DNA of 64,000 bases from Gemmatimonadales bacterium (GCA_007692605.1 REBS01000096.1:1-64000), one strand, 5' to 3'; shown: positions 1-64,000, counted from the first letter of the stretch. Program-made: numbers and translations. Notes: generated by a model not told the origin, from the letters alone.

Positions 1-510
1 GCCAATCACGGCCGCTCCGTCCGGGTCCCGCTCAACCGGGCCTCCGACCTCGCGCGAATCTTCCGCGAGAAAGAGCGACTGAAGCAGGAGCTCGGCCGCG
101 AGCCGAATCCCGAGGAGCTTTCCGCCGCCACCGATCTCACGCCCGAGCTGATCGAGTCTCTCCAGACGCTCAATGCGGCCGAGATCCGACTGGACGCCCC
201 GATCGGAGACAGTGAGGATTCCCAGCTCGTGGAGCGCTTCATCAACGAAGAGGCCGCGGAGCCGGAGCAGGACGTGGAGTCGCGCCTTCTCACCGAGGCC
301 GTGAAGGGAGCTCTCGAGACCCTGGAGCCGCGAGACGCCAAGGTGCTTCGCCTCTACTTCGGGCTCGAAGGGGAGCGTGAGCACACGCTCGAGGAGATCG
401 GCAACATGCTCGGCGTCACCCGGGAGCGGATCCGTCAGCTCCGAGACCGCGCGCTGCGCCGGCTTCGTGAGGGTGGCAAGGGCGACGCGCTGGAGTCGTT
501 CGCCGCCTGA
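1..510 (+). CDS. rpoD: RNA polymerase sigma factor RpoD/SigA, C-terminal part (5' truncated by window edge)
   Basis: Frame 1 reads NHGRSVRVPLNRASDLARIFREKERL...LRLYFGLEGEREHTLEEIGNMLGVTRERIRQLRDRALRRLR, the sigma70 region 3/4.2 signature. Confidence 0.93.
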   Translation, partial: ANHGRSVRVPLNRASDLARIFREKERLKQELGREPNPEELSAATDLTPELIESLQTLNAAEIRLDAPIGDSEDSQLVERFINEEAAEPEQDVESRLLTEAVKGALETLEPRDAKVLRLYFGLEGEREHTLEEIGNMLGVTRERIRQLRDRALRRLREGGKGDALESFAA

Positions 511-555
511 TGGCTCTATCGACCGGATGACCGATTCCGCCTGCGGCTCGGACCG

Positions 556-1482
556 GTGACGGCATCAGCGGATCGCGATGCGGAGTACTTCCCCGGGGTC
601 GTCCTCGAGACCGTGGGAGGAATCTACCAGGTAGCCCTCGATGCCGGCTCGACCATTCAGGCGTCGCTGCGGGGTCGACTCAAGCAGGAACTTCGCCTGG
701 GGGACCGGGTCGTGGCGGGCGACCGGGTCGATGTGGCTCGCGGCGACGACGGCAGCCTCACGATCGAAGCCGTCCATCCGCGGCGCACGCGGCTGGTCCG
801 GGCTGGACCCGGAGGCCGAAAACCCAAGGTCGTGGCGGCCAACGTCGATCGTCTCGCCGCCGTGATGGCGGCTGATCACCCCGCGTTCCGGCCCGAGACC
901 GCCGACCGCTTTCTGGTCCTCGGTGAGGTCTGCGGCCTCGAGCCCGTCCTGGTCGTCAACAAGATGGATCTGCCCGGCGCCGAAGCCCTCGGCCCCGCTC
1001 TCGAGAAGCGATTCCATGCGGCCGGGTACGAGATCCTCCTGGTGTCGGTCGAGTCCGGTCGTGGGATCCCCGAATTCCGCGATCTACTCTCCACCGGAAT
1101 CACGATCCTCGCCGGTCCATCGGGAGTGGGCAAATCTTCGCTCCTCAACGCGATCGCACCGGGACTGAAGCTGCGGACAGGCGAAGTCAGTCGGCGCGAA
1201 GGTCGGGGGAAACACACCACCGTGAGTGCCCGCCTCCTCGAACTGCCCGGTGGTGGATGGGTGGTCGATACGCCCGGCTTCTCGGAAGTGGAGTTCTGGA
1301 GCCTCGAACCGATGGATATGGCCCGAGCCTTCCCGGAGTTCAGGGGCCTCGAGGACGAGTGCCGGTTTCGAAGCTGCACGCACCTCCACGAGCCGGACTG
1401 CGCAGTGAAGGAGGCTCTCGAATCCGGAGCGATCGACGCCTCCCGATACGCGAGTTACCGGCAGCTCAGCTCTTCGGAGTGA
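556..1482 (+). CDS. rsgA: Ribosome small-subunit-dependent GTPase A
   Basis: OB-fold N-terminus, circularly permuted GTPase motifs (VVNKMDL, GPSGVGKSSLLNAI, DTPGF) and C-terminal CRFRSCTHLHEPDCAVK zinc motif. Confidence 0.95.
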   Translation: MTASADRDAEYFPGVVLETVGGIYQVALDAGSTIQASLRGRLKQELRLGDRVVAGDRVDVARGDDGSLTIEAVHPRRTRLVRAGPGGRKPKVVAANVDRLAAVMAADHPAFRPETADRFLVLGEVCGLEPVLVVNKMDLPGAEALGPALEKRFHAAGYEILLVSVESGRGIPEFRDLLSTGITILAGPSGVGKSSLLNAIAPGLKLRTGEVSRREGRGKHTTVSARLLELPGGGWVVDTPGFSEVEFWSLEPMDMARAFPEFRGLEDECRFRSCTHLHEPDCAVKEALESGAIDASRYASYRQLSSSE

Positions 1483-2242
1483 TCCGTGGAGTTCCGGTCT
1501 CCGGGTCTGCGCGCACACTCACCGGCCACCCGTAGACCCGCTCCAGCGTCTCTTCGACCAGGACCTCCTCGGCCGAACCTTCCGCGGCCACCTGACCACA
1601 GCTCATGAGGAGGAGTCGGTCGGCGAAGCGGGCGGCCAGGTTCAGGTGGTGCGTGATCAGGAGCACCGTGATTCCCTCGTCGGCGGACCGTCGCAGGAGC
1701 CGGAGTATCTCCATCTCGTGCCGAATGTCGAGGCTGGCGGTGGGTTCGTCGAGAATCAGCGCCCTCGGCTCCTGAGCGAGAGCCCGGGCCACACGCACCC
1801 GCTGAAACTCCCCCCCCGAGAGGGTACCGACTTCGCGGTCGGCCAGGCGGATCGCGTCGCAGCGTTCGAGCGCCGCGTCGATGGCACGCCGATCTTCGGG
1901 TCGCACGGGACGGAGCGGACCGAGGTGAGGGTACCGCCCCATCGCGACCAACTCCCGAACCGTGATCGGAAAGGCGACGGCCTCCTGCTGTCCGACCGCG
2001 CCCACCTTTCGTGCGAGCTCCTTTCGGGTCCATTCCCCCAGCGGGCGTCCGTCGATCGCGATTGCTCCGGAGACGAGGGGGACGGTGCCGAGCATGGCCT
2101 TCATGAGCGTCGATTTTCCGGAGCCGTTGGGACCCAGGACCGCGTACAGCGTGCCGGAGGGGACCTCCATCGAGACTCCGTCCAGCGCGGGCACCGACTG
2201 CCCGGGATAGCGGGCGGTCACCGAGGTGGCCGAGAGCTTCAT
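1466..2242 (-). CDS. ABC transporter ATP-binding protein (BtuD/FhuC/HmuV family)
   Basis: MKLSATSVTARYPGQ..., Walker A GPNGSGKSTL, LSGGEFQRVRVARALAQ, Walker B LILDEPTASLD; ATGA overlap with permease. Confidence 0.92.
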   Translation of the reverse strand: MKLSATSVTARYPGQSVPALDGVSMEVPSGTLYAVLGPNGSGKSTLMKAMLGTVPLVSGAIAIDGRPLGEWTRKELARKVGAVGQQEAVAFPITVRELVAMGRYPHLGPLRPVRPEDRRAIDAALERCDAIRLADREVGTLSGGEFQRVRVARALAQEPRALILDEPTASLDIRHEMEILRLLRRSADEGITVLLITHHLNLAARFADRLLLMSCGQVAAEGSAEEVLVEETLERVYGWPVSVRADPETGTPRITPKS

Positions 2243-3234
2243 GCGCGCAGGCTCCGGCGAAGCAGGATCAGGAAGAAGGGGACGCCCACGAAGGCGGTGA
2301 TCACTCCGATCGGGATCTCGGTCGGCGAGAGCAGGGTGCGGGCACCCAGGTCGGCGAGGACGAGAAATCCGGCTCCGGCGACGAAGGAGAGGGGCAGAAG
2401 CGTTCGATGGTCGGGTCCCGTCAGGAGTCGCACGGTGTGGGGTACCACCAGCCCCACGAAGCCGATGACCCCTGAGAACGCCACCCCGGCGGCCGCGATG
2501 AGCGAGGCCACACCGTAGGCGACCCGCTTCGTCTGCTCCACCTCGGTCCCCAGATACGAGGCGGTCTCTTCGCCGATTGCCATGACGTTCAGGGATCGGG
2601 CGAGGGTGAGCAGGAGGAGGGCGGCCGGGAGCGTGTAGGCGGCGACGATCGCGACCGTACGCCAACTCGCGCCCGAGAGGCTTCCCATCATCCAGAGGAT
2701 CGCCTCCCGCATCGTCGGGGCGTCGGAGAGAGCCAGGATCAGTGCGATGCAGGCCGAGAAGAAGGCGCCCACCACCACTCCGGACAGGAGCAGGACCCGC
2801 ACGTCGAGCCGCCGATCGGCCGACGACGCCACGCCGAAGACGAGCGCGATCGCGATCAGCGCGCCCCCGAAAGCGGCCGCGGGGAGAAACCACGAGGTCA
2901 CCGAGGCCAGCCCCAGCGCCAGGACGCCCACGGCTCCGGCCGCGGCCCCTCCGGAAATCCCGAGAATGTACGGCTCCGCCAGGGGGTTCCGGAGCAGGGC
3001 CTGAAAGACGGCCCCCGCGAGTGCCAGACCCCCCCCGACCAGGATTCCCATCAGCATGCGGGGGACCCGGATCTCCCAAAGGACGTAGCGATCCCACTCC
3101 GAGCCCCCTCCCGAGAGCAACTCCAGGAACTGGGCGTTCGAAAAGGGAGAACTCCCGAAGCGGACCGCCAGGATCGCCACCACGACGGTTCCCAACCCCA
3201 GGAGCGCCCCGGGGAGGAGCACTCCCCGTCTCAC
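2239..3234 (-). CDS. FecCD-family ABC transporter permease (BtuC/FhuB type)
   Basis: Multi-TM protein with GFVGLVVPHTVRLLTGPDHR and GVITAFVGVPFFLILLRR FecCD signatures. Confidence 0.92.
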   Translation of the reverse strand: MRRGVLLPGALLGLGTVVVAILAVRFGSSPFSNAQFLELLSGGGSEWDRYVLWEIRVPRMLMGILVGGGLALAGAVFQALLRNPLAEPYILGISGGAAAGAVGVLALGLASVTSWFLPAAAFGGALIAIALVFGVASSADRRLDVRVLLLSGVVVGAFFSACIALILALSDAPTMREAILWMMGSLSGASWRTVAIVAAYTLPAALLLLTLARSLNVMAIGEETASYLGTEVEQTKRVAYGVASLIAAAGVAFSGVIGFVGLVVPHTVRLLTGPDHRTLLPLSFVAGAGFLVLADLGARTLLSPTEIPIGVITAFVGVPFFLILLRRSLRA

Positions 3235-4142
3235 CGGAAGGCCTCGGGGTGGAGGATCCGGGCGAGGCTCGCCGCTGATCGCCCGACTTCGACTCCGGGG
3301 CTCTGGACCGACTCCGGCACTCGACGCACGGGGAGGCGATCGAGGGATCCCGGAATCCGTGAGCCCTCCGTCAGAAGGAGGAAGTCGGGTTCGCGCCGGA
3401 TGATTTCCTCGACGCTCATCGGGGCGTAGAGTGGGCCCTCGTCTCCAAAGACGTTCTCGCCCCCCGCGATCGTGAGGAGCTCGTCGAGGAAGGTGCCGCT
3501 CGCCGCCACCCAGGGGGGGTCCCCCCCGAGCAGGAAGGCGACCCTTGGGGGGGGGAGCCCTTGGACGGACCTGCGCACCGCCTCGAGGTCGGCCGCCAAT
3601 TCCCGCTGCAACTCGGCGCCCCGTTCGGGTTCACCCACAGCCGCCGCCAGGAGTCCGATGATTCGTTGGATGTCGCCGATCGTATCCGGGCGCACGGCCA
3701 GGTGGACGACGCCCAGGTTGTCGAGGGTCTCCGGGGTGGCACGATCCGAGGGTCCCTCGAAACGGATCACCAGCTCCGGTCGGACACCCAGGAGTCGTTC
3801 CAGTGAGGGATTCAGCCCCCCTCCGACCGAGGGGAGGCCGGCGAGGGCCTCGTCCCGATCGAAGTCGGTGCGGGCCACCAGGCGATCGCGCATTCCGAGG
3901 GCGATCAGGATCCCGGTGGCCGAGGGCACGAGCGAGACGATCCGTTCAGGAGGCCGATCGAGATCCCAGCTTCGCCCCGCGTCGTCGATCAGCTGCTGGA
4001 CGCTGCCCTGATGCGCCACGGAGTCCGTGGCGGACGACTCCTCTTCGGCTCCGCCACAGGCGCCCAGGATCCAGAGAATCCCGATCAGGCACGAGACGAG
4101 GGCGGTGCGCCCGGGCCCCCGCTGGGGCCGGATCGGCCTCAG
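3231..4142 (-). CDS. Periplasmic substrate-binding lipoprotein (BtuF/TroA helical-backbone family); start proposed as CTG at 4142
   Basis: RIVSLVPSATGILIALGMRDRLVARTDFD...; extending upstream of the GTG at 4019 gives MRPIRPQRGPGRTALVSCLIGILWILGAC-GG, a complete lipoprotein signal peptide. Confidence 0.85.
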   Translation of the reverse strand: MRPIRPQRGPGRTALVSCLIGILWILGACGGAEEESSATDSVAHQGSVQQLIDDAGRSWDLDRPPERIVSLVPSATGILIALGMRDRLVARTDFDRDEALAGLPSVGGGLNPSLERLLGVRPELVIRFEGPSDRATPETLDNLGVVHLAVRPDTIGDIQRIIGLLAAAVGEPERGAELQRELAADLEAVRRSVQGLPPPRVAFLLGGDPPWVAASGTFLDELLTIAGGENVFGDEGPLYAPMSVEEIIRREPDFLLLTEGSRIPGSLDRLPVRRVPESVQSPGVEVGRSAASLARILHPEAFR

Positions 4143-5185
4143 GGCCAGGCCCGTGCTGCGCCCGATGCCGGGGCCGGGGCACAGGAGTCCCGGTACTGGA
4201 GCGACCAGATCGCATCCTCGCCGCGCGAACCCAGAATCGCGAGCCCGCGGGTTTCGGCGCCGAAGATCTCGAGAATCAGCTCCGGGGCCCTCTCGTCGAT
4301 CACCGGACCCGAGGCCAGGACCCGAGGGACCGCCTTCGAGTCACTCACACTCTGGAACCAGAGCCAGAAGGGAGACCAGCCCTCGCCGTCGTCGCGGGCC
4401 AGCGCGAGAAACGCATACGCGCTCTGCATCGCTCGCCCGATCTCGGCCTCGTCACCGAAGATGAAGGTGGTGGCGAGAGCGGGGTATCCGGCCACATCGC
4501 CGATCTGCCGCTGATCATCGAGGATGTCGGGGATCGAAGGGGGCCAGGGGATCTCGGCCCGGGGGATGAGGTAGCGGCCGACCGAGAGCGCGGCCTCTCT
4601 CAGCGGGGTCGCGGCGATCGGGGCCGGGAAAGTCCCACTGCGCAGCGCCCATCCCGGGAGGAGTCCCGCATCGACATCAGCCTTGCGCACCGCGACGAAG
4701 CGCATGGCGTTCGCGGCCTCCGGCCTCAACTCGACCCGGCCCATGCCTGCCGGTCGAACCCGGCAGGTGGCCTCATCGCGCCCCACCGACCCGTCCGCGA
4801 CCAGGGTGCCGGCCCGAAAGCCCCGGTGCAGCAGCACGAACTCGGTGCCCTCATCCCAGCGGTCCAGTGGGAACCGTTCGACCAGATCGGGGGTGTCCTC
4901 TTCCTCGGGAAGGGCATGGTAGGCCCCTTCCCGCCACTCGGCGACCGGGATCAGCCTCGCCTGATCCCCACTCCGCTCCGCCAGATAGACGAGGGGGCCC
5001 AGCACGATCGGCTCGGGTGGGCGCTCCGCGGCATCCTCATCGGCCTCGCCCTCGACAAGGGCCGAAGGAGGGGGCTCCGGGGGACGAAGTTCCATCTCCA
5101 GCCCTCCCCATTCGACGTTGTCGCACCCGGGGAGTACGGTTAGAATCACGCAGAGGGTGAAGAGGGAAAAACCCTTGAAACGCAT
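4139..5185 (-). CDS. Uncharacterised lipoprotein, first gene of the ABC importer operon
   Basis: MRFKGFSLFTLCVILTVLPGC lipobox; no family recognised; CTGA overlap with the following binding protein gene. Confidence 0.7.
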   Translation of the reverse strand: MRFKGFSLFTLCVILTVLPGCDNVEWGGLEMELRPPEPPPSALVEGEADEDAAERPPEPIVLGPLVYLAERSGDQARLIPVAEWREGAYHALPEEEDTPDLVERFPLDRWDEGTEFVLLHRGFRAGTLVADGSVGRDEATCRVRPAGMGRVELRPEAANAMRFVAVRKADVDAGLLPGWALRSGTFPAPIAATPLREAALSVGRYLIPRAEIPWPPSIPDILDDQRQIGDVAGYPALATTFIFGDEAEIGRAMQSAYAFLALARDDGEGWSPFWLWFQSVSDSKAVPRVLASGPVIDERAPELILEIFGAETRGLAILGSRGEDAIWSLQYRDSCAPAPASGAARAWP

Positions 5186-5321
5186 GGTGGTTCGTAGCTG
5201 GTCGGCGGGGAAGGGCCGGACCCCGGACGGGGGCCGGATGCCGGATCCTGCCGGCGGCTGGAAGCTACCGAAGCCGCGGGCCGAACGCAAAGCTTTCAGG
5301 GGACGCAAAGGGGGAGTGGGG

Positions 5322-5801
5322 ATGAAAGAGGCGGAGCGTTTTCGCAGCGTGATGAGCCATTTCGCCACGGGAATCACCGTGGTGACCGGCGCCGATGCCG
5401 AGGGTCAGGTCGTGGGGCTCACCGCGAATTCCTTCACCTCGGTCAGCCTCAGGCCCCCGCTGATCCTGGTGTGTCTCGCCAACGGGTCCCGTTCCAGGGA
5501 TGTCTTTCTCGCGACCTCACGCTTCGCCGTGGGGATCCTCCGGAGGGGAGACGAGACGCTCGCCCATCGTTTCGCCGGGGACACGCGCAACAGTCGTTTC
5601 GATGACGTCCCGTTTCGCACCGAGGTGACCGGAGCGCCCGTACTGGAACCGGCGCTTGCCTGGCTCGACTGCCGGCTCTGGGACTCGGTCGAGGCCGGGG
5701 ACCACACGGTTCTGTTCGGTGAGGTCATGGCATGCGGAGTGAGCGGAGATGCCGACCCGCTCGTCTTCTTCCAGGGGAGCTACCGAACGGTGAGTCCGTG
5801 A
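5322..5801 (+). CDS. Flavin reductase-like FMN-binding domain protein
   Basis: FRSVMSHFATGITVVTGAD...GLTANSFTSVSLRPPLILVCLANGSRS signature. Confidence 0.92.
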   Translation: MKEAERFRSVMSHFATGITVVTGADAEGQVVGLTANSFTSVSLRPPLILVCLANGSRSRDVFLATSRFAVGILRRGDETLAHRFAGDTRNSRFDDVPFRTEVTGAPVLEPALAWLDCRLWDSVEAGDHTVLFGEVMACGVSGDADPLVFFQGSYRTVSP

Positions 5802-5843
5802 GGCCGAGATGACCGGGACTCACCGACCGGATGGGCAGATCGC

Positions 5844-7364
5844 ATGAACTCGGCGTCAGGCTGGCGTGGTGGGATTCCGGCGTTCCTGATCGGGCTCGCA
5901 CTGAGCATGCTGGGCGAGGTGGCCGCGGGGCTCCTGCTCTACGGGGGGCCGGGATTCCTGCCTGCCCTCTCCGTGATTCTGGCGGTCCTCTTCCTTTCGT
6001 TGGCGGTCGGAGTGATGACCGATGACGGGGCCCGTGGAGGGGCGGCGGTCGAGAATGCCCGACGCCTCTGGCTCTCGCTGCTCTTCTCCTTCAGTCTGGC
6101 CGCCGTTTTCGCGATCGGGTGGGAGATCTTCCGCGGATTCGGGGCCCTCGGGCTGAGCCAGGGCATCGGACTCGCCTTCCTCGTGGCCCTCCCCTTCTAT
6201 TTCGGGGGTCGCATGCTCGGCCATCTGACGGGACTTCCCGGAACCCGGGGTCGGGGGCGGGTGGCGGCCTCGGCGCTGATCGGTGCCGCGGTCGGAGCTC
6301 TCGTCGTCGGGTACCTGTTCTTTCCGAACCTTTCGCCCACCGCCGTCATCCTTCTTTCCCTGGTCGCGGTCTCCGGCGGGGCGCTGGTCCACGGGTGGGC
6401 GCTCGACGAGGTGTTCTGGGTCGACGGGTCCGAACGGCACGTAGGGTCGTCCGGGGTGATCGAGATCGAACGTTGGCTCCGCGGGAATCCGCGCACCGCC
6501 CATCGAGCAGTGCTCGAGAACTCCCGTCTGCGTGCGCTGGTCGATCGGGGGGGAGAGCCTGTGACCGCCGAGGAGCGGGCGATTCTCTCCTTCGTCGAGG
6601 CGGTCCTCCAGCCCATTGCCGATTCTCCCGGCCCGTCCGACCCCACCGGTGCGTCCGATCTCACCGGTCCCATCGATTCCCCGCGTACCTCCCCGGTCTA
6701 CCCGGAGGTTCCCCCGGCACCCACGAGAATCCTCTCGGTGGGACTGGGCGCCGGCGTCCTCGGAGAGGCGATGCGTCGCCGACTCGGAAGTGGCACCCAC
6801 GATGTGCTGGCGTCCGATGCGGCAGGAATGAGACTGATCCTCGAAACGCTGGAGGGGGGCGAGGGGGAGGGAGGCTCCAAACCGCTCGGCCCCCCGCGTG
6901 TGATCCACCTGGACCCGCTCGTGTTTCTGAGCCAGGCGACGGCGCCCTTCACGTCGGGTGCCGCGGACTGGATCCTGGTGGACCTGCTGACCCTTCCGGG
7001 AGCTCCGGCGGGCGCCAGCCTGCCACCCGGCGCGTTCGCTCGGCTGCGGGCCCACCTTCGTCCCGGGGGGCTCCTGGTCCTCTTCCCCCTCATTGAACTC
7101 CCGGGCGGCCCTGACCTGACGACTTCGATCCTCGGAGTCGATGGGGTCTTTCGGGAGTCCAGCCTCTACGTGGGGGGACGAGGCGAGTCCCCGACCGTGG
7201 AGCTTCCCGAGGATCGCGGCTACCCCCGCTTTCCGGCCCCGTCCGGCTCCAGGGGAGCGTTTCTCGTGGCCGGCGACGGACCCGGAGAGCGGTGGCACTG
7301 GCCCGAGTCCGTGCACGGCTTCCTGCGCGTCCCCCGGCTCGGTGGTCCGGGCCGGGCATCATGA
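5844..7364 (+). CDS. Multi-TM membrane protein with C-terminal spermidine-synthase/methyltransferase-like domain
   Basis: About six hydrophobic segments, then ILSVGLGAGVLGEAM...DWILVDLLTLPG...LRPGGLLVLFPLIEL Rossmann-like pattern. Confidence 0.6.
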   Translation: MNSASGWRGGIPAFLIGLALSMLGEVAAGLLLYGGPGFLPALSVILAVLFLSLAVGVMTDDGARGGAAVENARRLWLSLLFSFSLAAVFAIGWEIFRGFGALGLSQGIGLAFLVALPFYFGGRMLGHLTGLPGTRGRGRVAASALIGAAVGALVVGYLFFPNLSPTAVILLSLVAVSGGALVHGWALDEVFWVDGSERHVGSSGVIEIERWLRGNPRTAHRAVLENSRLRALVDRGGEPVTAEERAILSFVEAVLQPIADSPGPSDPTGASDLTGPIDSPRTSPVYPEVPPAPTRILSVGLGAGVLGEAMRRRLGSGTHDVLASDAAGMRLILETLEGGEGEGGSKPLGPPRVIHLDPLVFLSQATAPFTSGAADWILVDLLTLPGAPAGASLPPGAFARLRAHLRPGGLLVLFPLIELPGGPDLTTSILGVDGVFRESSLYVGGRGESPTVELPEDRGYPRFPAPSGSRGAFLVAGDGPGERWHWPESVHGFLRVPRLGGPGRAS

Positions 7365-9631
7365 AGGTCGCCCACCTCTCCGACCTGCACCTCGGGCTCC
7401 GCGTCTTCCCGAAGGTCGAGCGAGGCTGGAATCTCAGGGAGCGGGACCTGGCTTCGATCTTCCACACGGCCGTCCAGGAGCTTTCCCGCCTCCGACCCGA
7501 TCTCGTGCTCCTGAGTGGCAACCTCTTCGATCGCCCCGATCCCCCGTCCACTGCCTTTCTCACCCTCACGCGCGGCATTCGGACGCTGCAGGACCTCCTC
7601 CCCGGCGTTCCGATCCTCGCGATCGCGGGGGAGCGGGATACGCCCCGTGCCCCCGCCGATCCCGGACCCGTGGCCGTCCTCGATGCCCTGCCCGGCGTCG
7701 AGGCGGCCTCCGGGGCTCCTCGTGCGGTGCACCTGAAGGATCTCGGGGCCCACGTCCTTCTGGTGCCCTATCGGGCCGCGGTGCGCCCTCCCTTTCCCCA
7801 GCTCAGGCCCGATCCCTCGGCCCGCTGGAATCTCCTCCTTCTGAGAGGCAATCCGGGGGATCGACCCGGAGCCCTCACGCTGGAGCCCGAGGGGTGGGAT
7901 TACGTGGCGCTGGGGGGAGGGCGTTCCGCGCGGATCTGGGGGCCTGAGCCGGGCCGGGTGCGCACCGCGGGGTCGTTGGAACGCCTCGGGGTCGATCCCT
8001 GGCGGGAATCCGCGGTCGAGAAGGGATTCTGGGTGTTCGACCTGGCAGCGGGCAAGGGGGAGTTTCATCCGCTCCCCGCGCGTCCCGTGATCGACCTGGC
8101 TCCGGTTCGGGTCGACGACGATTCCGATGAGGGAACCCGGAGACTCCGGGAGCTCCTCGAGGGTCTCCCCGGCGGAATCGAAGGCAAGATTCTCCGTGTG
8201 CGACTCCGGGGCCCTCGCGCGGGAGTCGAAGAGAGCGTGTCGCCCGGGCTTCTCTCCGCGATCCGTCGTCGGGCCGCGCACCTCGAGCTCCAGGCCGGAC
8301 CCGGCGACGAGCGACTCCCGGAGCGTCTGGCGGAGCGGCCCGGCGAGGGTCCGGTGACCGAGGCGCAGCTCGTCTGGACCCCGACGGAACGAGAGACCGG
8401 GCTCGAGTCCGAGTCGCGCCTGAATCCGGGCCTGGTCGCCGTGATCGGAGAACGTCCCGAGGATCGTCTGCTCCTGAGCGAACACTTCGGGAATCCCTCG
8501 GGTGACCCACACCCCCGCCTGCTCTCCCTGCGCCTCCGGTACCCGAAGTCCAGAGCCCTTCCCCCGTCAGCCTTCCATCCCTGGCGCGCCGAGCAGAGCA
8601 GCGAACCGGCCGGCACAGGACGAGATGCGGCCGCTCCCCCCACGGTGGTTCGAGACCCCGAGCGATTGCAGGCGCTGCGAGCGGACTGGATCGAGGCCGT
8701 AGGTGACCTCGAGGCGATGAACCTCGAGTGGGTGCGTGAGCGCCAGGAGGCGGAGTCCCGACTGACCGCCTATCGGGATCGCGCCCGGGAGCTGCGCGGC
8801 CGGCTTCGGCGTGTCGAGGAGGCCGGTGCCGAGGCCGAGTGCCCGACGTGCGGTCGTCCCCTCGCCGAGGCTCATCCTGGATTTCGCGATGCGCTGCGGG
8901 AGGAATGGGAGGACGTGGTTCAGGACGGACAATGGTGGAAACGGCGCAGAGAGCAACTCGAGCAGAAGCCCGACACCCTCCGGGATTTCGACCGGAGGGT
9001 CCTGGAACTCCAGTCCGAACTCGAGCGGGCGGCCGAAGGGGTCTTCACCCCCGGCTCCTCCTCCCTCTCCACCCCGCTCGACTCCAGAAGATCGGGCGAT
9101 CCCACCACTCCGGTGGGCGCCGGATCCGTCGCCGCCTCCGCCCCGCCACCCGCCATGCCCTTCGGGCGGCACGATCTGTTCGGTCTGGCCGGGGACCTGC
9201 TGGGGCGGATCACCGGAGGACGCATCCAGGCCCTGGTCCCGGCACCCGATACGGAGGGGTGGTTCGTCCGGAGTCTCACAGGTGAGGTGCGGAGACCAGC
9301 CCCCAGTGACCTCCCTCTCGTCTCGGCGGCGATGCAGCTTGCCGTTGCCACCGACCAGGGCGTGCCCTTCATCGTCCTCCGGCAGTTCGCGGCGACGACC
9401 GACGACGACGAGGTGGTGAGCCTGCTTCAGCTCCTGGGGGCGACCCGACTGGCGATTCCCGTGATCGTCCTGCTCACCCCCGCGCTCGCCGAGCGGATCC
9501 CGGAGCTCCTGGTCGGATCGATCGAAATTCAGCGCGATGACGATGGGCGCGCCCGGATCAGGGAATCGGGCTCCGGGCGACCGGTGGTCACGGTTCCGGC
9601 GACAACTCGAGGAGCTCGCCCTCCAGTCTGA
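7361..9631 (+). CDS. Fusion of degenerate SbcD/Mre11-like domain and degenerate SbcC/Rad50-like zinc-hook/C-lobe
   Basis: MKVAHLSDLHLG start, WDYVALG...RTAGSLERLG..KGFWVFDL SbcD-like architecture; ECPTCGRPL zinc hook; LLGRITGGRIQALVPAPDTEGWFV Rad50 C-lobe-like; ATGA overlap with upstream gene. Confidence 0.65.
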   Translation: MKVAHLSDLHLGLRVFPKVERGWNLRERDLASIFHTAVQELSRLRPDLVLLSGNLFDRPDPPSTAFLTLTRGIRTLQDLLPGVPILAIAGERDTPRAPADPGPVAVLDALPGVEAASGAPRAVHLKDLGAHVLLVPYRAAVRPPFPQLRPDPSARWNLLLLRGNPGDRPGALTLEPEGWDYVALGGGRSARIWGPEPGRVRTAGSLERLGVDPWRESAVEKGFWVFDLAAGKGEFHPLPARPVIDLAPVRVDDDSDEGTRRLRELLEGLPGGIEGKILRVRLRGPRAGVEESVSPGLLSAIRRRAAHLELQAGPGDERLPERLAERPGEGPVTEAQLVWTPTERETGLESESRLNPGLVAVIGERPEDRLLLSEHFGNPSGDPHPRLLSLRLRYPKSRALPPSAFHPWRAEQSSEPAGTGRDAAAPPTVVRDPERLQALRADWIEAVGDLEAMNLEWVRERQEAESRLTAYRDRARELRGRLRRVEEAGAEAECPTCGRPLAEAHPGFRDALREEWEDVVQDGQWWKRRREQLEQKPDTLRDFDRRVLELQSELERAAEGVFTPGSSSLSTPLDSRRSGDPTTPVGAGSVAASAPPPAMPFGRHDLFGLAGDLLGRITGGRIQALVPAPDTEGWFVRSLTGEVRRPAPSDLPLVSAAMQLAVATDQGVPFIVLRQFAATTDDDEVVSLLQLLGATRLAIPVIVLLTPALAERIPELLVGSIEIQRDDDGRARIRESGSGRPVVTVPATTRGARPPV

Positions 9632-11648
9632 GAACCCGCCACCCCGGGGGAACCCAGAGCGTCGACGAGTATTCCAGCACCAGCGCGGGACCCGAGATCG
9701 CATCGGTCGGCAGGGTGCCGCGCCAGTGGATCGGAGTGTCGAGCGTCCGACCCCGCCACCGGACATCCGCCCGGGCTTCCGCGGTCCCTTCCGGGTCGGG
9801 GGAGGGCGTCGAGGGAGGCGAGAGCCCTGGAGCGCTCACCCGGACCCGGGCAGTGACGGCCTCGACCACCGCCCCCTCGCGCCGGTAGCCGTAGCGTGCC
9901 TCATGCTGCGCGTGAAAGGCCTCGACCCAGCCGTCGGCGGGAACCTCGAGTTCCCAGCTCTGCCCACGGTATCGCGCATCGATCCTCGCCGTCACCGAAA
10001 GGGAGTCCGGATCCAGTCCCTCGGCCTCGAGTTCGGCCCTGCCCACTCGTTCGATCTCCTGGATCGCCAGGGCGACGTCGGCCACGGCCTCGGCGTCGTC
10101 CGAGCTTCTGAGGAGCGTGCGGGTCCGGTCCCTGACGATCGGGGCGGCGAGCATCCCCCAGGCCGAGGCAAGTCCCGGATCCGGCGGGATCAGTACCCCT
10201 TTCGCCCCCAGGCGGCCCGCGAGCTCGGCGGCATGGAGGCCTCCGGCCCCCCCGAACGAGAAGAGGTGGAAGTCGTCGGGATCCACCCCTCGTTCGACCG
10301 AAATGACACGAAGGGCCCGCTCCATCGTGGCGTCGGCGACCTCGATCACCCCTTCGGCCGCCGCGTCGGGGTCCGTCCCGAGTTCGCGGGCCAGCGCCTC
10401 GAGCGGCTCCCGCACGGCGTCGCGGTCGAGTCGGGCGGTGCCTCCCAGGAAGCCATCGGGACGCAGCCGTCCGAGCCAGAGGTTTGCGTCGGTCACCGTG
10501 ACCTCGGTGCCCCCGCGTCCGTAGCCGATCGGACCGGGTTCGGCGCCCGCGCTTTCCGGACCGACCCGAAGCGCGCCCCCGGCGTCCACCCGGGCGATCG
10601 AGCCGCCTCCGGCTCCCACGGTGTGGATATCCATGAGGGGGATCGCCACGGGCTGATCGCCGACGCTGCCCTCCCGCGTTGTGAGCAGGCGGTCCGGGAC
10701 GAGCGAGACATCGGTCGAGGTGCCGCCCATGTCAAAGCTGAGCAGCCGCGTGCGTCCCACGCGACGGCCGTGTTCGAGGGCACCCGCCACCCCGCCCGCG
10801 GGACCGGAGAGTACCGTGCGAACCGGCTCCGAGACGGCCCGTGAGAGGGGGAGGGCACCCCCGGCGGATCCCATCACCCGGATCTCGGCCGCGTCGGCAC
10901 CCTCTCGAAGACGGGTCAGGTACCGGGCCATGCGGGGCGCGACGAACGCGTTCACGACCGTCGTCGAGCAGCGCTCGTACTCCCGGAACTCGGGGAGAAT
11001 CCGCGACGAGACGCTGACCGTGCGGCTCCCGCTCCCGATCGCGGCGTCTCCATCGCCCCTGCCCGTGAGAGCCGCCGCGACCGCCTCCTCGTGGCGATCC
11101 GAGGCATAGCTGTGCAGAAGACAGATCGCGATCGACTCCACCGCACCGAGCTCCCCGCCCAGACGGGCGAGCTCGTCGGGCTCCAGTGCCTCGACTTCCC
11201 GGCCATCGGGGTCCAGGCGACCCGAGATCCCGTGACGGTCGTCTCGCGAGACGAGCGGAGGCAGCCGGCTCCCCACGAGCGCGTAGAGCTGGGGACGGTC
11301 CTGTCTGCCGATCTCGATCACGTCCTCGAAGCCCCGGTTCGTGATCAGCCCGACGCGTGCGCCCTTGCGTTCCAGTACCGCGTTGGTGGCGACCGTGGTG
11401 CCGTGGATCAGGAGGAGTTCTTCGCCGCCAGTCCGCTCCCCGAGGAGCTTCCGCAGCCCATCGAGCACGGCACGCGACGGGTCGTCGGGGGTCGAAGGGA
11501 CCTTGAGCGCCGTCAGCGACTCGCCGCGCAGCAAAAGGAGGTCGGTGAAGGTCCCTCCCGCGTCGGCGGCGACCACGACAGCCGTTGACTTTTGTCCGTG
11601 CGGGCGGGACATTCCCGCCCTTCCCGCCTTCTGTTTCCCGTCGGTCAT
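9588..11648 (-). CDS. Hydantoinase/oxoprolinase family protein (HyuA-like)
   Basis: VVAADAGGTFTDLLLL, LLIHGTTVATNAVLERKGARVGLITNRGFEDVIEIGRQ, LSFDMGGTSTDVSLV, PIGYGRGGTEVTVTDANLWLGRL. Confidence 0.93.
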   Translation of the reverse strand: MTDGKQKAGRAGMSRPHGQKSTAVVVAADAGGTFTDLLLLRGESLTALKVPSTPDDPSRAVLDGLRKLLGERTGGEELLLIHGTTVATNAVLERKGARVGLITNRGFEDVIEIGRQDRPQLYALVGSRLPPLVSRDDRHGISGRLDPDGREVEALEPDELARLGGELGAVESIAICLLHSYASDRHEEAVAAALTGRGDGDAAIGSGSRTVSVSSRILPEFREYERCSTTVVNAFVAPRMARYLTRLREGADAAEIRVMGSAGGALPLSRAVSEPVRTVLSGPAGGVAGALEHGRRVGRTRLLSFDMGGTSTDVSLVPDRLLTTREGSVGDQPVAIPLMDIHTVGAGGGSIARVDAGGALRVGPESAGAEPGPIGYGRGGTEVTVTDANLWLGRLRPDGFLGGTARLDRDAVREPLEALARELGTDPDAAAEGVIEVADATMERALRVISVERGVDPDDFHLFSFGGAGGLHAAELAGRLGAKGVLIPPDPGLASAWGMLAAPIVRDRTRTLLRSSDDAEAVADVALAIQEIERVGRAELEAEGLDPDSLSVTARIDARYRGQSWELEVPADGWVEAFHAQHEARYGYRREGAVVEAVTARVRVSAPGLSPPSTPSPDPEGTAEARADVRWRGRTLDTPIHWRGTLPTDAISGPALVLEYSSTLWVPPGWRVLRLEGELLELSPEP

Positions 11649-11660
11649 CGGGTCTGATCC

Positions 11661-13166
11661 ATGGAACTGGTCCCTTCCTTCGAAGAGTTCGTGTCGTTCG
11701 CGCGTGGGGCCCGGGTGGTCCCGCTCCGCGGCGAGTTCCTTTTCGATATCGATACGGCGGTCACCGCCTACCACAAGCTGGCCCGCCCACCCTTCGGCTT
11801 TCTCCTCGAATCGGTGGTGGGAGGTGAAACCTGGGCCCGATACACCTTCCTGGGAACCTCACCCGCCGCCGCCTGGCGCCTCCGGGGCGACCAGGTGTCG
11901 TGGTGGACCCCCGAAGACGGGTGGGTTCCGGTTGAAACCGAAGACCCGCTCTCCGATCTCGATCGGCGTCTCCAGGAGCGGACTCCCGCCGATGTTCCGG
12001 GGCTTCCCCGCTTCTGGGGGGGCGCCGTAGGGTACTTCGGATACGACGTGGTGCGCCAGATCGAGCACCTTCCCGACGCCCCCGCCGAAGGGCTCGACCT
12101 GCCGGATGCGGTGGTGGCCTTCACCGATGTCGTGCTGGCGATCGACAACCTGAAGGGGAGGGCGATGGCGATCCGGTCCGTACCGGTCGAGCCCGGGCTC
12201 GGTCGGGCCGAGCTTCGCCGACGTTACGAGGAGTCGCGGGAATCGATCGAAAGTACGGTCGAGACGCTCCGAACGTCCCACGGCCCGGCCCCCCTCACCC
12301 TCGACCGGGAACCCGAGGGTGATCCTCCCTTCCGGAGCACCTTCGAGCGCTCCGGTTTCGAAGCGGCCGTCGAGCGGGTTCGGGAGTACATCCTGGCCGG
12401 CGACGCCTTTCAGGTGGTCTTGAGCCAGCGACTCGAGATGCAGCTGCGCGCCGAGCCCTTCGATCTCTATCGGGCCCTGCGCACTCTGAACCCCTCGCCG
12501 TATCTCTACTTTCTGGAGATGGACGGCGTCTGCCTGGTGGGGTCCTCGCCCGAGGTGCTCACCAGGGTCGAAGACGGTCGGGTGACGCTGCGCCCGATCG
12601 CCGGAACACGGCGTCGGGGCGCCACGCCCGAGGAGGACCGCGCCCTCGCCGATGATCTGCGGGCCGACGAGAAGGAGCTGGCCGAGCACCGCATGCTGGT
12701 GGACCTGGGACGCAACGACGTGGGTCGGGTGGCTCGGTACGGCACCGTGACGGTCCCCGACCTGATGGTCATCGAGCGGTACTCCCACGTCATGCACATC
12801 GTGTCGCAGGTCGAGGGCGAACTGCGCGACGGGCTCTCGGCGCTCGACGTCCTGCGGGCCTCCTTTCCAGCGGGAACGGTTTCGGGCGCTCCGAAGATCC
12901 GCGCCATGGAGATCATCGACGAGCTCGAGCCGGTCCGCCGCGGGCCCTACGCGGGTGCCGTCGGATATCTCGGCTACGGTGGGCGGACGATGGACACCGC
13001 GATCGCGATCCGGACCGTCCTCGCTCATGAGGGCCGGGCGTACGTTCAGGCGGGTGCGGGCATCGTGGCTGACTCCGATCCGGGTCGGGAGTACGAAGAG
13101 ACCCTGAACAAGGCGCGAGCGCTTCTGCGGGCGGCCGTGATGGTCGGAGAGGGCAGCGGGGCCTGA
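11661..13166 (+). CDS. trpE: Anthranilate synthase component I
   Basis: Chorismate-binding motifs: PIAGTRRRG, DLGRNDVGRVARYGTV, VMHIVSQVEG, FPAGTVSGAPKIRAMEIIDELE; N-terminal PFGFLLESVVGGE. Confidence 0.92.
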   Translation: MELVPSFEEFVSFARGARVVPLRGEFLFDIDTAVTAYHKLARPPFGFLLESVVGGETWARYTFLGTSPAAAWRLRGDQVSWWTPEDGWVPVETEDPLSDLDRRLQERTPADVPGLPRFWGGAVGYFGYDVVRQIEHLPDAPAEGLDLPDAVVAFTDVVLAIDNLKGRAMAIRSVPVEPGLGRAELRRRYEESRESIESTVETLRTSHGPAPLTLDREPEGDPPFRSTFERSGFEAAVERVREYILAGDAFQVVLSQRLEMQLRAEPFDLYRALRTLNPSPYLYFLEMDGVCLVGSSPEVLTRVEDGRVTLRPIAGTRRRGATPEEDRALADDLRADEKELAEHRMLVDLGRNDVGRVARYGTVTVPDLMVIERYSHVMHIVSQVEGELRDGLSALDVLRASFPAGTVSGAPKIRAMEIIDELEPVRRGPYAGAVGYLGYGGRTMDTAIAIRTVLAHEGRAYVQAGAGIVADSDPGREYEETLNKARALLRAAVMVGEGSGA

Positions 13167-13242
13167 AGCGGTCGGCGGGCAGGCCGCCGCCGGAAGAAGT
13201 CGTACCGCGACGGCCGCCGCCGGAGCCGGACCCGCAACGGGA

Positions 13243-14610
13243 TCAGCGCTGACCGGCTCGCTGCAGGAAGTTCATGATCGTCTCGATGCCCAGCTCGAGG
13301 TGCGACTCGGGGAACCACTCGTCCGGAGCGTGCATGTTCGCACCGGGGAGGGCGAATCCCAGCAGGATGGCGGGCGCGCCGAGCTCCCGCTCGAACTCTC
13401 CGACGATCGGGATCGACCCCCCCTCACCGGTGAGCACCGGCTCCACGTCGAAGGCGTCTCGGAGCGCGTCCCGAGCGGCCTCGAAGAAGGGGCCCTCGAG
13501 TCGGGCACGCCACGGATGGCCTCCATGGAGCTCGACCACCTCGGTGACGACGCTGGGTGAGGCGACGGCCGCCACATGGCTGCGCAGGAGCTCGATCGTC
13601 CGGTCGGGGTCCTGGTCGGGGACCAGCCGGCAGCTCACCTTCGCCATCGCCTCGGCCGGAAGCACCGTCTTCGCTCCCTCGCCCGTGTATCCCGAGAGAA
13701 GCCCGTTCACCTCGCAGGTGGGGCGAACCCAGAGCCGCTCTAGGGTCGAGTATCCCGACTCGCCCGCAAGGTGCGTGGCTCCCACCCCTTCGCGGAACTC
13801 CTCGTCGGAGAAGGGGAGTGCGGCGATTCCGTCCCGTGTCTCGGTATCCCATTCCACCACGGCGTCGTAGAAGCCCGGGATCGTCACCCGCCCATCCGCG
13901 TCATGAAGGGTGGACAGGATCCTGGTGAGCTCGGTGGCGGCGTTCGGAACGGCCCCCCCGTAGGCTCCGGAGTGCAGGTCGGAGCGGGAGCCCCGGATCC
14001 GGATCTCGGCGTAGGCCAGCCCCCGGAGCGAAAAGAGCAGGGAGGGCTGGCCGGGGGCGAACATCGCCGAATCCGAGATCACCACGGCGTCGGCCCCGAG
14101 CCGTTCGCGGTACTTCTGAACGAAGGTGAGCAGGTTCGGCGATCCGATCTCCTCTTCACCCTCGGCCAGGACCACCACGTTGACCGGGAGCGATCCGCGG
14201 GTGCGGAGGATCACATCGAGGGCGGCCAGGTGGAGGAAGAGCTGGCCCTTGTCGTCGGCCGCCCCCCGGGCATAGATGCGTCCGTCTCGAATCTCTGGAT
14301 CGAAGGGGGGGGAGCTCCAGAGCTCGAGCGGCTCGGGAGGCTGCACGTCGTAGTGCCCGTAGATCAGGAGCGTGGGCGCGTCGGGGCCGGCCCCGTGCCA
14401 GCTACCGAGCGCGACCGGATGCCCGCCGGTCTCCAGGATTTCGGCCTCGAGGCCCGAGCGCTGCATGTGATCGCGGACCCATTCGGCCGCGGCACGCGTG
14501 TCCGAGGCGTGCTCGGAACGGGCGCTCACCGAGGGAATGCGAAGAAGTTCGAAGAGTTCGTCCCGCAGTCGATCGAGCTCGACGGTGAGGGTCGCGCGCA
14601 GATCATTCAT
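13243..14610 (-). CDS. M20 family dipeptidase / ArgE-DapE family metallopeptidase
   Basis: LLIYGHYDVQPPEPLELW, YARGAADDKGQLFLHLAA, VVLAEGEEEIGSPNL, LTGEGGSIPIV. Confidence 0.92.
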   Translation of the reverse strand: MNDLRATLTVELDRLRDELFELLRIPSVSARSEHASDTRAAAEWVRDHMQRSGLEAEILETGGHPVALGSWHGAGPDAPTLLIYGHYDVQPPEPLELWSSPPFDPEIRDGRIYARGAADDKGQLFLHLAALDVILRTRGSLPVNVVVLAEGEEEIGSPNLLTFVQKYRERLGADAVVISDSAMFAPGQPSLLFSLRGLAYAEIRIRGSRSDLHSGAYGGAVPNAATELTRILSTLHDADGRVTIPGFYDAVVEWDTETRDGIAALPFSDEEFREGVGATHLAGESGYSTLERLWVRPTCEVNGLLSGYTGEGAKTVLPAEAMAKVSCRLVPDQDPDRTIELLRSHVAAVASPSVVTEVVELHGGHPWRARLEGPFFEAARDALRDAFDVEPVLTGEGGSIPIVGEFERELGAPAILLGFALPGANMHAPDEWFPESHLELGIETIMNFLQRAGQR

Positions 14611-14650
14611 GACGGGAACTCCGGAAACTCGGAAAGGGGGTGGTGAGGGG

Positions 14651-14929
14651 TCAGATGAGGGTGCGCAGGCCCCAGCGGTAGATCCAGGTGAGGAGCGCCG
14701 CGAGCACTACGGCGCTGATCATCCCGCCCAGGCTGAGCGCCACGGGATCGTAGAAATGGAAGAGCCCGACGCCGAGCATTCCCCCGATGACCGCACCGAA
14801 GGCGCCAAGGACGGCCAGCAGGACGTCGTGCCCCGGCTGCGCTTCGGGCCGCTTGACGAGGAATTTCATCGAGAGCCCGACCACGGCGCCCAGCACGATC
14901 CAGATGCCCACTCCGATCCAGTTTTCCAT
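14651..14929 (-). CDS. Small membrane protein, possibly GlsB/YeaQ/YmgE-like
   Basis: 93 aa, three hydrophobic segments with GAVVGLSMKFLV and LGAFGAVIGGMLG glycine-rich helices. Confidence 0.55.
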   Translation of the reverse strand: MENWIGVGIWIVLGAVVGLSMKFLVKRPEAQPGHDVLLAVLGAFGAVIGGMLGVGLFHFYDPVALSLGGMISAVVLAALLTWIYRWGLRTLI

Positions 14930-15078
14930 CGATGCTCCACTCCGTGCGATCCGTTGATTCGTCGGGGTGCGCCGAAGGGCGCGCCCCGAGCAGGTCAATC
15001 TATGAAACCAGGGCTCCGCATACCACCCCGGGGCTGACGGCGTTCCGTCGGCCGGGGATGGTGGGGGCCCGGAGAGGG

Positions 15079-15750
15079 TTATCCGTCCCGTCCCATCCTG
15101 CGCTTGAGTTCCTCGAGCCGTGCGTCGACATCGTCGCGAGCGGCTTTCTCGGAGCGTTCCCGGTCCCACGTCGAGGCCTCGACTCCGTCGAGGTTCATCT
15201 CCCCGAACTCCTGCGCCGCCTGAGCCCGGGCATCGAAGTCGGAGATCCGCTCCGCCATCTCGTCCATCCGGGCGAAGAGGTCGTCGGCCTCCTCGATCCG
15301 GTCGCGGGCTCCCGTGCGTCCGGCCGTCGCCGTCAGGGAGTCACGGCGGGTCCGTGCCTCCTTGAGCTGCTCGGTCATCGCCTGCATCTCGTCGCGGCGG
15401 TCGGCCAGCTCCTTTTCAAGAACGGCGACCTTTTCTTCGAGGACATCCCGGCGCCGCAGGTGCCGCGCCGCGAATTCCGACGCCACCCGAGCGGTCTCGT
15501 CATCACCGATCCGGCGCGCCAGCTCCTCTCGCCGCAGGCAGGTCCGAAGCTCCCCGTCTTCGGACTCGAGCTCCGTACGGGTCCGCTCCAGCTGATCCGA
15601 GAGCTCTCCGAGCCGAAGCCGGGAATCCACCAACTCCTGGTTCATGGCTCGGAGCAGCTTGTCGGCCGCCTCGGGAACGGCGTCGCGGTTGAGCTCCTTC
15701 TTGAAGTTTTCGGTGGCCTCGCGGAAGGCCTCTCTCAGCGATTCGAACAT
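15079..15750 (-). CDS. PspA/IM30-like coiled-coil protein
   Basis: 223 aa continuous heptad-rich helix with LLRAMNQELVDSRLRL...EELARR...EKVAVLEKELADRRDEMQ, PspA-like layout. Confidence 0.6.
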   Translation of the reverse strand: MFESLREAFREATENFKKELNRDAVPEAADKLLRAMNQELVDSRLRLGELSDQLERTRTELESEDGELRTCLRREELARRIGDDETARVASEFAARHLRRRDVLEEKVAVLEKELADRRDEMQAMTEQLKEARTRRDSLTATAGRTGARDRIEEADDLFARMDEMAERISDFDARAQAAQEFGEMNLDGVEASTWDRERSEKAARDDVDARLEELKRRMGRDG

Positions 15751-15793
15751 CGACGCGCCCCTGCGTTCCGGCCTCTCGGCCCATCATTGAAAA

Positions 15794-15819
15794 CGGCGGA
15801 CCCCGTCCGGGATCCGCCG
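15794..15819 (-). terminator. Rho-independent terminator downstream of the ECF sigma gene
   Basis: Minus-strand CGGCGGA-TCCCGGACGGGG-TCCGCCG hairpin immediately followed by TTTTC. Confidence 0.6.
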
Positions 15820-15914
15820 CTCAATCTATCTCGCTTCGCCCGAACGCGCGTCCCCCCATGACCAGCGGGGAGAAATCCCGGTCCGCTGAAATCACTCGCT
15901 GGGAGTGGTCCCGA

Positions 15915-16562
15915 TCAGTTGAGCGAGTGCTCGATCCGCTGGGCGAAGGAGTTGCGGGCCCGGTGCAGGCGGCTCTTCACGGTGCCCAGGTTCACCCCGG
16001 TGATCTCCGCGATCTCCTCGTAGCTCTTCCCTTCCAGCTCGCGCAACCGAAAGACGAGGCGATGGTGCTCGGGGAGCTCCTCGACGGTGTCTTCGACCAG
16101 CCGACGCAGGAAGCGCTTCTGGTACAGGTCGTCGGGCTGCATGGTCAGATCCTCGAACTGCAGGGGGCGATGGTCGTCGTCCCAGTTCGAGGTCAGCTTC
16201 TGGAAGAGCACGAGCGGGCTACGGGAGCGATTGCGGAGCTCATTCTTCGCCAGGTTGCTCGCGATCGTGTACACCCAGGTGGAAAACTTCTTCGAGGTGT
16301 CGAAGCGGTGCAGGTGGCGCGTTACCCGGATGAAGGCCTCCTGAACGAGGTCCTGTGCCCGATCGCCGTCGCCCGTCTTTCGGGTGATGAAGTAGACCAG
16401 CCGGTCGCGATACCGGAAGAAGAGCTCCTGGAATGCACCGGGGCGACCGTCGAGATGAGCGGTCACGAGGGATTCATCACTCAACTCGGCGAGAGGAGTG
16501 GTCTCGTTCGCGGTCGTGCGGGCACCAGTCGGATGCGGAACTCTGGAAGCGTCGTCGGCCAT
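15915..16562 (-). CDS. ECF-type RNA polymerase sigma factor
   Basis: FRYRDRLVYFITRKTGDGDRAQDLVQEAFIRVTRHLHRFDTSKKFSTWVYTIASNLAKNELR; region 4 RLRELEGKSYEEIAEITGVNLGTVKSRLHRAR. Confidence 0.92.
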   Translation of the reverse strand: MADDASRVPHPTGARTTANETTPLAELSDESLVTAHLDGRPGAFQELFFRYRDRLVYFITRKTGDGDRAQDLVQEAFIRVTRHLHRFDTSKKFSTWVYTIASNLAKNELRNRSRSPLVLFQKLTSNWDDDHRPLQFEDLTMQPDDLYQKRFLRRLVEDTVEELPEHHRLVFRLRELEGKSYEEIAEITGVNLGTVKSRLHRARNSFAQRIEHSLN

Positions 16563-16611
16563 GGTCGCGTCTCATCCCGGTCTGTGAGGATACGTCTCTG
16601 ATCGCTCGAAT

Positions 16612-16640
16612 AATGTACAGGGTTTTGTTCAATTGTTCAA
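16612..16640 (-). promoter_or_regulatory. Putative sigma70-type promoter for the ECF sigma gene
   Basis: Minus strand TTGAAC (16640-16635), 17-nt spacer, TACATT (16617-16612) in an AT-rich island 50 nt upstream of the start. Confidence 0.35.
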
Positions 16641-16737
16641 GGGTGCGTCGAACTTTTTTGCCCTAATACCTGTACACCCCTTGTACGCGGGGTGGACACG
16701 GCGGCGTCAATGCGCCCTGAACGGCTCTCTCGAGGGG

Positions 16738-17856
16738 TCATACCGGTCGGCTGTCGAGGCCCGTCAGCACCCCCCCGGTGCTGAATCCCGGATAGAGCGC
16801 CGATTCAGGTTTCGGGAGGTCGTCCCGGGACGCCAGCGCCGACTCGGCGGCGGCGTCCACCTCAGCCGACACTTCATCTTCGATCTCGCCCAGACGGGAC
16901 TCGTCGACCCCTTCTTCCCGCAGATACGTCTCAAAAAGTCCGACCGGATCCCGTCGCCCCCAGATCCGGAAGAGCTCCGCCGAGAAGGTCTCCCGCGCCT
17001 CGCGCTCGTCATGCGTGGCGTGGCCGCCCATCCGGAAGGTCCGTGCGTGCAGAATCTGCGGTCCCTCTTCCTGTCGGCAGCGCTCCACCGCCAGGGCCGT
17101 GGCGGCGGCCATGTCGAGCAGGTGGTTGCCGTCGACCCGCACTGTCCGCAGTCCGTACATCTCGCCCCAACGCTCGAGACGACCGGCTCCGTGCTGGCTG
17201 GCGCGAGTGCCGAGCGCTACCTGGTTGTCCTGCAAAATGAATACCACCGGCAGGTTCTGAACCGCGGCGAGCGTGAGCCCTTCGTGGCATTCGCCGGTCT
17301 TCGTGGCCCCGTCGCCGATGAAGGTGAGGGCGACTCCCCCATTCCCTTCGCGGGCGAGCCCGAGAGCGACCCCGGCCATGACCGGCACATTCGTCCCCAT
17401 GTGAGAGATCGGTTGCAGGACTCGCCGGGTGATATCTCCCACATGGAGGTCCCGCCCGCCCGTCGGACCGTCGGCGGTCGCCAGGTACCCGCGGAAGAGA
17501 TCGGCGATCGGCATCCCCATCATGAAGCAGGCACCCGCGTTGCGAATCATCGGGCACACCCAGTCGCGCGCCGGATCGAGGGCGGCGACCGATCCGACCG
17601 TGACCGCTTCCTCACCGGTGCCGAGCCAGGCCTTCGAGATCACGCCCTGTCGAACCCAACGCTTCAGAGCGATGTCGAGGAGTCGCGTGCGCAGCAGATC
17701 CCTGTACAGCCCGAGAAGGTCGGCTTCGGAGCGACCCTCGATCCACTCCGCCCGTCCGGGTCGGGCGTGGAGCGTGTCTCGCCACCGTGCAATCTCGTCG
17801 GCGTCGGGGGCCCAGTCGAGATACTCCGGAGGGTCGTAGGCGGCGAAACGGCGCAC
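16738..17856 (-). CDS. Thiamine-dependent 2-oxoacid dehydrogenase E1 component, alpha subunit (GTG start at 17856 is a best guess)
   Basis: GTGEEAVTVGSVAALDP, ALTFIGDGATKTGECHEGLTLAAVQNLPVVFILQDNQVALGT, TFRMGGHATHDER. Confidence 0.88.
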   Translation of the reverse strand: MRRFAAYDPPEYLDWAPDADEIARWRDTLHARPGRAEWIEGRSEADLLGLYRDLLRTRLLDIALKRWVRQGVISKAWLGTGEEAVTVGSVAALDPARDWVCPMIRNAGACFMMGMPIADLFRGYLATADGPTGGRDLHVGDITRRVLQPISHMGTNVPVMAGVALGLAREGNGGVALTFIGDGATKTGECHEGLTLAAVQNLPVVFILQDNQVALGTRASQHGAGRLERWGEMYGLRTVRVDGNHLLDMAAATALAVERCRQEEGPQILHARTFRMGGHATHDEREARETFSAELFRIWGRRDPVGLFETYLREEGVDESRLGEIEDEVSAEVDAAAESALASRDDLPKPESALYPGFSTGGVLTGLDSRPV

Positions 17857-17885
17857 GGCATCGGCTCGGCATTCGGGGGCATGAA

Positions 17886-17912
17886 GGGCTGCCCCTGAAG
17901 CTAGGGCAGCCC
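17886..17912. other. Perfect 9-bp inverted repeat (GGGCTGCCC-N9-GGGCAGCCC) upstream of E1 alpha
   Basis: Read directly from the sequence; sits in the putative 5' UTR of the minus-strand gene. Confidence 0.6.
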
Positions 17913-18128
17913 GCCCCACCCGGCCAGAGTGGGGAGGGGCCCGAGAAGACCGGTGGTGTCGTTCCCGGAGAGTCGCCGATTGCCCGGGGGTTCGCGGCAC
18001 CCCTTAGGATGTCCCGAAATCGGAGCGTACTCGGGGGGGGGCGTCGTCTCGGTTCCTGTGCGCGTCCGGAGCGCGGCTGGTCGAAGGCATAGCGCTAGCT
18101 ACGTCGAGGCGAACCAACGACCGAGGAG

Positions 18129-18290
18129 GCCCCCTGCGGCCGCAATCCGAAGGGGGACGGGGGGTTGCGGCCCCGGATCTTCGCTGGGCCCCTTCACCGA
18201 TGCTTGGGCATCGCTGTCAGGGGCCCGCCTTGACCCGGGGTACCCGCACGCATCGCGTGTGGGTCGCGCAAGACCCCGTCCCGGTGCACC
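18129..18290 (+). ncRNA. Candidate structured RNA, class unknown
   Basis: Nested and mutually compatible inverted repeats (see findings); no convincing ORF. Confidence 0.35.
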
Positions 18291-18423
18291 CCTGTATTTC
18301 TTCAACGGCCTTCTAGCATTCCCCGTCGAACCCGATGGGACGATCTGTCAAGTCATTGCACGTGCGGGGGGCGGGTCCCAAACTATGTATTACCCGGACC
18401 CATTTCCTCTCCGTTCATAGACC

Positions 18424-19065
18424 GTGACGAAGACCCAGAGCTCATCCTCCGTCTCCAGTCGTTCCAGCCGCCGGGTTCAGGCCCGCGTGGCGCTGGTTCT
18501 GCTCGAGACCCTGCGAAGCCAGGACCTCCCCGTGGAGATTCTCGACGACGAGAATGTCACGGTGACGCTGCCCCGTCGGCTGGGTCTCTCCGACGTGGTC
18601 GACGCGCAGATCCGGCGCTACCGCGCCGAGGCGCGTCGCCGCCGTCGGGTGCCCGAAGGCGAGGTGCTCGACCTGATGCGGCTCGTGCTGAGACGCCCCG
18701 ATGCCGACGAAGTCTTCTTTCGCGTGGGCGAGTTGCTCCATGGGGACCATGGCCGCAGGGGGCTGCGTCGCCTCCTGCCACGGGGCCTGGCCATCTCGCG
18801 GGCCCGCCGCAGAGCTCGTCGACGCCTGGCCAGCTACTTCGGGGGGTCGGTCGTTCGGGGGGTCGGGAAAGAGTTCGTGCTCGAGGCGGATCCGGGTCTC
18901 CTCCTGCATGAAGATGCCCCGGGCGAGGCGTGTGCCCTGATCACCGGGTTCGCCAATCGCGCGCTGGCGATGTACATACCCGACCCCGCTCCCGTCCTTC
19001 ATGTCGAATGCCGTCGAACCGGAGGTGAGGTCTGCCGATGGGCCCTGCGGGAGCGCGAAGACTGA
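18424..19065 (+). CDS. Hypothetical protein with possible V4R-like C-terminus
   Basis: 213 aa ORF; C-terminal VLHVECRRTGGEVCRWAL recalls the V4R Cys motif; GTG start. Confidence 0.6.
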   Translation: MTKTQSSSSVSSRSSRRVQARVALVLLETLRSQDLPVEILDDENVTVTLPRRLGLSDVVDAQIRRYRAEARRRRRVPEGEVLDLMRLVLRRPDADEVFFRVGELLHGDHGRRGLRRLLPRGLAISRARRRARRRLASYFGGSVVRGVGKEFVLEADPGLLLHEDAPGEACALITGFANRALAMYIPDPAPVLHVECRRTGGEVCRWALRERED

Positions 19066-19143
19066 GCCGGATCTCGGCCTCGGGTTCCGGGTAGCGTTGA
19101 GCCCGAATCCAACTTCGATCCATCCCAAACCGAGGACCAGCCG

Positions 19144-19614
19144 ATGGCGCAGGACGTGGATGTGGTGCAGGAAGGTGACCAGGCCCCCGACTTCACTCTC
19201 CCTGCCGATGACGGGACCGAGCGTTCGCTCGCCGATTACCGGGGGAAGCGGGTGATCCTCTACTTCTATCCGAAGGATGACACGTCGGGGTGCACCACGC
19301 AGGCGTGTGATCTGCGCGATGTCCTCCCCCGGATCGAGGAGGCCGGCGCGGTGGTTCTGGGTGTGTCACCCGACCCCGTTTCGTCGCACGAGAAATTCCG
19401 CGACAAGTACGACCTCAACTTCCCCCTGCTCGCCGACGAGGACCAGGAGGTCTGCAAGGCTTATGGCGTCTGGAAGGAGAAGTCGATGTACGGCCGCAAG
19501 TACTGGGGCGTGGAGCGGAGTACGTTCATCATCGACGAGAACGGGGTGATCGCCGAAGCCTGGCGAAAGGTGCGTCCCAAGGGGCACGCCGACCGGGTGG
19601 TCGAGGCGGTCTGA
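19144..19614 (+). CDS. bcp: Thioredoxin-dependent thiol peroxidase (Bcp/AhpC-TSA)
   Basis: VILYFYPKDDTSGCTTQACDLRD peroxiredoxin active site. Confidence 0.95.
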   Translation: MAQDVDVVQEGDQAPDFTLPADDGTERSLADYRGKRVILYFYPKDDTSGCTTQACDLRDVLPRIEEAGAVVLGVSPDPVSSHEKFRDKYDLNFPLLADEDQEVCKAYGVWKEKSMYGRKYWGVERSTFIIDENGVIAEAWRKVRPKGHADRVVEAV

Positions 19615-19735
19615 CCGGAACGCGTGGGGCGGATGGGTTCGAGTCGATCGGATGGAGCGCCCGCCGGCAAACGGCGCGCCGCAGTCGATCCGGAACGACG
19701 CGGGGGGCGGATTGGAAGATACGCCGGCCGGCCCC

Positions 19736-20272
19736 CTACCTGCGGGGCCCTGTCCCTCGGCCCCCCGAGCTCTCTCCGGCGCGGACCCGAGGAATGATCG
19801 GGTCCGGACGATTCTCGCGCAGGCAGCGGTGCGCCTTGAAGAGACACAGGTCCTGCACCACCGTCCGCCCCGAAGAACGGGCCTCGCTCGCGGCGGCGTT
19901 GTCGCGAATCCCCTCCTGCAGCCAGAGTGCAGGTCGCTCCGGGCGCTCGCCGCCCTCGCGGACGAGCACTCCGGCCTCTTCGGAGGGGCGGAACAGGAGG
20001 ACCAGGTCGACCGCTTCCGAGACCGCGGCCAGCGTCGGACGGGCTCGCCGCCCGAGGATCCACGAGGCGTTCGGATTCACCGGGATGATCTCGAGGCCCT
20101 TGGCCGCCAGATACGACGGCACCCGGCGCGCCGGCTTCTGAGGGTCGCGCGAGACGCCAACCACCGCCAGGGTCGACAACCGGCTGATCAGGCTTGCCAG
20201 CGTCTCGGGCGACGGGTTATTCGGGTCTGAGCTCTCTGCGAGCAGGCGAGAGAGGCGATCCAGGTCGGACAT
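19736..20272 (-). CDS. CoA-binding (YccU-like) domain protein
   Basis: LAVVGVSRDPQKPARRVPSYLAAKGLEIIPVNPNASWILGRRARPTL...VVQDLCLFKAHR. Confidence 0.88.
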   Translation of the reverse strand: MSDLDRLSRLLAESSDPNNPSPETLASLISRLSTLAVVGVSRDPQKPARRVPSYLAAKGLEIIPVNPNASWILGRRARPTLAAVSEAVDLVLLFRPSEEAGVLVREGGERPERPALWLQEGIRDNAAASEARSSGRTVVQDLCLFKAHRCLRENRPDPIIPRVRAGESSGGRGTGPRR

Positions 20273-20497
20273 CCGATGCAGGGGCTTCGAACGACCCTTG
20301 CAACGGTCGGGTATGACGCGTGCGCAGAGCCGGACTGTTAATCTGGCCGCACAATACTTCGCAGCCCCGGTCCCGGGCAAGCCGCAACCCCGGAAGATTG
20401 CCCGCACGGCCGGATGAGGCCATCATGGTGCGCCGGAAGGGACGTCAGAGCGGCGTCTCCCCCGGCCCCGAACCATTACGCCTGGAGGTTCAGTTTT

Positions 20498-21439
20498 ATG
20501 GAGGTACTCGCCTGGTCGTTGGTTGTAGTCCTCACGATCGTCGTCGTCGTGCTTCTCCTGAAGCGGAAGAGCGCCGCGGTGCCGGCCGGAAGCTCGGTGC
20601 GCGAGGTGCGCGAGTTGTCGACGGGGGGGAGCTCGACGGCCCACGGGAGCAGCGCCGCACCCGCCGACACTACCGAGGCGGGGACTGCCACGGCTCCAGC
20701 TCCCGCCGATGGCCATGCCGGGCCGGGATCCCATGCCGCCGATCCCGCTCGCTCCGGCCGGACCGAGACGGCGAGCACCCGGGCGATGCTCGAATCCGTC
20801 CTGGGCTTCCTCGAGCGGGGCCCCCTGTCCGACCTGCGCGAGGCCGAGTCCGGGGGGAGCCTGCCGGGTCCCGTGCTCGACGCGCTCGACGCACTCGAGG
20901 ACCTGGCCTTCTACGGGAGGATTCCCGATCCGACGACCTCGAAGCAGAGCCTCGAGCACCTGGTGCGCGACGTCACCCGTGAATACACCGACGAGCATGG
21001 GGTTCGGGTGCGGGTGAGCGGACCGGAGCGCCTGGTGAGCTTCACCGTCGCTCCGGAGTGGTTCAAGGACGTGCTGTACCTGGTCCTGGCGAACGCCCAT
21101 CACTACGGGGGAGACGGCCAGATCGAGGTGCGCCTTAGCGGTGGTGCGGCGGTTCCCGCCGTCGTCGAGGTGCGCGACGAAGGCGAGGGATTCTCGGACG
21201 AGGCGCTCGAGCACGCCTTCGAGCCGTTCTGGACGAGTGATGAACGGGCACCCGGACTGGGCCTCTTCCACTGCCGGATCCTCGTCGACCGGATGGGCGG
21301 AGAGCTCGAGATCGACAACCATCCCGATGGAGGGGGCCGCGTTCGGCTCCTTCTGCCCGAGGCTCCACCGGCGGGCGACGGCCAGGATACCCGCAGCGCC
21401 CGACCGCCGGCTGACCCGCAGCCCCCGGCCGCCGACTGA
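20498..21439 (+). CDS. Membrane-anchored histidine-kinase-type ATPase protein
   Basis: N-terminal TM; NAHHYGGDGQIEVRL (N box), VRDEGEGF (G1), APGLGLFHCRILVDRMGGELEI (G2). Confidence 0.75.
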   Translation: MEVLAWSLVVVLTIVVVVLLLKRKSAAVPAGSSVREVRELSTGGSSTAHGSSAAPADTTEAGTATAPAPADGHAGPGSHAADPARSGRTETASTRAMLESVLGFLERGPLSDLREAESGGSLPGPVLDALDALEDLAFYGRIPDPTTSKQSLEHLVRDVTREYTDEHGVRVRVSGPERLVSFTVAPEWFKDVLYLVLANAHHYGGDGQIEVRLSGGAAVPAVVEVRDEGEGFSDEALEHAFEPFWTSDERAPGLGLFHCRILVDRMGGELEIDNHPDGGGRVRLLLPEAPPAGDGQDTRSARPPADPQPPAAD

Positions 21440-21458
21440 CCCGAAACGTCGAGGACCC

Positions 21459-22391
21459 CTACCCGACCGGCGAAGTGGGTGGCCGGCGGGTGGGCCCGGC
21501 GGCGTAGGCCCCGGCCACCCCCACCACGAGAATCACGAGCCCCACCCAGCCCTGGGCCGTGAGCGTCTGGTCGAGCAGAAGAACGGCCAGCAGGGCCGCC
21601 GCGAAGGGCTCCACCGTGGTCCCGATCGAGGCCCGCCCCGCCTCGAGGGTGCGCATGGCGTTGAAGAGCAGAAGCGCGGCCACCGCCATGGTCAGAAGCC
21701 CGAACAGGAGGAGGAGCGCCCACCCCGCCGCCGAGGGGGGCAGCACCACCGGCTCCCGCCGCACGATCCAGGTCACCGCCAGGAGGATGGTCCCGCCCAG
21801 CGTACTCCAGAAGAGGGGCACCAGGGGCCCGTGCTCCTTGCCGTAGTGCTTGCCGAAGAGGGTGTAGGTCCCGTACGAGAGCCCGCAGGCGCAGCCCCAC
21901 AGGATCCCGGCCAGGGTGAGATCCACGTCGACCCCCCGTGCGCCGAACACCGTCAGCCACACCCCCACGACCGACAGCACCGCGAGCCCCACCCGCGTCG
22001 GGGTCAGGGGCTCCCGGAAGAGCACGGCCGACATGCCCACCACGAAGGCCGGCGCCAGGTACAGGAGCGCCACCGTCGCGGGCACCCCGACCGCGTCGGT
22101 CGACATCTGGTAGGCCAGCTGGAAGATCCCGACCACGACCCCGCCCGCCACGAAGAGCGAAAGGAGCGCCCGGCGCGGAAGAAGAAAGGCCCCCCGGCCC
22201 CGCAGCGCCACCAGGAAGAGCGCCAGAAAGACGGTCCCGACGAGGGGTCGCAGGAGCGCCACCGAGGTCGGCGGCACCCCCATCCGGTAGAGCGCCACGC
22301 TGAACGGCCCCGAGGTCGCCCAGAGGGTGCCGGCCAGGATCACCTGCAGGTAGGCCAGGGCCGTGGCGCGGGTCTCGGGGTCGCTGAACAT
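21459..22391 (-). CDS. EamA/DMT-family transporter
   Basis: Ten TM segments with repeated EamA-like halves (GTLWATSGPFSVALYR; LLFGLLTMAVAALLLFNAMRTLEAGRASIGTTVEPFAAALLA). Confidence 0.9.
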   Translation of the reverse strand: MFSDPETRATALAYLQVILAGTLWATSGPFSVALYRMGVPPTSVALLRPLVGTVFLALFLVALRGRGAFLLPRRALLSLFVAGGVVVGIFQLAYQMSTDAVGVPATVALLYLAPAFVVGMSAVLFREPLTPTRVGLAVLSVVGVWLTVFGARGVDVDLTLAGILWGCACGLSYGTYTLFGKHYGKEHGPLVPLFWSTLGGTILLAVTWIVRREPVVLPPSAAGWALLLLFGLLTMAVAALLLFNAMRTLEAGRASIGTTVEPFAAALLAVLLLDQTLTAQGWVGLVILVVGVAGAYAAGPTRRPPTSPVG

Positions 22392-22506
22392 TCCACAAAC
22401 TAAACCCCCGCCCCGGGGGGTGGTACCGGCAGCGCGCCGGCCCACGTATCTTCGAACGGTCCGAACTCGCCGCAGGATTCCTTGTCCCGCCACCCCTCCC
22501 CATCTC

Positions 22507-24387
22507 ATGACGCTTTCCGGCTCGGCGCCGGGCTCCGACGACGCGGAACCCGAAACCCGCGAGACGCGCGACTCCCGCTACCGGTTCCTCATCCGGCTCT
22601 GGCCACGGATCCGCCCGCACCGCCCGGCGCTGATCGGCGCGATCGTCCTGATCATCCTGGGCACGATCATCGGGCTCGCCTTTCCCCTGATCGTGCGGGA
22701 GCTTCTCGACGCCGCCTTCGAGGTCGGGGACCGCGGCATGCTGAACCGGATCGCCCTCTTCCTGATGGGGCTCTTCCTCCTGCAGGCGGTGGTGAACTTC
22801 GGGCAGAGCTACCTGGCGGCGGCGGTCTCGGAGCGGATCGTCGCGCGTCTCCGAAAGGACCTCTTCTCGCACCTGATGGCCCAGCCCCCGGGCTTCTTCG
22901 CGCGCCGGCGGGTCGGAGAGCTCTCGTCCCGCCTGGCCTCCGATGCCGGGCTCATCCAGAGCATCCTCCGCTTCGGGATCCCCGAGCTGGTGCGGCAGGG
23001 CCTCTTCCTGCTCGGCGCCCTCGTCCTGGTGACGATCGCCCACCCGCGCCTGACCCTGGTGACCATGATCGCGATCCCCCCGACGGTGGTGGCCGGCTGG
23101 CTCCTGGGCCGCCGGGTCCGGCGCCTCTCGACGGGGATCCAGGACCGCCTGGCCGACGCCGTCTCGCGGGCCGAGCAGGTCTTCACCCAGATCACCACGG
23201 TGCAGAGCTTCACGCGCGAGGGCTGGGAGAAGGAGCGCTTCGCCACCGATGTGAACGCGACCCGCGACATCGGCCTTCGCCGCGCCGTCGCCCGGGCGCT
23301 GCTGACCGGCACCGTGAGCTTCACCGCCTTCGGCGCCATCGCCCTCGTCCTGTGGGAGGGAGGCCGACTGGTGCTCGACGGCGCCCTCACCCCGGGCACC
23401 CTGGTCGCCTTCCTCCTCTACGCGGTCCTGATCGCGGGCGCGGTGACCTCGCTCGCCGGCTTCTGGGGCAATCTCCAGGAGGCCTCGGGCGCGGCCCGCC
23501 GGATCTTCGGACTTCTCGACCTGCAGGTGGAGCTTCAGGAGCCCGCCGAGCCCCGCAGCCTTCCGACCCCCCTCGACGGGCGGGTCCGCTACCGGGATGT
23601 CCGGTTCCGCTATGGTCCCGACCTGCCCCGGGTGCTCCACGGGATCGAGCTCGAGATCCAGCCGGGCGAGACGGTGGCGCTGGTGGGGGCGTCGGGAGCC
23701 GGAAAGAGCACGCTCGCCGCCCTCCTTCCGCGTTTCTACGATGTGGAAGGGGGCGCCGTCGAGGTCGATGGCATCGATGTCAGGGAGGTCCGTCTCGCCG
23801 ATCTGCGGGCCCGGATCGGCCTCGTCCCCCAGGAACCGATGCTCTTCGCCGGGACGGTCCGCGAGAACCTGCGCTACGGGAACCCGGATGCCGGCGACGA
23901 CGAGGTGGAGCACGCGGCCCGCGAGGCCCACGCCCACGAGTTCATCTCACAGCTGCCGAAAGGCTACGACGCCGTGATCGGCGAGCGGGGCATCACCCTC
24001 TCGGCCGGCCAGCGCCAGCGGATGGCGATCGCCCGGGTGATGCTCAAGGCTCCCACGATCCTGATCCTCGACGAGGCCTCGAGTGCGCTCGACGCCGAGT
24101 CCGAGCGACTCGTGCAGGACGCTCTCGACCGCCTGATGGAGGGCCGGACCACCCTGGTGATCGCGCACCGGCTCTCGACGATCCTCAGGGCCGACCGGAT
24201 CCTGGTCCTGGACCAGGGCGAGATCGCGGCCCGGGGACGTCACCTGGAGCTGCTGGAGTCAAGCGAACTCTACGCCCGTCTCTACCGCCGTCAGTTCGAC
24301 GACGCCATGGCCTCCTCGTCGGCCCCCACCCCCGACTCGGGATCGTCCGAGCCGGCGGTCTCCGTCTCGGACGTCTCGGACGGATAG
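22507..24387 (+). CDS. ABC exporter, fused permease-ATPase (MsbA/LmrA-like)
   Basis: Six-TM domain; GASGAGKSTLAALLPRFYD, ITLSAGQRQRMAIARVMLKAPTILILDEASSALD. Confidence 0.92.
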   Translation: MTLSGSAPGSDDAEPETRETRDSRYRFLIRLWPRIRPHRPALIGAIVLIILGTIIGLAFPLIVRELLDAAFEVGDRGMLNRIALFLMGLFLLQAVVNFGQSYLAAAVSERIVARLRKDLFSHLMAQPPGFFARRRVGELSSRLASDAGLIQSILRFGIPELVRQGLFLLGALVLVTIAHPRLTLVTMIAIPPTVVAGWLLGRRVRRLSTGIQDRLADAVSRAEQVFTQITTVQSFTREGWEKERFATDVNATRDIGLRRAVARALLTGTVSFTAFGAIALVLWEGGRLVLDGALTPGTLVAFLLYAVLIAGAVTSLAGFWGNLQEASGAARRIFGLLDLQVELQEPAEPRSLPTPLDGRVRYRDVRFRYGPDLPRVLHGIELEIQPGETVALVGASGAGKSTLAALLPRFYDVEGGAVEVDGIDVREVRLADLRARIGLVPQEPMLFAGTVRENLRYGNPDAGDDEVEHAAREAHAHEFISQLPKGYDAVIGERGITLSAGQRQRMAIARVMLKAPTILILDEASSALDAESERLVQDALDRLMEGRTTLVIAHRLSTILRADRILVLDQGEIAARGRHLELLESSELYARLYRRQFDDAMASSSAPTPDSGSSEPAVSVSDVSDG

Positions 24388-26312
24388 AGAGGCGCCTCCA
24401 TCGGGCGGGGGTCGTCGACCACCGAGACGATCCCCTCCTCGAGCCAATCGTAGCGGCCCTCCATCGCCCGGCGGGCGACCCCGTAGGCGGTCACGTCGTC
24501 GTTGCGGAAGATGTCGCGGAAGTGATCGCGGATCCGGCGGCGCGCCTGGCGGCAGAAGAGGTCAGCCAGCTCCTCGGGGCTTCGGTCCGACGGATTCTCC
24601 TCGACGAGCATCCGGGCCCGGACGCACGACGCGGTCATCATGAAGGCCTCGGTCCCGATGTCGACGACCCGGCCCAGCACGGCCTGGCGCTTCTCGAGCC
24701 CACCCCCGTGGCGGATCATGCAGTAGAAGATGGTCCGGGCGAGCTTGCGCGAGGTGCGCTCGACGAAGCGCAGGTGCGTTGCCAAAGGCCCGAACTCCGA
24801 GTAGCGGGGCCAGCGGCCCCATCCCATCCACCGGGTCGGGTACCACCAGGCGTAGTGCAGCCCCCCGCGCACGGCGGCCGCGATCCGCCTTCCGGTCGGG
24901 GCCCTCGGGTCGACCATGTCTCCCGCGACCTTCAGGTGGGTGTCGACGGCCTCGCGGGCGATGAACAGCCGCATGATCTCCGAGGAGCCCTCGAAGATCA
25001 GGTTGATCCTCAGGTCCCGCAGCGCCCGCTCGACCGGGATCGGGTTCTCGCCCCGGTCGCGGAGTGAGTCGGCGGTCTCGTATCCCCGTCCCCCCCGGAT
25101 CTGCAGCGCCTCGTTGCCCGCGTCGAAGGCGACCTCGGAGTGCCACATCTTGGCGGCGGCCGCCTCGATCCGGATGTCGAACTGCTTGGAGTCGGACATC
25201 GCCGCCGTCAACTCGGCTCCGGCCTCCATGGCGAAGGTGTCGGCCGCCATCTTCGCCAGCTTCTGCGCGATCGCGTCGTGCTTCCCGATCGCCTGGCCCC
25301 ACTGCACCCGCTCTGCCGCCCACTTCCGCGAGGCCTCGAGCGAGGCCTTTCCGGCCGCCGCGCAGAAGGCGGGCAGCGAGAGCCGCCCGGTGTTGAGGGT
25401 GATCAGCGCGAGCTTCAGGCCCTGCCCCTCACCCCAGATCACGTTGTCGGCGGGGACCTTCACGTTGTCGAAGCGGATCACCCCGTTCGAGAGTCCCCGC
25501 AGCCCCATGAAGTGGCAGTGGTGGACGACCTCGACGCCCTCCCAGTCCGCTTCGACGATGAAGGCGGTGATGGGGCGCTTCGACTTGACCCCCTCGCGCG
25601 GCGGGGTCCGGGCCATGACGACCATGAGCTCGGCGCGCGGACCGTTCGTGCACCACAGCTTCCGGCCGTTCAGGATCCAGTGCGAGCCGTCGTCCGAAAG
25701 CTCGGCATTCGTGGCCAGGTTGGCGGGGTCGGAGCCCACCTCGGCCTCGGTGAGCGCGAAGGCCGACAGGGCGCCCTTTGCGATGCGCGGCAGGTACTTC
25801 TGCTTCTGCTCGTCGGTGCCGAAGAGCGCGAGAGGCTGCGGCACTCCGATCGACTGGTGCGCCGAGAGGAAGGCCCCGGTGGAGGCGCAGCGCGAAGAGA
25901 CGATCGCCAGCGCCCGGTTGTAGGTGACCTGCGAGAGCCCGAGGCCCCCATACTCCTGCGGGATCTTGATCCCGAAGGCGCCGAGCTCCCGGAGTCCGTC
26001 GAGGACCTCGTCGGGCACCCAGCCCTCGCGGTCGATCGCGTCTCCGTCGATCTTCTCCCGGGCGAATTGCGTCAGCTTCTCGAGGAAGGCCTCGCCTCGG
26101 GCGGACTCCTCGGGATCCGGCTTCGGGTGCGGATGGAGCATCTCGAGTCGAAAGCGGCCCTCGAAGAAGGCCCGCATGAAGCTCGCCTTCTCCCACTCCT
26201 TCTCGCGGGCTCCCTCGGCGACATCGCGCGCCTCCTGTTCGGTGGCGTGGCGGGGAGCGGACGAGGACGTCTCGGCCGGCGGGGTCGGGGACGAGGCGGA
26301 CGACTGCGTCAT
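24291..26312 (-). CDS. Acyl-CoA dehydrogenase family protein
   Basis: GIKIPQEYGGLGLSQVTYNRALAIVSSRCASTGAFLSAHQSIGVPQPLALFGTDEQKQKYLPRIAKG..ALTEAEVGSDPANL; QIRGGRGYETADSLRDRGENPIPVERALRDLRINLIFEGSSEIM. Confidence 0.95.
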   Translation of the reverse strand: MTQSSASSPTPPAETSSSAPRHATEQEARDVAEGAREKEWEKASFMRAFFEGRFRLEMLHPHPKPDPEESARGEAFLEKLTQFAREKIDGDAIDREGWVPDEVLDGLRELGAFGIKIPQEYGGLGLSQVTYNRALAIVSSRCASTGAFLSAHQSIGVPQPLALFGTDEQKQKYLPRIAKGALSAFALTEAEVGSDPANLATNAELSDDGSHWILNGRKLWCTNGPRAELMVVMARTPPREGVKSKRPITAFIVEADWEGVEVVHHCHFMGLRGLSNGVIRFDNVKVPADNVIWGEGQGLKLALITLNTGRLSLPAFCAAAGKASLEASRKWAAERVQWGQAIGKHDAIAQKLAKMAADTFAMEAGAELTAAMSDSKQFDIRIEAAAAKMWHSEVAFDAGNEALQIRGGRGYETADSLRDRGENPIPVERALRDLRINLIFEGSSEIMRLFIAREAVDTHLKVAGDMVDPRAPTGRRIAAAVRGGLHYAWWYPTRWMGWGRWPRYSEFGPLATHLRFVERTSRKLARTIFYCMIRHGGGLEKRQAVLGRVVDIGTEAFMMTASCVRARMLVEENPSDRSPEELADLFCRQARRRIRDHFRDIFRNDDVTAYGVARRAMEGRYDWLEEGIVSVVDDPRPMEAPLYPSETSETETAGSDDPESGVGADEEAMASSN

Positions 26313-26366
26313 GGCGCACCTCCGGAACGATGGGGAGAAGCTCGGTTCGAAACCTTGAATAACCTC

Positions 26367-27665
26367 CTAAATATCGAAGATTTCGGTCCGGGGGACCAGT
26401 CCACCACCCGACCCGGAGGGCCTTCCGGGCCGCTCGTGCGCCCCGCGCGGGCGACGGCCTTCGGGTGCCGGGGGTGGCGGTGGGCGGGCGCGATCGGGGT
26501 CCACGAGGGCCTCGATTTCACCCATTCGGCTCTCGGCGTCGCGCCGGCCCACCTCGATCATCCGGCGCAGGTACTCGGGCTGGAAGAGCAGGAAGGAGAG
26601 GAGATCCTGGCTGCGCGCCTCGCGGGTTCCCAGGCCGCGCACCAGGAAGCGGAAGGTGCGGGGCAGTTCGATCTCGAACTCGTTGGCGAGCTGGCCCAGG
26701 TCGACCGAGGGACGCAGCGTCATGATGTCGACGATCCGGTGGGGATCGCGCTCTTCGGGGGGGATGCGCCGGAGAAGATCGTTCATGCGTTCGACCCGCC
26801 AGGCGTCCTGGTCGACCAGGTCCAGGAAGACCGCGTTGAGCATCTGGCCGATCACCTGGGCGGGTGGGGGATAGCCGTCGACGACCGGGCGCTCGGCTTC
26901 GGCGGCGGTGCGATCGAAGCGGGTCGAGATGGCGAGGAGCCGGGTGGCGCCCAGGTGGAGGGCGGGCGAGAGGGGGGCCGAGAGGCGGATGCCTCCATCG
27001 CCGTACCACTGCCCCTCGATCTCGATCGCTGGAAAGAAGAGGGGGATCGACGATGAGGCCAGGATGTGCGCGATCGTCATGCGGGTGCGTCGGGCCTGGC
27101 GCTGGGGGCGCTCCCACTCCTCGATCTCGGGCGAGGTCTGGATCCAGGTGACGGACCGACCGGTGCTGTACGACGAGGTGCTGATCGCGAGGGCTCGCAA
27201 GCGGCCGGACTCGATCTTCTCGTCGATGCCGGGGATGGGGCCGTCGGGGGCGTTCAGCTTCGCCCCCAGAAAGGTGCTGAGGGGGCTGGCGTCCATCAGG
27301 CTCCGCATCTGCGGGGCGCCGATGAGTCCGCCGGAGCCGAGCTGGAGGCCCCAGCGCAGCATGTTCAGGATCAGGGTGCGGGGCTCGACGCGAAAGACCT
27401 GGTCGACGGTTAGATCCCCCCACAGGCGCGCCAGGTCGTCGACGGCCTCTGCGAAGGTGCCGGGGTGCGCGGCCAGGTGAACGGCGTTGATCGCGCCGGC
27501 CGAGACGCCGGTGATGATCGGGAACTCGAGATTGGGGAAGCGCCCGGCCACGGCCTGCAGCATTCCCACCTGGTAGGCGGCGCGGGCGCCTCCCCCTCCC
27601 ATGACCAGCCCCAGCCGGTCCGGAGGGGGCTGCAAGGAGCCCGGGGGTGGAGAGCGTGCGACCAT
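26367..27665 (-). CDS. Patatin-like phospholipase family protein
   Basis: LVMGGGGARAAYQVGMLQA and GVSAGAINAV (GxSxG), DGGIRLSAPLSPALHLGA. Confidence 0.93.
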   Translation of the reverse strand: MVARSPPPGSLQPPPDRLGLVMGGGGARAAYQVGMLQAVAGRFPNLEFPIITGVSAGAINAVHLAAHPGTFAEAVDDLARLWGDLTVDQVFRVEPRTLILNMLRWGLQLGSGGLIGAPQMRSLMDASPLSTFLGAKLNAPDGPIPGIDEKIESGRLRALAISTSSYSTGRSVTWIQTSPEIEEWERPQRQARRTRMTIAHILASSSIPLFFPAIEIEGQWYGDGGIRLSAPLSPALHLGATRLLAISTRFDRTAAEAERPVVDGYPPPAQVIGQMLNAVFLDLVDQDAWRVERMNDLLRRIPPEERDPHRIVDIMTLRPSVDLGQLANEFEIELPRTFRFLVRGLGTREARSQDLLSFLLFQPEYLRRMIEVGRRDAESRMGEIEALVDPDRARPPPPPAPEGRRPRGAHERPGRPSGSGGGLVPRTEIFDI

Positions 27666-27790
27666 GGTGGGGTTCTCTTGCCTCGGGTTCGGGGAGTCTC
27701 TACTCTCTGACGGCTCCGGGGGCCGAACGGACTCCCGAAGGGGGCCTCCTGCCCGTGGGGGACCGACGGCCTGCGGCGCCATCCCAATTC

Positions 27791-27820
27791 GGGACCGTTC
27801 GGGACCGTTCGGGACGGTAT
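27791..27820. repeat. Three tandem 10-bp direct repeats (gggaccgttc x2, gggacggtat)
   Basis: Read directly; lies in the divergent intergenic region between patatin and amidohydrolase genes. Confidence 0.7.
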
Positions 27821-27967
27821 CGAGGCCGTCTGTTTAACAGTAGGGGGTTCGGGGGTATCAATCCACCTGTTGCCGGTTGCGCGGGGGTGGACCCCTGCCC
27901 GCCGAATCCCGGCCGTCGCATCCGTTCGTTCACACCTGTTCGATCACATCCAGACCCGGTTGAAGCC

Positions 27968-29680
27968 ATGAGAGGTCGATTTTCCCGATGCCGCGCCGTA
28001 TTCCCGGCGCTCCTTGTGCCTGTCCTGTTCCTTGTCGGTCCACCCTCGGCGGTGGCCCAGTACGACGAGGCGCCGCCGCCGGCCGCCTGGGCGTTCGAGA
28101 ACGTGACGGTCGTGCACGCCGACGGTGAGCGGGCGGAGGGGATGACGCTCGTGGTTCGCGGCGGGCTCATCGAGACGCTGGCGGCCGGGGCCGAGGTGCC
28201 CTCCGATGCCCGGCGGATCGAATGGGACGAGGGGGTATTCCATGTCTATCCGGGAATCATCGACGCCCACGGCGATGCCGATCTCTCGCTTCCGACGCCG
28301 GACCGCGACGGGGTGGAGTCGTGGAGCCCGACCCGCGAGGTGCAGTTCTTCACCCCGCACCGGGTGACGGCGGATTTTCTGGCGGCGAAGGGCGAGGGGC
28401 TTGCGGCCCACCGGCGCCGGGGGATGGTCGCTTCGGCGGTCTACCCCGGCCGGGGGATCATGCCCGGCCAGCCATCCCTGATCCTGCACCGGGTCGATGC
28501 CCGCACTCCGAGGGAGCTGGTGCTGCGTCCCTCGATCGGGGTGGCGATGGCGTTCGACGGTGCGCAGGGTGCGTATCCCGGGACGTTGATGGCCCAGCAC
28601 GCCTTCATCCGGCAGAGCGTGCTCGATGCCCGGCACCATGCCACGCGTGCCGAGGCCTTCCGGAGTGACCCCCGGGGACTTCCGATGGCCACGGTCGACG
28701 CCGACATGGAGTGGGTGCAGCGGATGGCCGCCGGGGATGTGCCGGTGCTCTTCCGGGTCGATGGGGCCGAGGACATCCGGCGGGTCTTCGCACTCTCGGA
28801 CGAACTCGGCTTCTCGCCCGTGATCGTGGGTGGAGCGGGGGCGGGTGAGGTCGCCGAAGAGCTGAGGGAGCGCGGGGTTCCGGTGCTGCTCAGCGCCCGG
28901 ATGCCCGAGCCCTCGGACTGGGACCCCGAGGCCGACGAGGACGAGGAGCTCTCGCCCGCGGCCTTCCGGGAGCGGCAGCGGATGGAGCCGATCTTCCGGA
29001 CGCCGGCGCTGCTGGCCGAGCACGGGGTGCCCTTCGCCTTCACCTCCGGTGGACAGGGTGCGGTGGACCTGCTCGCGGGGGTGCGGCGTGCGATCGAGTT
29101 CGGGCTCGAGCCCGCCGACGCGCTGCGTGCGCTGACTGCCTGGCCGGCGGAGTACCTCGAGGTGCCGCAGCTGGCGCGGATCGAAGAGGGGATGGCCGCC
29201 ACCTTCATGGTGACCGATCGCCCCCTGTTCGACGAGGGCGTCTCGGTGAACTGGACCTTCGTGAACGGGCTGGCCGAGAAGGGGAGTGACCCGCGGACCG
29301 CCGCCGAGGCCGCCGAGGCCGCCGAGGACGCCGATGCCGAGCCCGTCGACGCCGATGCGCTCGTCGGCCGGTGGGAGGGGTCGCTGAACGTTCAGGGCCA
29401 GGAGATGCCCGCCGAGCTCACCCTGCGCATGATCGACGGCGAGCTGCGGGGGACCATGGGCGCCGGGCCCGGTCCGAGTGCCGACATCGAGAACGTGAGC
29501 TTCGACGACGGGGCCCTCGGATTCTCGATCGTGCTGCCCGACATGGGCGGGGCGCGGGCGAGCTTCAACGGAAACGTCGTCGGGGATCGGATGACGGGCA
29601 CCGGCAGCATCAACATTCCCGAGGGATCCTTCAACTTCACCTTCGAGTTCCGGCGGACGCCGGCGGGAGACGACCGATGA
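27968..29680 (+). CDS. Secreted amidohydrolase-family protein with C-terminal extra domain
   Basis: Signal peptide; WAFENVTVVHADGERAEGMTLVVRGGLIETL...VYPGIIDAHGDADLSLP; ..VDLLAGVRRAIEFGLEPADALRALTAWPAEYL.. Confidence 0.82.
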   Translation: MRGRFSRCRAVFPALLVPVLFLVGPPSAVAQYDEAPPPAAWAFENVTVVHADGERAEGMTLVVRGGLIETLAAGAEVPSDARRIEWDEGVFHVYPGIIDAHGDADLSLPTPDRDGVESWSPTREVQFFTPHRVTADFLAAKGEGLAAHRRRGMVASAVYPGRGIMPGQPSLILHRVDARTPRELVLRPSIGVAMAFDGAQGAYPGTLMAQHAFIRQSVLDARHHATRAEAFRSDPRGLPMATVDADMEWVQRMAAGDVPVLFRVDGAEDIRRVFALSDELGFSPVIVGGAGAGEVAEELRERGVPVLLSARMPEPSDWDPEADEDEELSPAAFRERQRMEPIFRTPALLAEHGVPFAFTSGGQGAVDLLAGVRRAIEFGLEPADALRALTAWPAEYLEVPQLARIEEGMAATFMVTDRPLFDEGVSVNWTFVNGLAEKGSDPRTAAEAAEAAEDADAEPVDADALVGRWEGSLNVQGQEMPAELTLRMIDGELRGTMGAGPGPSADIENVSFDDGALGFSIVLPDMGGARASFNGNVVGDRMTGTGSINIPEGSFNFTFEFRRTPAGDDR

Positions 29681-32562
29681 AGGCGCGTATGTGCGGAAGC
29701 GTCGTGAGCCTCTTCCTCTTCCTTCTCGTCTGGTCTCCGACGGTCGAGGCGCAGCTGCATCTCCAGATGCCGGCCGACGAGGTCCACTATCCGCAGGGCG
29801 ATCTGTTCATCGAGAACCTCGACACCGTGTGGACCGCGGCGGGAGAGGTACTCGAGAACGTCTCGATCCTGATCCGCGACGGGGTGATCGTCGAGATCGG
29901 GGCCGGGATCGCGGCGCCGTCCGGGGTGCAGATCATCGATGGGACGGGGCGGAGCGCGATTCCCGGGATCGTCGATGAGCACTCCCACACCGCGATGATC
30001 GGGACGAACGAGGGGACGGCGCCGATCGTGCCCGAGGTCCGGGTGCTCGATGCGCTCAACCCGAGCGCCTTCCAGATCTACCAGGCCCTGTCGGGCGGGG
30101 TCACCTCGGCCCGCATCATGCACGGCAGCTCGAACCCCATCGGGGGCCAGAGCGCGATCATCAAGATGCGCTGGCAGATGAACGAGGCCCGGGAGCTTCT
30201 CGTGCCGGGCGCGCCGCGCGCCGTGAAGTTCGCCCTGGGCGAGAACGTGACGCGGATGGCGGCGCAGGCTCGCGGGCCGGCGACCCGGTTCCCCGCCTCC
30301 CGCCCCGGGGTCGAGTCGATCTACGTGCAGGCCTTCACCGCCGCCCAGGAATACCGGGACCTGTGGGATCGCTACGAGGCCGATCCGGGCTCCTTCCGGG
30401 CGCCGCCGCGCCGGGACCTTAGGCTCGAGGCGCTGGTCGACATCATGGAGGACCGGATCCTGATCCACGCCCACTCGTACCGCAACGACGAGATCCTGAT
30501 GCTGATGCGGGTCGCGGAGCGGTTCGGGTTCAAGATCGACGCCTTCACCCACATCCTCGAGGGCTTCCGGATCGCCGACGAGCTGCGGGAGCACGGTGCC
30601 GCCGCCTCGACCTTCTCGGACTGGTGGCAGTACAAGCTCGAGGCGTACGACGCGATCCCGCACAATGCCGCGCTCATGGCCGAGCGGGGCGTGCTGACCG
30701 CCCTGAATTCCGACCTCACCTGGCTGCAGCCCTTCATGACCTGGGAGATCCCGAAGCCGGTCCAGTACGGAGGCGCCTCGCAGGAGGAAGCGCTCCGGAT
30801 GCTGACGCTGAATCCGGCGATCATGCTGGGAATCGAGGATCGGGTGGGGTCGCTCGAGGTGGGCAAGGACGGAGACGTGGTCATCCTGACGGGCGACCCC
30901 TTCAACGCCTTCAGCCGGGTCGAGTACACGGTGATCGACGGGATCGTCTACTACGACTCCAACCGCGAGGTCGAGACCCGCGGCGAGCCGGTGCTGGAGC
31001 TGCCGGAGACCGCGTCGGACCGCTACGTGGCCGAGGCCGACGCGACGCGCACCCTCGGCACGGGCAGTCTGCAGACGGCCGACCTGGCCGAGCTGGACCC
31101 GGTCAACCCGGGGGTGGAGACGGTCGCGCTGGTCGGAGCCACGATCCACCCGGTCTCGCGTGCCTCGTTCGAGGACGGGGTCCTGGTGATGGCCGAGGGG
31201 CGGATCCAGGCCGTGGGGCCGCGCGGGCAGGTCGAGATTCCGAGCGGGGCCCGACAGATCGATGTCTCGGGACAGCATCTGTATCCGGGGATGATCGATC
31301 CGGTCACCTACCTGGGGCTCTTCGAGATCGGGTCGATCTCGCAGGCGTCGGCCGACCGATCCGACATTGGCGACTTCAACCCCCACATCCGGGCGCTGGG
31401 CGCCTATCAGCCGCACGGTCGTGCGCCCTTCGTGGCGCGGGCCCGGGGGATCACCTCGGTGCTGACTGCGCAGACCGGTGGGATCATCCAGGGGATGGGC
31501 TCGGTGGTGGACCTGGGTGGGGACACCTTCGAACGGGCGGCGATCCTGGGCGAAGGAGCACTCATGGTGAATCTGCCCGTGCCCACCAATCCGCCGGGTG
31601 GCGGCAGGGGCGGACGCGGTGGAAACTGGCAGCCCTTCCATGACCACCACCACGAGGGCCGGGACCTGGTCTGGGCGGGGGACGAGTTCTTCCAGGCCGG
31701 AGGGGTGTCGGGGGCGGACCACATGGACCACATGGCGGGAGGGGCCGGGCACGCGCACGGCGCGGAGCCGGCCGGTGCGACCTCCTTCGACGCCTGGACC
31801 CGGCAGACCCGGCAGTCGCGCAACGACGGGCCGCAGCCGGCGCTCGACGGTGAGAACATGAAGCGCTTCACCGCCTTCCTGGACCGCGCCCGGGAGTACC
31901 GCGAGGCGGGGACGCTGGCGCGGCCGGCCGATCACCCCTTCGAGGCGAACCTGTGGAGTGGGGACCGGGCGGTGCTCGAGTCGATGCTCCCCGTGCTCGC
32001 GGGCGAGATCCCGGTCTTCTTCCGGGCGGACTCGGAGTGGCAGATCCGGCACCTCTTCCTTCTGCTCGACGAGTACCCGGAGCTGCAGGGCGTGCTGGTC
32101 GGCGGGGCCGAGGCGCACCGGCTGGCCGACGACATCGCGGCGCGGGACCTGCCCGTGATCCTGACGCGGACCCGGCGTCCGACACCGGATCGCGACGATT
32201 CGGTGCTGGCGATCTTCCGGGCGGCGAACATCCTGCACGAGGCCGGCGTCCGGATCGCCTTTGCGACCGACGAGTCCGCCGATGTGCGGAACCTGCCGGA
32301 GCATGTGGCCGTGGCGGTCTCGCACGGGCTCCCGGCCGAGGTGGGTCTGCAGGGCGTGACGATGCGCCCGGCCGAGTTTCTGGGCTTGGGCGACCAGATG
32401 GGGGCGCTCGATGCGGGGATGAGGGCCGATGTGGTCGTCACCGACGGCCATATCCTGCAGCCGCTGACCCGTATCGAGACCATGTTCATCGCGGGGGCCC
32501 AGGTCGATCCGCGGGACAACGATCACGACCGCGCCTACGAGAAGTTCCGGGATCGCGACTGA
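29677..32562 (+). CDS. Secreted double-module amidohydrolase-family protein
   Basis: Signal peptide; module 1 PGIVDEHSHTAMIG...; module 2 VALVGATIHPVSRASFEDGVLVMAEGRIQAVGP..HLYPGMIDPVTYLG; ATGA overlap with upstream gene. Confidence 0.85.
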   Translation: MKARMCGSVVSLFLFLLVWSPTVEAQLHLQMPADEVHYPQGDLFIENLDTVWTAAGEVLENVSILIRDGVIVEIGAGIAAPSGVQIIDGTGRSAIPGIVDEHSHTAMIGTNEGTAPIVPEVRVLDALNPSAFQIYQALSGGVTSARIMHGSSNPIGGQSAIIKMRWQMNEARELLVPGAPRAVKFALGENVTRMAAQARGPATRFPASRPGVESIYVQAFTAAQEYRDLWDRYEADPGSFRAPPRRDLRLEALVDIMEDRILIHAHSYRNDEILMLMRVAERFGFKIDAFTHILEGFRIADELREHGAAASTFSDWWQYKLEAYDAIPHNAALMAERGVLTALNSDLTWLQPFMTWEIPKPVQYGGASQEEALRMLTLNPAIMLGIEDRVGSLEVGKDGDVVILTGDPFNAFSRVEYTVIDGIVYYDSNREVETRGEPVLELPETASDRYVAEADATRTLGTGSLQTADLAELDPVNPGVETVALVGATIHPVSRASFEDGVLVMAEGRIQAVGPRGQVEIPSGARQIDVSGQHLYPGMIDPVTYLGLFEIGSISQASADRSDIGDFNPHIRALGAYQPHGRAPFVARARGITSVLTAQTGGIIQGMGSVVDLGGDTFERAAILGEGALMVNLPVPTNPPGGGRGGRGGNWQPFHDHHHEGRDLVWAGDEFFQAGGVSGADHMDHMAGGAGHAHGAEPAGATSFDAWTRQTRQSRNDGPQPALDGENMKRFTAFLDRAREYREAGTLARPADHPFEANLWSGDRAVLESMLPVLAGEIPVFFRADSEWQIRHLFLLLDEYPELQGVLVGGAEAHRLADDIAARDLPVILTRTRRPTPDRDDSVLAIFRAANILHEAGVRIAFATDESADVRNLPEHVAVAVSHGLPAEVGLQGVTMRPAEFLGLGDQMGALDAGMRADVVVTDGHILQPLTRIETMFIAGAQVDPRDNDHDRAYEKFRDRD

Positions 32563-32582
32563 TCTTCGCTTGTGACATATTA

Positions 32583-32626
32583 CGAGGGTCCCCCCTCCCG
32601 CACGGTGCGGTGAGGGGGGACCCTCG
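32583..32626. terminator. Strong bidirectional hairpin terminator
   Basis: Perfect 15-bp inverted repeat CGAGGGTCCCCCCTC / GAGGGGGGACCCTCG closing an inner CCGCA-CGG-TGCGG stem, between convergent genes. Confidence 0.75.
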
Positions 32627-32666
32627 ATCCTTTGGGTCGGGCGGTGGGGCCGGGCGGTCCCGCGGG

Positions 32667-33074
32667 TCAGAACCCCCGGGTTTCGAAGAGTCCGATCCCC
32701 ATGGTCCGGATTCCGAGCCAGATCAGGAGCATGGCAAGGACGATCGTGACCAGGTGCGGCAGGAAGGTGCGCTGTTCGGGGGCACGCCGTCGGAACACCG
32801 AGAGGGGGATCTGGACGGCGGCCGCGGCGGCCAGCATGAGTCCCATGTGTCCGATCAGGTGCGTGCCGAACCGGTCGGCCGAGACCAGAAGGATGAAGCC
32901 GAGGAGCACCTGAAGATGGAGCAGGCCCGCGAAGGCGGTGGCGGTGATCCGCATCGGTTTGTCGTAGTCGCGGCGGGTGACGACGCCGTAGAGGGCATAG
33001 AGGAGAGCGACGATTCCGGCCAGGATGACGAGGTAGCGAAGGCCGGAATGGGCGTGCAGGAGTCCGGTATACAT
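32667..33074 (-). CDS. Small four-TM membrane protein
   Basis: MYTGLLHAHSGLRYLVILAGIVALLYALYG...; four hydrophobic helices, conserved-type HAHSGLRYL start. Confidence 0.7.
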   Translation of the reverse strand: MYTGLLHAHSGLRYLVILAGIVALLYALYGVVTRRDYDKPMRITATAFAGLLHLQVLLGFILLVSADRFGTHLIGHMGLMLAAAAAVQIPLSVFRRRAPEQRTFLPHLVTIVLAMLLIWLGIRTMGIGLFETRGF

Positions 33075-33085
33075 GGCGTCTGGGA

Positions 33086-35020
33086 GTGAGAGGCGAAACG
33101 GTGGAAACCCGGGACAAGATACGAGGTTCAGGCGTGGATAACGAGTCGGGGGCCGAGGTGCGCCGCAGACCGCTGCCGGAGCCCCTCGCGCCGACCGAGG
33201 CCTTCCGCCGGCTTCAGCCCCTTCCGGGTCGCGTGCTCCTCGAGACGGTGCCCCCCTGGAGCGGCCGCACCCTCCTGACCGCCGCACCCCGGGCGCTGGT
33301 CCGGGGGATGGCGGGTCGGGCCGAACTGCTGGCCGAATCGTGGATCCGCTGGGGGGGTGGGGTGGAGCCGGGCCCCTGCGGAGGGCGCGGGGGCGTCGCC
33401 CTGCTCGGCGCGGCGATCGAGGGACTCGCGGCGGCCCGGGGTTCCGACTCTCGGCCTTCCGGTTCTCGGGCTACCGGCTTCCAGTCCACCGCCTCTCGTG
33501 TTTCCGGCTCCCAGGCCGTCTCCTCCTCGGCGGCCAGCCCGGAGGTGCCCGGCCTGTGCGATGCCGGTGGCTGGTTCGGCTTCCTCGGGTACGAACTCGG
33601 CGCAGAGGTCGAGACCCTTCCGCCCCCCCCTCCGGGAGGCCTGACTCCGGATCTCTGGTTCGGAGCCTACGACTGGACGCTCGCCTGGCCGGACGGCCGC
33701 TCCGAGCCCCCGGTACTGTCGGGGGCACCTCTTCCCGGCGATGCCGACGGAGTGCGACTCGAGGCGCTTCTCTCGAGGGTCGAGGCGCTGCTCGTGGAGC
33801 CGGACCTCGCCCCTCGATCACCCTCGTCTGCTGGGAGCGATTGGTGGCCCCAAGATCCTCGTCACGCGGAGGAGGACGCCACTGGCTCCCCAGGCATTCC
33901 TGCCACTCGTGATGCGTCGGGTTCTAGGGGCTCTCGGAGTGGTTCGGGCCCCCCGAGCCGCCCGGATTCCTCGACCTTCACGAGGTGGGCCCCCCTCGAG
34001 GGTCGAACCGGTGTCCGGATCTCGCTGGGGCACGAGGCATACCTGGCCGCGGTCGAGCGGATTCGGGAGTACATTCGGGCCGGCGATCTCTTTCAGGCGA
34101 ACCTGACCTGCCACCTGGAGCGCCGGCTCGACCTGCCCGCCGGAGCGGAAGAGTCGCGGGCGGACGCCGCGCTGCCCCTCTATCGTGCGATGCGGGAGCG
34201 CAGCCCCGCCCCCTACGCGGCGCTGCTCGACCTGGGAGAGGCGACGGTCGTATCGATCTCTCCCGAGAGCTTCCTCGAGCGCGACGGGGCGACGCTCCGG
34301 ACGCGTCCGATCAAGGGGACGCGGCCCCGGGGGGCCACGCCCGACGAGGACCGGGCGCTGGCTGCCGAGTTGACGCTGAGCGAGAAGGATCGGGCCGAGA
34401 ACGTCATGATCGTAGACCTGCTGCGAAACGATCTCTCACGGATAGCGAAACCGAATTCGGTTTCGGTTTATCAGCTTCTCGAGCACGAGGCGCACCCGAC
34501 CGTGCACCACCTGGTCTCCGGGATCGAAGCGAAGCTCCGCTCAGAGGTTGGATGGTCCGAGATCCTCGGGGCGCTCTTTCCCGGAGGCTCCATCACCGGC
34601 GCCCCGAAGATCCGGGCAATGCAGATCCTGGCCGAGCTGGAGCCCCTGCCCCGCGGGCCCTACACAGGTGCGATCGGGCGGGTGGGCTTCGACGATACCG
34701 CCACCCTCTCGATCGCGATTCGCACCGCGGTCGTGCGCGACGGGGTGGCCCGCTACGGCGCCGGGGGAGGCATCACCCTGGCCTCGTCGGCCGAGGCCGA
34801 GTGGAGCGAACTCCTCGACAAGGCCGAAGCCTTCCTCGACGCGACCGAGCTCACGTCCACGCCGGACCCATTGGACGTTCCCAGCGAGCAACAACCGACG
34901 GAGGGTCCTGACGGGCAGGACCGCCTGGCCGGCCCCAGGGCCCCGGAAGCAGGGGGCGACCCGAGAGCGCACGATCCCGAGGCTCGCCGGACCACGCCGG
35001 ATTATGATGAATACGCATAA
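33086..35020 (+). CDS. pabB: Aminodeoxychorismate synthase component I (start could be GTG near 33134)
   Basis: PIKGTRPRGATPDEDRALA, VDLLRNDLSRIAKPNSV, FPGGSITGAPKIRAMQILAELE; adjacent to pabA and pabC-like genes. Confidence 0.88.
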   Translation: MRGETVETRDKIRGSGVDNESGAEVRRRPLPEPLAPTEAFRRLQPLPGRVLLETVPPWSGRTLLTAAPRALVRGMAGRAELLAESWIRWGGGVEPGPCGGRGGVALLGAAIEGLAAARGSDSRPSGSRATGFQSTASRVSGSQAVSSSAASPEVPGLCDAGGWFGFLGYELGAEVETLPPPPPGGLTPDLWFGAYDWTLAWPDGRSEPPVLSGAPLPGDADGVRLEALLSRVEALLVEPDLAPRSPSSAGSDWWPQDPRHAEEDATGSPGIPATRDASGSRGSRSGSGPPSRPDSSTFTRWAPLEGRTGVRISLGHEAYLAAVERIREYIRAGDLFQANLTCHLERRLDLPAGAEESRADAALPLYRAMRERSPAPYAALLDLGEATVVSISPESFLERDGATLRTRPIKGTRPRGATPDEDRALAAELTLSEKDRAENVMIVDLLRNDLSRIAKPNSVSVYQLLEHEAHPTVHHLVSGIEAKLRSEVGWSEILGALFPGGSITGAPKIRAMQILAELEPLPRGPYTGAIGRVGFDDTATLSIAIRTAVVRDGVARYGAGGGITLASSAEAEWSELLDKAEAFLDATELTSTPDPLDVPSEQQPTEGPDGQDRLAGPRAPEAGGDPRAHDPEARRTTPDYDEYA

Positions 35021-35075
35021 TATAATGAATACGCATAGTCATGATGAATTCATGATAGGGGGCCTTCTTCGATGA
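35004..35075 (+). CDS. Candidate 23-aa leader peptide MMNTHNIMNTHSHDEFMIGGLLR, overlapping the pabA start
   Basis: ATG at 35004, TGA at 35073-35075 overlapping pabA ATG at 35072; built on an 18-bp repeat. Confidence 0.35.
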   Translation: MMNTHNIMNTHSHDEFMIGGLLR

Positions 35076-35668
35076 TCCTCCTCCTGGATGCGTACGACTC
35101 GTTTGTGCATAACCTGGCCCGCTACCTCGCCGAGGCCGGCGCCCGGGTCCGGGTCGAGCGCAGCGACGCCCTCTCGGTCGACGCCGTCTTGGCGCTGCGG
35201 CCGTCGGGGATCGTGCTCTCTCCGGGGCCATGCACCCCGATCGAGGCCGGGGTCGGACTGGATCTCGTTCGCGCACTCGTGGGGCTCCAGGGCGCGCCGA
35301 TCCCTCTGCTCGGAGTCTGTCTCGGGCACCAGGTGGTGGCCGAGGCGCTCGGCGCCAGCCTCGAGCCGGCGCGGCCACCGCGACACGGAGTGGCGACCCT
35401 GGTGAGCCCTACGGCGCCGAGTCCGCTCCTCGCCGGTCTGCCGGATCCCTTCCCCGCCGGACTCTACCACTCTCTCTCGGTGTCGAGAGAGGGCCTTCCG
35501 GTCGGTCTGCGGGTGACGGCGGTCGACACCACCGGCCAGATCATGGCGATCGAGGCGGTGGATCGCCCACTGTACGGGGTGCAGTTTCACCCGGAGTCGA
35601 TCCTGACCCCCGGAGGCCGCCACCTGATGGCGAACTTCCTGGGGTTCACCCGACGGGCCGCGGCATGA
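35072..35668 (+). CDS. pabA: Aminodeoxychorismate/anthranilate synthase component II (glutamine amidotransferase)
   Basis: MILLLDAYDSFVHNLARYL, LSPGPCTPIEAG, LLGVCLGHQVVAEALG, GVQFHPESILTPGG. Confidence 0.94.
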   Translation: MILLLDAYDSFVHNLARYLAEAGARVRVERSDALSVDAVLALRPSGIVLSPGPCTPIEAGVGLDLVRALVGLQGAPIPLLGVCLGHQVVAEALGASLEPARPPRHGVATLVSPTAPSPLLAGLPDPFPAGLYHSLSVSREGLPVGLRVTAVDTTGQIMAIEAVDRPLYGVQFHPESILTPGGRHLMANFLGFTRRAAA

Positions 35669-36564
35669 GGGGGAGCGACCGCGGTCTGCTCCTCGGCGAC
35701 GGCCTCTTCGAAACGATTCTGGTGCGGCGCGGGGTGCCCTTCCGGCTCGATCGGCACCTGGCCCGGCTCCGGCTTGCGGCCGGTCGGACCGGGATTCCCC
35801 TGCCTGCCGAGCTCGCCAGCGCCGCTCGGGATCGGATCGAGTCGGGGGTGGACCTGCCGGGGGAAGGCCTGCATGGCGCGGATCGGTCGGACGCGGATCG
35901 GCCGGGCTCCGATCGGTCGAGGGTGGGCGCTCCCCGGCCGACCTCGTCGGCGCGGACCCGACCGGAGTTCGCAGCCCTCCGGATCACGATCACCCGTGGT
36001 CCCGGGGACGGCCTGGCGCCCCCCACTCGCCCGGTCGGAGCCATGTATCTGTCGTACCGAGCGATCGAGCGGCCCCCACCATCCGAACGCCCAGGTCTTT
36101 CGGCAATGACCGTGGGACGCGTCGATGAACGTGCCCTGACTGCCGGACTCAAGCACACTGGATACCTGGAGCGGATCCTGGCCCTGAGGGCGGCCCGCGA
36201 GGTGGGGCTCGACGAGGCCGTCCTGCAGAATTCGAGCGGGGCGCTGGTCGAGGGCAGCGCCTCGAACCTCTTCGCCGTGCAATCGGGGACCCTGCTGACT
36301 CCGGCGGTCGCCGAGGGTGCGCTGCCGGGGATAACCCGGCAGGCGATCCTGGAACTCGCCGAAGTTGCCGGAGTCCCGGTCGAGATCCGGGCGCCGGGGC
36401 CCGAGGAGCCTGTGGACGAGCTCTTCCTGACGTCGGCATTGCGGGGACCCGTACCCCTGGTCCGACTGGACGAGCGCGAGTTCGGCCCCCCGGGGCCGAT
36501 CTACCTGCGACTGGCCCGTGATCTGGAAGCCGTCATCGGACGCGAGACCGCGACCGGCTCCTGA
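35665..36564 (+). CDS. pabC: Aminotransferase class IV (aminodeoxychorismate lyase-like)
   Basis: LLLGDGLFETILVRRGVPFRLDRHLARL; LKHTGYLERILALRAAREVGLDEAVLQNSSGALVEGSASNLF; position after pabBA. Confidence 0.85.
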   Translation: MRGSDRGLLLGDGLFETILVRRGVPFRLDRHLARLRLAAGRTGIPLPAELASAARDRIESGVDLPGEGLHGADRSDADRPGSDRSRVGAPRPTSSARTRPEFAALRITITRGPGDGLAPPTRPVGAMYLSYRAIERPPPSERPGLSAMTVGRVDERALTAGLKHTGYLERILALRAAREVGLDEAVLQNSSGALVEGSASNLFAVQSGTLLTPAVAEGALPGITRQAILELAEVAGVPVEIRAPGPEEPVDELFLTSALRGPVPLVRLDEREFGPPGPIYLRLARDLEAVIGRETATGS

Positions 36565-36611
36565 TGTCCCCCGATTCCGGGCGGAGGATGCGCCTTCCCG
36601 AACCACAAGTC

Positions 36612-36719
36612 CATGAACGCCCGAAAGACCCTGATAATCCGAACGACCCGACTGACCCGAGCGAGCCGAACGACCAGAAAGACCCGAAGGGCCCGAGGGA
36701 CCCGCCCGACCCGGAACCG
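36612..36719. repeat. Degenerate 9-bp minisatellite, about 12 units (consensus ccgaacgac)
   Basis: ccgaaagac cctgataat ccgaacgac ccgactgac ccgagcgag ccgaacgac cagaaagac ccgaagggc ccgagggac ccgcccgac read directly. Confidence 0.85.
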
Positions 36720-36780
36720 GCTCGCCACCGGAACCCCCTGTGGTCGGCGCTTCACTCGTCCGCCGGGCTCACGCGCGGTC

Positions 36781-36950
36781 CCAACTCTTCAAGCGAGACC
36801 TTCTCAGCAGTGCCAGGAGCGTTGGGGGTCCTATAGGTCGCCAACCCTTCAAGGGCGCCGATGCGCTCGGAACGCCTGAAGGATCCGCGACAATTATTGC
36901 CCCCAATCCTCCAAGCGCCCGGGAATTCGACGCCCTTGGAGGGTTCGTGC
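36781..36950 (+). repeat. Three spaced hairpin-forming repeat units (CCAAyyCTyCAAG...), REP-like
   Basis: Units start at 36781, 36841 and 36903; units 2 and 3 contain matching inverted arms. Confidence 0.5.
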
Positions 36951-37041
36951 CCCAGCCCGGTTCACCAATCCCCGAGGATGTACATGATCCTCCGGTGTCT
37001 CGACCACACCTTTCGTGCGCTCTTCCGACCGTCCCAAACCG

Positions 37042-37827
37042 CTATGGCCCGCTCAGCGCCTCCTGTACCACCTTCTTGACCGAGGTGTCGAGATCGTCGA
37101 GGCCGAGCATCCACTGCAGGTAGTCGGGGTGGACCGCGGCGATCTCGGCGAGGGTCACCCCGGAATGCTTGCCTCGCCGGAAGATGCGGGTGCCCTCGTC
37201 GGTCGCCTCGAACCAGCGGTCCAGCTCGGTCTCGAAGGGTCGGACCTCGTCGCAGTACTGGTGCAGCCCGTCGATCTCGCGAGGCAGGTGCCCGTAGCGC
37301 TCCAGCTGCGCTCCGAGCACGGCCGCCGTGGCCCGAATGTCGGCGAGGGCGGAATGGGCGTCTTCGAGTTCGCGGCCCAGGTAGAAGCGGACGGCGGCCG
37401 AGAGGTCTCGCGGCTCCTCGCGGTGAAAGATCATCTGGACATCGATGATGTGCCGATCGGTGGGGTCGAACTCGACGCCGGCCCGCTGGCATTCGGCCAG
37501 GAGCATCGGCAGGTCGAAGCGGCGGACATTGAAGCCCGCCAGGTCACAGGGAGCCAGAAAATCCGCGAGGGCACGGGCCCGCTGGGCGAACGAGGGCTTG
37601 TCGGCCACGTCGGCATCGGTGATCCCGTGCACCGCCGTGGCCTCGGCGGGGATGGGGATCCCGGGGTTGAAGCGTCGGACCTTCTCGGTCACATCGCCGG
37701 CGGGGTCCAGTCGGACGACGGCGAGCTCGACGATCCGGTCGTCGCTGACCTTCAGGCCGGTCGTCTCGAGATCGAAGAAGACGAGCGGACGCTCGAGCTG
37801 CACGGGAAAGGGAAGTGGATCGGGCAT
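37042..37827 (-). CDS. DnaQ-family 3'-5' exonuclease
   Basis: LVFFDLETTGLKVSDDRIVELAVVRLDP, FNPGIPIPAEATAVHGITDADV, HSALADIRATAAVL. Confidence 0.92.
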   Translation of the reverse strand: MPDPLPFPVQLERPLVFFDLETTGLKVSDDRIVELAVVRLDPAGDVTEKVRRFNPGIPIPAEATAVHGITDADVADKPSFAQRARALADFLAPCDLAGFNVRRFDLPMLLAECQRAGVEFDPTDRHIIDVQMIFHREEPRDLSAAVRFYLGRELEDAHSALADIRATAAVLGAQLERYGHLPREIDGLHQYCDEVRPFETELDRWFEATDEGTRIFRRGKHSGVTLAEIAAVHPDYLQWMLGLDDLDTSVKKVVQEALSGP

Positions 37828-37973
37828 CGGCGTTCGGGGTTGCTGAGAGGATCGGAGAGCCCCGCTCGCAGGCGGCGCACACCCGGACGGTAGGGGGTTC
37901 GGTCGTGCGACGCCATGCCCCAGTAGGTCTTCAACAGCCGGCTAGAGGAACCACCGAAGCCAGGAGCACATTC

Positions 37974-39020
37974 GTGACGAGCCCCGACGATCCCATCGAT
38001 GTTCCATGCATTCACATTCGCGAACCCGGCGACCCCGACGTGCTCGAACACGCGACCCGGGTCCTGCCTCCTCCGGGTCCGGGTGAGCTTCGGGTCCGGG
38101 TGGTCGCCTCGGGGGTGAATCGGGCCGATCTCCTGCAGCGCCGAGGTCGGTATCCCGCCCCGGAGGGCTTCGACGACGCCTACCCCGGGCTCGAGTACGC
38201 CGGAACCGTCGAGCGGCTGGGTCCCGGCTGCACCCTGCGTGAGGTGGGCGACCGGGTCATGGGGATCGTGGGCGGCGGGGGCTACGCGGCTGCGCTGAAC
38301 GTGCGTGAGCGCGAGACGGTGCGAGTTCCGGACGGCCTGCCCCTGGTGGACGCGGGCGCGATTCCCGAGGCCTACATGACCGCCTGGGACGCCCTGGTCG
38401 GGCAGGCCGGGCTGCAGGCGGGCGAGACCGTCCTGATCCATGCGGTCGGGAGTGGGGTGGGAACCGCGGCACTCCACCTGGCAGCGGCCGCGGGAGCCCG
38501 GACCATTGGCACCTCGCGCACCCCCTCGAAGGTCGAGCGGGCCCGCGCCGCCGGGCTGGACGAAGGGATCGTGGCCGAGGGCGAGGGCCAGGCCGAGGGC
38601 GAAATCGACGGGCCCGGTCCGGGCTGGGTCGAGCGCGTCCGCGCCGCCACCGGGGGTGCCGGGGTCGATGTGATCCTCGACCTGGTGGGTGCGAGCTACC
38701 TGGAGGGCAACGCGAAGGTGCTGGGGCACCGCGGCCGCTGGATCGTGGTGGGCGTGCCCGGAGGCACGCGCGGGATGATCGACCTGCGGGCGCTCATGGC
38801 GGCGCGGGGCCGGATCCACGGCACCCTCCTGAGAGCCCGGCCCCCGGAAGAGAAGGCCCGTCTGGCCCGAGACTTCGAAGCCCGGGTCGTGCCCCAGTTC
38901 GAACGCGGACTCCTGCGGCCGGTCGTGGGGCAGATCCTGCCCGCGAGCCGCGCCTCCGAGGCGCACTCGATCATGGAGGCGAACCGGAACTGGGGGAAGA
39001 TTCTGTTGCGCTGGAGCTGA
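37974..39020 (+). CDS. Zinc-binding dehydrogenase / NAD(P)H:quinone oxidoreductase (PIG3-like)
   Basis: ELRVRVVASGVNRADLLQRRGRYPAPEGFDDAYPGLEYAGTVERLG; ETVLIHAVGSGVGTAALHLAAAAGARTIGT. Confidence 0.93.
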   Translation: MTSPDDPIDVPCIHIREPGDPDVLEHATRVLPPPGPGELRVRVVASGVNRADLLQRRGRYPAPEGFDDAYPGLEYAGTVERLGPGCTLREVGDRVMGIVGGGGYAAALNVRERETVRVPDGLPLVDAGAIPEAYMTAWDALVGQAGLQAGETVLIHAVGSGVGTAALHLAAAAGARTIGTSRTPSKVERARAAGLDEGIVAEGEGQAEGEIDGPGPGWVERVRAATGGAGVDVILDLVGASYLEGNAKVLGHRGRWIVVGVPGGTRGMIDLRALMAARGRIHGTLLRARPPEEKARLARDFEARVVPQFERGLLRPVVGQILPASRASEAHSIMEANRNWGKILLRWS

Positions 39021-39051
39021 GGGCGATACACCGCGGCCGGCGCAGAGCCCC

Positions 39052-39103
39052 CCGGACCGACTCGGTCGACAAGGAGCCCGGATCGGCTCGGTCGGCACGG
39101 GGC
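39052..39103. repeat. 26-bp tandem duplication (2 units, 21/26 identical)
   Basis: ccggaccgactcggtcgacaaggagc / ccggatcggctcggtcggcacggggc in the convergent gap between qor-like gene and sucA. Confidence 0.7.
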
Positions 39104-39115
39104 CCCCAGCCCCCG

Positions 39116-42055
39116 TCAGTCGTCGTTCAGCCCCAGCGCGTCCGCGACCAGCTTCGCCTGCTTGGCCTCGTGCGACTTGGCGCGGCCCTCGGCGGGGGAC
39201 GCCCGCTCCGGACGCGATACATGGCGGAGCGGGACCTCCCTGGGAATCACCGAGCGCAGGTGCGGTCCGATATACGTGAGGGCCCCCATGTTGCGCGGCT
39301 CCTCCTGGACCCAGATCGCCTCTTCGAGCGCAGGGAAGCTCTCGACGACCGTGCGGAGCGCCTCGGAGGGGAAGGGATACAGGGACTCGACGCGCACGAT
39401 CGCCACATGGTCGAGCTCTTCGCGCGCATCGGCGGTCAGCAGGTCGTAGTAGACCTTGCCGGTGCAGAGGAGGAGTCGGGTGATCCGGTCTTCTCCGCCC
39501 TCGATCACCGGGTCGGGCAGGACCGGCCGGAAGGTCTCTTCGACGAGCTCCGACACGGCCGAGGTGGCCTTCGGGTGTCGCAGCAGACTCTTCGGCGTCA
39601 TCACCACGAGCGGACGCTTCGGGGTGCCCAGCGCCTGTCGGCGAAGGAGGTGGAAGTACTGCGCCGGTGTCGTGGGGTAGGCGACCCGGATGTTGTCCTC
39701 GGCACAGAGCTGCAGGAAGCGCTCGAGGCGGGCCGAGGAGTGCTCGGGTCCCTGCCCCTCGTAGCCGTGCGGGAGGAGCATCGTGAGCGACGAGACCTGC
39801 CCCCACTTCGTACGACCCGAGGCGATGAACTGGTCGATCACGGTCTGGGCCACGTTCACGAAGTCGCCGAACTGCGCCTCCCAGAGGACCAGGTCGGGCT
39901 CCGCCACCACCGAATAGCCATATTCGAAGCCCAGCACCCCCATCTCGGAGAGGGGCGAGTTGTAGACCTCGAAGCGGGTGTCCGAGAGATGGGCGAGGGG
40001 AAGGGTGCGCTCCCCGGTCTCGTGATCGTGAAAGACGAGGTGGCGCTGCGAGAAGGTGCCCCTCTCGGAGTCCTGGCCCGACAGCCGCAGGGGAATCCCC
40101 TCCTTGACGAGCGTCCCGAAGGCGAGGGCCTCGGCGTGCGCCCAGTCCATCCGGGCGTCCGGGCCGAAATCGGACTTTCGACGCTTGAGCTGTCGCTCGA
40201 GCTTCGGATGGATCTTGAAGCCGTCCGGGACCTCGAGTATTTCCCGGTTCACCCGCTCGACCACGTCGAGCTCGACCGGCGTGTGGGCCTCGATCGGCTC
40301 CGGCTCCGGGGGGGGCGGGGGGAAGGGATCGTGGCTGGAGCTCTCCTTTTCTTCCTTGACGCGCTCCTGCGCCTCGCGGAAGGTGGCGGCGACCTCGTCG
40401 GCGAAGGCCTCGGCCTCGTCTTCGGTGATCACCCCTTCGTCGACCAGGGAGCGCACGAAAAGAGTGCGCACCGTCGGGTGGTCGGAGATCCTGTCGTACA
40501 GCGCCGGCTGGGTGTACGAGGGCTCGTCTCCTTCGTTGTGGCCGTGGCGCCGGTAGCCGACCAGGTCGATCACCATGTCGTCGTGGAAGGTGGCGCGGTA
40601 GGCCATTGCCAGGCGCATCGCGGCCAGGCAGGCCTCGGGGTCGTCAGCGTTCACGTGCACGACCGGAATGTCGTAGCCCTTGGCCACGTCCGAGGCGTAC
40701 CGGGTCGATCGCCCGTCGACGGGGTTCGTGGTGAAGCCCACCTGGTTGTTCGCGATGATGTGGATGATCCCCCCGACCGCGTACCCGCGAAGGCGGGCCA
40801 GATTCAGGGATTCCGCCACGACCCCTTCGGCGGCGAAGGCGGCGTCTCCATGGATCAGGATCGGCACGACCGAGGCCTCGTCGCGCTCGGCGTCGCGCTC
40901 GGGTCCCGAGAACTGGAGCGACCGCGCCATGCCGGCCACAACGGGGTTCACGAACTCCAGGTGCGAGGGATTCGGCGCGAGGTTGATCTCGAGCGTCTCG
41001 CCGTCGCGCGTCGTGTACTCGCCCCGGGCGCCGTGATGGTACTTAACGTCACCGGTGCCCGGTGTGGACTGGGCCAGAGCCCCCTCCTGATGGGGAGTCC
41101 CTTCGAATTCACGCAGGAGCGCCTCGTACTTGATCCCCACGATGTGCGTCAGAACGTTCAGGCGCCCGCGATGCGCCATCCCGAGGACCGCACGGCTCGC
41201 TCCACTCTCGGCACCCCGGTTCAGGGCCTCGTCGAGCATCGGGACCATCATGTCGTTGCCCTCGATCGAGAACCGCTTCTGCCCCAGGTAGGCCCGGTGC
41301 AGGAAGGCCTCCATCCCCTCGACCTGGGAGAGTCGCTTCAGGAGCCGCTTTTTCATCTTGGGCTCGAGGGGCTCGGCGTGCCGTCCGGACTCCACTTCGT
41401 TCCAGAGCCAGCGGACGCGGTCCGGGTCCTCGAGGTGCTCGAACTGGTAGCCCACCGAGCCGCAGTAGATCGCCCGGAGCCGCTCGAGCGTCTCGGAGAC
41501 CGGTGCGTCCCCGCCGTCTTCGAGAATCAGCGACGTCGGGATCTCGGCGAGCTCCTCGATCGACGTGCCGAAGAAGGAGGGATCGAGCTGGGGGTGTCCC
41601 GGGGGATCACTCCCCAGCGGATCGATCTGCGCCAGCTGGTGCCCGTGGTCGCGGAAGGCCTGGATGAGGGCGGTCGCGCGGGCGATCAGGGGAAGGAGGC
41701 GGGCTCCATCTTCGGGCGCGGCTCCCGATCCGGCGGGCTTCCCCGAGGCCGAAATTTCGGCCGGAGCCTCCCCGTCGATCCGTGCCGCCTCGGCTTCGGG
41801 CCGTGTTTTCTGGCCGTCGGTCGGGGAGGACGGGCGGGGCGCCCGATCGGTCGCAGCCGGAGCCGGCTCCGGCGGTCGCCCGTTGCCCCGCAGCCCATCG
41901 GGAACGATGAGCCCCTCCGCCACCAGCTCGTCGAGTTGTCCCGAAAAGATGGCCCGCCACTCGTCGGGGACCGATTGCGGGTTCCTCGAAAACTGTTCGA
42001 AGAGATCCTGGACGTAACCGGCGTTGTAGCCGTCGAAGAGCTTGGAAATGGACAT
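39116..42055 (-). CDS. sucA: 2-oxoglutarate dehydrogenase E1 component
   Basis: SKLFDGYNAGYVQDLFEQFSRNPQSVPDEWRAIF, GMAHRGRLNVLTHIVGIKYEALLREFEGT, FHDDMVIDLVGYRRHGHNEGDEPSYTQP, LLPHGYEGQGPEHSSARLERFLQL. Confidence 0.97.
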   Translation of the reverse strand: MSISKLFDGYNAGYVQDLFEQFSRNPQSVPDEWRAIFSGQLDELVAEGLIVPDGLRGNGRPPEPAPAATDRAPRPSSPTDGQKTRPEAEAARIDGEAPAEISASGKPAGSGAAPEDGARLLPLIARATALIQAFRDHGHQLAQIDPLGSDPPGHPQLDPSFFGTSIEELAEIPTSLILEDGGDAPVSETLERLRAIYCGSVGYQFEHLEDPDRVRWLWNEVESGRHAEPLEPKMKKRLLKRLSQVEGMEAFLHRAYLGQKRFSIEGNDMMVPMLDEALNRGAESGASRAVLGMAHRGRLNVLTHIVGIKYEALLREFEGTPHQEGALAQSTPGTGDVKYHHGARGEYTTRDGETLEINLAPNPSHLEFVNPVVAGMARSLQFSGPERDAERDEASVVPILIHGDAAFAAEGVVAESLNLARLRGYAVGGIIHIIANNQVGFTTNPVDGRSTRYASDVAKGYDIPVVHVNADDPEACLAAMRLAMAYRATFHDDMVIDLVGYRRHGHNEGDEPSYTQPALYDRISDHPTVRTLFVRSLVDEGVITEDEAEAFADEVAATFREAQERVKEEKESSSHDPFPPPPPEPEPIEAHTPVELDVVERVNREILEVPDGFKIHPKLERQLKRRKSDFGPDARMDWAHAEALAFGTLVKEGIPLRLSGQDSERGTFSQRHLVFHDHETGERTLPLAHLSDTRFEVYNSPLSEMGVLGFEYGYSVVAEPDLVLWEAQFGDFVNVAQTVIDQFIASGRTKWGQVSSLTMLLPHGYEGQGPEHSSARLERFLQLCAEDNIRVAYPTTPAQYFHLLRRQALGTPKRPLVVMTPKSLLRHPKATSAVSELVEETFRPVLPDPVIEGGEDRITRLLLCTGKVYYDLLTADAREELDHVAIVRVESLYPFPSEALRTVVESFPALEEAIWVQEEPRNMGALTYIGPHLRSVIPREVPLRHVSRPERASPAEGRAKSHEAKQAKLVADALGLNDD

Positions 42056-42405
42056 AGGTCCCGGCCTTGGAGGCCATGCCTCAAGGGTTAGCGCTGTCCG
42101 AGGGCGTTGGGCGCCCCGGATTCGACTCTCATAAAGGTAGGGATTTTCGGGCAGGAAGCGACCCCGTAGCCGGGATGTGTCTGATCCGAGCTTCGGGTCG
42201 TGCGTTCGCGGGTGAGCCCGAGGAGTCGACGGCTCGAGGCTGCCGAACCACGGCGGGGAGTCGAGGCTTGTTCGGCGACACGCCCCATGTGTGGGGGTGC
42301 AGAATCCAGCCGGCGAGCAGTACGTTGTACGTTGGCGGCCGGCAGGTGCCCGGCCGGGTCTGCCCCGCACCCTCTTTGCGGGCTTCCGTGTAACGCGATG
42401 AGGTC

Positions 42406-43254
42406 ATGCCCGAATCCAGTTCCGTAGACGGTGTCCGGTCGGCTCCGTCATCCCTTCCGATTCCCGAGCCACCGCCGATGCCCGCACCGGTTGGGGTGGA
42501 GCCGTGGGCCGACCGCTTCCCCTGGCTGATCGCGGGGACCACGACGAGGGGGGGCGCCCCGGCGGCCCCCTTCGACCTCGGCCTCTTCGGAAACGCACCG
42601 GTCGCCGCCGTGCTCGGCCGCTGGGAGGCCCTCCGGCGCTGGACCGGGATGCGGGCGGTGGTCCACTCCCGTCAGCTGCACGGAACCGGACTCCGGCTGC
42701 ACCGACACGCGAACCCCGGGCTCCACCTGACCCCGCCCGGCGACGCGCACCTCACCCGCGAGCCGGGCCTCCTGCTGACGGTGGCGCTCGCCGACTGCGT
42801 GCCCATCTTCGTCGTCGCGCCCGAACGCCGGGTGATCGCCCTGGTGCACGCCGGATGGAGGGGCAGCGCTGCCGGAATCCTGGAGCACACGATCCACTCC
42901 TTCCAGACCCGCTTCGGGGTCGACCCCGAGGCGCTGCACCTGCACCTGGGCCCGGCGATCGGGGCGGACGCGTACGAGGTGGGACCCGAGGTCTTCCGGG
43001 GGCTGGGTCTGCCCGACCCGGGCGGCCCCGCGCTCCTCGACCTTCGCGGTGTGCTCGTGGAACGAGCCGAGCGGGCAGGGGTTGATCGCAGGCAGATCAC
43101 CCGCACCGAGCGCGGAACCCTGCGCGACCCTCGTTTCTTCTCTCACAGGGGAGGCGATACAGGCCGCCAGGTCGCCTTCCTCGGGATCCGGGATCCCGGA
43201 CCCGACGACGACGCCCCGTCCCCTCCCGACTCCAACGCCGACTCCGAGCCATGA
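42406..43254 (+). CDS. pgeF: Laccase-domain protein (PgeF/YfiH, polyphenol oxidase family)
   Basis: VVHSRQLHGTGL, LTVALADCVPIFV, VIALVHAGWRGSAAGI, LGPAIGADAYEVGPEV. Confidence 0.92.
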   Translation: MPESSSVDGVRSAPSSLPIPEPPPMPAPVGVEPWADRFPWLIAGTTTRGGAPAAPFDLGLFGNAPVAAVLGRWEALRRWTGMRAVVHSRQLHGTGLRLHRHANPGLHLTPPGDAHLTREPGLLLTVALADCVPIFVVAPERRVIALVHAGWRGSAAGILEHTIHSFQTRFGVDPEALHLHLGPAIGADAYEVGPEVFRGLGLPDPGGPALLDLRGVLVERAERAGVDRRQITRTERGTLRDPRFFSHRGGDTGRQVAFLGIRDPGPDDDAPSPPDSNADSEP

Positions 43255-43462
43255 CCCGATCCCCCGCGCACGGCCCCGCTCCGGGACTCTGCGGGAGCTG
43301 TCGGCATGTGCGACGGGTCCGAAGCGGAAAGGGCTCCACCTTCTTCCTGTGTCGCAGGGCGGCCACCGATCCCCGCTTCCGGAAGTACCCTCCGATCCCG
43401 GTGCTCAGCTGCGTCGGCTGGGAACCCGACGATGAGCCCGCGCCCAGGACCGGAGAGGACTC

Positions 43463-43466
<4 letters not shown>
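43251..43466 (+). CDS. Small Cys-rich conserved hypothetical protein
   Basis: 71 aa: LCGSCRHVRRVRSGKGSTFFLCRRAATDPRFRKYPPIPVLSCVGWEP, four spaced Cys; 4-nt overlaps on both sides. Confidence 0.7.
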
Positions 43467-45232
<1,766 letters not shown>

Positions 45233-45236
45233 GCCG

Positions 45237-46007
45237 GTGACTACACTCGACCCGGCCCCCGATTCCGGGCTCTCGGCAGCCTTTCCCGGGGTCGCCGCGG
45301 TGATTCCCGCGATCAACGAAGAGGGCAGCATCGGCCGTGTGGTCCGGGAGCTGCGCGAGCGGGGAGTGGGGCGCGTCGTGGTGGCCGACAACGGATCGAG
45401 CGACGGGACCCCCCGGGTAGCCGCCGAGGCCGGAGCCGAGATCGCGACCGAGCCCCGGCTGGGGTACGGCCGGGCCTGCCTGTCCGGTATCGCCCTGCTC
45501 GAAGCGGGCCGGGAGCCTCCTTCGGTGGTGGTCTTCGTCGATGGGGATGGGGCGGACGCCCTCGAATGGCTGCCGCGGCTCCTGGAGCCCGCGCTCCGGG
45601 ACGAGGCCGACTTGGTGATCGGTCGGCGCACCGACGCGGGTGAGGTCGGCAATGCCCGAGCCCACGCTCGGATCGGGAGCCGCTGGGTCCTGCGGGCCGC
45701 CCGAATCCTGCACGGTTTGCAGGCCGACGACATGGGCCCCTTTCGCGCGGTGCGGTGGGAGACGCTCCAGGCGATGCGCATGGACGATCCGACGTGGGGC
45801 TGGACCCTCCAGATGCAGCTTCGCGCGCACCACCTGGGAGCCCGAACTCTCGAGATCGAGGTGCCCCGGCGGGCTCGCACCGCCGGACGCTCCAAAGTCT
45901 CAGGCTCTCTCGGGATCTCGCTGCGTGCGGGGGTCCGGATGGGGTGGACGCTGATCCGGGAGCGGATTCTCGCGCTCCGACAGGAAGGCCCGCACGACCG
46001 CGAGTGA
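45237..46007 (+). CDS. GT2-family glycosyltransferase (dolichol-phosphate-mannose-synthase-like)
   Basis: AAVIPAINEEGSIGRVVRELR, VVADNGSSDGTP, VVFVDGDGADALEWLPRLLEP, MGPFRAVRWETL. Confidence 0.9.
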   Translation: MTTLDPAPDSGLSAAFPGVAAVIPAINEEGSIGRVVRELRERGVGRVVVADNGSSDGTPRVAAEAGAEIATEPRLGYGRACLSGIALLEAGREPPSVVVFVDGDGADALEWLPRLLEPALRDEADLVIGRRTDAGEVGNARAHARIGSRWVLRAARILHGLQADDMGPFRAVRWETLQAMRMDDPTWGWTLQMQLRAHHLGARTLEIEVPRRARTAGRSKVSGSLGISLRAGVRMGWTLIRERILALRQEGPHDRE

Positions 46008-46793
46008 CCGTTCCGGAACCTCTTCGGGCGGAAGGTGCCCGACCCCGTCGAGCACCACGGAGCGCGCATCGGGCAGCTCGCGCTCCAGTCGCTCCGCGAA
46101 CTCCGGTGGCACGACCGGATCCTCGGCGCCCCACAGGCCCAGCACGGGGAGGGAGAGCTCCGAGTAGCGGCGGCTGACCTTCTCGGCCAGCTCCGGCTGG
46201 ATCTGCCGGCCGGCCTTCAGGATCGCACGCCGTCGGGCCCGCGACTGCAACGGGCCCCGATAGCCCTCCACCAGATCCCGTGTCAGGGTCGACGGGTCGT
46301 GCACGATTCCCCGCAGCCCCATGCGCAGCGCCCAATGGGGGGGTGGCGCGAGCAGGAGGAGCTCGCCCAGCCCGCGAATCCGCGACATCGAGAGGTAGGG
46401 AGGGAGCGACTGGGGATAGATCGCCCCGCTGATCACGACGAGCCCCGCGAGCCGATCCAGTTCCTCCGAATCCAGAAGGCGCAGCGCGGTCAACAGCACG
46501 ACGGCCCCCCCCAGCGAGTGCCCGATGAGCACGGGGGGGTGGCCCGGTAGAGCGCGCAGCCAGCGCGCAAGGTGCTCGGCCTGGGCGGGGGGAGAGTAGT
46601 CGCCCTCGGCGGGGGTGGCGGCGCGCCCGAATCCCATGAGTTCGACCATGTGCACGGGACGCTCGTCCGCAAGCTTCGGGGCCCAGTGGCGCCAGAAGTG
46701 GTTGTGCGCGCCGAACCCGTGAACGAGCACGACGGGGCGTCCGGGAGCCTCGCCGCCCAGGGTGTCGACGTGCAGCGGCGACGGGTCGATCAT
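45900..46793 (-). CDS. Alpha/beta hydrolase
   Basis: VVLVHGFGAHNHFW, LIGHSLGGAVVLLTALRL, LPVLGLWGAEDPVVPPE, VVLDGVGHLPPEE. Confidence 0.93.
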   Translation of the reverse strand: MIDPSPLHVDTLGGEAPGRPVVLVHGFGAHNHFWRHWAPKLADERPVHMVELMGFGRAATPAEGDYSPPAQAEHLARWLRALPGHPPVLIGHSLGGAVVLLTALRLLDSEELDRLAGLVVISGAIYPQSLPPYLSMSRIRGLGELLLLAPPPHWALRMGLRGIVHDPSTLTRDLVEGYRGPLQSRARRRAILKAGRQIQPELAEKVSRRYSELSLPVLGLWGAEDPVVPPEFAERLERELPDARSVVLDGVGHLPPEEVPERSLAVVRAFLSERENPLPDQRPPHPDPRTQRDPERA

Positions 46794-49720
46794 CCGACCT
46801 CGCCGCCTGAGCCTGAGCCTGAGCCTGTGGCTGCGTCTGCGACTGCGCCGGAGCCCCGGACCGAGCCCGGGGGAGGGAGCCGGAGAAGGGCTCCCCCGCG
46901 CGCCTCGACCTCGCGGGCCATGGGGGCATGGCAGGTGAACAGGAAGATCTGCCGCTCCCGGGAGAGCTCGGCCAGCAGTTCCAGCGCCCACCCCCGACGC
47001 TCGGGATCCCAGTTGACGAGGGCCTCGTCCAGAATCAGGGGGAGGGGCTCCCCATCGCCCTCGATGAGCTCGAGCACCGCCAGGCGCAACGCCAGGAAGA
47101 CCTGTTCGCGTGTACCCGTCGAGATCGGCTCGCCGACCGGGAGGGCATCCGGGAGGTGCGGGGCGCGAAGCAGGAGGGCGTCGGGTGTCTCCTCGTCCCC
47201 CAGGATGAGGTTCGTGTAGCGCCCTCCGGTGATTCGGCCGAGGTATGTCTCGGCCCGCCGGATGAGTTTGGGTTGGTGGGTCTCGCGAAACTCCCGTTCG
47301 GCGGTCTTTACGATGCGGGCCAGGATCCGAAGCCGGTCACGCTCCTCCCGAACTTCGGTCCGCTCTTCCTGCAGCCGGAGGATCGCCCCCTCGACCCGGT
47401 CCACGGTTTCACCCTCGAGAAGGGTGGATTCCTCGGTCCGAAGTTCCGCTCCGCGCTCCCGGAGGTCCCCCAGCTCCTCGGTCAGCGCGCGGACGCGCTC
47501 CTCCATCTCCTCGATCGAGCTCGCCGCCTCGGGATCTTCGGACAGGGCCAGGACTCCGGCCCGTACCGACGCCACGGATCCGTGATCGCGGATCAGCTGA
47601 CGCTCGACGTGTCGGGCCTCGGACAGGGCCTCGAGGCGGTCCGCGGCTTCTCTCGCCCGTGCCTCGGGACCGTCGCCCGAGGGGGCCGCGGCCTCGAGAA
47701 GTGCGTGAAGATCGCCAAGCGCACGGGTCGCGGCTTCGACCTGTTCGGACGCACGTTGCCGCTCCGCCCGGACCGCCTCGAGGCGTGTGAGACTCTCTCG
47801 CTTCCGCTCGATTCGTTCCTCGACCCGCTCCATCTCGGCCTCCAGCCGGGTCAGGGTACGCAGCGGGGCGCCTCCTCCACCGTGCAGGTCGTCGCGGTCG
47901 CCGGGGAGGGCGTCGAGGAGAGCCTCGAGCTCCGCCGCGAACTCCCACTGTTCGGCCTCGAGCTCCGAGATCTCGTCCCGCAGTCGGTCGGCCCGGTCCA
48001 GCTGTGCTCTCAGCGCCTCGATCTCGCTCGCGATCGATTCGTCGGGCAGGGCTCCGCGCTCTTCGCGCAGGGGGATCCCCCGGAGCGACTGGTCGACCTG
48101 CTCGGCAGCCGCGGTCGCCTCTGCCCGGAGCTCCGCGATCCGGGTCGCGTGCGCGGCCTGCTCCCGACGACGACGATCGGCCTCGCGCTCGACCTCGCGG
48201 GCGTTGCGGCTCCACTCGCGCAGCGCCCCACCTCCGAAGATGAGGGCGACAAGCCCGGCTCCACCCAGGATCAGGGGGAGCGTCGGGAACCAGCCGGGTG
48301 CGGGGGACGCATCGGTCGCCCCCCCGAGGGCGAGGGTCAACCCGACTGCGACCAGCGTCAGGAGCGCCCCCCCGCCGAGGGCGAGCACGGCCCACAGGGG
48401 GCGGTCTCCGGCCCCGGCCTCACGATCCGGTCGACCCGGAACGGGCGCCGGACCCGGGTGGGTCTCGGCTCGGTCCTCGGCCGAGCGCACGCGGGCCAGC
48501 GCCTCATCGCGGCGCCGGATCCGGTTACGCAGCTCCCCCGCAGGCAGCGAGTCGAGGCGGGCCCGGACCTCGGGGTCGCCTCCCGGCGACGGGTCAGCCT
48601 CGGTGCCCTGGAAGAGCTCCCGCTCGCCGTAGTTGATCGCCTCCTCGACCTCCCGAAGCTCCTGTCGGGCGCGATCGATGCGACGGTCGCGCTCCGCGAC
48701 GACGGGTCGCGCGGCCACGAGGGCTCGGACCCGGCCCTGCCGGAGCTCCAGCGTGTCGAGGAGCGGGTCCGCAGCGGGTTGGGCCTCGTTGGCCTCCACC
48801 TCGACGCGGATGGCCCGCTCGAGTTCCTCGCGACGGGTCCGGAGGTCGGCCTCGAGCTCCGCGAGTCGCTCCAGCGGACCCGAGGGAACCGCCTCGAGCG
48901 CCTCGAGCGGCTCCACGGGCTCCGCCTTCCGACGGAGCGAACGGATCGCCTCGAGCCGGGTCTCGAGGGGCCGGAAGGTGCGCGCTGCAGCAAGAGACTG
49001 CTCCAGCTGCGTGCGCTTCACACGAACGGCCTCTCCGTGCTCCTCCAGCCGCGCCCGATCGCGAACCACTTCGCGGAGCTTTCGATCGCGGTCTCGCGCC
49101 TCGGCGAGACGATCCGACAGGTCCTTCAGCTCCTCGCGGATCTGCGCGGCTCGGGGTGAGCTCCTGCGATCGGGGCGCCAGAGGGATTGCGCCCGCTTCG
49201 AGAGCGCCTCGGCGACCCGGCGTGGAGAGCCCAGGTCGCGGGTCCCCATTCCCACGACGAGTCGATCACGCAGCTCCTTCCAGACCGGCCCTTCCTGCAG
49301 TCGGGCCATGTCGGGCAGGGTGATCGCGTAAACATGCTCGAAGAGCGCCCTGGGGATGTGTCCGGCCGAAGGGATCGCCCGGTTGCCGATGTCCTCGGTC
49401 CGCTCGCCCTCGTCGGTGGGGTGATGGATCCGTCCCCAGGGGGACGTCAGGAGGCGGCGGTGAACCCGGTACTCGGCTCCCGAGCGGGTGTGGATCCATC
49501 CTTCGATCTCCAGATCGGATCCGTCCCAGGGCGCGTGGGGATTCGTGTCCCGCGAGGCCGGATACATCCCGTGGATCAGGGACCGAAGTGCCAGGAAGAA
49601 CGACGACTTTCCGGCCTCGTTGTGACCGAGCACGACGGTCAGTCCGGGGAGTTCGTCGGGCCCCGAGTCCACCTCGAAGAGGGGTCCGAAGCGAACGATC
49701 CGCACGCGCAGGAACCTCAT
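46790..49720 (-). CDS. SbcC/YhaN-like AAA ATPase with internal TM hairpin
   Basis: VVLGHNEAGKSSFFLAL Walker A, C-terminal STGTREQVFLALRLAVLEL and LPLILDEALVNWD; two TM segments between coiled coils. Confidence 0.9.
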   Translation of the reverse strand: MRFLRVRIVRFGPLFEVDSGPDELPGLTVVLGHNEAGKSSFFLALRSLIHGMYPASRDTNPHAPWDGSDLEIEGWIHTRSGAEYRVHRRLLTSPWGRIHHPTDEGERTEDIGNRAIPSAGHIPRALFEHVYAITLPDMARLQEGPVWKELRDRLVVGMGTRDLGSPRRVAEALSKRAQSLWRPDRRSSPRAAQIREELKDLSDRLAEARDRDRKLREVVRDRARLEEHGEAVRVKRTQLEQSLAAARTFRPLETRLEAIRSLRRKAEPVEPLEALEAVPSGPLERLAELEADLRTRREELERAIRVEVEANEAQPAADPLLDTLELRQGRVRALVAARPVVAERDRRIDRARQELREVEEAINYGERELFQGTEADPSPGGDPEVRARLDSLPAGELRNRIRRRDEALARVRSAEDRAETHPGPAPVPGRPDREAGAGDRPLWAVLALGGGALLTLVAVGLTLALGGATDASPAPGWFPTLPLILGGAGLVALIFGGGALREWSRNAREVEREADRRRREQAAHATRIAELRAEATAAAEQVDQSLRGIPLREERGALPDESIASEIEALRAQLDRADRLRDEISELEAEQWEFAAELEALLDALPGDRDDLHGGGGAPLRTLTRLEAEMERVEERIERKRESLTRLEAVRAERQRASEQVEAATRALGDLHALLEAAAPSGDGPEARAREAADRLEALSEARHVERQLIRDHGSVASVRAGVLALSEDPEAASSIEEMEERVRALTEELGDLRERGAELRTEESTLLEGETVDRVEGAILRLQEERTEVREERDRLRILARIVKTAEREFRETHQPKLIRRAETYLGRITGGRYTNLILGDEETPDALLLRAPHLPDALPVGEPISTGTREQVFLALRLAVLELIEGDGEPLPLILDEALVNWDPERRGWALELLAELSRERQIFLFTCHAPMAREVEARGGALLRLPPPGSVRGSGAVADAATGSGSGSGGEVG

Positions 49721-51060
49721 GGCGACTCCCCCTCGCGGCGGAAGTGCTCGATCAGAATGCGGGCGCCCAGGCCACCGCCCAGCAGCCGCCGGACGTAGCC
49801 CGAGGGATCGGACTCGGGGGCGTCCCGAAACCCCGCCAGCTCCGCGGGATCCAGACCGATCCGCTCGATCAGCGCGGCGGTGCCCTCCCTCGATTCGGCC
49901 TCGGCGAGCAGCCGGAGGGCCAGTCCCGCAGGATCCCGCCGCTCCCTATACTGGTCGGGGTCCACGGTGGAGCGGATCCCCTCGACACGAAGTTCCACGC
50001 CGAGCAGGTCGAGGGTGCGCGCGATCTCGTCGCCGAGGTCCCGGCGGCTCTCGGGATGGTCGAGTTCGGCGGCCAGGGGTGACGCTCCCACCGGAACGAG
50101 CCGCACGATCCATTGCGTGCCGGGCAGTCCTGGATCCTCTGCCCGAAGCTCCCGCCACCGGTCCCCGACGATTCCGATGAACTCGTCGAAGGTGGTTGCC
50201 GCACGGAGCCCGTCGACCTCGAGCCGCTCCCACCGGACCGGAGCCAGCTCCACGAACTCGACCGAGGGCGCGACCCCGGCTCCGGGCAGCTCGACCAGGA
50301 GCGCCCCCTTGGCGCCCGTCTCCCGGGGAGACCGGCCCTGGGGGTTCCCGGGATAGTGGATCCCGGGCAGGCGCTCCAGCGCCTCGCGCAGGTGAATGTG
50401 GCCCAGCGCCCAGTAGTCGTAGCCGGCCCGCCTCAGGTTGGGCAGCTCCGAGGGCGCGTAGCGGTCATGGTCCGCGGCCCCGCCCGCTCCGGTCACCTGC
50501 GTATGGAGCATCGCCACGGCGGGAAGCCCGGCTCCGGCCTGCCCTTCCGGGCCCACGGCGTCCGGTGCTCCCGATTCCGCGGGCTGCGAATCGCGCCACG
50601 ACGAGGGAGAGGGAAAGCGGGTCGACAGATCGTCGGCTTCGTGGGCGACCGCGTGCCCCGCCGCGGTCACCGTGCCCACGACCTCCCCGTCGCGTCGCAG
50701 TTCGACGGTCCTCGGCTGCGGCCGGTCGAAGAGCTCCACATGATCCGGCCACTCGATCCGCCCGCTCCCGGCGATCCCCTGTCCGGGATCGTGATTTCCG
50801 GTGCAATAGAGAAAGGGGATTCCGGCCTCCCCGAGACGCTCGAGCTCCCGCAGCAGAAACCGTTCGGTCCGATAGGAGAGACGCCGGCCATCGAAGAGAT
50901 CGCCCGCCATCAGGACCCCGTCGACCTCGCGCTCGATCGCCAGCGAAACGGCCCGGCGCAGGACCTCACGGCCGGCTTCGCGAAGCCGGTCGCGAAGCTC
51001 GGGTGAGCGCGCGGCGAACAGGGTGTCGAGGTGCAGGTCCGCCAGGTGGAGTATACGCAT
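49717..51060 (-). CDS. SbcD/YhaO-like DNA repair exonuclease
   Basis: MRILHLADLHLDT, GVLMAGDLFDG, YCTGNHDPG, YWALGHIHLREAL: complete metallophosphoesterase motif set. Confidence 0.93.
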   Translation of the reverse strand: MRILHLADLHLDTLFAARSPELRDRLREAGREVLRRAVSLAIEREVDGVLMAGDLFDGRRLSYRTERFLLRELERLGEAGIPFLYCTGNHDPGQGIAGSGRIEWPDHVELFDRPQPRTVELRRDGEVVGTVTAAGHAVAHEADDLSTRFPSPSSWRDSQPAESGAPDAVGPEGQAGAGLPAVAMLHTQVTGAGGAADHDRYAPSELPNLRRAGYDYWALGHIHLREALERLPGIHYPGNPQGRSPRETGAKGALLVELPGAGVAPSVEFVELAPVRWERLEVDGLRAATTFDEFIGIVGDRWRELRAEDPGLPGTQWIVRLVPVGASPLAAELDHPESRRDLGDEIARTLDLLGVELRVEGIRSTVDPDQYRERRDPAGLALRLLAEAESREGTAALIERIGLDPAELAGFRDAPESDPSGYVRRLLGGGLGARILIEHFRREGESP

Positions 51061-51189
51061 GGACTCCGGTGGGATGGTGGCGTTGGCTTCCCCCGACCCG
51101 GGCGATCCGGCGGGGTTCCGACTCAAGCTATCGGGGAGCGCCGACAGGGCCAATGGTTGAATGGGCCTTCCAATCCCCGCCGCAGGGCC

Positions 51190-51218
51190 TTTACGAGGAC
51201 GGGGGCAGGTGGTACGAT
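51190..51218 (+). promoter_or_regulatory. Putative sigma70 promoter of NAD-GDH gene
   Basis: TTTACG-N17-TACGAT, about 140 nt upstream of the ATG. Confidence 0.3.
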
Positions 51219-51360
51219 ACCGGCACTCATCCGCCCCGTCGGCCCCAGGTGGCGACCGGCGATCATTCACCCGGGCGTTGCGTGCACGGATCAAGCCCCG
51301 GGCTCCTTTGCCCGAGGCCTCTGCGCCCCCCCTTCGAGCCCTCTCTCGAGACCTTCTTCG

Positions 51361-54300
51361 ATGAGTGACACCCAGGAACTACCGGTGAGCCGGCTCCAGT
51401 CCGATACGCTGGAGATGGAAGCCGTATCCCGCGAGATCCGCCGCCTTCTGGGCGACGAGGACCCCTCGCTCGCCCTTCGGTTCGCCGACCTCTTCTTTTC
51501 GAAGTCTCCGCCCGGATTTCTGGCGGGACGGAGCGCGGGGTCGCTGGCCCGGATGGCGCTGAGCGCGCTCCGCTTCCTGGATCGGGCCGAAGGAGACGTC
51601 GATGTCGAGGTCGTCAATCCCGACGTGGATACCGAGGGCTGGTTCGCACCGGTGACCGTGATCCGGACGAACGTCTCGGAGCGACCCTTCATCGTGGACT
51701 CGGTCCGTGAGTTCCTGCATGCCGAGAACCTCGCGATCGAGGTCTACATCTACCCGGTGCTCCAGGTCGAGCGCAACGCCGAGGGGCGGGTGGTCAATGT
51801 GGGCTCGGCCCGCGAAGAGGGGCGGCGGGAGTCGCTCATCCACTGCGAGGTCACCCGGGTCACCGACGCGGATCGCCTCGCGCACATCGAATCGGAGCTG
51901 ACCCGCCGACTCGAGGACGTGGTGAATGCCACCGATGACTTCGAGGCCATGCTTCAGGCGGTCGACGACACCGTCGAGGCGTTGAACGAGATCGCGAGCG
52001 ATCAGCCCGAGCGCGCCGACGAGGTGGCCGAGGTGCAGGCGTTCATGGAGTGGCTTCGCGACGGGGGATTCGTCTTTCTGGGCTACCGCGGCTACGACCT
52101 GGTCGACACCGACGAGGGGCCTGCGGTCGAGGTGGAGCGCGGCTCCGGTCTCGGACTCCTGCGTCGGGAAGAGGCCTCATCCTTCGCACAGGCGATCCGC
52201 CTCGAGGACCTTCCCGAAGGCCTCCGGCGCATGGCCGCCGACGGACCGCTCCTGATTATCTCGAAGACGAACGCGACCTCGACCGTCCATCGTCGAGCCC
52301 GGATGGACTACATCGGGATCAAGAAGCTCGACCGAGAGGGGACGGTGGTGGGCGAGCGTCGCTTCATCGGACTCTTTACATCGGAGGCCTTCTCGGAGAA
52401 GGCAGACCGGATCCCGATTCTCCGCCGCAAGCTCGATACGATCCTCGAGAACTCCGGAGTCCAGGAGGGCTCGCACGATTACAAGGAGATCCACACGATC
52501 TTCAATACCCTCCCGAAGGAGGAGCTCTTCCTGACCTCGGCCGAAGAGATCGGAGAGGACGTCCGGACCGTCCTCACCACCTTCGACTCCGATGGCGTTC
52601 GGGTCACGCAGCGCCGTGATCCCCTGAAGCGGGGGGTCTCGCTCATGGTCATCCTGGCCAAGGAGAAGTTTTCGGGAACGGTCCGGCGGCGGATCGAAGA
52701 TGCGCTGGTCCGCGAGTTCGAGGGCGAGGTGCTCAACTACCACCTGGCGCTCGGCGAGGGAGATCAGGCCCGCCTCCATTTCTACATGGCGGCTCCCCCG
52801 GAGCGCCTCGAGGCGGTCACCTCGGAGCACCTCGAGGAGATCATCCAGCAGCTCACCCGCACCTGGAGTGATCGGGTGCAGGAGGGGATGGAGAAGGTTC
52901 GTCCGCCCGACGAGGCGCGCCGTCTGGCGCGGGTCTACGGGGAGGCCTTTTCCGCCGAGTACCAGGCTGCGACCGAGGCGTCCGTCGCGGTGCGCGACAT
53001 CCTCGAACTCGAGGGGATGGCGGCGGAGAGACGCGATGTGGCGATCACCCTCTCGAACCCCGAGGCCAAGCCGGCCGTGGCGGGGGGCGACCGGGTCACC
53101 GAACTCAAGCTGCACCTGATGGATGCCCGGCTGGTCCTGTCGGACTTCATGCCGATCCTGGAAAATTGCGGACTCCGCGTAATCGCGGTGACCCCGTTCG
53201 AGGTCAGGGGCGAGGACGTTCCCAAGGCGATTCTGTATTCGTTCATCGTACAGGATGCTTCGCGGGAGCCGCTCGACGAAGAGGGCGTCGGCTCGCAGCT
53301 GGCGGAGACGATCCTGGCGGTCCGTTCCGGCGACGCCACGAACGACGTGTTGAACGCGCTGGTGGTGTCGGCCGGGCTGGCATGGCGCGAGGTCGAGGTC
53401 CTGCGAGCGTACGCGTCGTATGGGTTCCAGGTGGGAGCCGTGCCGAGCCGGCTTTCGCTGCCCGTGGCGCTCCAGAAGCACCCGGGGATCGCGCGTCTCC
53501 TCTTCCGACTCTTCGAGGTCCGCTTCGATCCCGATGGCCCGAGCGGCAAGGAGGAACGCAAGGCCCGCGAGCAGGAGATCCTCGAATCGTTCCAGTCGGC
53601 GCTGACGGGGGTCACCGTCCTTGCGGACGATCGAGCGCTACGACAGCTGGCCGAGTTGATCCGGGCGACGCTTCGCACGAACTACTACCAGACCGGGGGG
53701 CGGGTGCCCGGCCGTCGCTCCGGAGGGGTGCCGTACACTTCGTTCAAGTTCGACGGCATGGCGCTCGAAGGGCCCGCCCGCGCCCGCATCCGCTACGAGG
53801 TCTGGGTGCGGTCGTCGCGAATGGAGGGAGTCCATCTTCGGGGAGCCAAGGTTGCCCGCGGCGGAATCCGATACTCCGATCGTCCCGACGACTTCCGCGT
53901 CGAGATCCTGGGACTGGTGAAGACCCAGATGATCAAGAACGCGGTGATCGTTCCCGGTGGCTCCAAGGGTGGCTTCGTCACCCTGCGCCAGCTTCCCCCC
54001 GACGAGATGGGAGAGGAATCGAAAGAGCAGTACCAGACCCTGATCCGGGGACTCCTCGACATCACCGACAACCTGGTAGCCGACGAGACGGTCTCGCCCG
54101 AGCGAGTGGTCTGCTACGACGGAGCGGATCCCTATCTGGTCGTGGCGGCCGACAAGGGGACCGCGAGATTTTCGGATGTGGCGAATGCCGTGGCTGCGGA
54201 GTACGGGTTCTGGCTCGGTGACGCCTTCGCCTCGGGAGGCTCCAACGGATATGACCACAAGGAGGTCGGGATCACGGCGCGGGGTGCCTGGGAGTGCGTG

Positions 54301-56259
54301 AAGCGCCACTTCATCGAGATGGGCAAGGACATCCAGAGCGAGCCGTTCACCGTCGTCGGAATCGGAGACATGAGCGGCGACGTCTTCGGCAACGGGATGC
54401 TCCTCTCCGAGCAGATTCGACTGATCGCGGCCTTCGACCACCGGGACATCTTCATCGATCCCGATCCCGAACCCGCTTCTTCCTTCGCCGAGAGGAAGCG
54501 GTTGTTCGACCTGGGCCGCTCGACCTGGCAGGACTACGACCGGTCCACCCTGTCCGAGGGGGCGATGATCATTCCCCGTGGCTCCAAGGCGGTCGAGCTC
54601 ACCTCGCAGGCCCGCGAAGCGCTAGGGGTCGAGGCCGAGGGCCCCTTCGACGGCGAGGCGCTGGTTCGGCATCTCCTGCGCGCACCGGTCGAGCTTCTCT
54701 GGAACGGGGGGATCGGGACGTACGTGAAGTCGTCGGGAGAGCTTCACACCGACGCGGGCGACACCTCGAACGATGCCGTGCGGGTCGATGCGAACCAGCT
54801 GCGCGCCAAGGTGGTGGGTGAAGGTGGAAACCTGGGGATGACGCAACTCGCCCGGATCGAGTATGCCCTCGGCGGAGGCCGCCTGAACACCGATGCCATC
54901 GACAATTCCGGAGGCGTGGACCTGTCGGACCGCGAGGTGAATCTCAAGATTCTCCTCCGGGCCGTGATCGAAGAGGGTGAGATGACGCTCGAGGAGCGCA
55001 ACGACCTGCTTCGCGAGCTGCAGGACGCGGTCGCCGACCTGGTTCTGAGAGACAACGAGTCGCAGGGAATGGCCGTTTCACTGGACGAGGTACGCGCCGG
55101 TGAAGCGATCGATGACCTGCGGGACCTGATGTCCAGCTTCGAGAAGGCGGGGATCCTGAACCGGGTCTCGGAGGCTCTACCGACCTGGGAGGCCCTCCAG
55201 GAACGGCAGGAGGAGGGCCAGGGCTTCACCCGGCCCGAGCTCGCGGTTCTTCTGGCGTACGCAAAGCTGGATCTGACCACGCATCTGCTGCGCAGCACCC
55301 TCCCGGACGATCCGATCGTCGAAAGCTACCTGATGGATTACTTTCCCGACCGAGGACGGGAGACGTCGGGCGGGGAGCGCGTTCGGGCCCATCGGCTTCG
55401 CCGGGAGATCGTGGCCAGCCAGCTGGCCAACGATCTGGTCGACCTGATGGGGGCCGGCTTCATCCATAGGGTGACCCGGGGCACCGGCCGGGAGCCTGCG
55501 GCCATTGCGCGCGCCTGGCTCGTGGCCGCTCAGCTCACCGGGCAGCCCGCACTGATGGACTGGCTGAGCATGTCACGGGGCACGATGCCGCAGCCCGTGG
55601 CATACCGCTGGCTCCTGGGGCTGTCTCGCGTCATGGAACGGACCACACGCTGGCTCCTGACCAGTGAGATCGAGGGACGCGACACCTCGAGGCTGCTCGA
55701 GGAAAGCATGGTGGGGCTCGACCGGCTGCGCGAAGCGTTCCCCGACATCGTGACCGGGGAGGATCGGCGGGTCTTCAGCCGACTCGTCGAAGAGTTGAAG
55801 GGAGATGGCGCCGAGGAGGACTTCGCCAGGAGTCTCATCACGCTGCGCTTCCTCGATCAGCTTCTCGAGGTTCTTCGCGTGCACCGGAGGACCGGTCTCG
55901 ACCCGATCGATGCCGCGCGTACCTTCTATCGGGTTTCGGAACTCTTCTGGATCCCCTGGCTTCGCGGCACGATTTTCAAGAAGGCCGGCGACAACCGTTG
56001 GGAAAAGAGAGCTGCCCATGCGCTCTCGGACGACCTGACCTGGGCGCACCAGCGGCTCACCGCCGCGGTGACCGGGCTTCAGGAGGAGGAGGGGTCGGTC
56101 GATGACGCGATGAAGCGGCTGCACGAGATGCACGGCGACCGAATCCATCGATTCCAGGAGCTCGTTCGAGAGGTGGAAGCCGAGGAGGACCTGGGCCTCG
56201 CCGCGCTCACGGTGGTGGTCCGGGAGCTGATGGTACTCGCGGAGCGGCTGCCGGAGTAG
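51361..56259 (+). CDS. gdhB: Large NAD-specific glutamate dehydrogenase (about 180 kDa class)
   Basis: 1632 aa; VRSSRMEGVHLRGAKVARGGIRYSDRPDDFRVEILGLVKTQMIKNAVIVPGGSKGGFV; AFASGGSNGYDHKEVGITARGAWECVKRHF; IGDMSGDVFGNGMLLSEQIRLIAAFDHRDIFIDP. Confidence 0.97.
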   Translation: MSDTQELPVSRLQSDTLEMEAVSREIRRLLGDEDPSLALRFADLFFSKSPPGFLAGRSAGSLARMALSALRFLDRAEGDVDVEVVNPDVDTEGWFAPVTVIRTNVSERPFIVDSVREFLHAENLAIEVYIYPVLQVERNAEGRVVNVGSAREEGRRESLIHCEVTRVTDADRLAHIESELTRRLEDVVNATDDFEAMLQAVDDTVEALNEIASDQPERADEVAEVQAFMEWLRDGGFVFLGYRGYDLVDTDEGPAVEVERGSGLGLLRREEASSFAQAIRLEDLPEGLRRMAADGPLLIISKTNATSTVHRRARMDYIGIKKLDREGTVVGERRFIGLFTSEAFSEKADRIPILRRKLDTILENSGVQEGSHDYKEIHTIFNTLPKEELFLTSAEEIGEDVRTVLTTFDSDGVRVTQRRDPLKRGVSLMVILAKEKFSGTVRRRIEDALVREFEGEVLNYHLALGEGDQARLHFYMAAPPERLEAVTSEHLEEIIQQLTRTWSDRVQEGMEKVRPPDEARRLARVYGEAFSAEYQAATEASVAVRDILELEGMAAERRDVAITLSNPEAKPAVAGGDRVTELKLHLMDARLVLSDFMPILENCGLRVIAVTPFEVRGEDVPKAILYSFIVQDASREPLDEEGVGSQLAETILAVRSGDATNDVLNALVVSAGLAWREVEVLRAYASYGFQVGAVPSRLSLPVALQKHPGIARLLFRLFEVRFDPDGPSGKEERKAREQEILESFQSALTGVTVLADDRALRQLAELIRATLRTNYYQTGGRVPGRRSGGVPYTSFKFDGMALEGPARARIRYEVWVRSSRMEGVHLRGAKVARGGIRYSDRPDDFRVEILGLVKTQMIKNAVIVPGGSKGGFVTLRQLPPDEMGEESKEQYQTLIRGLLDITDNLVADETVSPERVVCYDGADPYLVVAADKGTARFSDVANAVAAEYGFWLGDAFASGGSNGYDHKEVGITARGAWECVKRHFIEMGKDIQSEPFTVVGIGDMSGDVFGNGMLLSEQIRLIAAFDHRDIFIDPDPEPASSFAERKRLFDLGRSTWQDYDRSTLSEGAMIIPRGSKAVELTSQAREALGVEAEGPFDGEALVRHLLRAPVELLWNGGIGTYVKSSGELHTDAGDTSNDAVRVDANQLRAKVVGEGGNLGMTQLARIEYALGGGRLNTDAIDNSGGVDLSDREVNLKILLRAVIEEGEMTLEERNDLLRELQDAVADLVLRDNESQGMAVSLDEVRAGEAIDDLRDLMSSFEKAGILNRVSEALPTWEALQERQEEGQGFTRPELAVLLAYAKLDLTTHLLRSTLPDDPIVESYLMDYFPDRGRETSGGERVRAHRLRREIVASQLANDLVDLMGAGFIHRVTRGTGREPAAIARAWLVAAQLTGQPALMDWLSMSRGTMPQPVAYRWLLGLSRVMERTTRWLLTSEIEGRDTSRLLEESMVGLDRLREAFPDIVTGEDRRVFSRLVEELKGDGAEEDFARSLITLRFLDQLLEVLRVHRRTGLDPIDAARTFYRVSELFWIPWLRGTIFKKAGDNRWEKRAAHALSDDLTWAHQRLTAAVTGLQEEEGSVDDAMKRLHEMHGDRIHRFQELVREVEAEEDLGLAALTVVVRELMVLAERLPE

Positions 56260-56295
56260 TCGCCCGACAGCCGCTCCGCGCGGTTCCAGTCCGGA

Positions 56296-56670
56296 TCAGC
56301 GTCCGGCGATCTTCATGGCGTCATCGACATAATCATCGACTTTCGCCAGAATCTGGACCAGGTCCTTCCGCTCTTCGGCGGCTGAAAGGTCCGACGCGAA
56401 TCGCATCAGCAGGTCGCGCATGTTTTCGCGCCGCTCGCGTGACGAGCGGCGGGTGCGGCGACTCGTGCGACGACGTCCTCCTCCTTTCGCCAGACTTTCC
56501 TTCCGCTTGATCTGCAGGGGGAACCGGGCGTTGAACTGCCGCAGCGACAGCTGGTTCACCCCGGAGTCCACCTTCTTGGCCTTCTCGAACAGCTCGGTCG
56601 TCGAGGCGCTCGGGTTCTTCTTCAGTTCGGACTTGACGAACTCCATGACCTTCTCTTCATTCTTTGCCAT
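56296..56670 (-). CDS. Small basic hypothetical protein
   Basis: 124 aa MAKNEEKVMEFVKSELKKNPSASTTELFEKAKKVDSGVNQLSLRQFNARFPLQIKRKESLAKGGGRRRTSRRTRRSSRERRENMRDLL...; Arg-rich central segment. Confidence 0.7.
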   Translation of the reverse strand: MAKNEEKVMEFVKSELKKNPSASTTELFEKAKKVDSGVNQLSLRQFNARFPLQIKRKESLAKGGGRRRTSRRTRRSSRERRENMRDLLMRFASDLSAAEERKDLVQILAKVDDYVDDAMKIAGR

Positions 56671-56771
56671 CGGTGCGTCCTCGAAAGAGGGGTGGTTCAT
56701 TCATGAAGGCATGCCCTTCATCTGTTCTGAACGATAGTCAAAGAAAGTCAAGCCTTATAATACTGTCAATC

Positions 56772-58328
56772 CTATGGCTCGATTGCAGGCGCGTCCTGAG
56801 AGACCCGAACCTCGAATCCGAAGGTCTCCTCGAACAGCCCTTTCTTCTTCGATGCGGCCCAGCGCTCGAGCAACAGGTCGCCTTCTCCTTCGAGGGTCAG
56901 CTCGAGCGAGAGGCCGCTCGGCCGCACCCGCACCCGCTCGACCCGCTGCAGGTGCTGACGGTCGAGGGCGTCGGCGAGTCGGAGGATCGAAGCGAGCTGG
57001 TCGACTCGTACCCGGTCACGCGGGGCGAGCCGTGTGTATTCGGAGTGATGGGTCTGGGGATGGCTCTTGCGGTGGTATCGCGCCACGTTGGCCACGAGCT
57101 GGTTTTCGTCGGGGGTGAGTCCGGGGAGCTCGGAGCGCGAGATCAGGTAGAGCGAGTGCTTGTGGTGCTTCTTGAAGGCGACGAAGGTCCCCACGTCGTG
57201 AAGGATCGCGGCGACTCTCAACAGCTGACGATCGCGGGTGCCGAGACCGTGAAGGGACGTCAGCTGGTCGAAGAGCTGCAGCGCCAGGTGGCTCACGTGC
57301 ACGCCATGGGCCTCGTCGAACATGAACCTGCGCCCGAGGGAGATCGCGGCCTGGGCGAGTTGGTCCTCCCGGCGCGGGGAACTCGCCGGATCCGAGGTCA
57401 GCGTCTCGGCCAGATCCAGGATCACCCCCTCCTTCACCCCCACGTGCGGGACCAGGATCTCATCGACGCCGGCGACCTCGGCGAGGCGCTGGTACACGAG
57501 GGCCGCGGGCAGAATGACGTCGGCCCGGTCCTCGCGCAGTCCGAGCTGTGACATTCGCTGCTGGTACGAGAGGCGGGCGAGGAGCTCGATCGCCGCGGTC
57601 AGATCCCGCACCGGGAGTCGGCTGACCCCCGAGTCGTCGGGGAGGGCGGCGGCGAGTCCCGCCAGCGCCTCGATGTTGCCGCCGGTGGCGATCATCCCCC
57701 TCGGGCTCCAGTACTGCGCGGGAGCCGGCATCCGAAGGATCGAGACGTATTCCTCGAGGAGGCGCTGCAGGCGCCCCGGGTCGTCGTCGGCGCCGGACAG
57801 CTCTTCGAGGAGCCGGACCGACCCCATCGTGTGAGACTCGCTCCACAGGATGCCCATGTCGTCGACCAGAGAGACCTCGACGCTGCCACCCCCCAGGTCG
57901 ACCAGGATCCACTTTCCGCCCGCGAGCTCGACGCGGGACGAGACTGCGGTATGCACCAGGCGGGCCTCTTCGGAGCCAGTGATGACCTCGAGTTCGATCC
58001 CGCTCTCGCGCAGGATACGGTCCCGGAGAAGCTCGCCGTTGCGCGCCTCGCGAACGGCGCTCGTGGCAACCGCCCTGAGGTGCTCGATCCCGAGCGCGTC
58101 GATCCGCTCGCGAAATCGGACGAAGGCCTGGACCGCCGCGTCGAGGGCTTCGGGGGCCAGCCGTCCTCTCAGAAAGACCTGGTGGCCCAGCCGAATCGGG
58201 ACACGCTCGTAGTCGAGCTCGATGAAGCGGCCCGGTCCGGTGCATCGAGCGGCGAAAAACCGGATCGCGTTGGACCCGGTGTCGACAACGGCGAGATCGA
58301 GGGGGTGGGAAAGCGGGGTGGGGGTCAG
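56772..58328 (-). CDS. ppx: Ppx/GppA phosphatase with C-terminal HD-type domain (start proposed as CTG at 58328)
   Basis: LAVVDTGSNAIRFFAARC upstream of the called ATG, VDLGGGSVEVSLV, LRVAAILHDVGTFVAFKKHHKHSLYLI (HD). Confidence 0.87.
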   Translation of the reverse strand: MTPTPLSHPLDLAVVDTGSNAIRFFAARCTGPGRFIELDYERVPIRLGHQVFLRGRLAPEALDAAVQAFVRFRERIDALGIEHLRAVATSAVREARNGELLRDRILRESGIELEVITGSEEARLVHTAVSSRVELAGGKWILVDLGGGSVEVSLVDDMGILWSESHTMGSVRLLEELSGADDDPGRLQRLLEEYVSILRMPAPAQYWSPRGMIATGGNIEALAGLAAALPDDSGVSRLPVRDLTAAIELLARLSYQQRMSQLGLREDRADVILPAALVYQRLAEVAGVDEILVPHVGVKEGVILDLAETLTSDPASSPRREDQLAQAAISLGRRFMFDEAHGVHVSHLALQLFDQLTSLHGLGTRDRQLLRVAAILHDVGTFVAFKKHHKHSLYLISRSELPGLTPDENQLVANVARYHRKSHPQTHHSEYTRLAPRDRVRVDQLASILRLADALDRQHLQRVERVRVRPSGLSLELTLEGEGDLLLERWAASKKKGLFEETFGFEVRVSQDAPAIEP

Positions 58329-58978
58329 GGGTTCTTCCTCAGCGAAAGCGAGAGGGTGATCGAGACCCCGCGCAGCTGGCTCGGGCGAACTCCGGGGAGG
58401 GGTTCGGCGCCGATGGGGATCCGGTAGGCCGCGGCTCCCCGCAGTTCCACGGGCCCAACCGTGCTGACCCGACGCTCCACCGCCGGCTCGAAAATCAGGA
58501 AGTTGTCGGCTCCGAGTTCGGTGTTGAGAAGCGACGACGTGACCCGGGCGGTGCCCGTGCCGAGCAGGAAGGAAAGGGCCCAGGGATCGGCCTCTCCGAG
58601 ACTCGGCCGCCGCACCCCGACTCGAATGCCCCCGTACCGAAGGGTAAGCTCCGAACGGTCCGGGCTCGTTTCGGCTGTGGTGCGAACCTCACCCATCGGT
58701 ACCGCGGCTTCCCCCCCGAACGAGAGCCAGGGGGAGACGTGAATCGCCGCCGTCGCACGAAGGAAGGGCATGCCGCTGCCCCGAACCGCCCCGATGGAGG
58801 GGGCCAGGCGCACCTCTCCTGCGACCACCCCGTCCGCACCCAGCGCGGGCGGGTTCTGTGCGGCAAGATCGGGCGCCGGCGCAAGGAGCGACCCGGCCAG
58901 GGCCAGTCCTCCGAGCAGGGCGAGGAATCGGCCCGGACGGAGGGGAGAGGGGAGGCGGAGGCGTCGTCGAAAACTCAT
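58325..58978 (-). CDS. Secreted hypothetical protein, possible outer-membrane beta-barrel
   Basis: Signal peptide ending APDLAAQ; alternating hydrophobic strands; C-terminal VSITLSLSLRKNP. Confidence 0.6.
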   Translation of the reverse strand: MSFRRRLRLPSPLRPGRFLALLGGLALAGSLLAPAPDLAAQNPPALGADGVVAGEVRLAPSIGAVRGSGMPFLRATAAIHVSPWLSFGGEAAVPMGEVRTTAETSPDRSELTLRYGGIRVGVRRPSLGEADPWALSFLLGTGTARVTSSLLNTELGADNFLIFEPAVERRVSTVGPVELRGAAAYRIPIGAEPLPGVRPSQLRGVSITLSLSLRKNP

Positions 58979-59113
58979 GTTCTCGAAGATAGCGGGGGGA
59001 GGCCCCGGTGCGCATGGGGTGGCCCGTGGCACAGCAGGCGGCGGCTGATTCTGCAAGGGGATGCGCCGGCGCGGATGGAGTGGCCCCATCCGCACCCGAC
59101 GGTCAGCTGCCGG

Positions 59114-60889
59114 TCACCTCAGACGCAGAAGCGTGACGGCCAGGGTCGCGTCCGGGGCGCCGGACTGCGGTTCGATCCGGAGGGTGGCGGTGGCCGGGCT
59201 CGGGACCGTGAACTCGAAGTAGGCCGCGCTTCCCAGGGCCAGCTCGAAGGTGACGGGTTGCGCCTCGTCGAGGGGATGGGGTCGGAGGGGGAAGGGGTTG
59301 CCCGGCAGGCCCAGCGCCTCGAAGAGCGAGGGGTGGTTCCAGCTGCGGAGCTGGAAGGCCAGGTCCTCGGTCGCGATGCGCTCGTCCGCATACAGGGCGA
59401 CGTGCCAGTCGGTGAGCCAGCGACGCAGGGTCTCCTGCCCGCCGAACCGGGCGGCGAGGTTGGGAACCCCCGCCGAGCCCCCGTCGATCAGGGAACGCAG
59501 GATGGGGGTGTCATCGGAATCGGCTCGATCGAGGAGATAGCGGAGAAGCTGTTGCGCCGCCCCTCTCGTCTCGACGCCATCGACCGGAGCGAAGGGGGAG
59601 TGGGCTTCGGAGGCCCGCAGGTAGCGCTGGAACCGCTGCAGGTTCTGTGACTGGATCCGTTCCAGCGCCTGGGGTCCGGTGGGTCCGGCCTCGAGCAGCT
59701 CCCCCATCCCGATGTTCATGCGGGGACCGAGCCCCGTGCGCCGGAAGAACAGAAGGTCCTCGGCGGTGTGCGAGAGGGCCTCGTTGAGCCAGGTCTCTTC
59801 GAAGGGTTCGTCGGATCCGGTGATGTGGATCCGGCGTGAGGTGTTGATGAGGTGCTGGAGCTCGTGCACCATGAGCCGGGGCATCCCGCGCACCAGGCTC
59901 TCCCGCGAGGGCGTCCCGAACCCGATCACCCGCTGGGGATCGGGGACCGCGAAGTAGAGGACCTCTCCGAAATTCGATCCCGCGCAGGGCTGGAGTCTCC
60001 CCAGTGGTTCCGCGGGGGGGAAGAGGTCGCGGGAGAGGAAGGTCCCGAGCAGGGTGGTGCCCGGGGACTGCGCCGAAAGGCGGTTGACCTCAGCGGTGAA
60101 CAGCAGGATCACCCGGCCGTTGTCGTCGAGGTCGGTGTGCTCTCCGAAGGTCTCGAGTGCCAGGGGTCCGACCAGGGTGTCGAAGGCGGCGGCAAAGCTC
60201 GCGAAGTCCTCGGCGGTGTACCCTCCGGGTGGATTCGTCGGGTCCTCGAGAAGGAGCGCCGACTCCGAGACCACGCGCACCACGGCCGGACTGGAGCCCG
60301 CGGGCTCGCACGAGGGGCTCGCACGGGTGTTGAGGCGAATCGTGTCGCCCTCGCTCGGTTGGGTGTCACGGGTGGCGGGCGCAGCGCGTTCCACCGGCAG
60401 GCCCGAGTGCGGCGGCGCGGTGGGGGCGGATCCGATCAGGGCGCTGAGTTCGGTCCGCTCGATCTCGCGAATGTGGTGATGGGCGTCGGACGCCTGCGAG
60501 CCCGGGTCCGACAGGGTCGGCCGGGGCCGCTCCCCGATCGCCGGGGCGGGCGGTCCCCCGATCCCGGGGTCCGTGATCGGCGCGACGCCCTCTCCCCGGA
60601 CCGTGAGCGATCGGGCCTCGCTCGAGCCTCCGGGGCGGGAAGAGACGACCAGGAGGTAGTCGCTCGGGCTTTCGGCGCCGATGCAGAGTCGGGTGATCGC
60701 GTGGGCCGTGAGCTGGATGGCACTCCCCACCTCGAGGTGAAGCTCGGACTCGGGGGTGCACGGACCCAGCAGGTCGAGGTCGGCCCCCCGATCGAAGCAT
60801 CCGGCCAATCCGGTCAGCGCGAGCACAAGGAGGGCTGCGAGCCATCGTGGCCGGGGGCCGCCGGGGGCTGTCGATCGATCCGGAGACAT
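59114..60889 (-). CDS. Lipoprotein with M30 (hyicolysin)-like metalloprotease domain
   Basis: Lipobox LVLALTGLAGC; VHELQHLINTSRR (HExxH) followed by EETWLNEALSHTAEDLLF, the M30-like third-ligand region. Confidence 0.72.
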   Translation of the reverse strand: MSPDRSTAPGGPRPRWLAALLVLALTGLAGCFDRGADLDLLGPCTPESELHLEVGSAIQLTAHAITRLCIGAESPSDYLLVVSSRPGGSSEARSLTVRGEGVAPITDPGIGGPPAPAIGERPRPTLSDPGSQASDAHHHIREIERTELSALIGSAPTAPPHSGLPVERAAPATRDTQPSEGDTIRLNTRASPSCEPAGSSPAVVRVVSESALLLEDPTNPPGGYTAEDFASFAAAFDTLVGPLALETFGEHTDLDDNGRVILLFTAEVNRLSAQSPGTTLLGTFLSRDLFPPAEPLGRLQPCAGSNFGEVLYFAVPDPQRVIGFGTPSRESLVRGMPRLMVHELQHLINTSRRIHITGSDEPFEETWLNEALSHTAEDLLFFRRTGLGPRMNIGMGELLEAGPTGPQALERIQSQNLQRFQRYLRASEAHSPFAPVDGVETRGAAQQLLRYLLDRADSDDTPILRSLIDGGSAGVPNLAARFGGQETLRRWLTDWHVALYADERIATEDLAFQLRSWNHPSLFEALGLPGNPFPLRPHPLDEAQPVTFELALGSAAYFEFTVPSPATATLRIEPQSGAPDATLAVTLLRLR

Positions 60890-60973
60890 CGGGGCGAGGA
60901 CGCGAGGAAACGACAGGACCCCGAGTCGGGGTCCTCCGGGCAGTGATTCCTACTCCGAAGTGGGGTGCAAAGA

Positions 60974-61036
60974 GCCGGTCGGGCGCGCCGGGGGGCCGGC
61001 CGGGCGCCTTGCAGGGCCGGTCCGGCGCCTAGCGCT
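60974..61036. repeat. Three tandem 21-bp repeats
   Basis: gccggtcgggcgcgccggggg / gccggccgggcgccttgcagg / gccggtccggcgcctagcgct. Confidence 0.8.
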
Positions 61037-61050
61037 CGAGCGCCTCTGGA

Positions 61051-61671
61051 TCACCCTGCGCGTACGACCTGGATGCGCGAGGTGTCGTCGGACGCCGAAC
61101 CGGGAAATGCGATCCGGTGGGTGTGCTCGGAGAATCGCTCGAGCAGCCGCGAGAAGTGACCCCCCAGGTCCAGATCGGCCAGGAGGGTGGGGACCCCTGC
61201 GGCGAGGTTTCGCTCCAGCATGGCCTCCACGGCTCCTGCGGTTTCGGCGTCGTAGACGACGAAGCACCCCAGGACCAGGTCGACCTCGGGCGGGAGTTCG
61301 AGTTCGCCGAAGGACCCGCAGATCGTGTCGACCACGCTCAGTCCGTTCGCCTCGAGCTGCCGCTCCTGCAGCTCGAGGGCGACGGGAGCCCAGTCGTTGA
61401 TCCAGAGGCGCTTCGCCAGGCGGCCCCCGACGACGGCCTCCATCCCCACACCCGCACCCGCCACCAGCAGGTTGCGGCCCCGCACGAGCTCCGGGTGGTC
61501 CAGGAGAAACTCGCAGAACTCCTGGGTGAAGGGCCAGTGGCGATCGTAGTACACATCGATGCCCGCGGCCATTTCGTCGAGGACTCGGGCTTCGACCTCG
61601 GGGTGGTCGAAGTCCAGGCGGAAGAAGGACTCCCCCCGCATCTCGAGGGTGCGAACGAGTGGGCCGGTCAT
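61051..61671 (-). CDS. Class I SAM-dependent methyltransferase (METTL21/Nnt1-like)
   Basis: GIDVYYDRHWPFTQEFCEFLLDHPELVRGRNLLVAGAGVGMEAVVGGRLAKRLWINDWAPVALELQERQLEANG. Confidence 0.72.
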   Translation of the reverse strand: MTGPLVRTLEMRGESFFRLDFDHPEVEARVLDEMAAGIDVYYDRHWPFTQEFCEFLLDHPELVRGRNLLVAGAGVGMEAVVGGRLAKRLWINDWAPVALELQERQLEANGLSVVDTICGSFGELELPPEVDLVLGCFVVYDAETAGAVEAMLERNLAAGVPTLLADLDLGGHFSRLLERFSEHTHRIAFPGSASDDTSRIQVVRAG

Positions 61672-61735
61672 CGATCCGGGGGCAGGTGGCGGGACCCTGC
61701 CCCCGGGACTCGAGGGGCCCTGGTGATGAAGAGGA

Positions 61736-62881
61736 TCAGTGGACGGGAACGAACTTCTGGAAGCGCTTCCCGGTCTCGACCTCGCTCACGAAGATGTTGC
61801 CCTGCGAATCGACGGCGACGTTGTGCACCCAGCCCAGTTCGCCCGCCATGCGTCCACCACGGGCGAAGTTGTTCACCACCTCGAGGCTCTCGCGCTCGAC
61901 GACCCAGACGGTCTTGTTGACCCCGTCGGGAACGTACAGGTAGCGCTGTTCGGGATCGGGCGAGAGTGCCACGTCCCAGGTCGATCCCATCGAGCCCGTC
62001 TCGGGCCGGATCCGGAACTCCTCGACGAAGGTGCCGTCGCGCTCGAAGACCTGGATCCGGTTCTCGGAGCGGTCGGCGACGTACACCATCCCGTCGTCGG
62101 ACACGGCGATCCCGTGGACCGGGCCCTGGAACTGCTCGTCGGCGTTCGGATTGCCGTCTTCGGGCTCGTTGCCGAAGGCACCCCAATGGCGCAGGTACTC
62201 GCCGGTCTCGGCGTCGAAGACGATCACCCGACGGTTCTGATATCCATCGGCGATGAAGACCTCGTTTTCCTGCGCGTCGACATGGATCGCGGCGGGTCCC
62301 CCGAGGGTCTCCGTGTCGGTGCTCCCGCCGGTGGCCTCAGGCCCACTGCCCTGGCCGATCTGGAAGAGGAAGTCCCCGTCGCGGGTGAATTTCAGCACGT
62401 AGTGTCCGCTGAAGCCGGCGTTGGCGGCGCCGCCTCCGATCCAGACATTGTCCTCGTGGTCCACGTAGATCCCGTGCTCCTCTTCGGGCCAGTCATGCTC
62501 GCCGGTCTCGCTCGGTCCACCCCAGGCCTGCACCACGTTGCCCTCGGTGTCGAACTCGATGATCGGCGGCGCGGGCACGCAGCACATGGCGATCGGCGGG
62601 TCTTGAGCCGCGCCCGCCCGAAGCGCAGAGAGGCTCACGGGCCGATGCGCGATCCAGACGTGGTCACGCGAGTCGACGGCGATCCCCGACACCTGCCCGA
62701 CGATCCAGTCGTTGGGCAGGGTCTGCGGGAAGAACGGGTCGACCTCGAAGTCGGTGGCTGCGACGCCGGCCGGGGCGGCCTCGGTCGTGGCATCCTCGAT
62801 CTCGCACGCCGCCATCCCCACGAACGCCAGTGCCAGCAGTCCTTGCCCCACGGCTTTCCATGATGCGGTTCTCATCCCCAT
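61736..62881 (-). CDS. NHL-repeat beta-propeller lipoprotein
   Basis: Lipobox LALAFVGMAAC; repeated GIAVDSRDHVWIA / AIHVDAQENEVFIADGYQNRRVIVFD / GIAVSDDGMVYVADRSENRIQVFERDGTFV units. Confidence 0.88.
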   Translation of the reverse strand: MGMRTASWKAVGQGLLALAFVGMAACEIEDATTEAAPAGVAATDFEVDPFFPQTLPNDWIVGQVSGIAVDSRDHVWIAHRPVSLSALRAGAAQDPPIAMCCVPAPPIIEFDTEGNVVQAWGGPSETGEHDWPEEEHGIYVDHEDNVWIGGGAANAGFSGHYVLKFTRDGDFLFQIGQGSGPEATGGSTDTETLGGPAAIHVDAQENEVFIADGYQNRRVIVFDAETGEYLRHWGAFGNEPEDGNPNADEQFQGPVHGIAVSDDGMVYVADRSENRIQVFERDGTFVEEFRIRPETGSMGSTWDVALSPDPEQRYLYVPDGVNKTVWVVERESLEVVNNFARGGRMAGELGWVHNVAVDSQGNIFVSEVETGKRFQKFVPVH

Positions 62882-63171
62882 GCCTCTCCTTGATCTCGAG
62901 TGTTCCACGTCGACTGATCCGGCCCGTCCGGGGGACGAACCTGCGCGACCATGCAGACTACGGGCTCCAGGCCCGGGAGGCCAGCCCCCCGGGGGTTGGA
63001 GGGTTCCACGGGAGACGTCGGGTCCAGGGTGCGCAGGGGCGTGCGGTGGGTCCAGCGGTGAGCGGCCGGCCGCCTCGACCCCGGCCCGGATTGCCGCCCC
63101 GGCAAGGATGCGGATACCTTGACCGGCCCGGGTCCCCGAGGCCCTCAAAGCGAATCAAAGGGAGGCCTGAC

Positions 63172-63735
63172 ATGCGCTTCATTCTCGTTCTTACCCTGGT
63201 CCTCGCCGGCTGCGATCCGGCTCCGGACGCCGATGGAGCGGCTCCGGATCCCCTGGAGGCCCAGGCCGCGTTCTTCCAGAGCATGCAGGAGATGTGCGGC
63301 CAGTCCTTCGGCGGCCGGACCGTCCTGGCCGAGGAGACGGACACCACCTTCGAGCCGGCCCGGCTCTACTTCATCGTGGAAGAGTGCACCGAGGACGAGC
63401 TCCGGATCCCCTTCATCGTGGGCGAGGACGACTCCCGGACCTGGGTCCTGCAGATGGGCGGGGACGGCCTCACCTTCTTCCACGAGCACCTCCGTCCCGA
63501 CGGCACCGAATACGAGAACTCGGGATTCGGCGGACATGCCTCGGACGAGGGCTCGGCCACCTTCCAGCACTTCCCCGATTTCCGGGCCACCGACGAGACC
63601 CCGGCGGAGGAGCACCGGGTCTGGCGCCTCAGGATCGACCGGGAGCACGACCTCTTCGTCTACTACCTGGACCGGGGCGGCGAGCCTGCCTACCGGCTGG
63701 TCTTCCACCTGGGACCCCCGTCGCCCCCGTTGTAG
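63172..63735 (+). CDS. Hypothetical lipoprotein
   Basis: MRFILVLTLVLAGCDPAPD lipobox; 187 aa, no family recognised. Confidence 0.65.
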   Translation: MRFILVLTLVLAGCDPAPDADGAAPDPLEAQAAFFQSMQEMCGQSFGGRTVLAEETDTTFEPARLYFIVEECTEDELRIPFIVGEDDSRTWVLQMGGDGLTFFHEHLRPDGTEYENSGFGGHASDEGSATFQHFPDFRATDETPAEEHRVWRLRIDREHDLFVYYLDRGGEPAYRLVFHLGPPSPPL

Positions 63736-63754
63736 GCGTCCGCACCGAGGTCGG

Positions 63755-64000
63755 TCATGCGACTCCACCTGCTTTCAGCGCCCGAGACGAACCTTCCCTG
63801 ACCAGGGGGATCACCTCTTCCGCGAACCGCTCCATCTCCTCGTGCTGGGGACTGAACTGGAGGAGGAGAAGGTCGAGCCCCTCCTTCTCGAACTCGAGGA
63901 TCTGCTCGGCCACCTGCTCGGGCGTGCCCACGAGCCCGCTTCGCAGCCCCCGGTTGGAGACCGAGTAGTCCTTCAGGCTCACCTTCCGCTCGAGTTTCGT
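63755..64000 (-). CDS. LLM-class flavin-dependent oxidoreductase, C-terminal part (truncated by window edge)
   Basis: TKLERKVSLKDYSVSNRGLRSGLVGTPEQVAEQILEFEKEGLDLLLLQFSPQHEEMERFAEEVIPLV. Confidence 0.8.
   Translation of the reverse strand, partial: TKLERKVSLKDYSVSNRGLRSGLVGTPEQVAEQILEFEKEGLDLLLLQFSPQHEEMERFAEEVIPLVREGSSRALKAGGVA

Follow-up and report, generated by a model that had tools for sequence, protein, structure and literature searches.

The Mre11-Rad50 complex (SbcCD) is among the most conserved of DNA-break machines, and its nuclease and ATP switch are usually seen as its purpose; in the canonical complexes, tethering depends on ATP binding by Rad50. The Rad50 zinc hook serves as a constitutive dimerisation module (PMC6969161), and a single exchange in P. 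furiosus Mre11 (H85S) abolishes both exo- and endonuclease activity (PMC8007570). Fusions of the two proteins, with Mre11 at the N-terminus and Rad50 at the C-terminus, are recurrent and include R555 of Mimivirus, in which both Walker motifs and most nuclease residues are retained; such fusions are patchily distributed and linked to viruses or plasmids (PMC3175470). The fused gene described here, found in a 64,000-nt window from a Gemmatimonadales bacterium, has the same chain order but differs from the R555 type in being vertically inherited, chromosomal and devoid of the ATP-binding motifs. Mre11/Rad50 fusions are already known, and a lineage-wide form that is dead in both halves appears unreported: a search of the literature outside subscription journals found neither a published case of such a form nor anything on pseudo-Mre11/Rad50 or on the SbcCD of Gemmatimonadota.

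An initial annotation of the window had read 7361-9631 as one 756-aa chain with an SbcD layout at its N-terminus and an SbcC layout at its C-terminus. Translation agreed, giving a single uninterrupted frame (Table 1) whose orthologues in sister species are 86% and 55-61% identical to it. The AlphaFold model, a monomer lacking metals that was built from 59 sequences (mean pLDDT 85.9, pTM 0.74), contains an Mre11 phosphoesterase with its cap, a reduced N-lobe, a hook coil with two arms of ~60 residues, and a C-lobe. In Foldseek searches with the full model, the best matches were Mre11 structures, most of the top hits having a TM of 0.55-0.72 (by target length), and the C-terminal half alone recovered Rad50 and SMC heads (E ~1e-6), with the C-lobe matching over ~144 residues at 3.3 A in several; against BFVD, only generic SbcD/SbcC-like viral proteins were returned. 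A profile of the family matched solved structures of Mre11 (E = 1.5e-23) and of the Rad50 ABC domain (E = 3.6e-9). With NCBIfam and Pfam, the Mre11/SbcD N-terminus matched weakly (E 1e-11 to 1e-5, under the NCBIfam cut-offs and slightly over that of the generic Pfam Metallophos family), as did the hook. The N-terminal Mre11, C-terminal Rad50 order within a single chain was thus confirmed by translation and model, and a calcineurin-like Mre11 fold with capping domain was found by Pfam, AlphaFold, Foldseek and profile alignment alike.

Table 1. Features of the fused gene and its upstream neighbour (positions counted from the first nucleotide of the window).
Feature	Position	Strand	Basis
Upstream gene, operon partner: membrane protein with six TM segments and a C-terminal domain of spermine-synthase/methyltransferase-like type	5844..7364	+	
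Fused pseudo-Mre11/pseudo-Rad50 gene, 756 aa	7361..9631	+	open frame, orthologues, dN/dS 0.14
Mre11-like calcineurin phosphoesterase domain, aa 1-245	7361..8095	+	AF2, Pfam Metallophos 1.6e-5, Foldseek
Motif II, GNLFD for GDLFD, aa 53-57	7517..7531	+	Asp to Asn in source genus only
Motif III, GERD for GNHD/E, aa 90-93	7628..7639	+	catalytic His to Arg across family
Motif IV, His to Arg (R162)	7844..7846	+	family alignment
Motif V, ALGGGR for ALGHxH	7907..7924	+	profile alignment to solved Mre11
Mre11 capping-domain-like region, aa 255-315	8123..8305	+	AF2 secondary structure
Rad50 N-lobe remnant, aa 336-393	8366..8539	+	AF2; mean pairwise identity 0.27, poor conservation
Walker A position, VAVIGERPEDRLLLSEHF, aa 359-376, without GKS/T	8435..8488	+	profile alignment to PfRad50
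Hook coiled coil, short and antiparallel (helices aa 433-491, 502-561)	8657..9043	+	AF2, conservation, dN/dS
Zinc-hook motif ECPTCGRPL, aa 493-501	8837..8863	+	both Cys invariant in family
Domain like the Rad50 C-lobe, aa 606-745; signature and Walker B lacking	9176..9595	+	profile vs PfRad50, Foldseek
ABC signature position, PAPSDL for LSGGE	9296..9313	+	profile alignment
Walker B position, FIVLRQ for LLILDE	9368..9385	+	profile alignment

Set against the two-metal nuclease site of Mre11 (DxH, GDxxD, GNHD/E, GH, GHxH), the fusion keeps D8 and H10 and carries D54N, N91E, H92R, H162R, H186G and H188R. GNLFD and GERD stand exactly where the initial annotation had placed them, and ALGGGR was also read correctly, its span being slightly wider than first given. 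On solved Mre11 structures, the family profile set GERD on GNHE and ALGGxH on ALGHIH. Conservation of these substitutions among homologues, left to be checked at the outset, was found for some and not for others: the losses in GNHD and in the Walker motifs are family-wide, whereas D54N and the missing final His of GHxH are confined to the source genus (for the latter, with one fragmentary exception). The catalytic His of GNHD occurs in 0/89 family sequences, 86 of which have Arg instead (xRD), and the Asn is likewise found in 0/89; in sister families, His is present in 12/13 and Asn in 11/13. Among the 86 dead sequences from outside the source genus, D8, H10 and D54 are invariant (86/86 each) and H188 is nearly so (85/86), as against Asn91 and His92 (0/86 each, with Arg for His92 in 83), H186 (6/86) and H162 (54/86). 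The source genus has also lost D54 and H188 (3/3 each) and, in one species, H10 (1/3). From the structure of P. furiosus Mre11, we take D8, H10, D54 and H188 to be the ligands of one metal, and assign the remaining motif residues to the second metal and to the proton donor. It would be wrong to call the whole family metal-dead, as these four ligands are essentially invariant outside the source genus. Known nuclease-dead point mutants of Mre11 (P. furiosus H85S, the equivalent of His92, and yeast H125S; PMC8007570) likewise lack the motif III His and have no nuclease activity; those are laboratory mutants with an intact Rad50 ATPase, whereas the fusion represents a natural loss of both sites.

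In the ATPase head, translation and alignment to P. furiosus Rad50 (PfRad50) upheld the original reading that Walker A lacks GKS/T and Walker B lacks DE. The C-lobe aligned to PfRad50 at E = 3.6e-9, and the reduced N-lobe matched weakly. The family profile set the 'Walker B' stretch (FIVLRQFAATTDDDEV, starting at aa 670, nt 9368) at LLILDEP, SEED at SGGE and, in a sub-threshold segment assigned by its position, the 'Walker A' stretch at IIGQNGSGKSS. In the family consensus, LILDEP is replaced by leep, SGGE by seed and GQNGSGKSS by GgsGrarrE. A GKS/T Walker A occurs in none of the retrieved family members, and Walker A is present in all sister-family Rad50s with a complete frame. The head lobes have a mean identity within the family of 0.27 (N-lobe remnant) and 0.32 (C-lobe). 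Two losses, those of the motif IV His (R162) and of the ABC signature, had not been listed in the initial annotation.

The zinc hook, described from the outset as intact, is so in the translation and throughout the family: both Cys are kept in 55/55 aligned Rad50 halves, and the fusion thereby has the CxxC hook of SbcCD/Mre11-Rad50. The hook coil is the best conserved part of the Rad50 half (mean identity 0.55), with a pLDDT above 94 over most of its length. A long coiled coil of hundreds of residues is not present, the arms in the AlphaFold model measuring ~60 residues each; in the sister-family Rad50, the hook lies at residue ~405 of 815.

The source genome carries one copy, as found by a search with the fusion protein. 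Homologues were matched in 75/98 relatives, these being the ones close enough for the patterns used, and in 48/58 genomes of its own family (one of them marginal); the 10/58 family genomes without a match indicate that it can be lost from a genome or escape detection. A family-profile scan of 84,980 species kept 80 loci, all with record titles of Gemmatimonadota except one metagenome-assembled genome (MAG) labelled Gammaproteobacteria; nearly all of the sequences come from MAGs. Across one Gemmatimonadota family, comprising 39 genera, the homologues occupy the same chromosomal locus, flanked by rsgA, btuCDF, a flavin-reductase-like gene and trpE, and take either of two layouts: one fused gene, or an Mre11 (~350-390 aa) adjacent to a short Rad50 (~450-510 aa). 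Elsewhere in the order and class, families have a separate, intact pair, with GNHD, GHYH and an 815-aa Rad50 carrying GPNGAGKST and LILDEV; in one sister family, this pair is likewise flanked by rsgA, the flavin-reductase-like gene and trpE. When the 815-aa Rad50 was used as query, family genomes were matched at this locus over the hook and its flanks only, the exceptions lying elsewhere in the genome concerned: a distant full-length homologue in G038, and C-terminal matches in G023 and G027.

In a tree of the Mre11 domain, a split with 99% support divides 10 intact rows from 43 dead ones. Activity has to change once on this tree, and gene organisation (fused or separate) four times, at least two of these being forced by well supported branches. 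Mre11-domain identity is almost equal in the two sets (dead 0.50 vs intact 0.56). With the intact sister-family pairs, the fusion shares the locus, the domain order, the Mre11 fold, very similar hook flanks (CPTCGRPL, QDGxWW) and a homologous upstream membrane gene; unlike them, it lacks the Mre11 His/Asn, Walker A, the signature and Walker B, has a coil of only ~60 residues, and is fused. The fusion descends vertically, at an unchanged locus, from the intact Mre11-Rad50 pair native to the order. Synteny and tree therefore speak against the paralogue of SbcCD proposed by the initial annotation; judged by its sequence, the gene is an orthologue by descent which nevertheless fails the defining catalytic features of SbcCD. 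A single loss of activity, the existence of both separate and fused dead forms, and the intact pairs of the sister families together imply that inactivation came first, and once, and was followed by repeated fusion.

Compared with its 86%-identical sister, the fusion has an overall dN/dS of 0.14; the ratio is lowest in the hook (0.05) and the Mre11 domain (0.06), stands at 0.13 in the C-lobe and rises to 0.39-0.49 in the linkers. Values for neighbouring genes were 0.03-0.17, and those for other dead pairs with usable dS 0.03-0.22 (simple Nei-Gojobori estimates, with dS near saturation for some pairs). The fusion is under strong purifying selection, and a simple pseudogene is ruled out. The loss of both catalytic centres, the retention of the hook, common descent and purifying selection can all be read at the level of sequence, and conservation across the family despite the dead sites suggests a structural job with no need for catalysis. 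We consider it probable that Mre11-Rad50 lost its nuclease and ATPase once at the base of the family, was fused several times later, and has been kept as a structural scaffold. Among the roles first suggested for the gene, a structural or regulatory one is favoured by the dead halves, the kept hook and architecture, purifying selection and family-wide conservation; a decoy role found no support.

As canonical tethering needs ATP binding by Rad50, such a scaffold, with its dead head, must work differently. Two CPTC hooks would share one Zn(II) ion and so dimerise the chain, by analogy with the Rad50 hook (PMC6969161), and the Mre11 dimer face may offer a second contact. With a coil of only ~60 residues, roughly 9 nm, the product would be a compact, ATP-independent clamp or tether, which could hold DNA or partner proteins without cutting; fusion into one chain would fix a 1:1 stoichiometry, and translational coupling to the six-TM membrane protein may place it at the membrane. 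That the whole family turned Mre11-Rad50 into an ATP-independent, non-cutting zinc-hook tether, translationally coupled to a membrane protein, is a possibility that we put forward tentatively. If true, the tether would amount to a natural separation-of-function experiment, a selected structural role free of either catalysis. With dozens of genera having dropped both activities while the hook Cys stayed invariant, a non-catalytic function is isolated and directly testable, and the graded series from intact pair to dead pair, dead fusion and doubly dead fusion makes a good case of pseudoenzyme origin.

The retained metal ligands admit another reading, in which the family's one metal site (D8, H10, D54, H188) serves a one-metal phosphoesterase reaction or ligand sensing, and the source genus is a later, fully dead offshoot. 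The near-invariance of these residues outside the source genus, against the complete loss of Asn91 and His92, fits this, and the near-uniform Arg in place of the catalytic His looks like a new role and not like drift. However, the source genus lacks D54 and H188, and one of its species H10 as well, and the dN/dS of the domain still stands at 0.06, so that genus can do without the metal; moreover, the Mre11 nuclease is killed by losing nothing but the motif III His (PMC8007570). We regard this reading as unlikely. More doubtful still is that the fusion acts as a regulator or adaptor of another resection machine or of the pair at 46790-51060, a YhaO/YhaN-like phosphoesterase and SMC-like ATPase in the same genome, 39 kb from the fusion. 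This pair, of AAA_27 type (PF13514), differs from the fusion in its Pfam family, is encoded by separate genes, has kept its Walker and phosphoesterase motifs intact and lacks a CxxC hook. The genome also has AddB/RecB-type PDDEXK nucleases, strong AAA_27 matches (E<=1e-12) occur in 22/35 family genomes, and ~10 genomes have both loci on one contig, 23-87 kb apart. Against a regulatory link, the dead gene is present in genomes without an AAA_27 match (G007, G014, G020, G029, G030), the two loci are neither adjacent nor in an operon, and their distance fits ordinary shared gene order.

A slowly decaying pseudogene or functionless remnant would account for the stepwise loss, which has gone furthest in the source genus, for the fast-evolving linkers and for the absence of the gene in some relatives. 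We rejected it as very improbable in view of the low dN/dS, the long frames in dozens of genera, the invariant hook Cys and an Mre11 identity almost as high as in intact sets; the decaying or frameshifted copy that the initial annotation had named as a refuting case does not agree with family-wide conservation at a dN/dS of 0.14. The source genomes being mostly draft MAGs, an assembly or frameshift artefact joining two genes was also considered, and was likewise rejected, its probability being negligible: the same fusion recurs in MAGs that different projects assembled independently, and two separate dead genes are found in the complete chromosomes CP070829 and OX639991.

A paralogous origin from the 46790-51060 pair was rejected on the Pfam assignment, AAA_27 being found by Pfam at 46790-49720 only and not in the fusion, and because a search of the source genome with the fusion finds the fusion alone. 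Besides the YhaO-like gene and the fusion, a search of that genome for further SbcD found one weak metallophosphatase only.

The stop codon of the upstream membrane-protein gene and the start codon of the fusion share the sequence ATGA (7361-7364), and a start/stop overlap of this kind with an upstream frame is seen at 43/70 dead loci. A Pfam search of the upstream product returned no family; homologues of the gene stand at dead and intact loci alike (with E as low as 6.5e-46). We dropped the proposal that the dead form acquired this membrane/spermine-synthase-like gene as a partner, since homologues precede intact pairs as well and the gene is thus not specific to the dead form. At intact loci it lies 350-510 bp from the pair, as the coordinates read.

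Loss of the nuclease residues extends beyond the window's own copy of the fused gene. Motif I, whose histidine the fusion in the window retains (DLHLG), reads DLQLG in the sister species G001 (L071:7364-9610), a further decay step at the metal site. Genome G077, which belongs to another family of the order, encodes an Mre11 (L045:2915-4075) that adjoins an intact Rad50 and carries GDRD in place of GNHD and GHHP in place of GHxH; this may be an independent case in which only the nuclease activity was lost.

The dead gene found no match in several genomes of the window's family, f1 (G009, G010, G013, G016, G018, G037, G046 and G048), and it can therefore apparently be lost altogether within this family. 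Genome G011 holds two diverged copies (L073 and L077). In their best segments they share ~54% and 69% identity with the window protein, and both read ESE at the GNHD position; the presence of two copies may reflect a strain mixture in the metagenome-assembled genome. At its 3' end, the fusion overlaps a 5-oxoprolinase/hydantoinase-like frame by ~43 bases (window 9588-9631).

Neighbouring and related genes in the window
Feature	Position	Strand	Remarks
Membrane protein	5844-7364	+	six predicted TM helices; spermine-synthase/methyltransferase-like C-terminal domain (weak)
5-oxoprolinase/hydantoinase-like frame	9588-11774	-	convergent with the fusion
YhaN/YhaO-like pair	46790-51294	-	AAA_27 SMC-like ATPase and phosphoesterase; intact motifs; overlapping genes

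The upstream membrane protein, which has no Pfam match of its own, is conserved 5' of dead and intact Mre11-Rad50 alike, and some of its own-family homologues (L128, L131 and L127) consist of the TM part alone.

Both halves of the YhaN/YhaO-like pair keep their motifs: Walker A (GHNEAGKSS) and Walker B (LILDEA) in the ATPase, and DLHLD, GDLFD, GNHD and GHIH in the phosphoesterase. The pair is present in many own-family genomes; with the query used, it gave no match in the sister families. In ~10 own-family genomes, the YhaN-like gene lies 23-87 kb from the dead locus on one contig (the window, at 7361 and 46790, and G011, G017, G019, G024, G026, G031, G041, G050 and G006), a spacing that may simply reflect synteny kept within the family, or may mark a neighbourhood of functionally linked genes.
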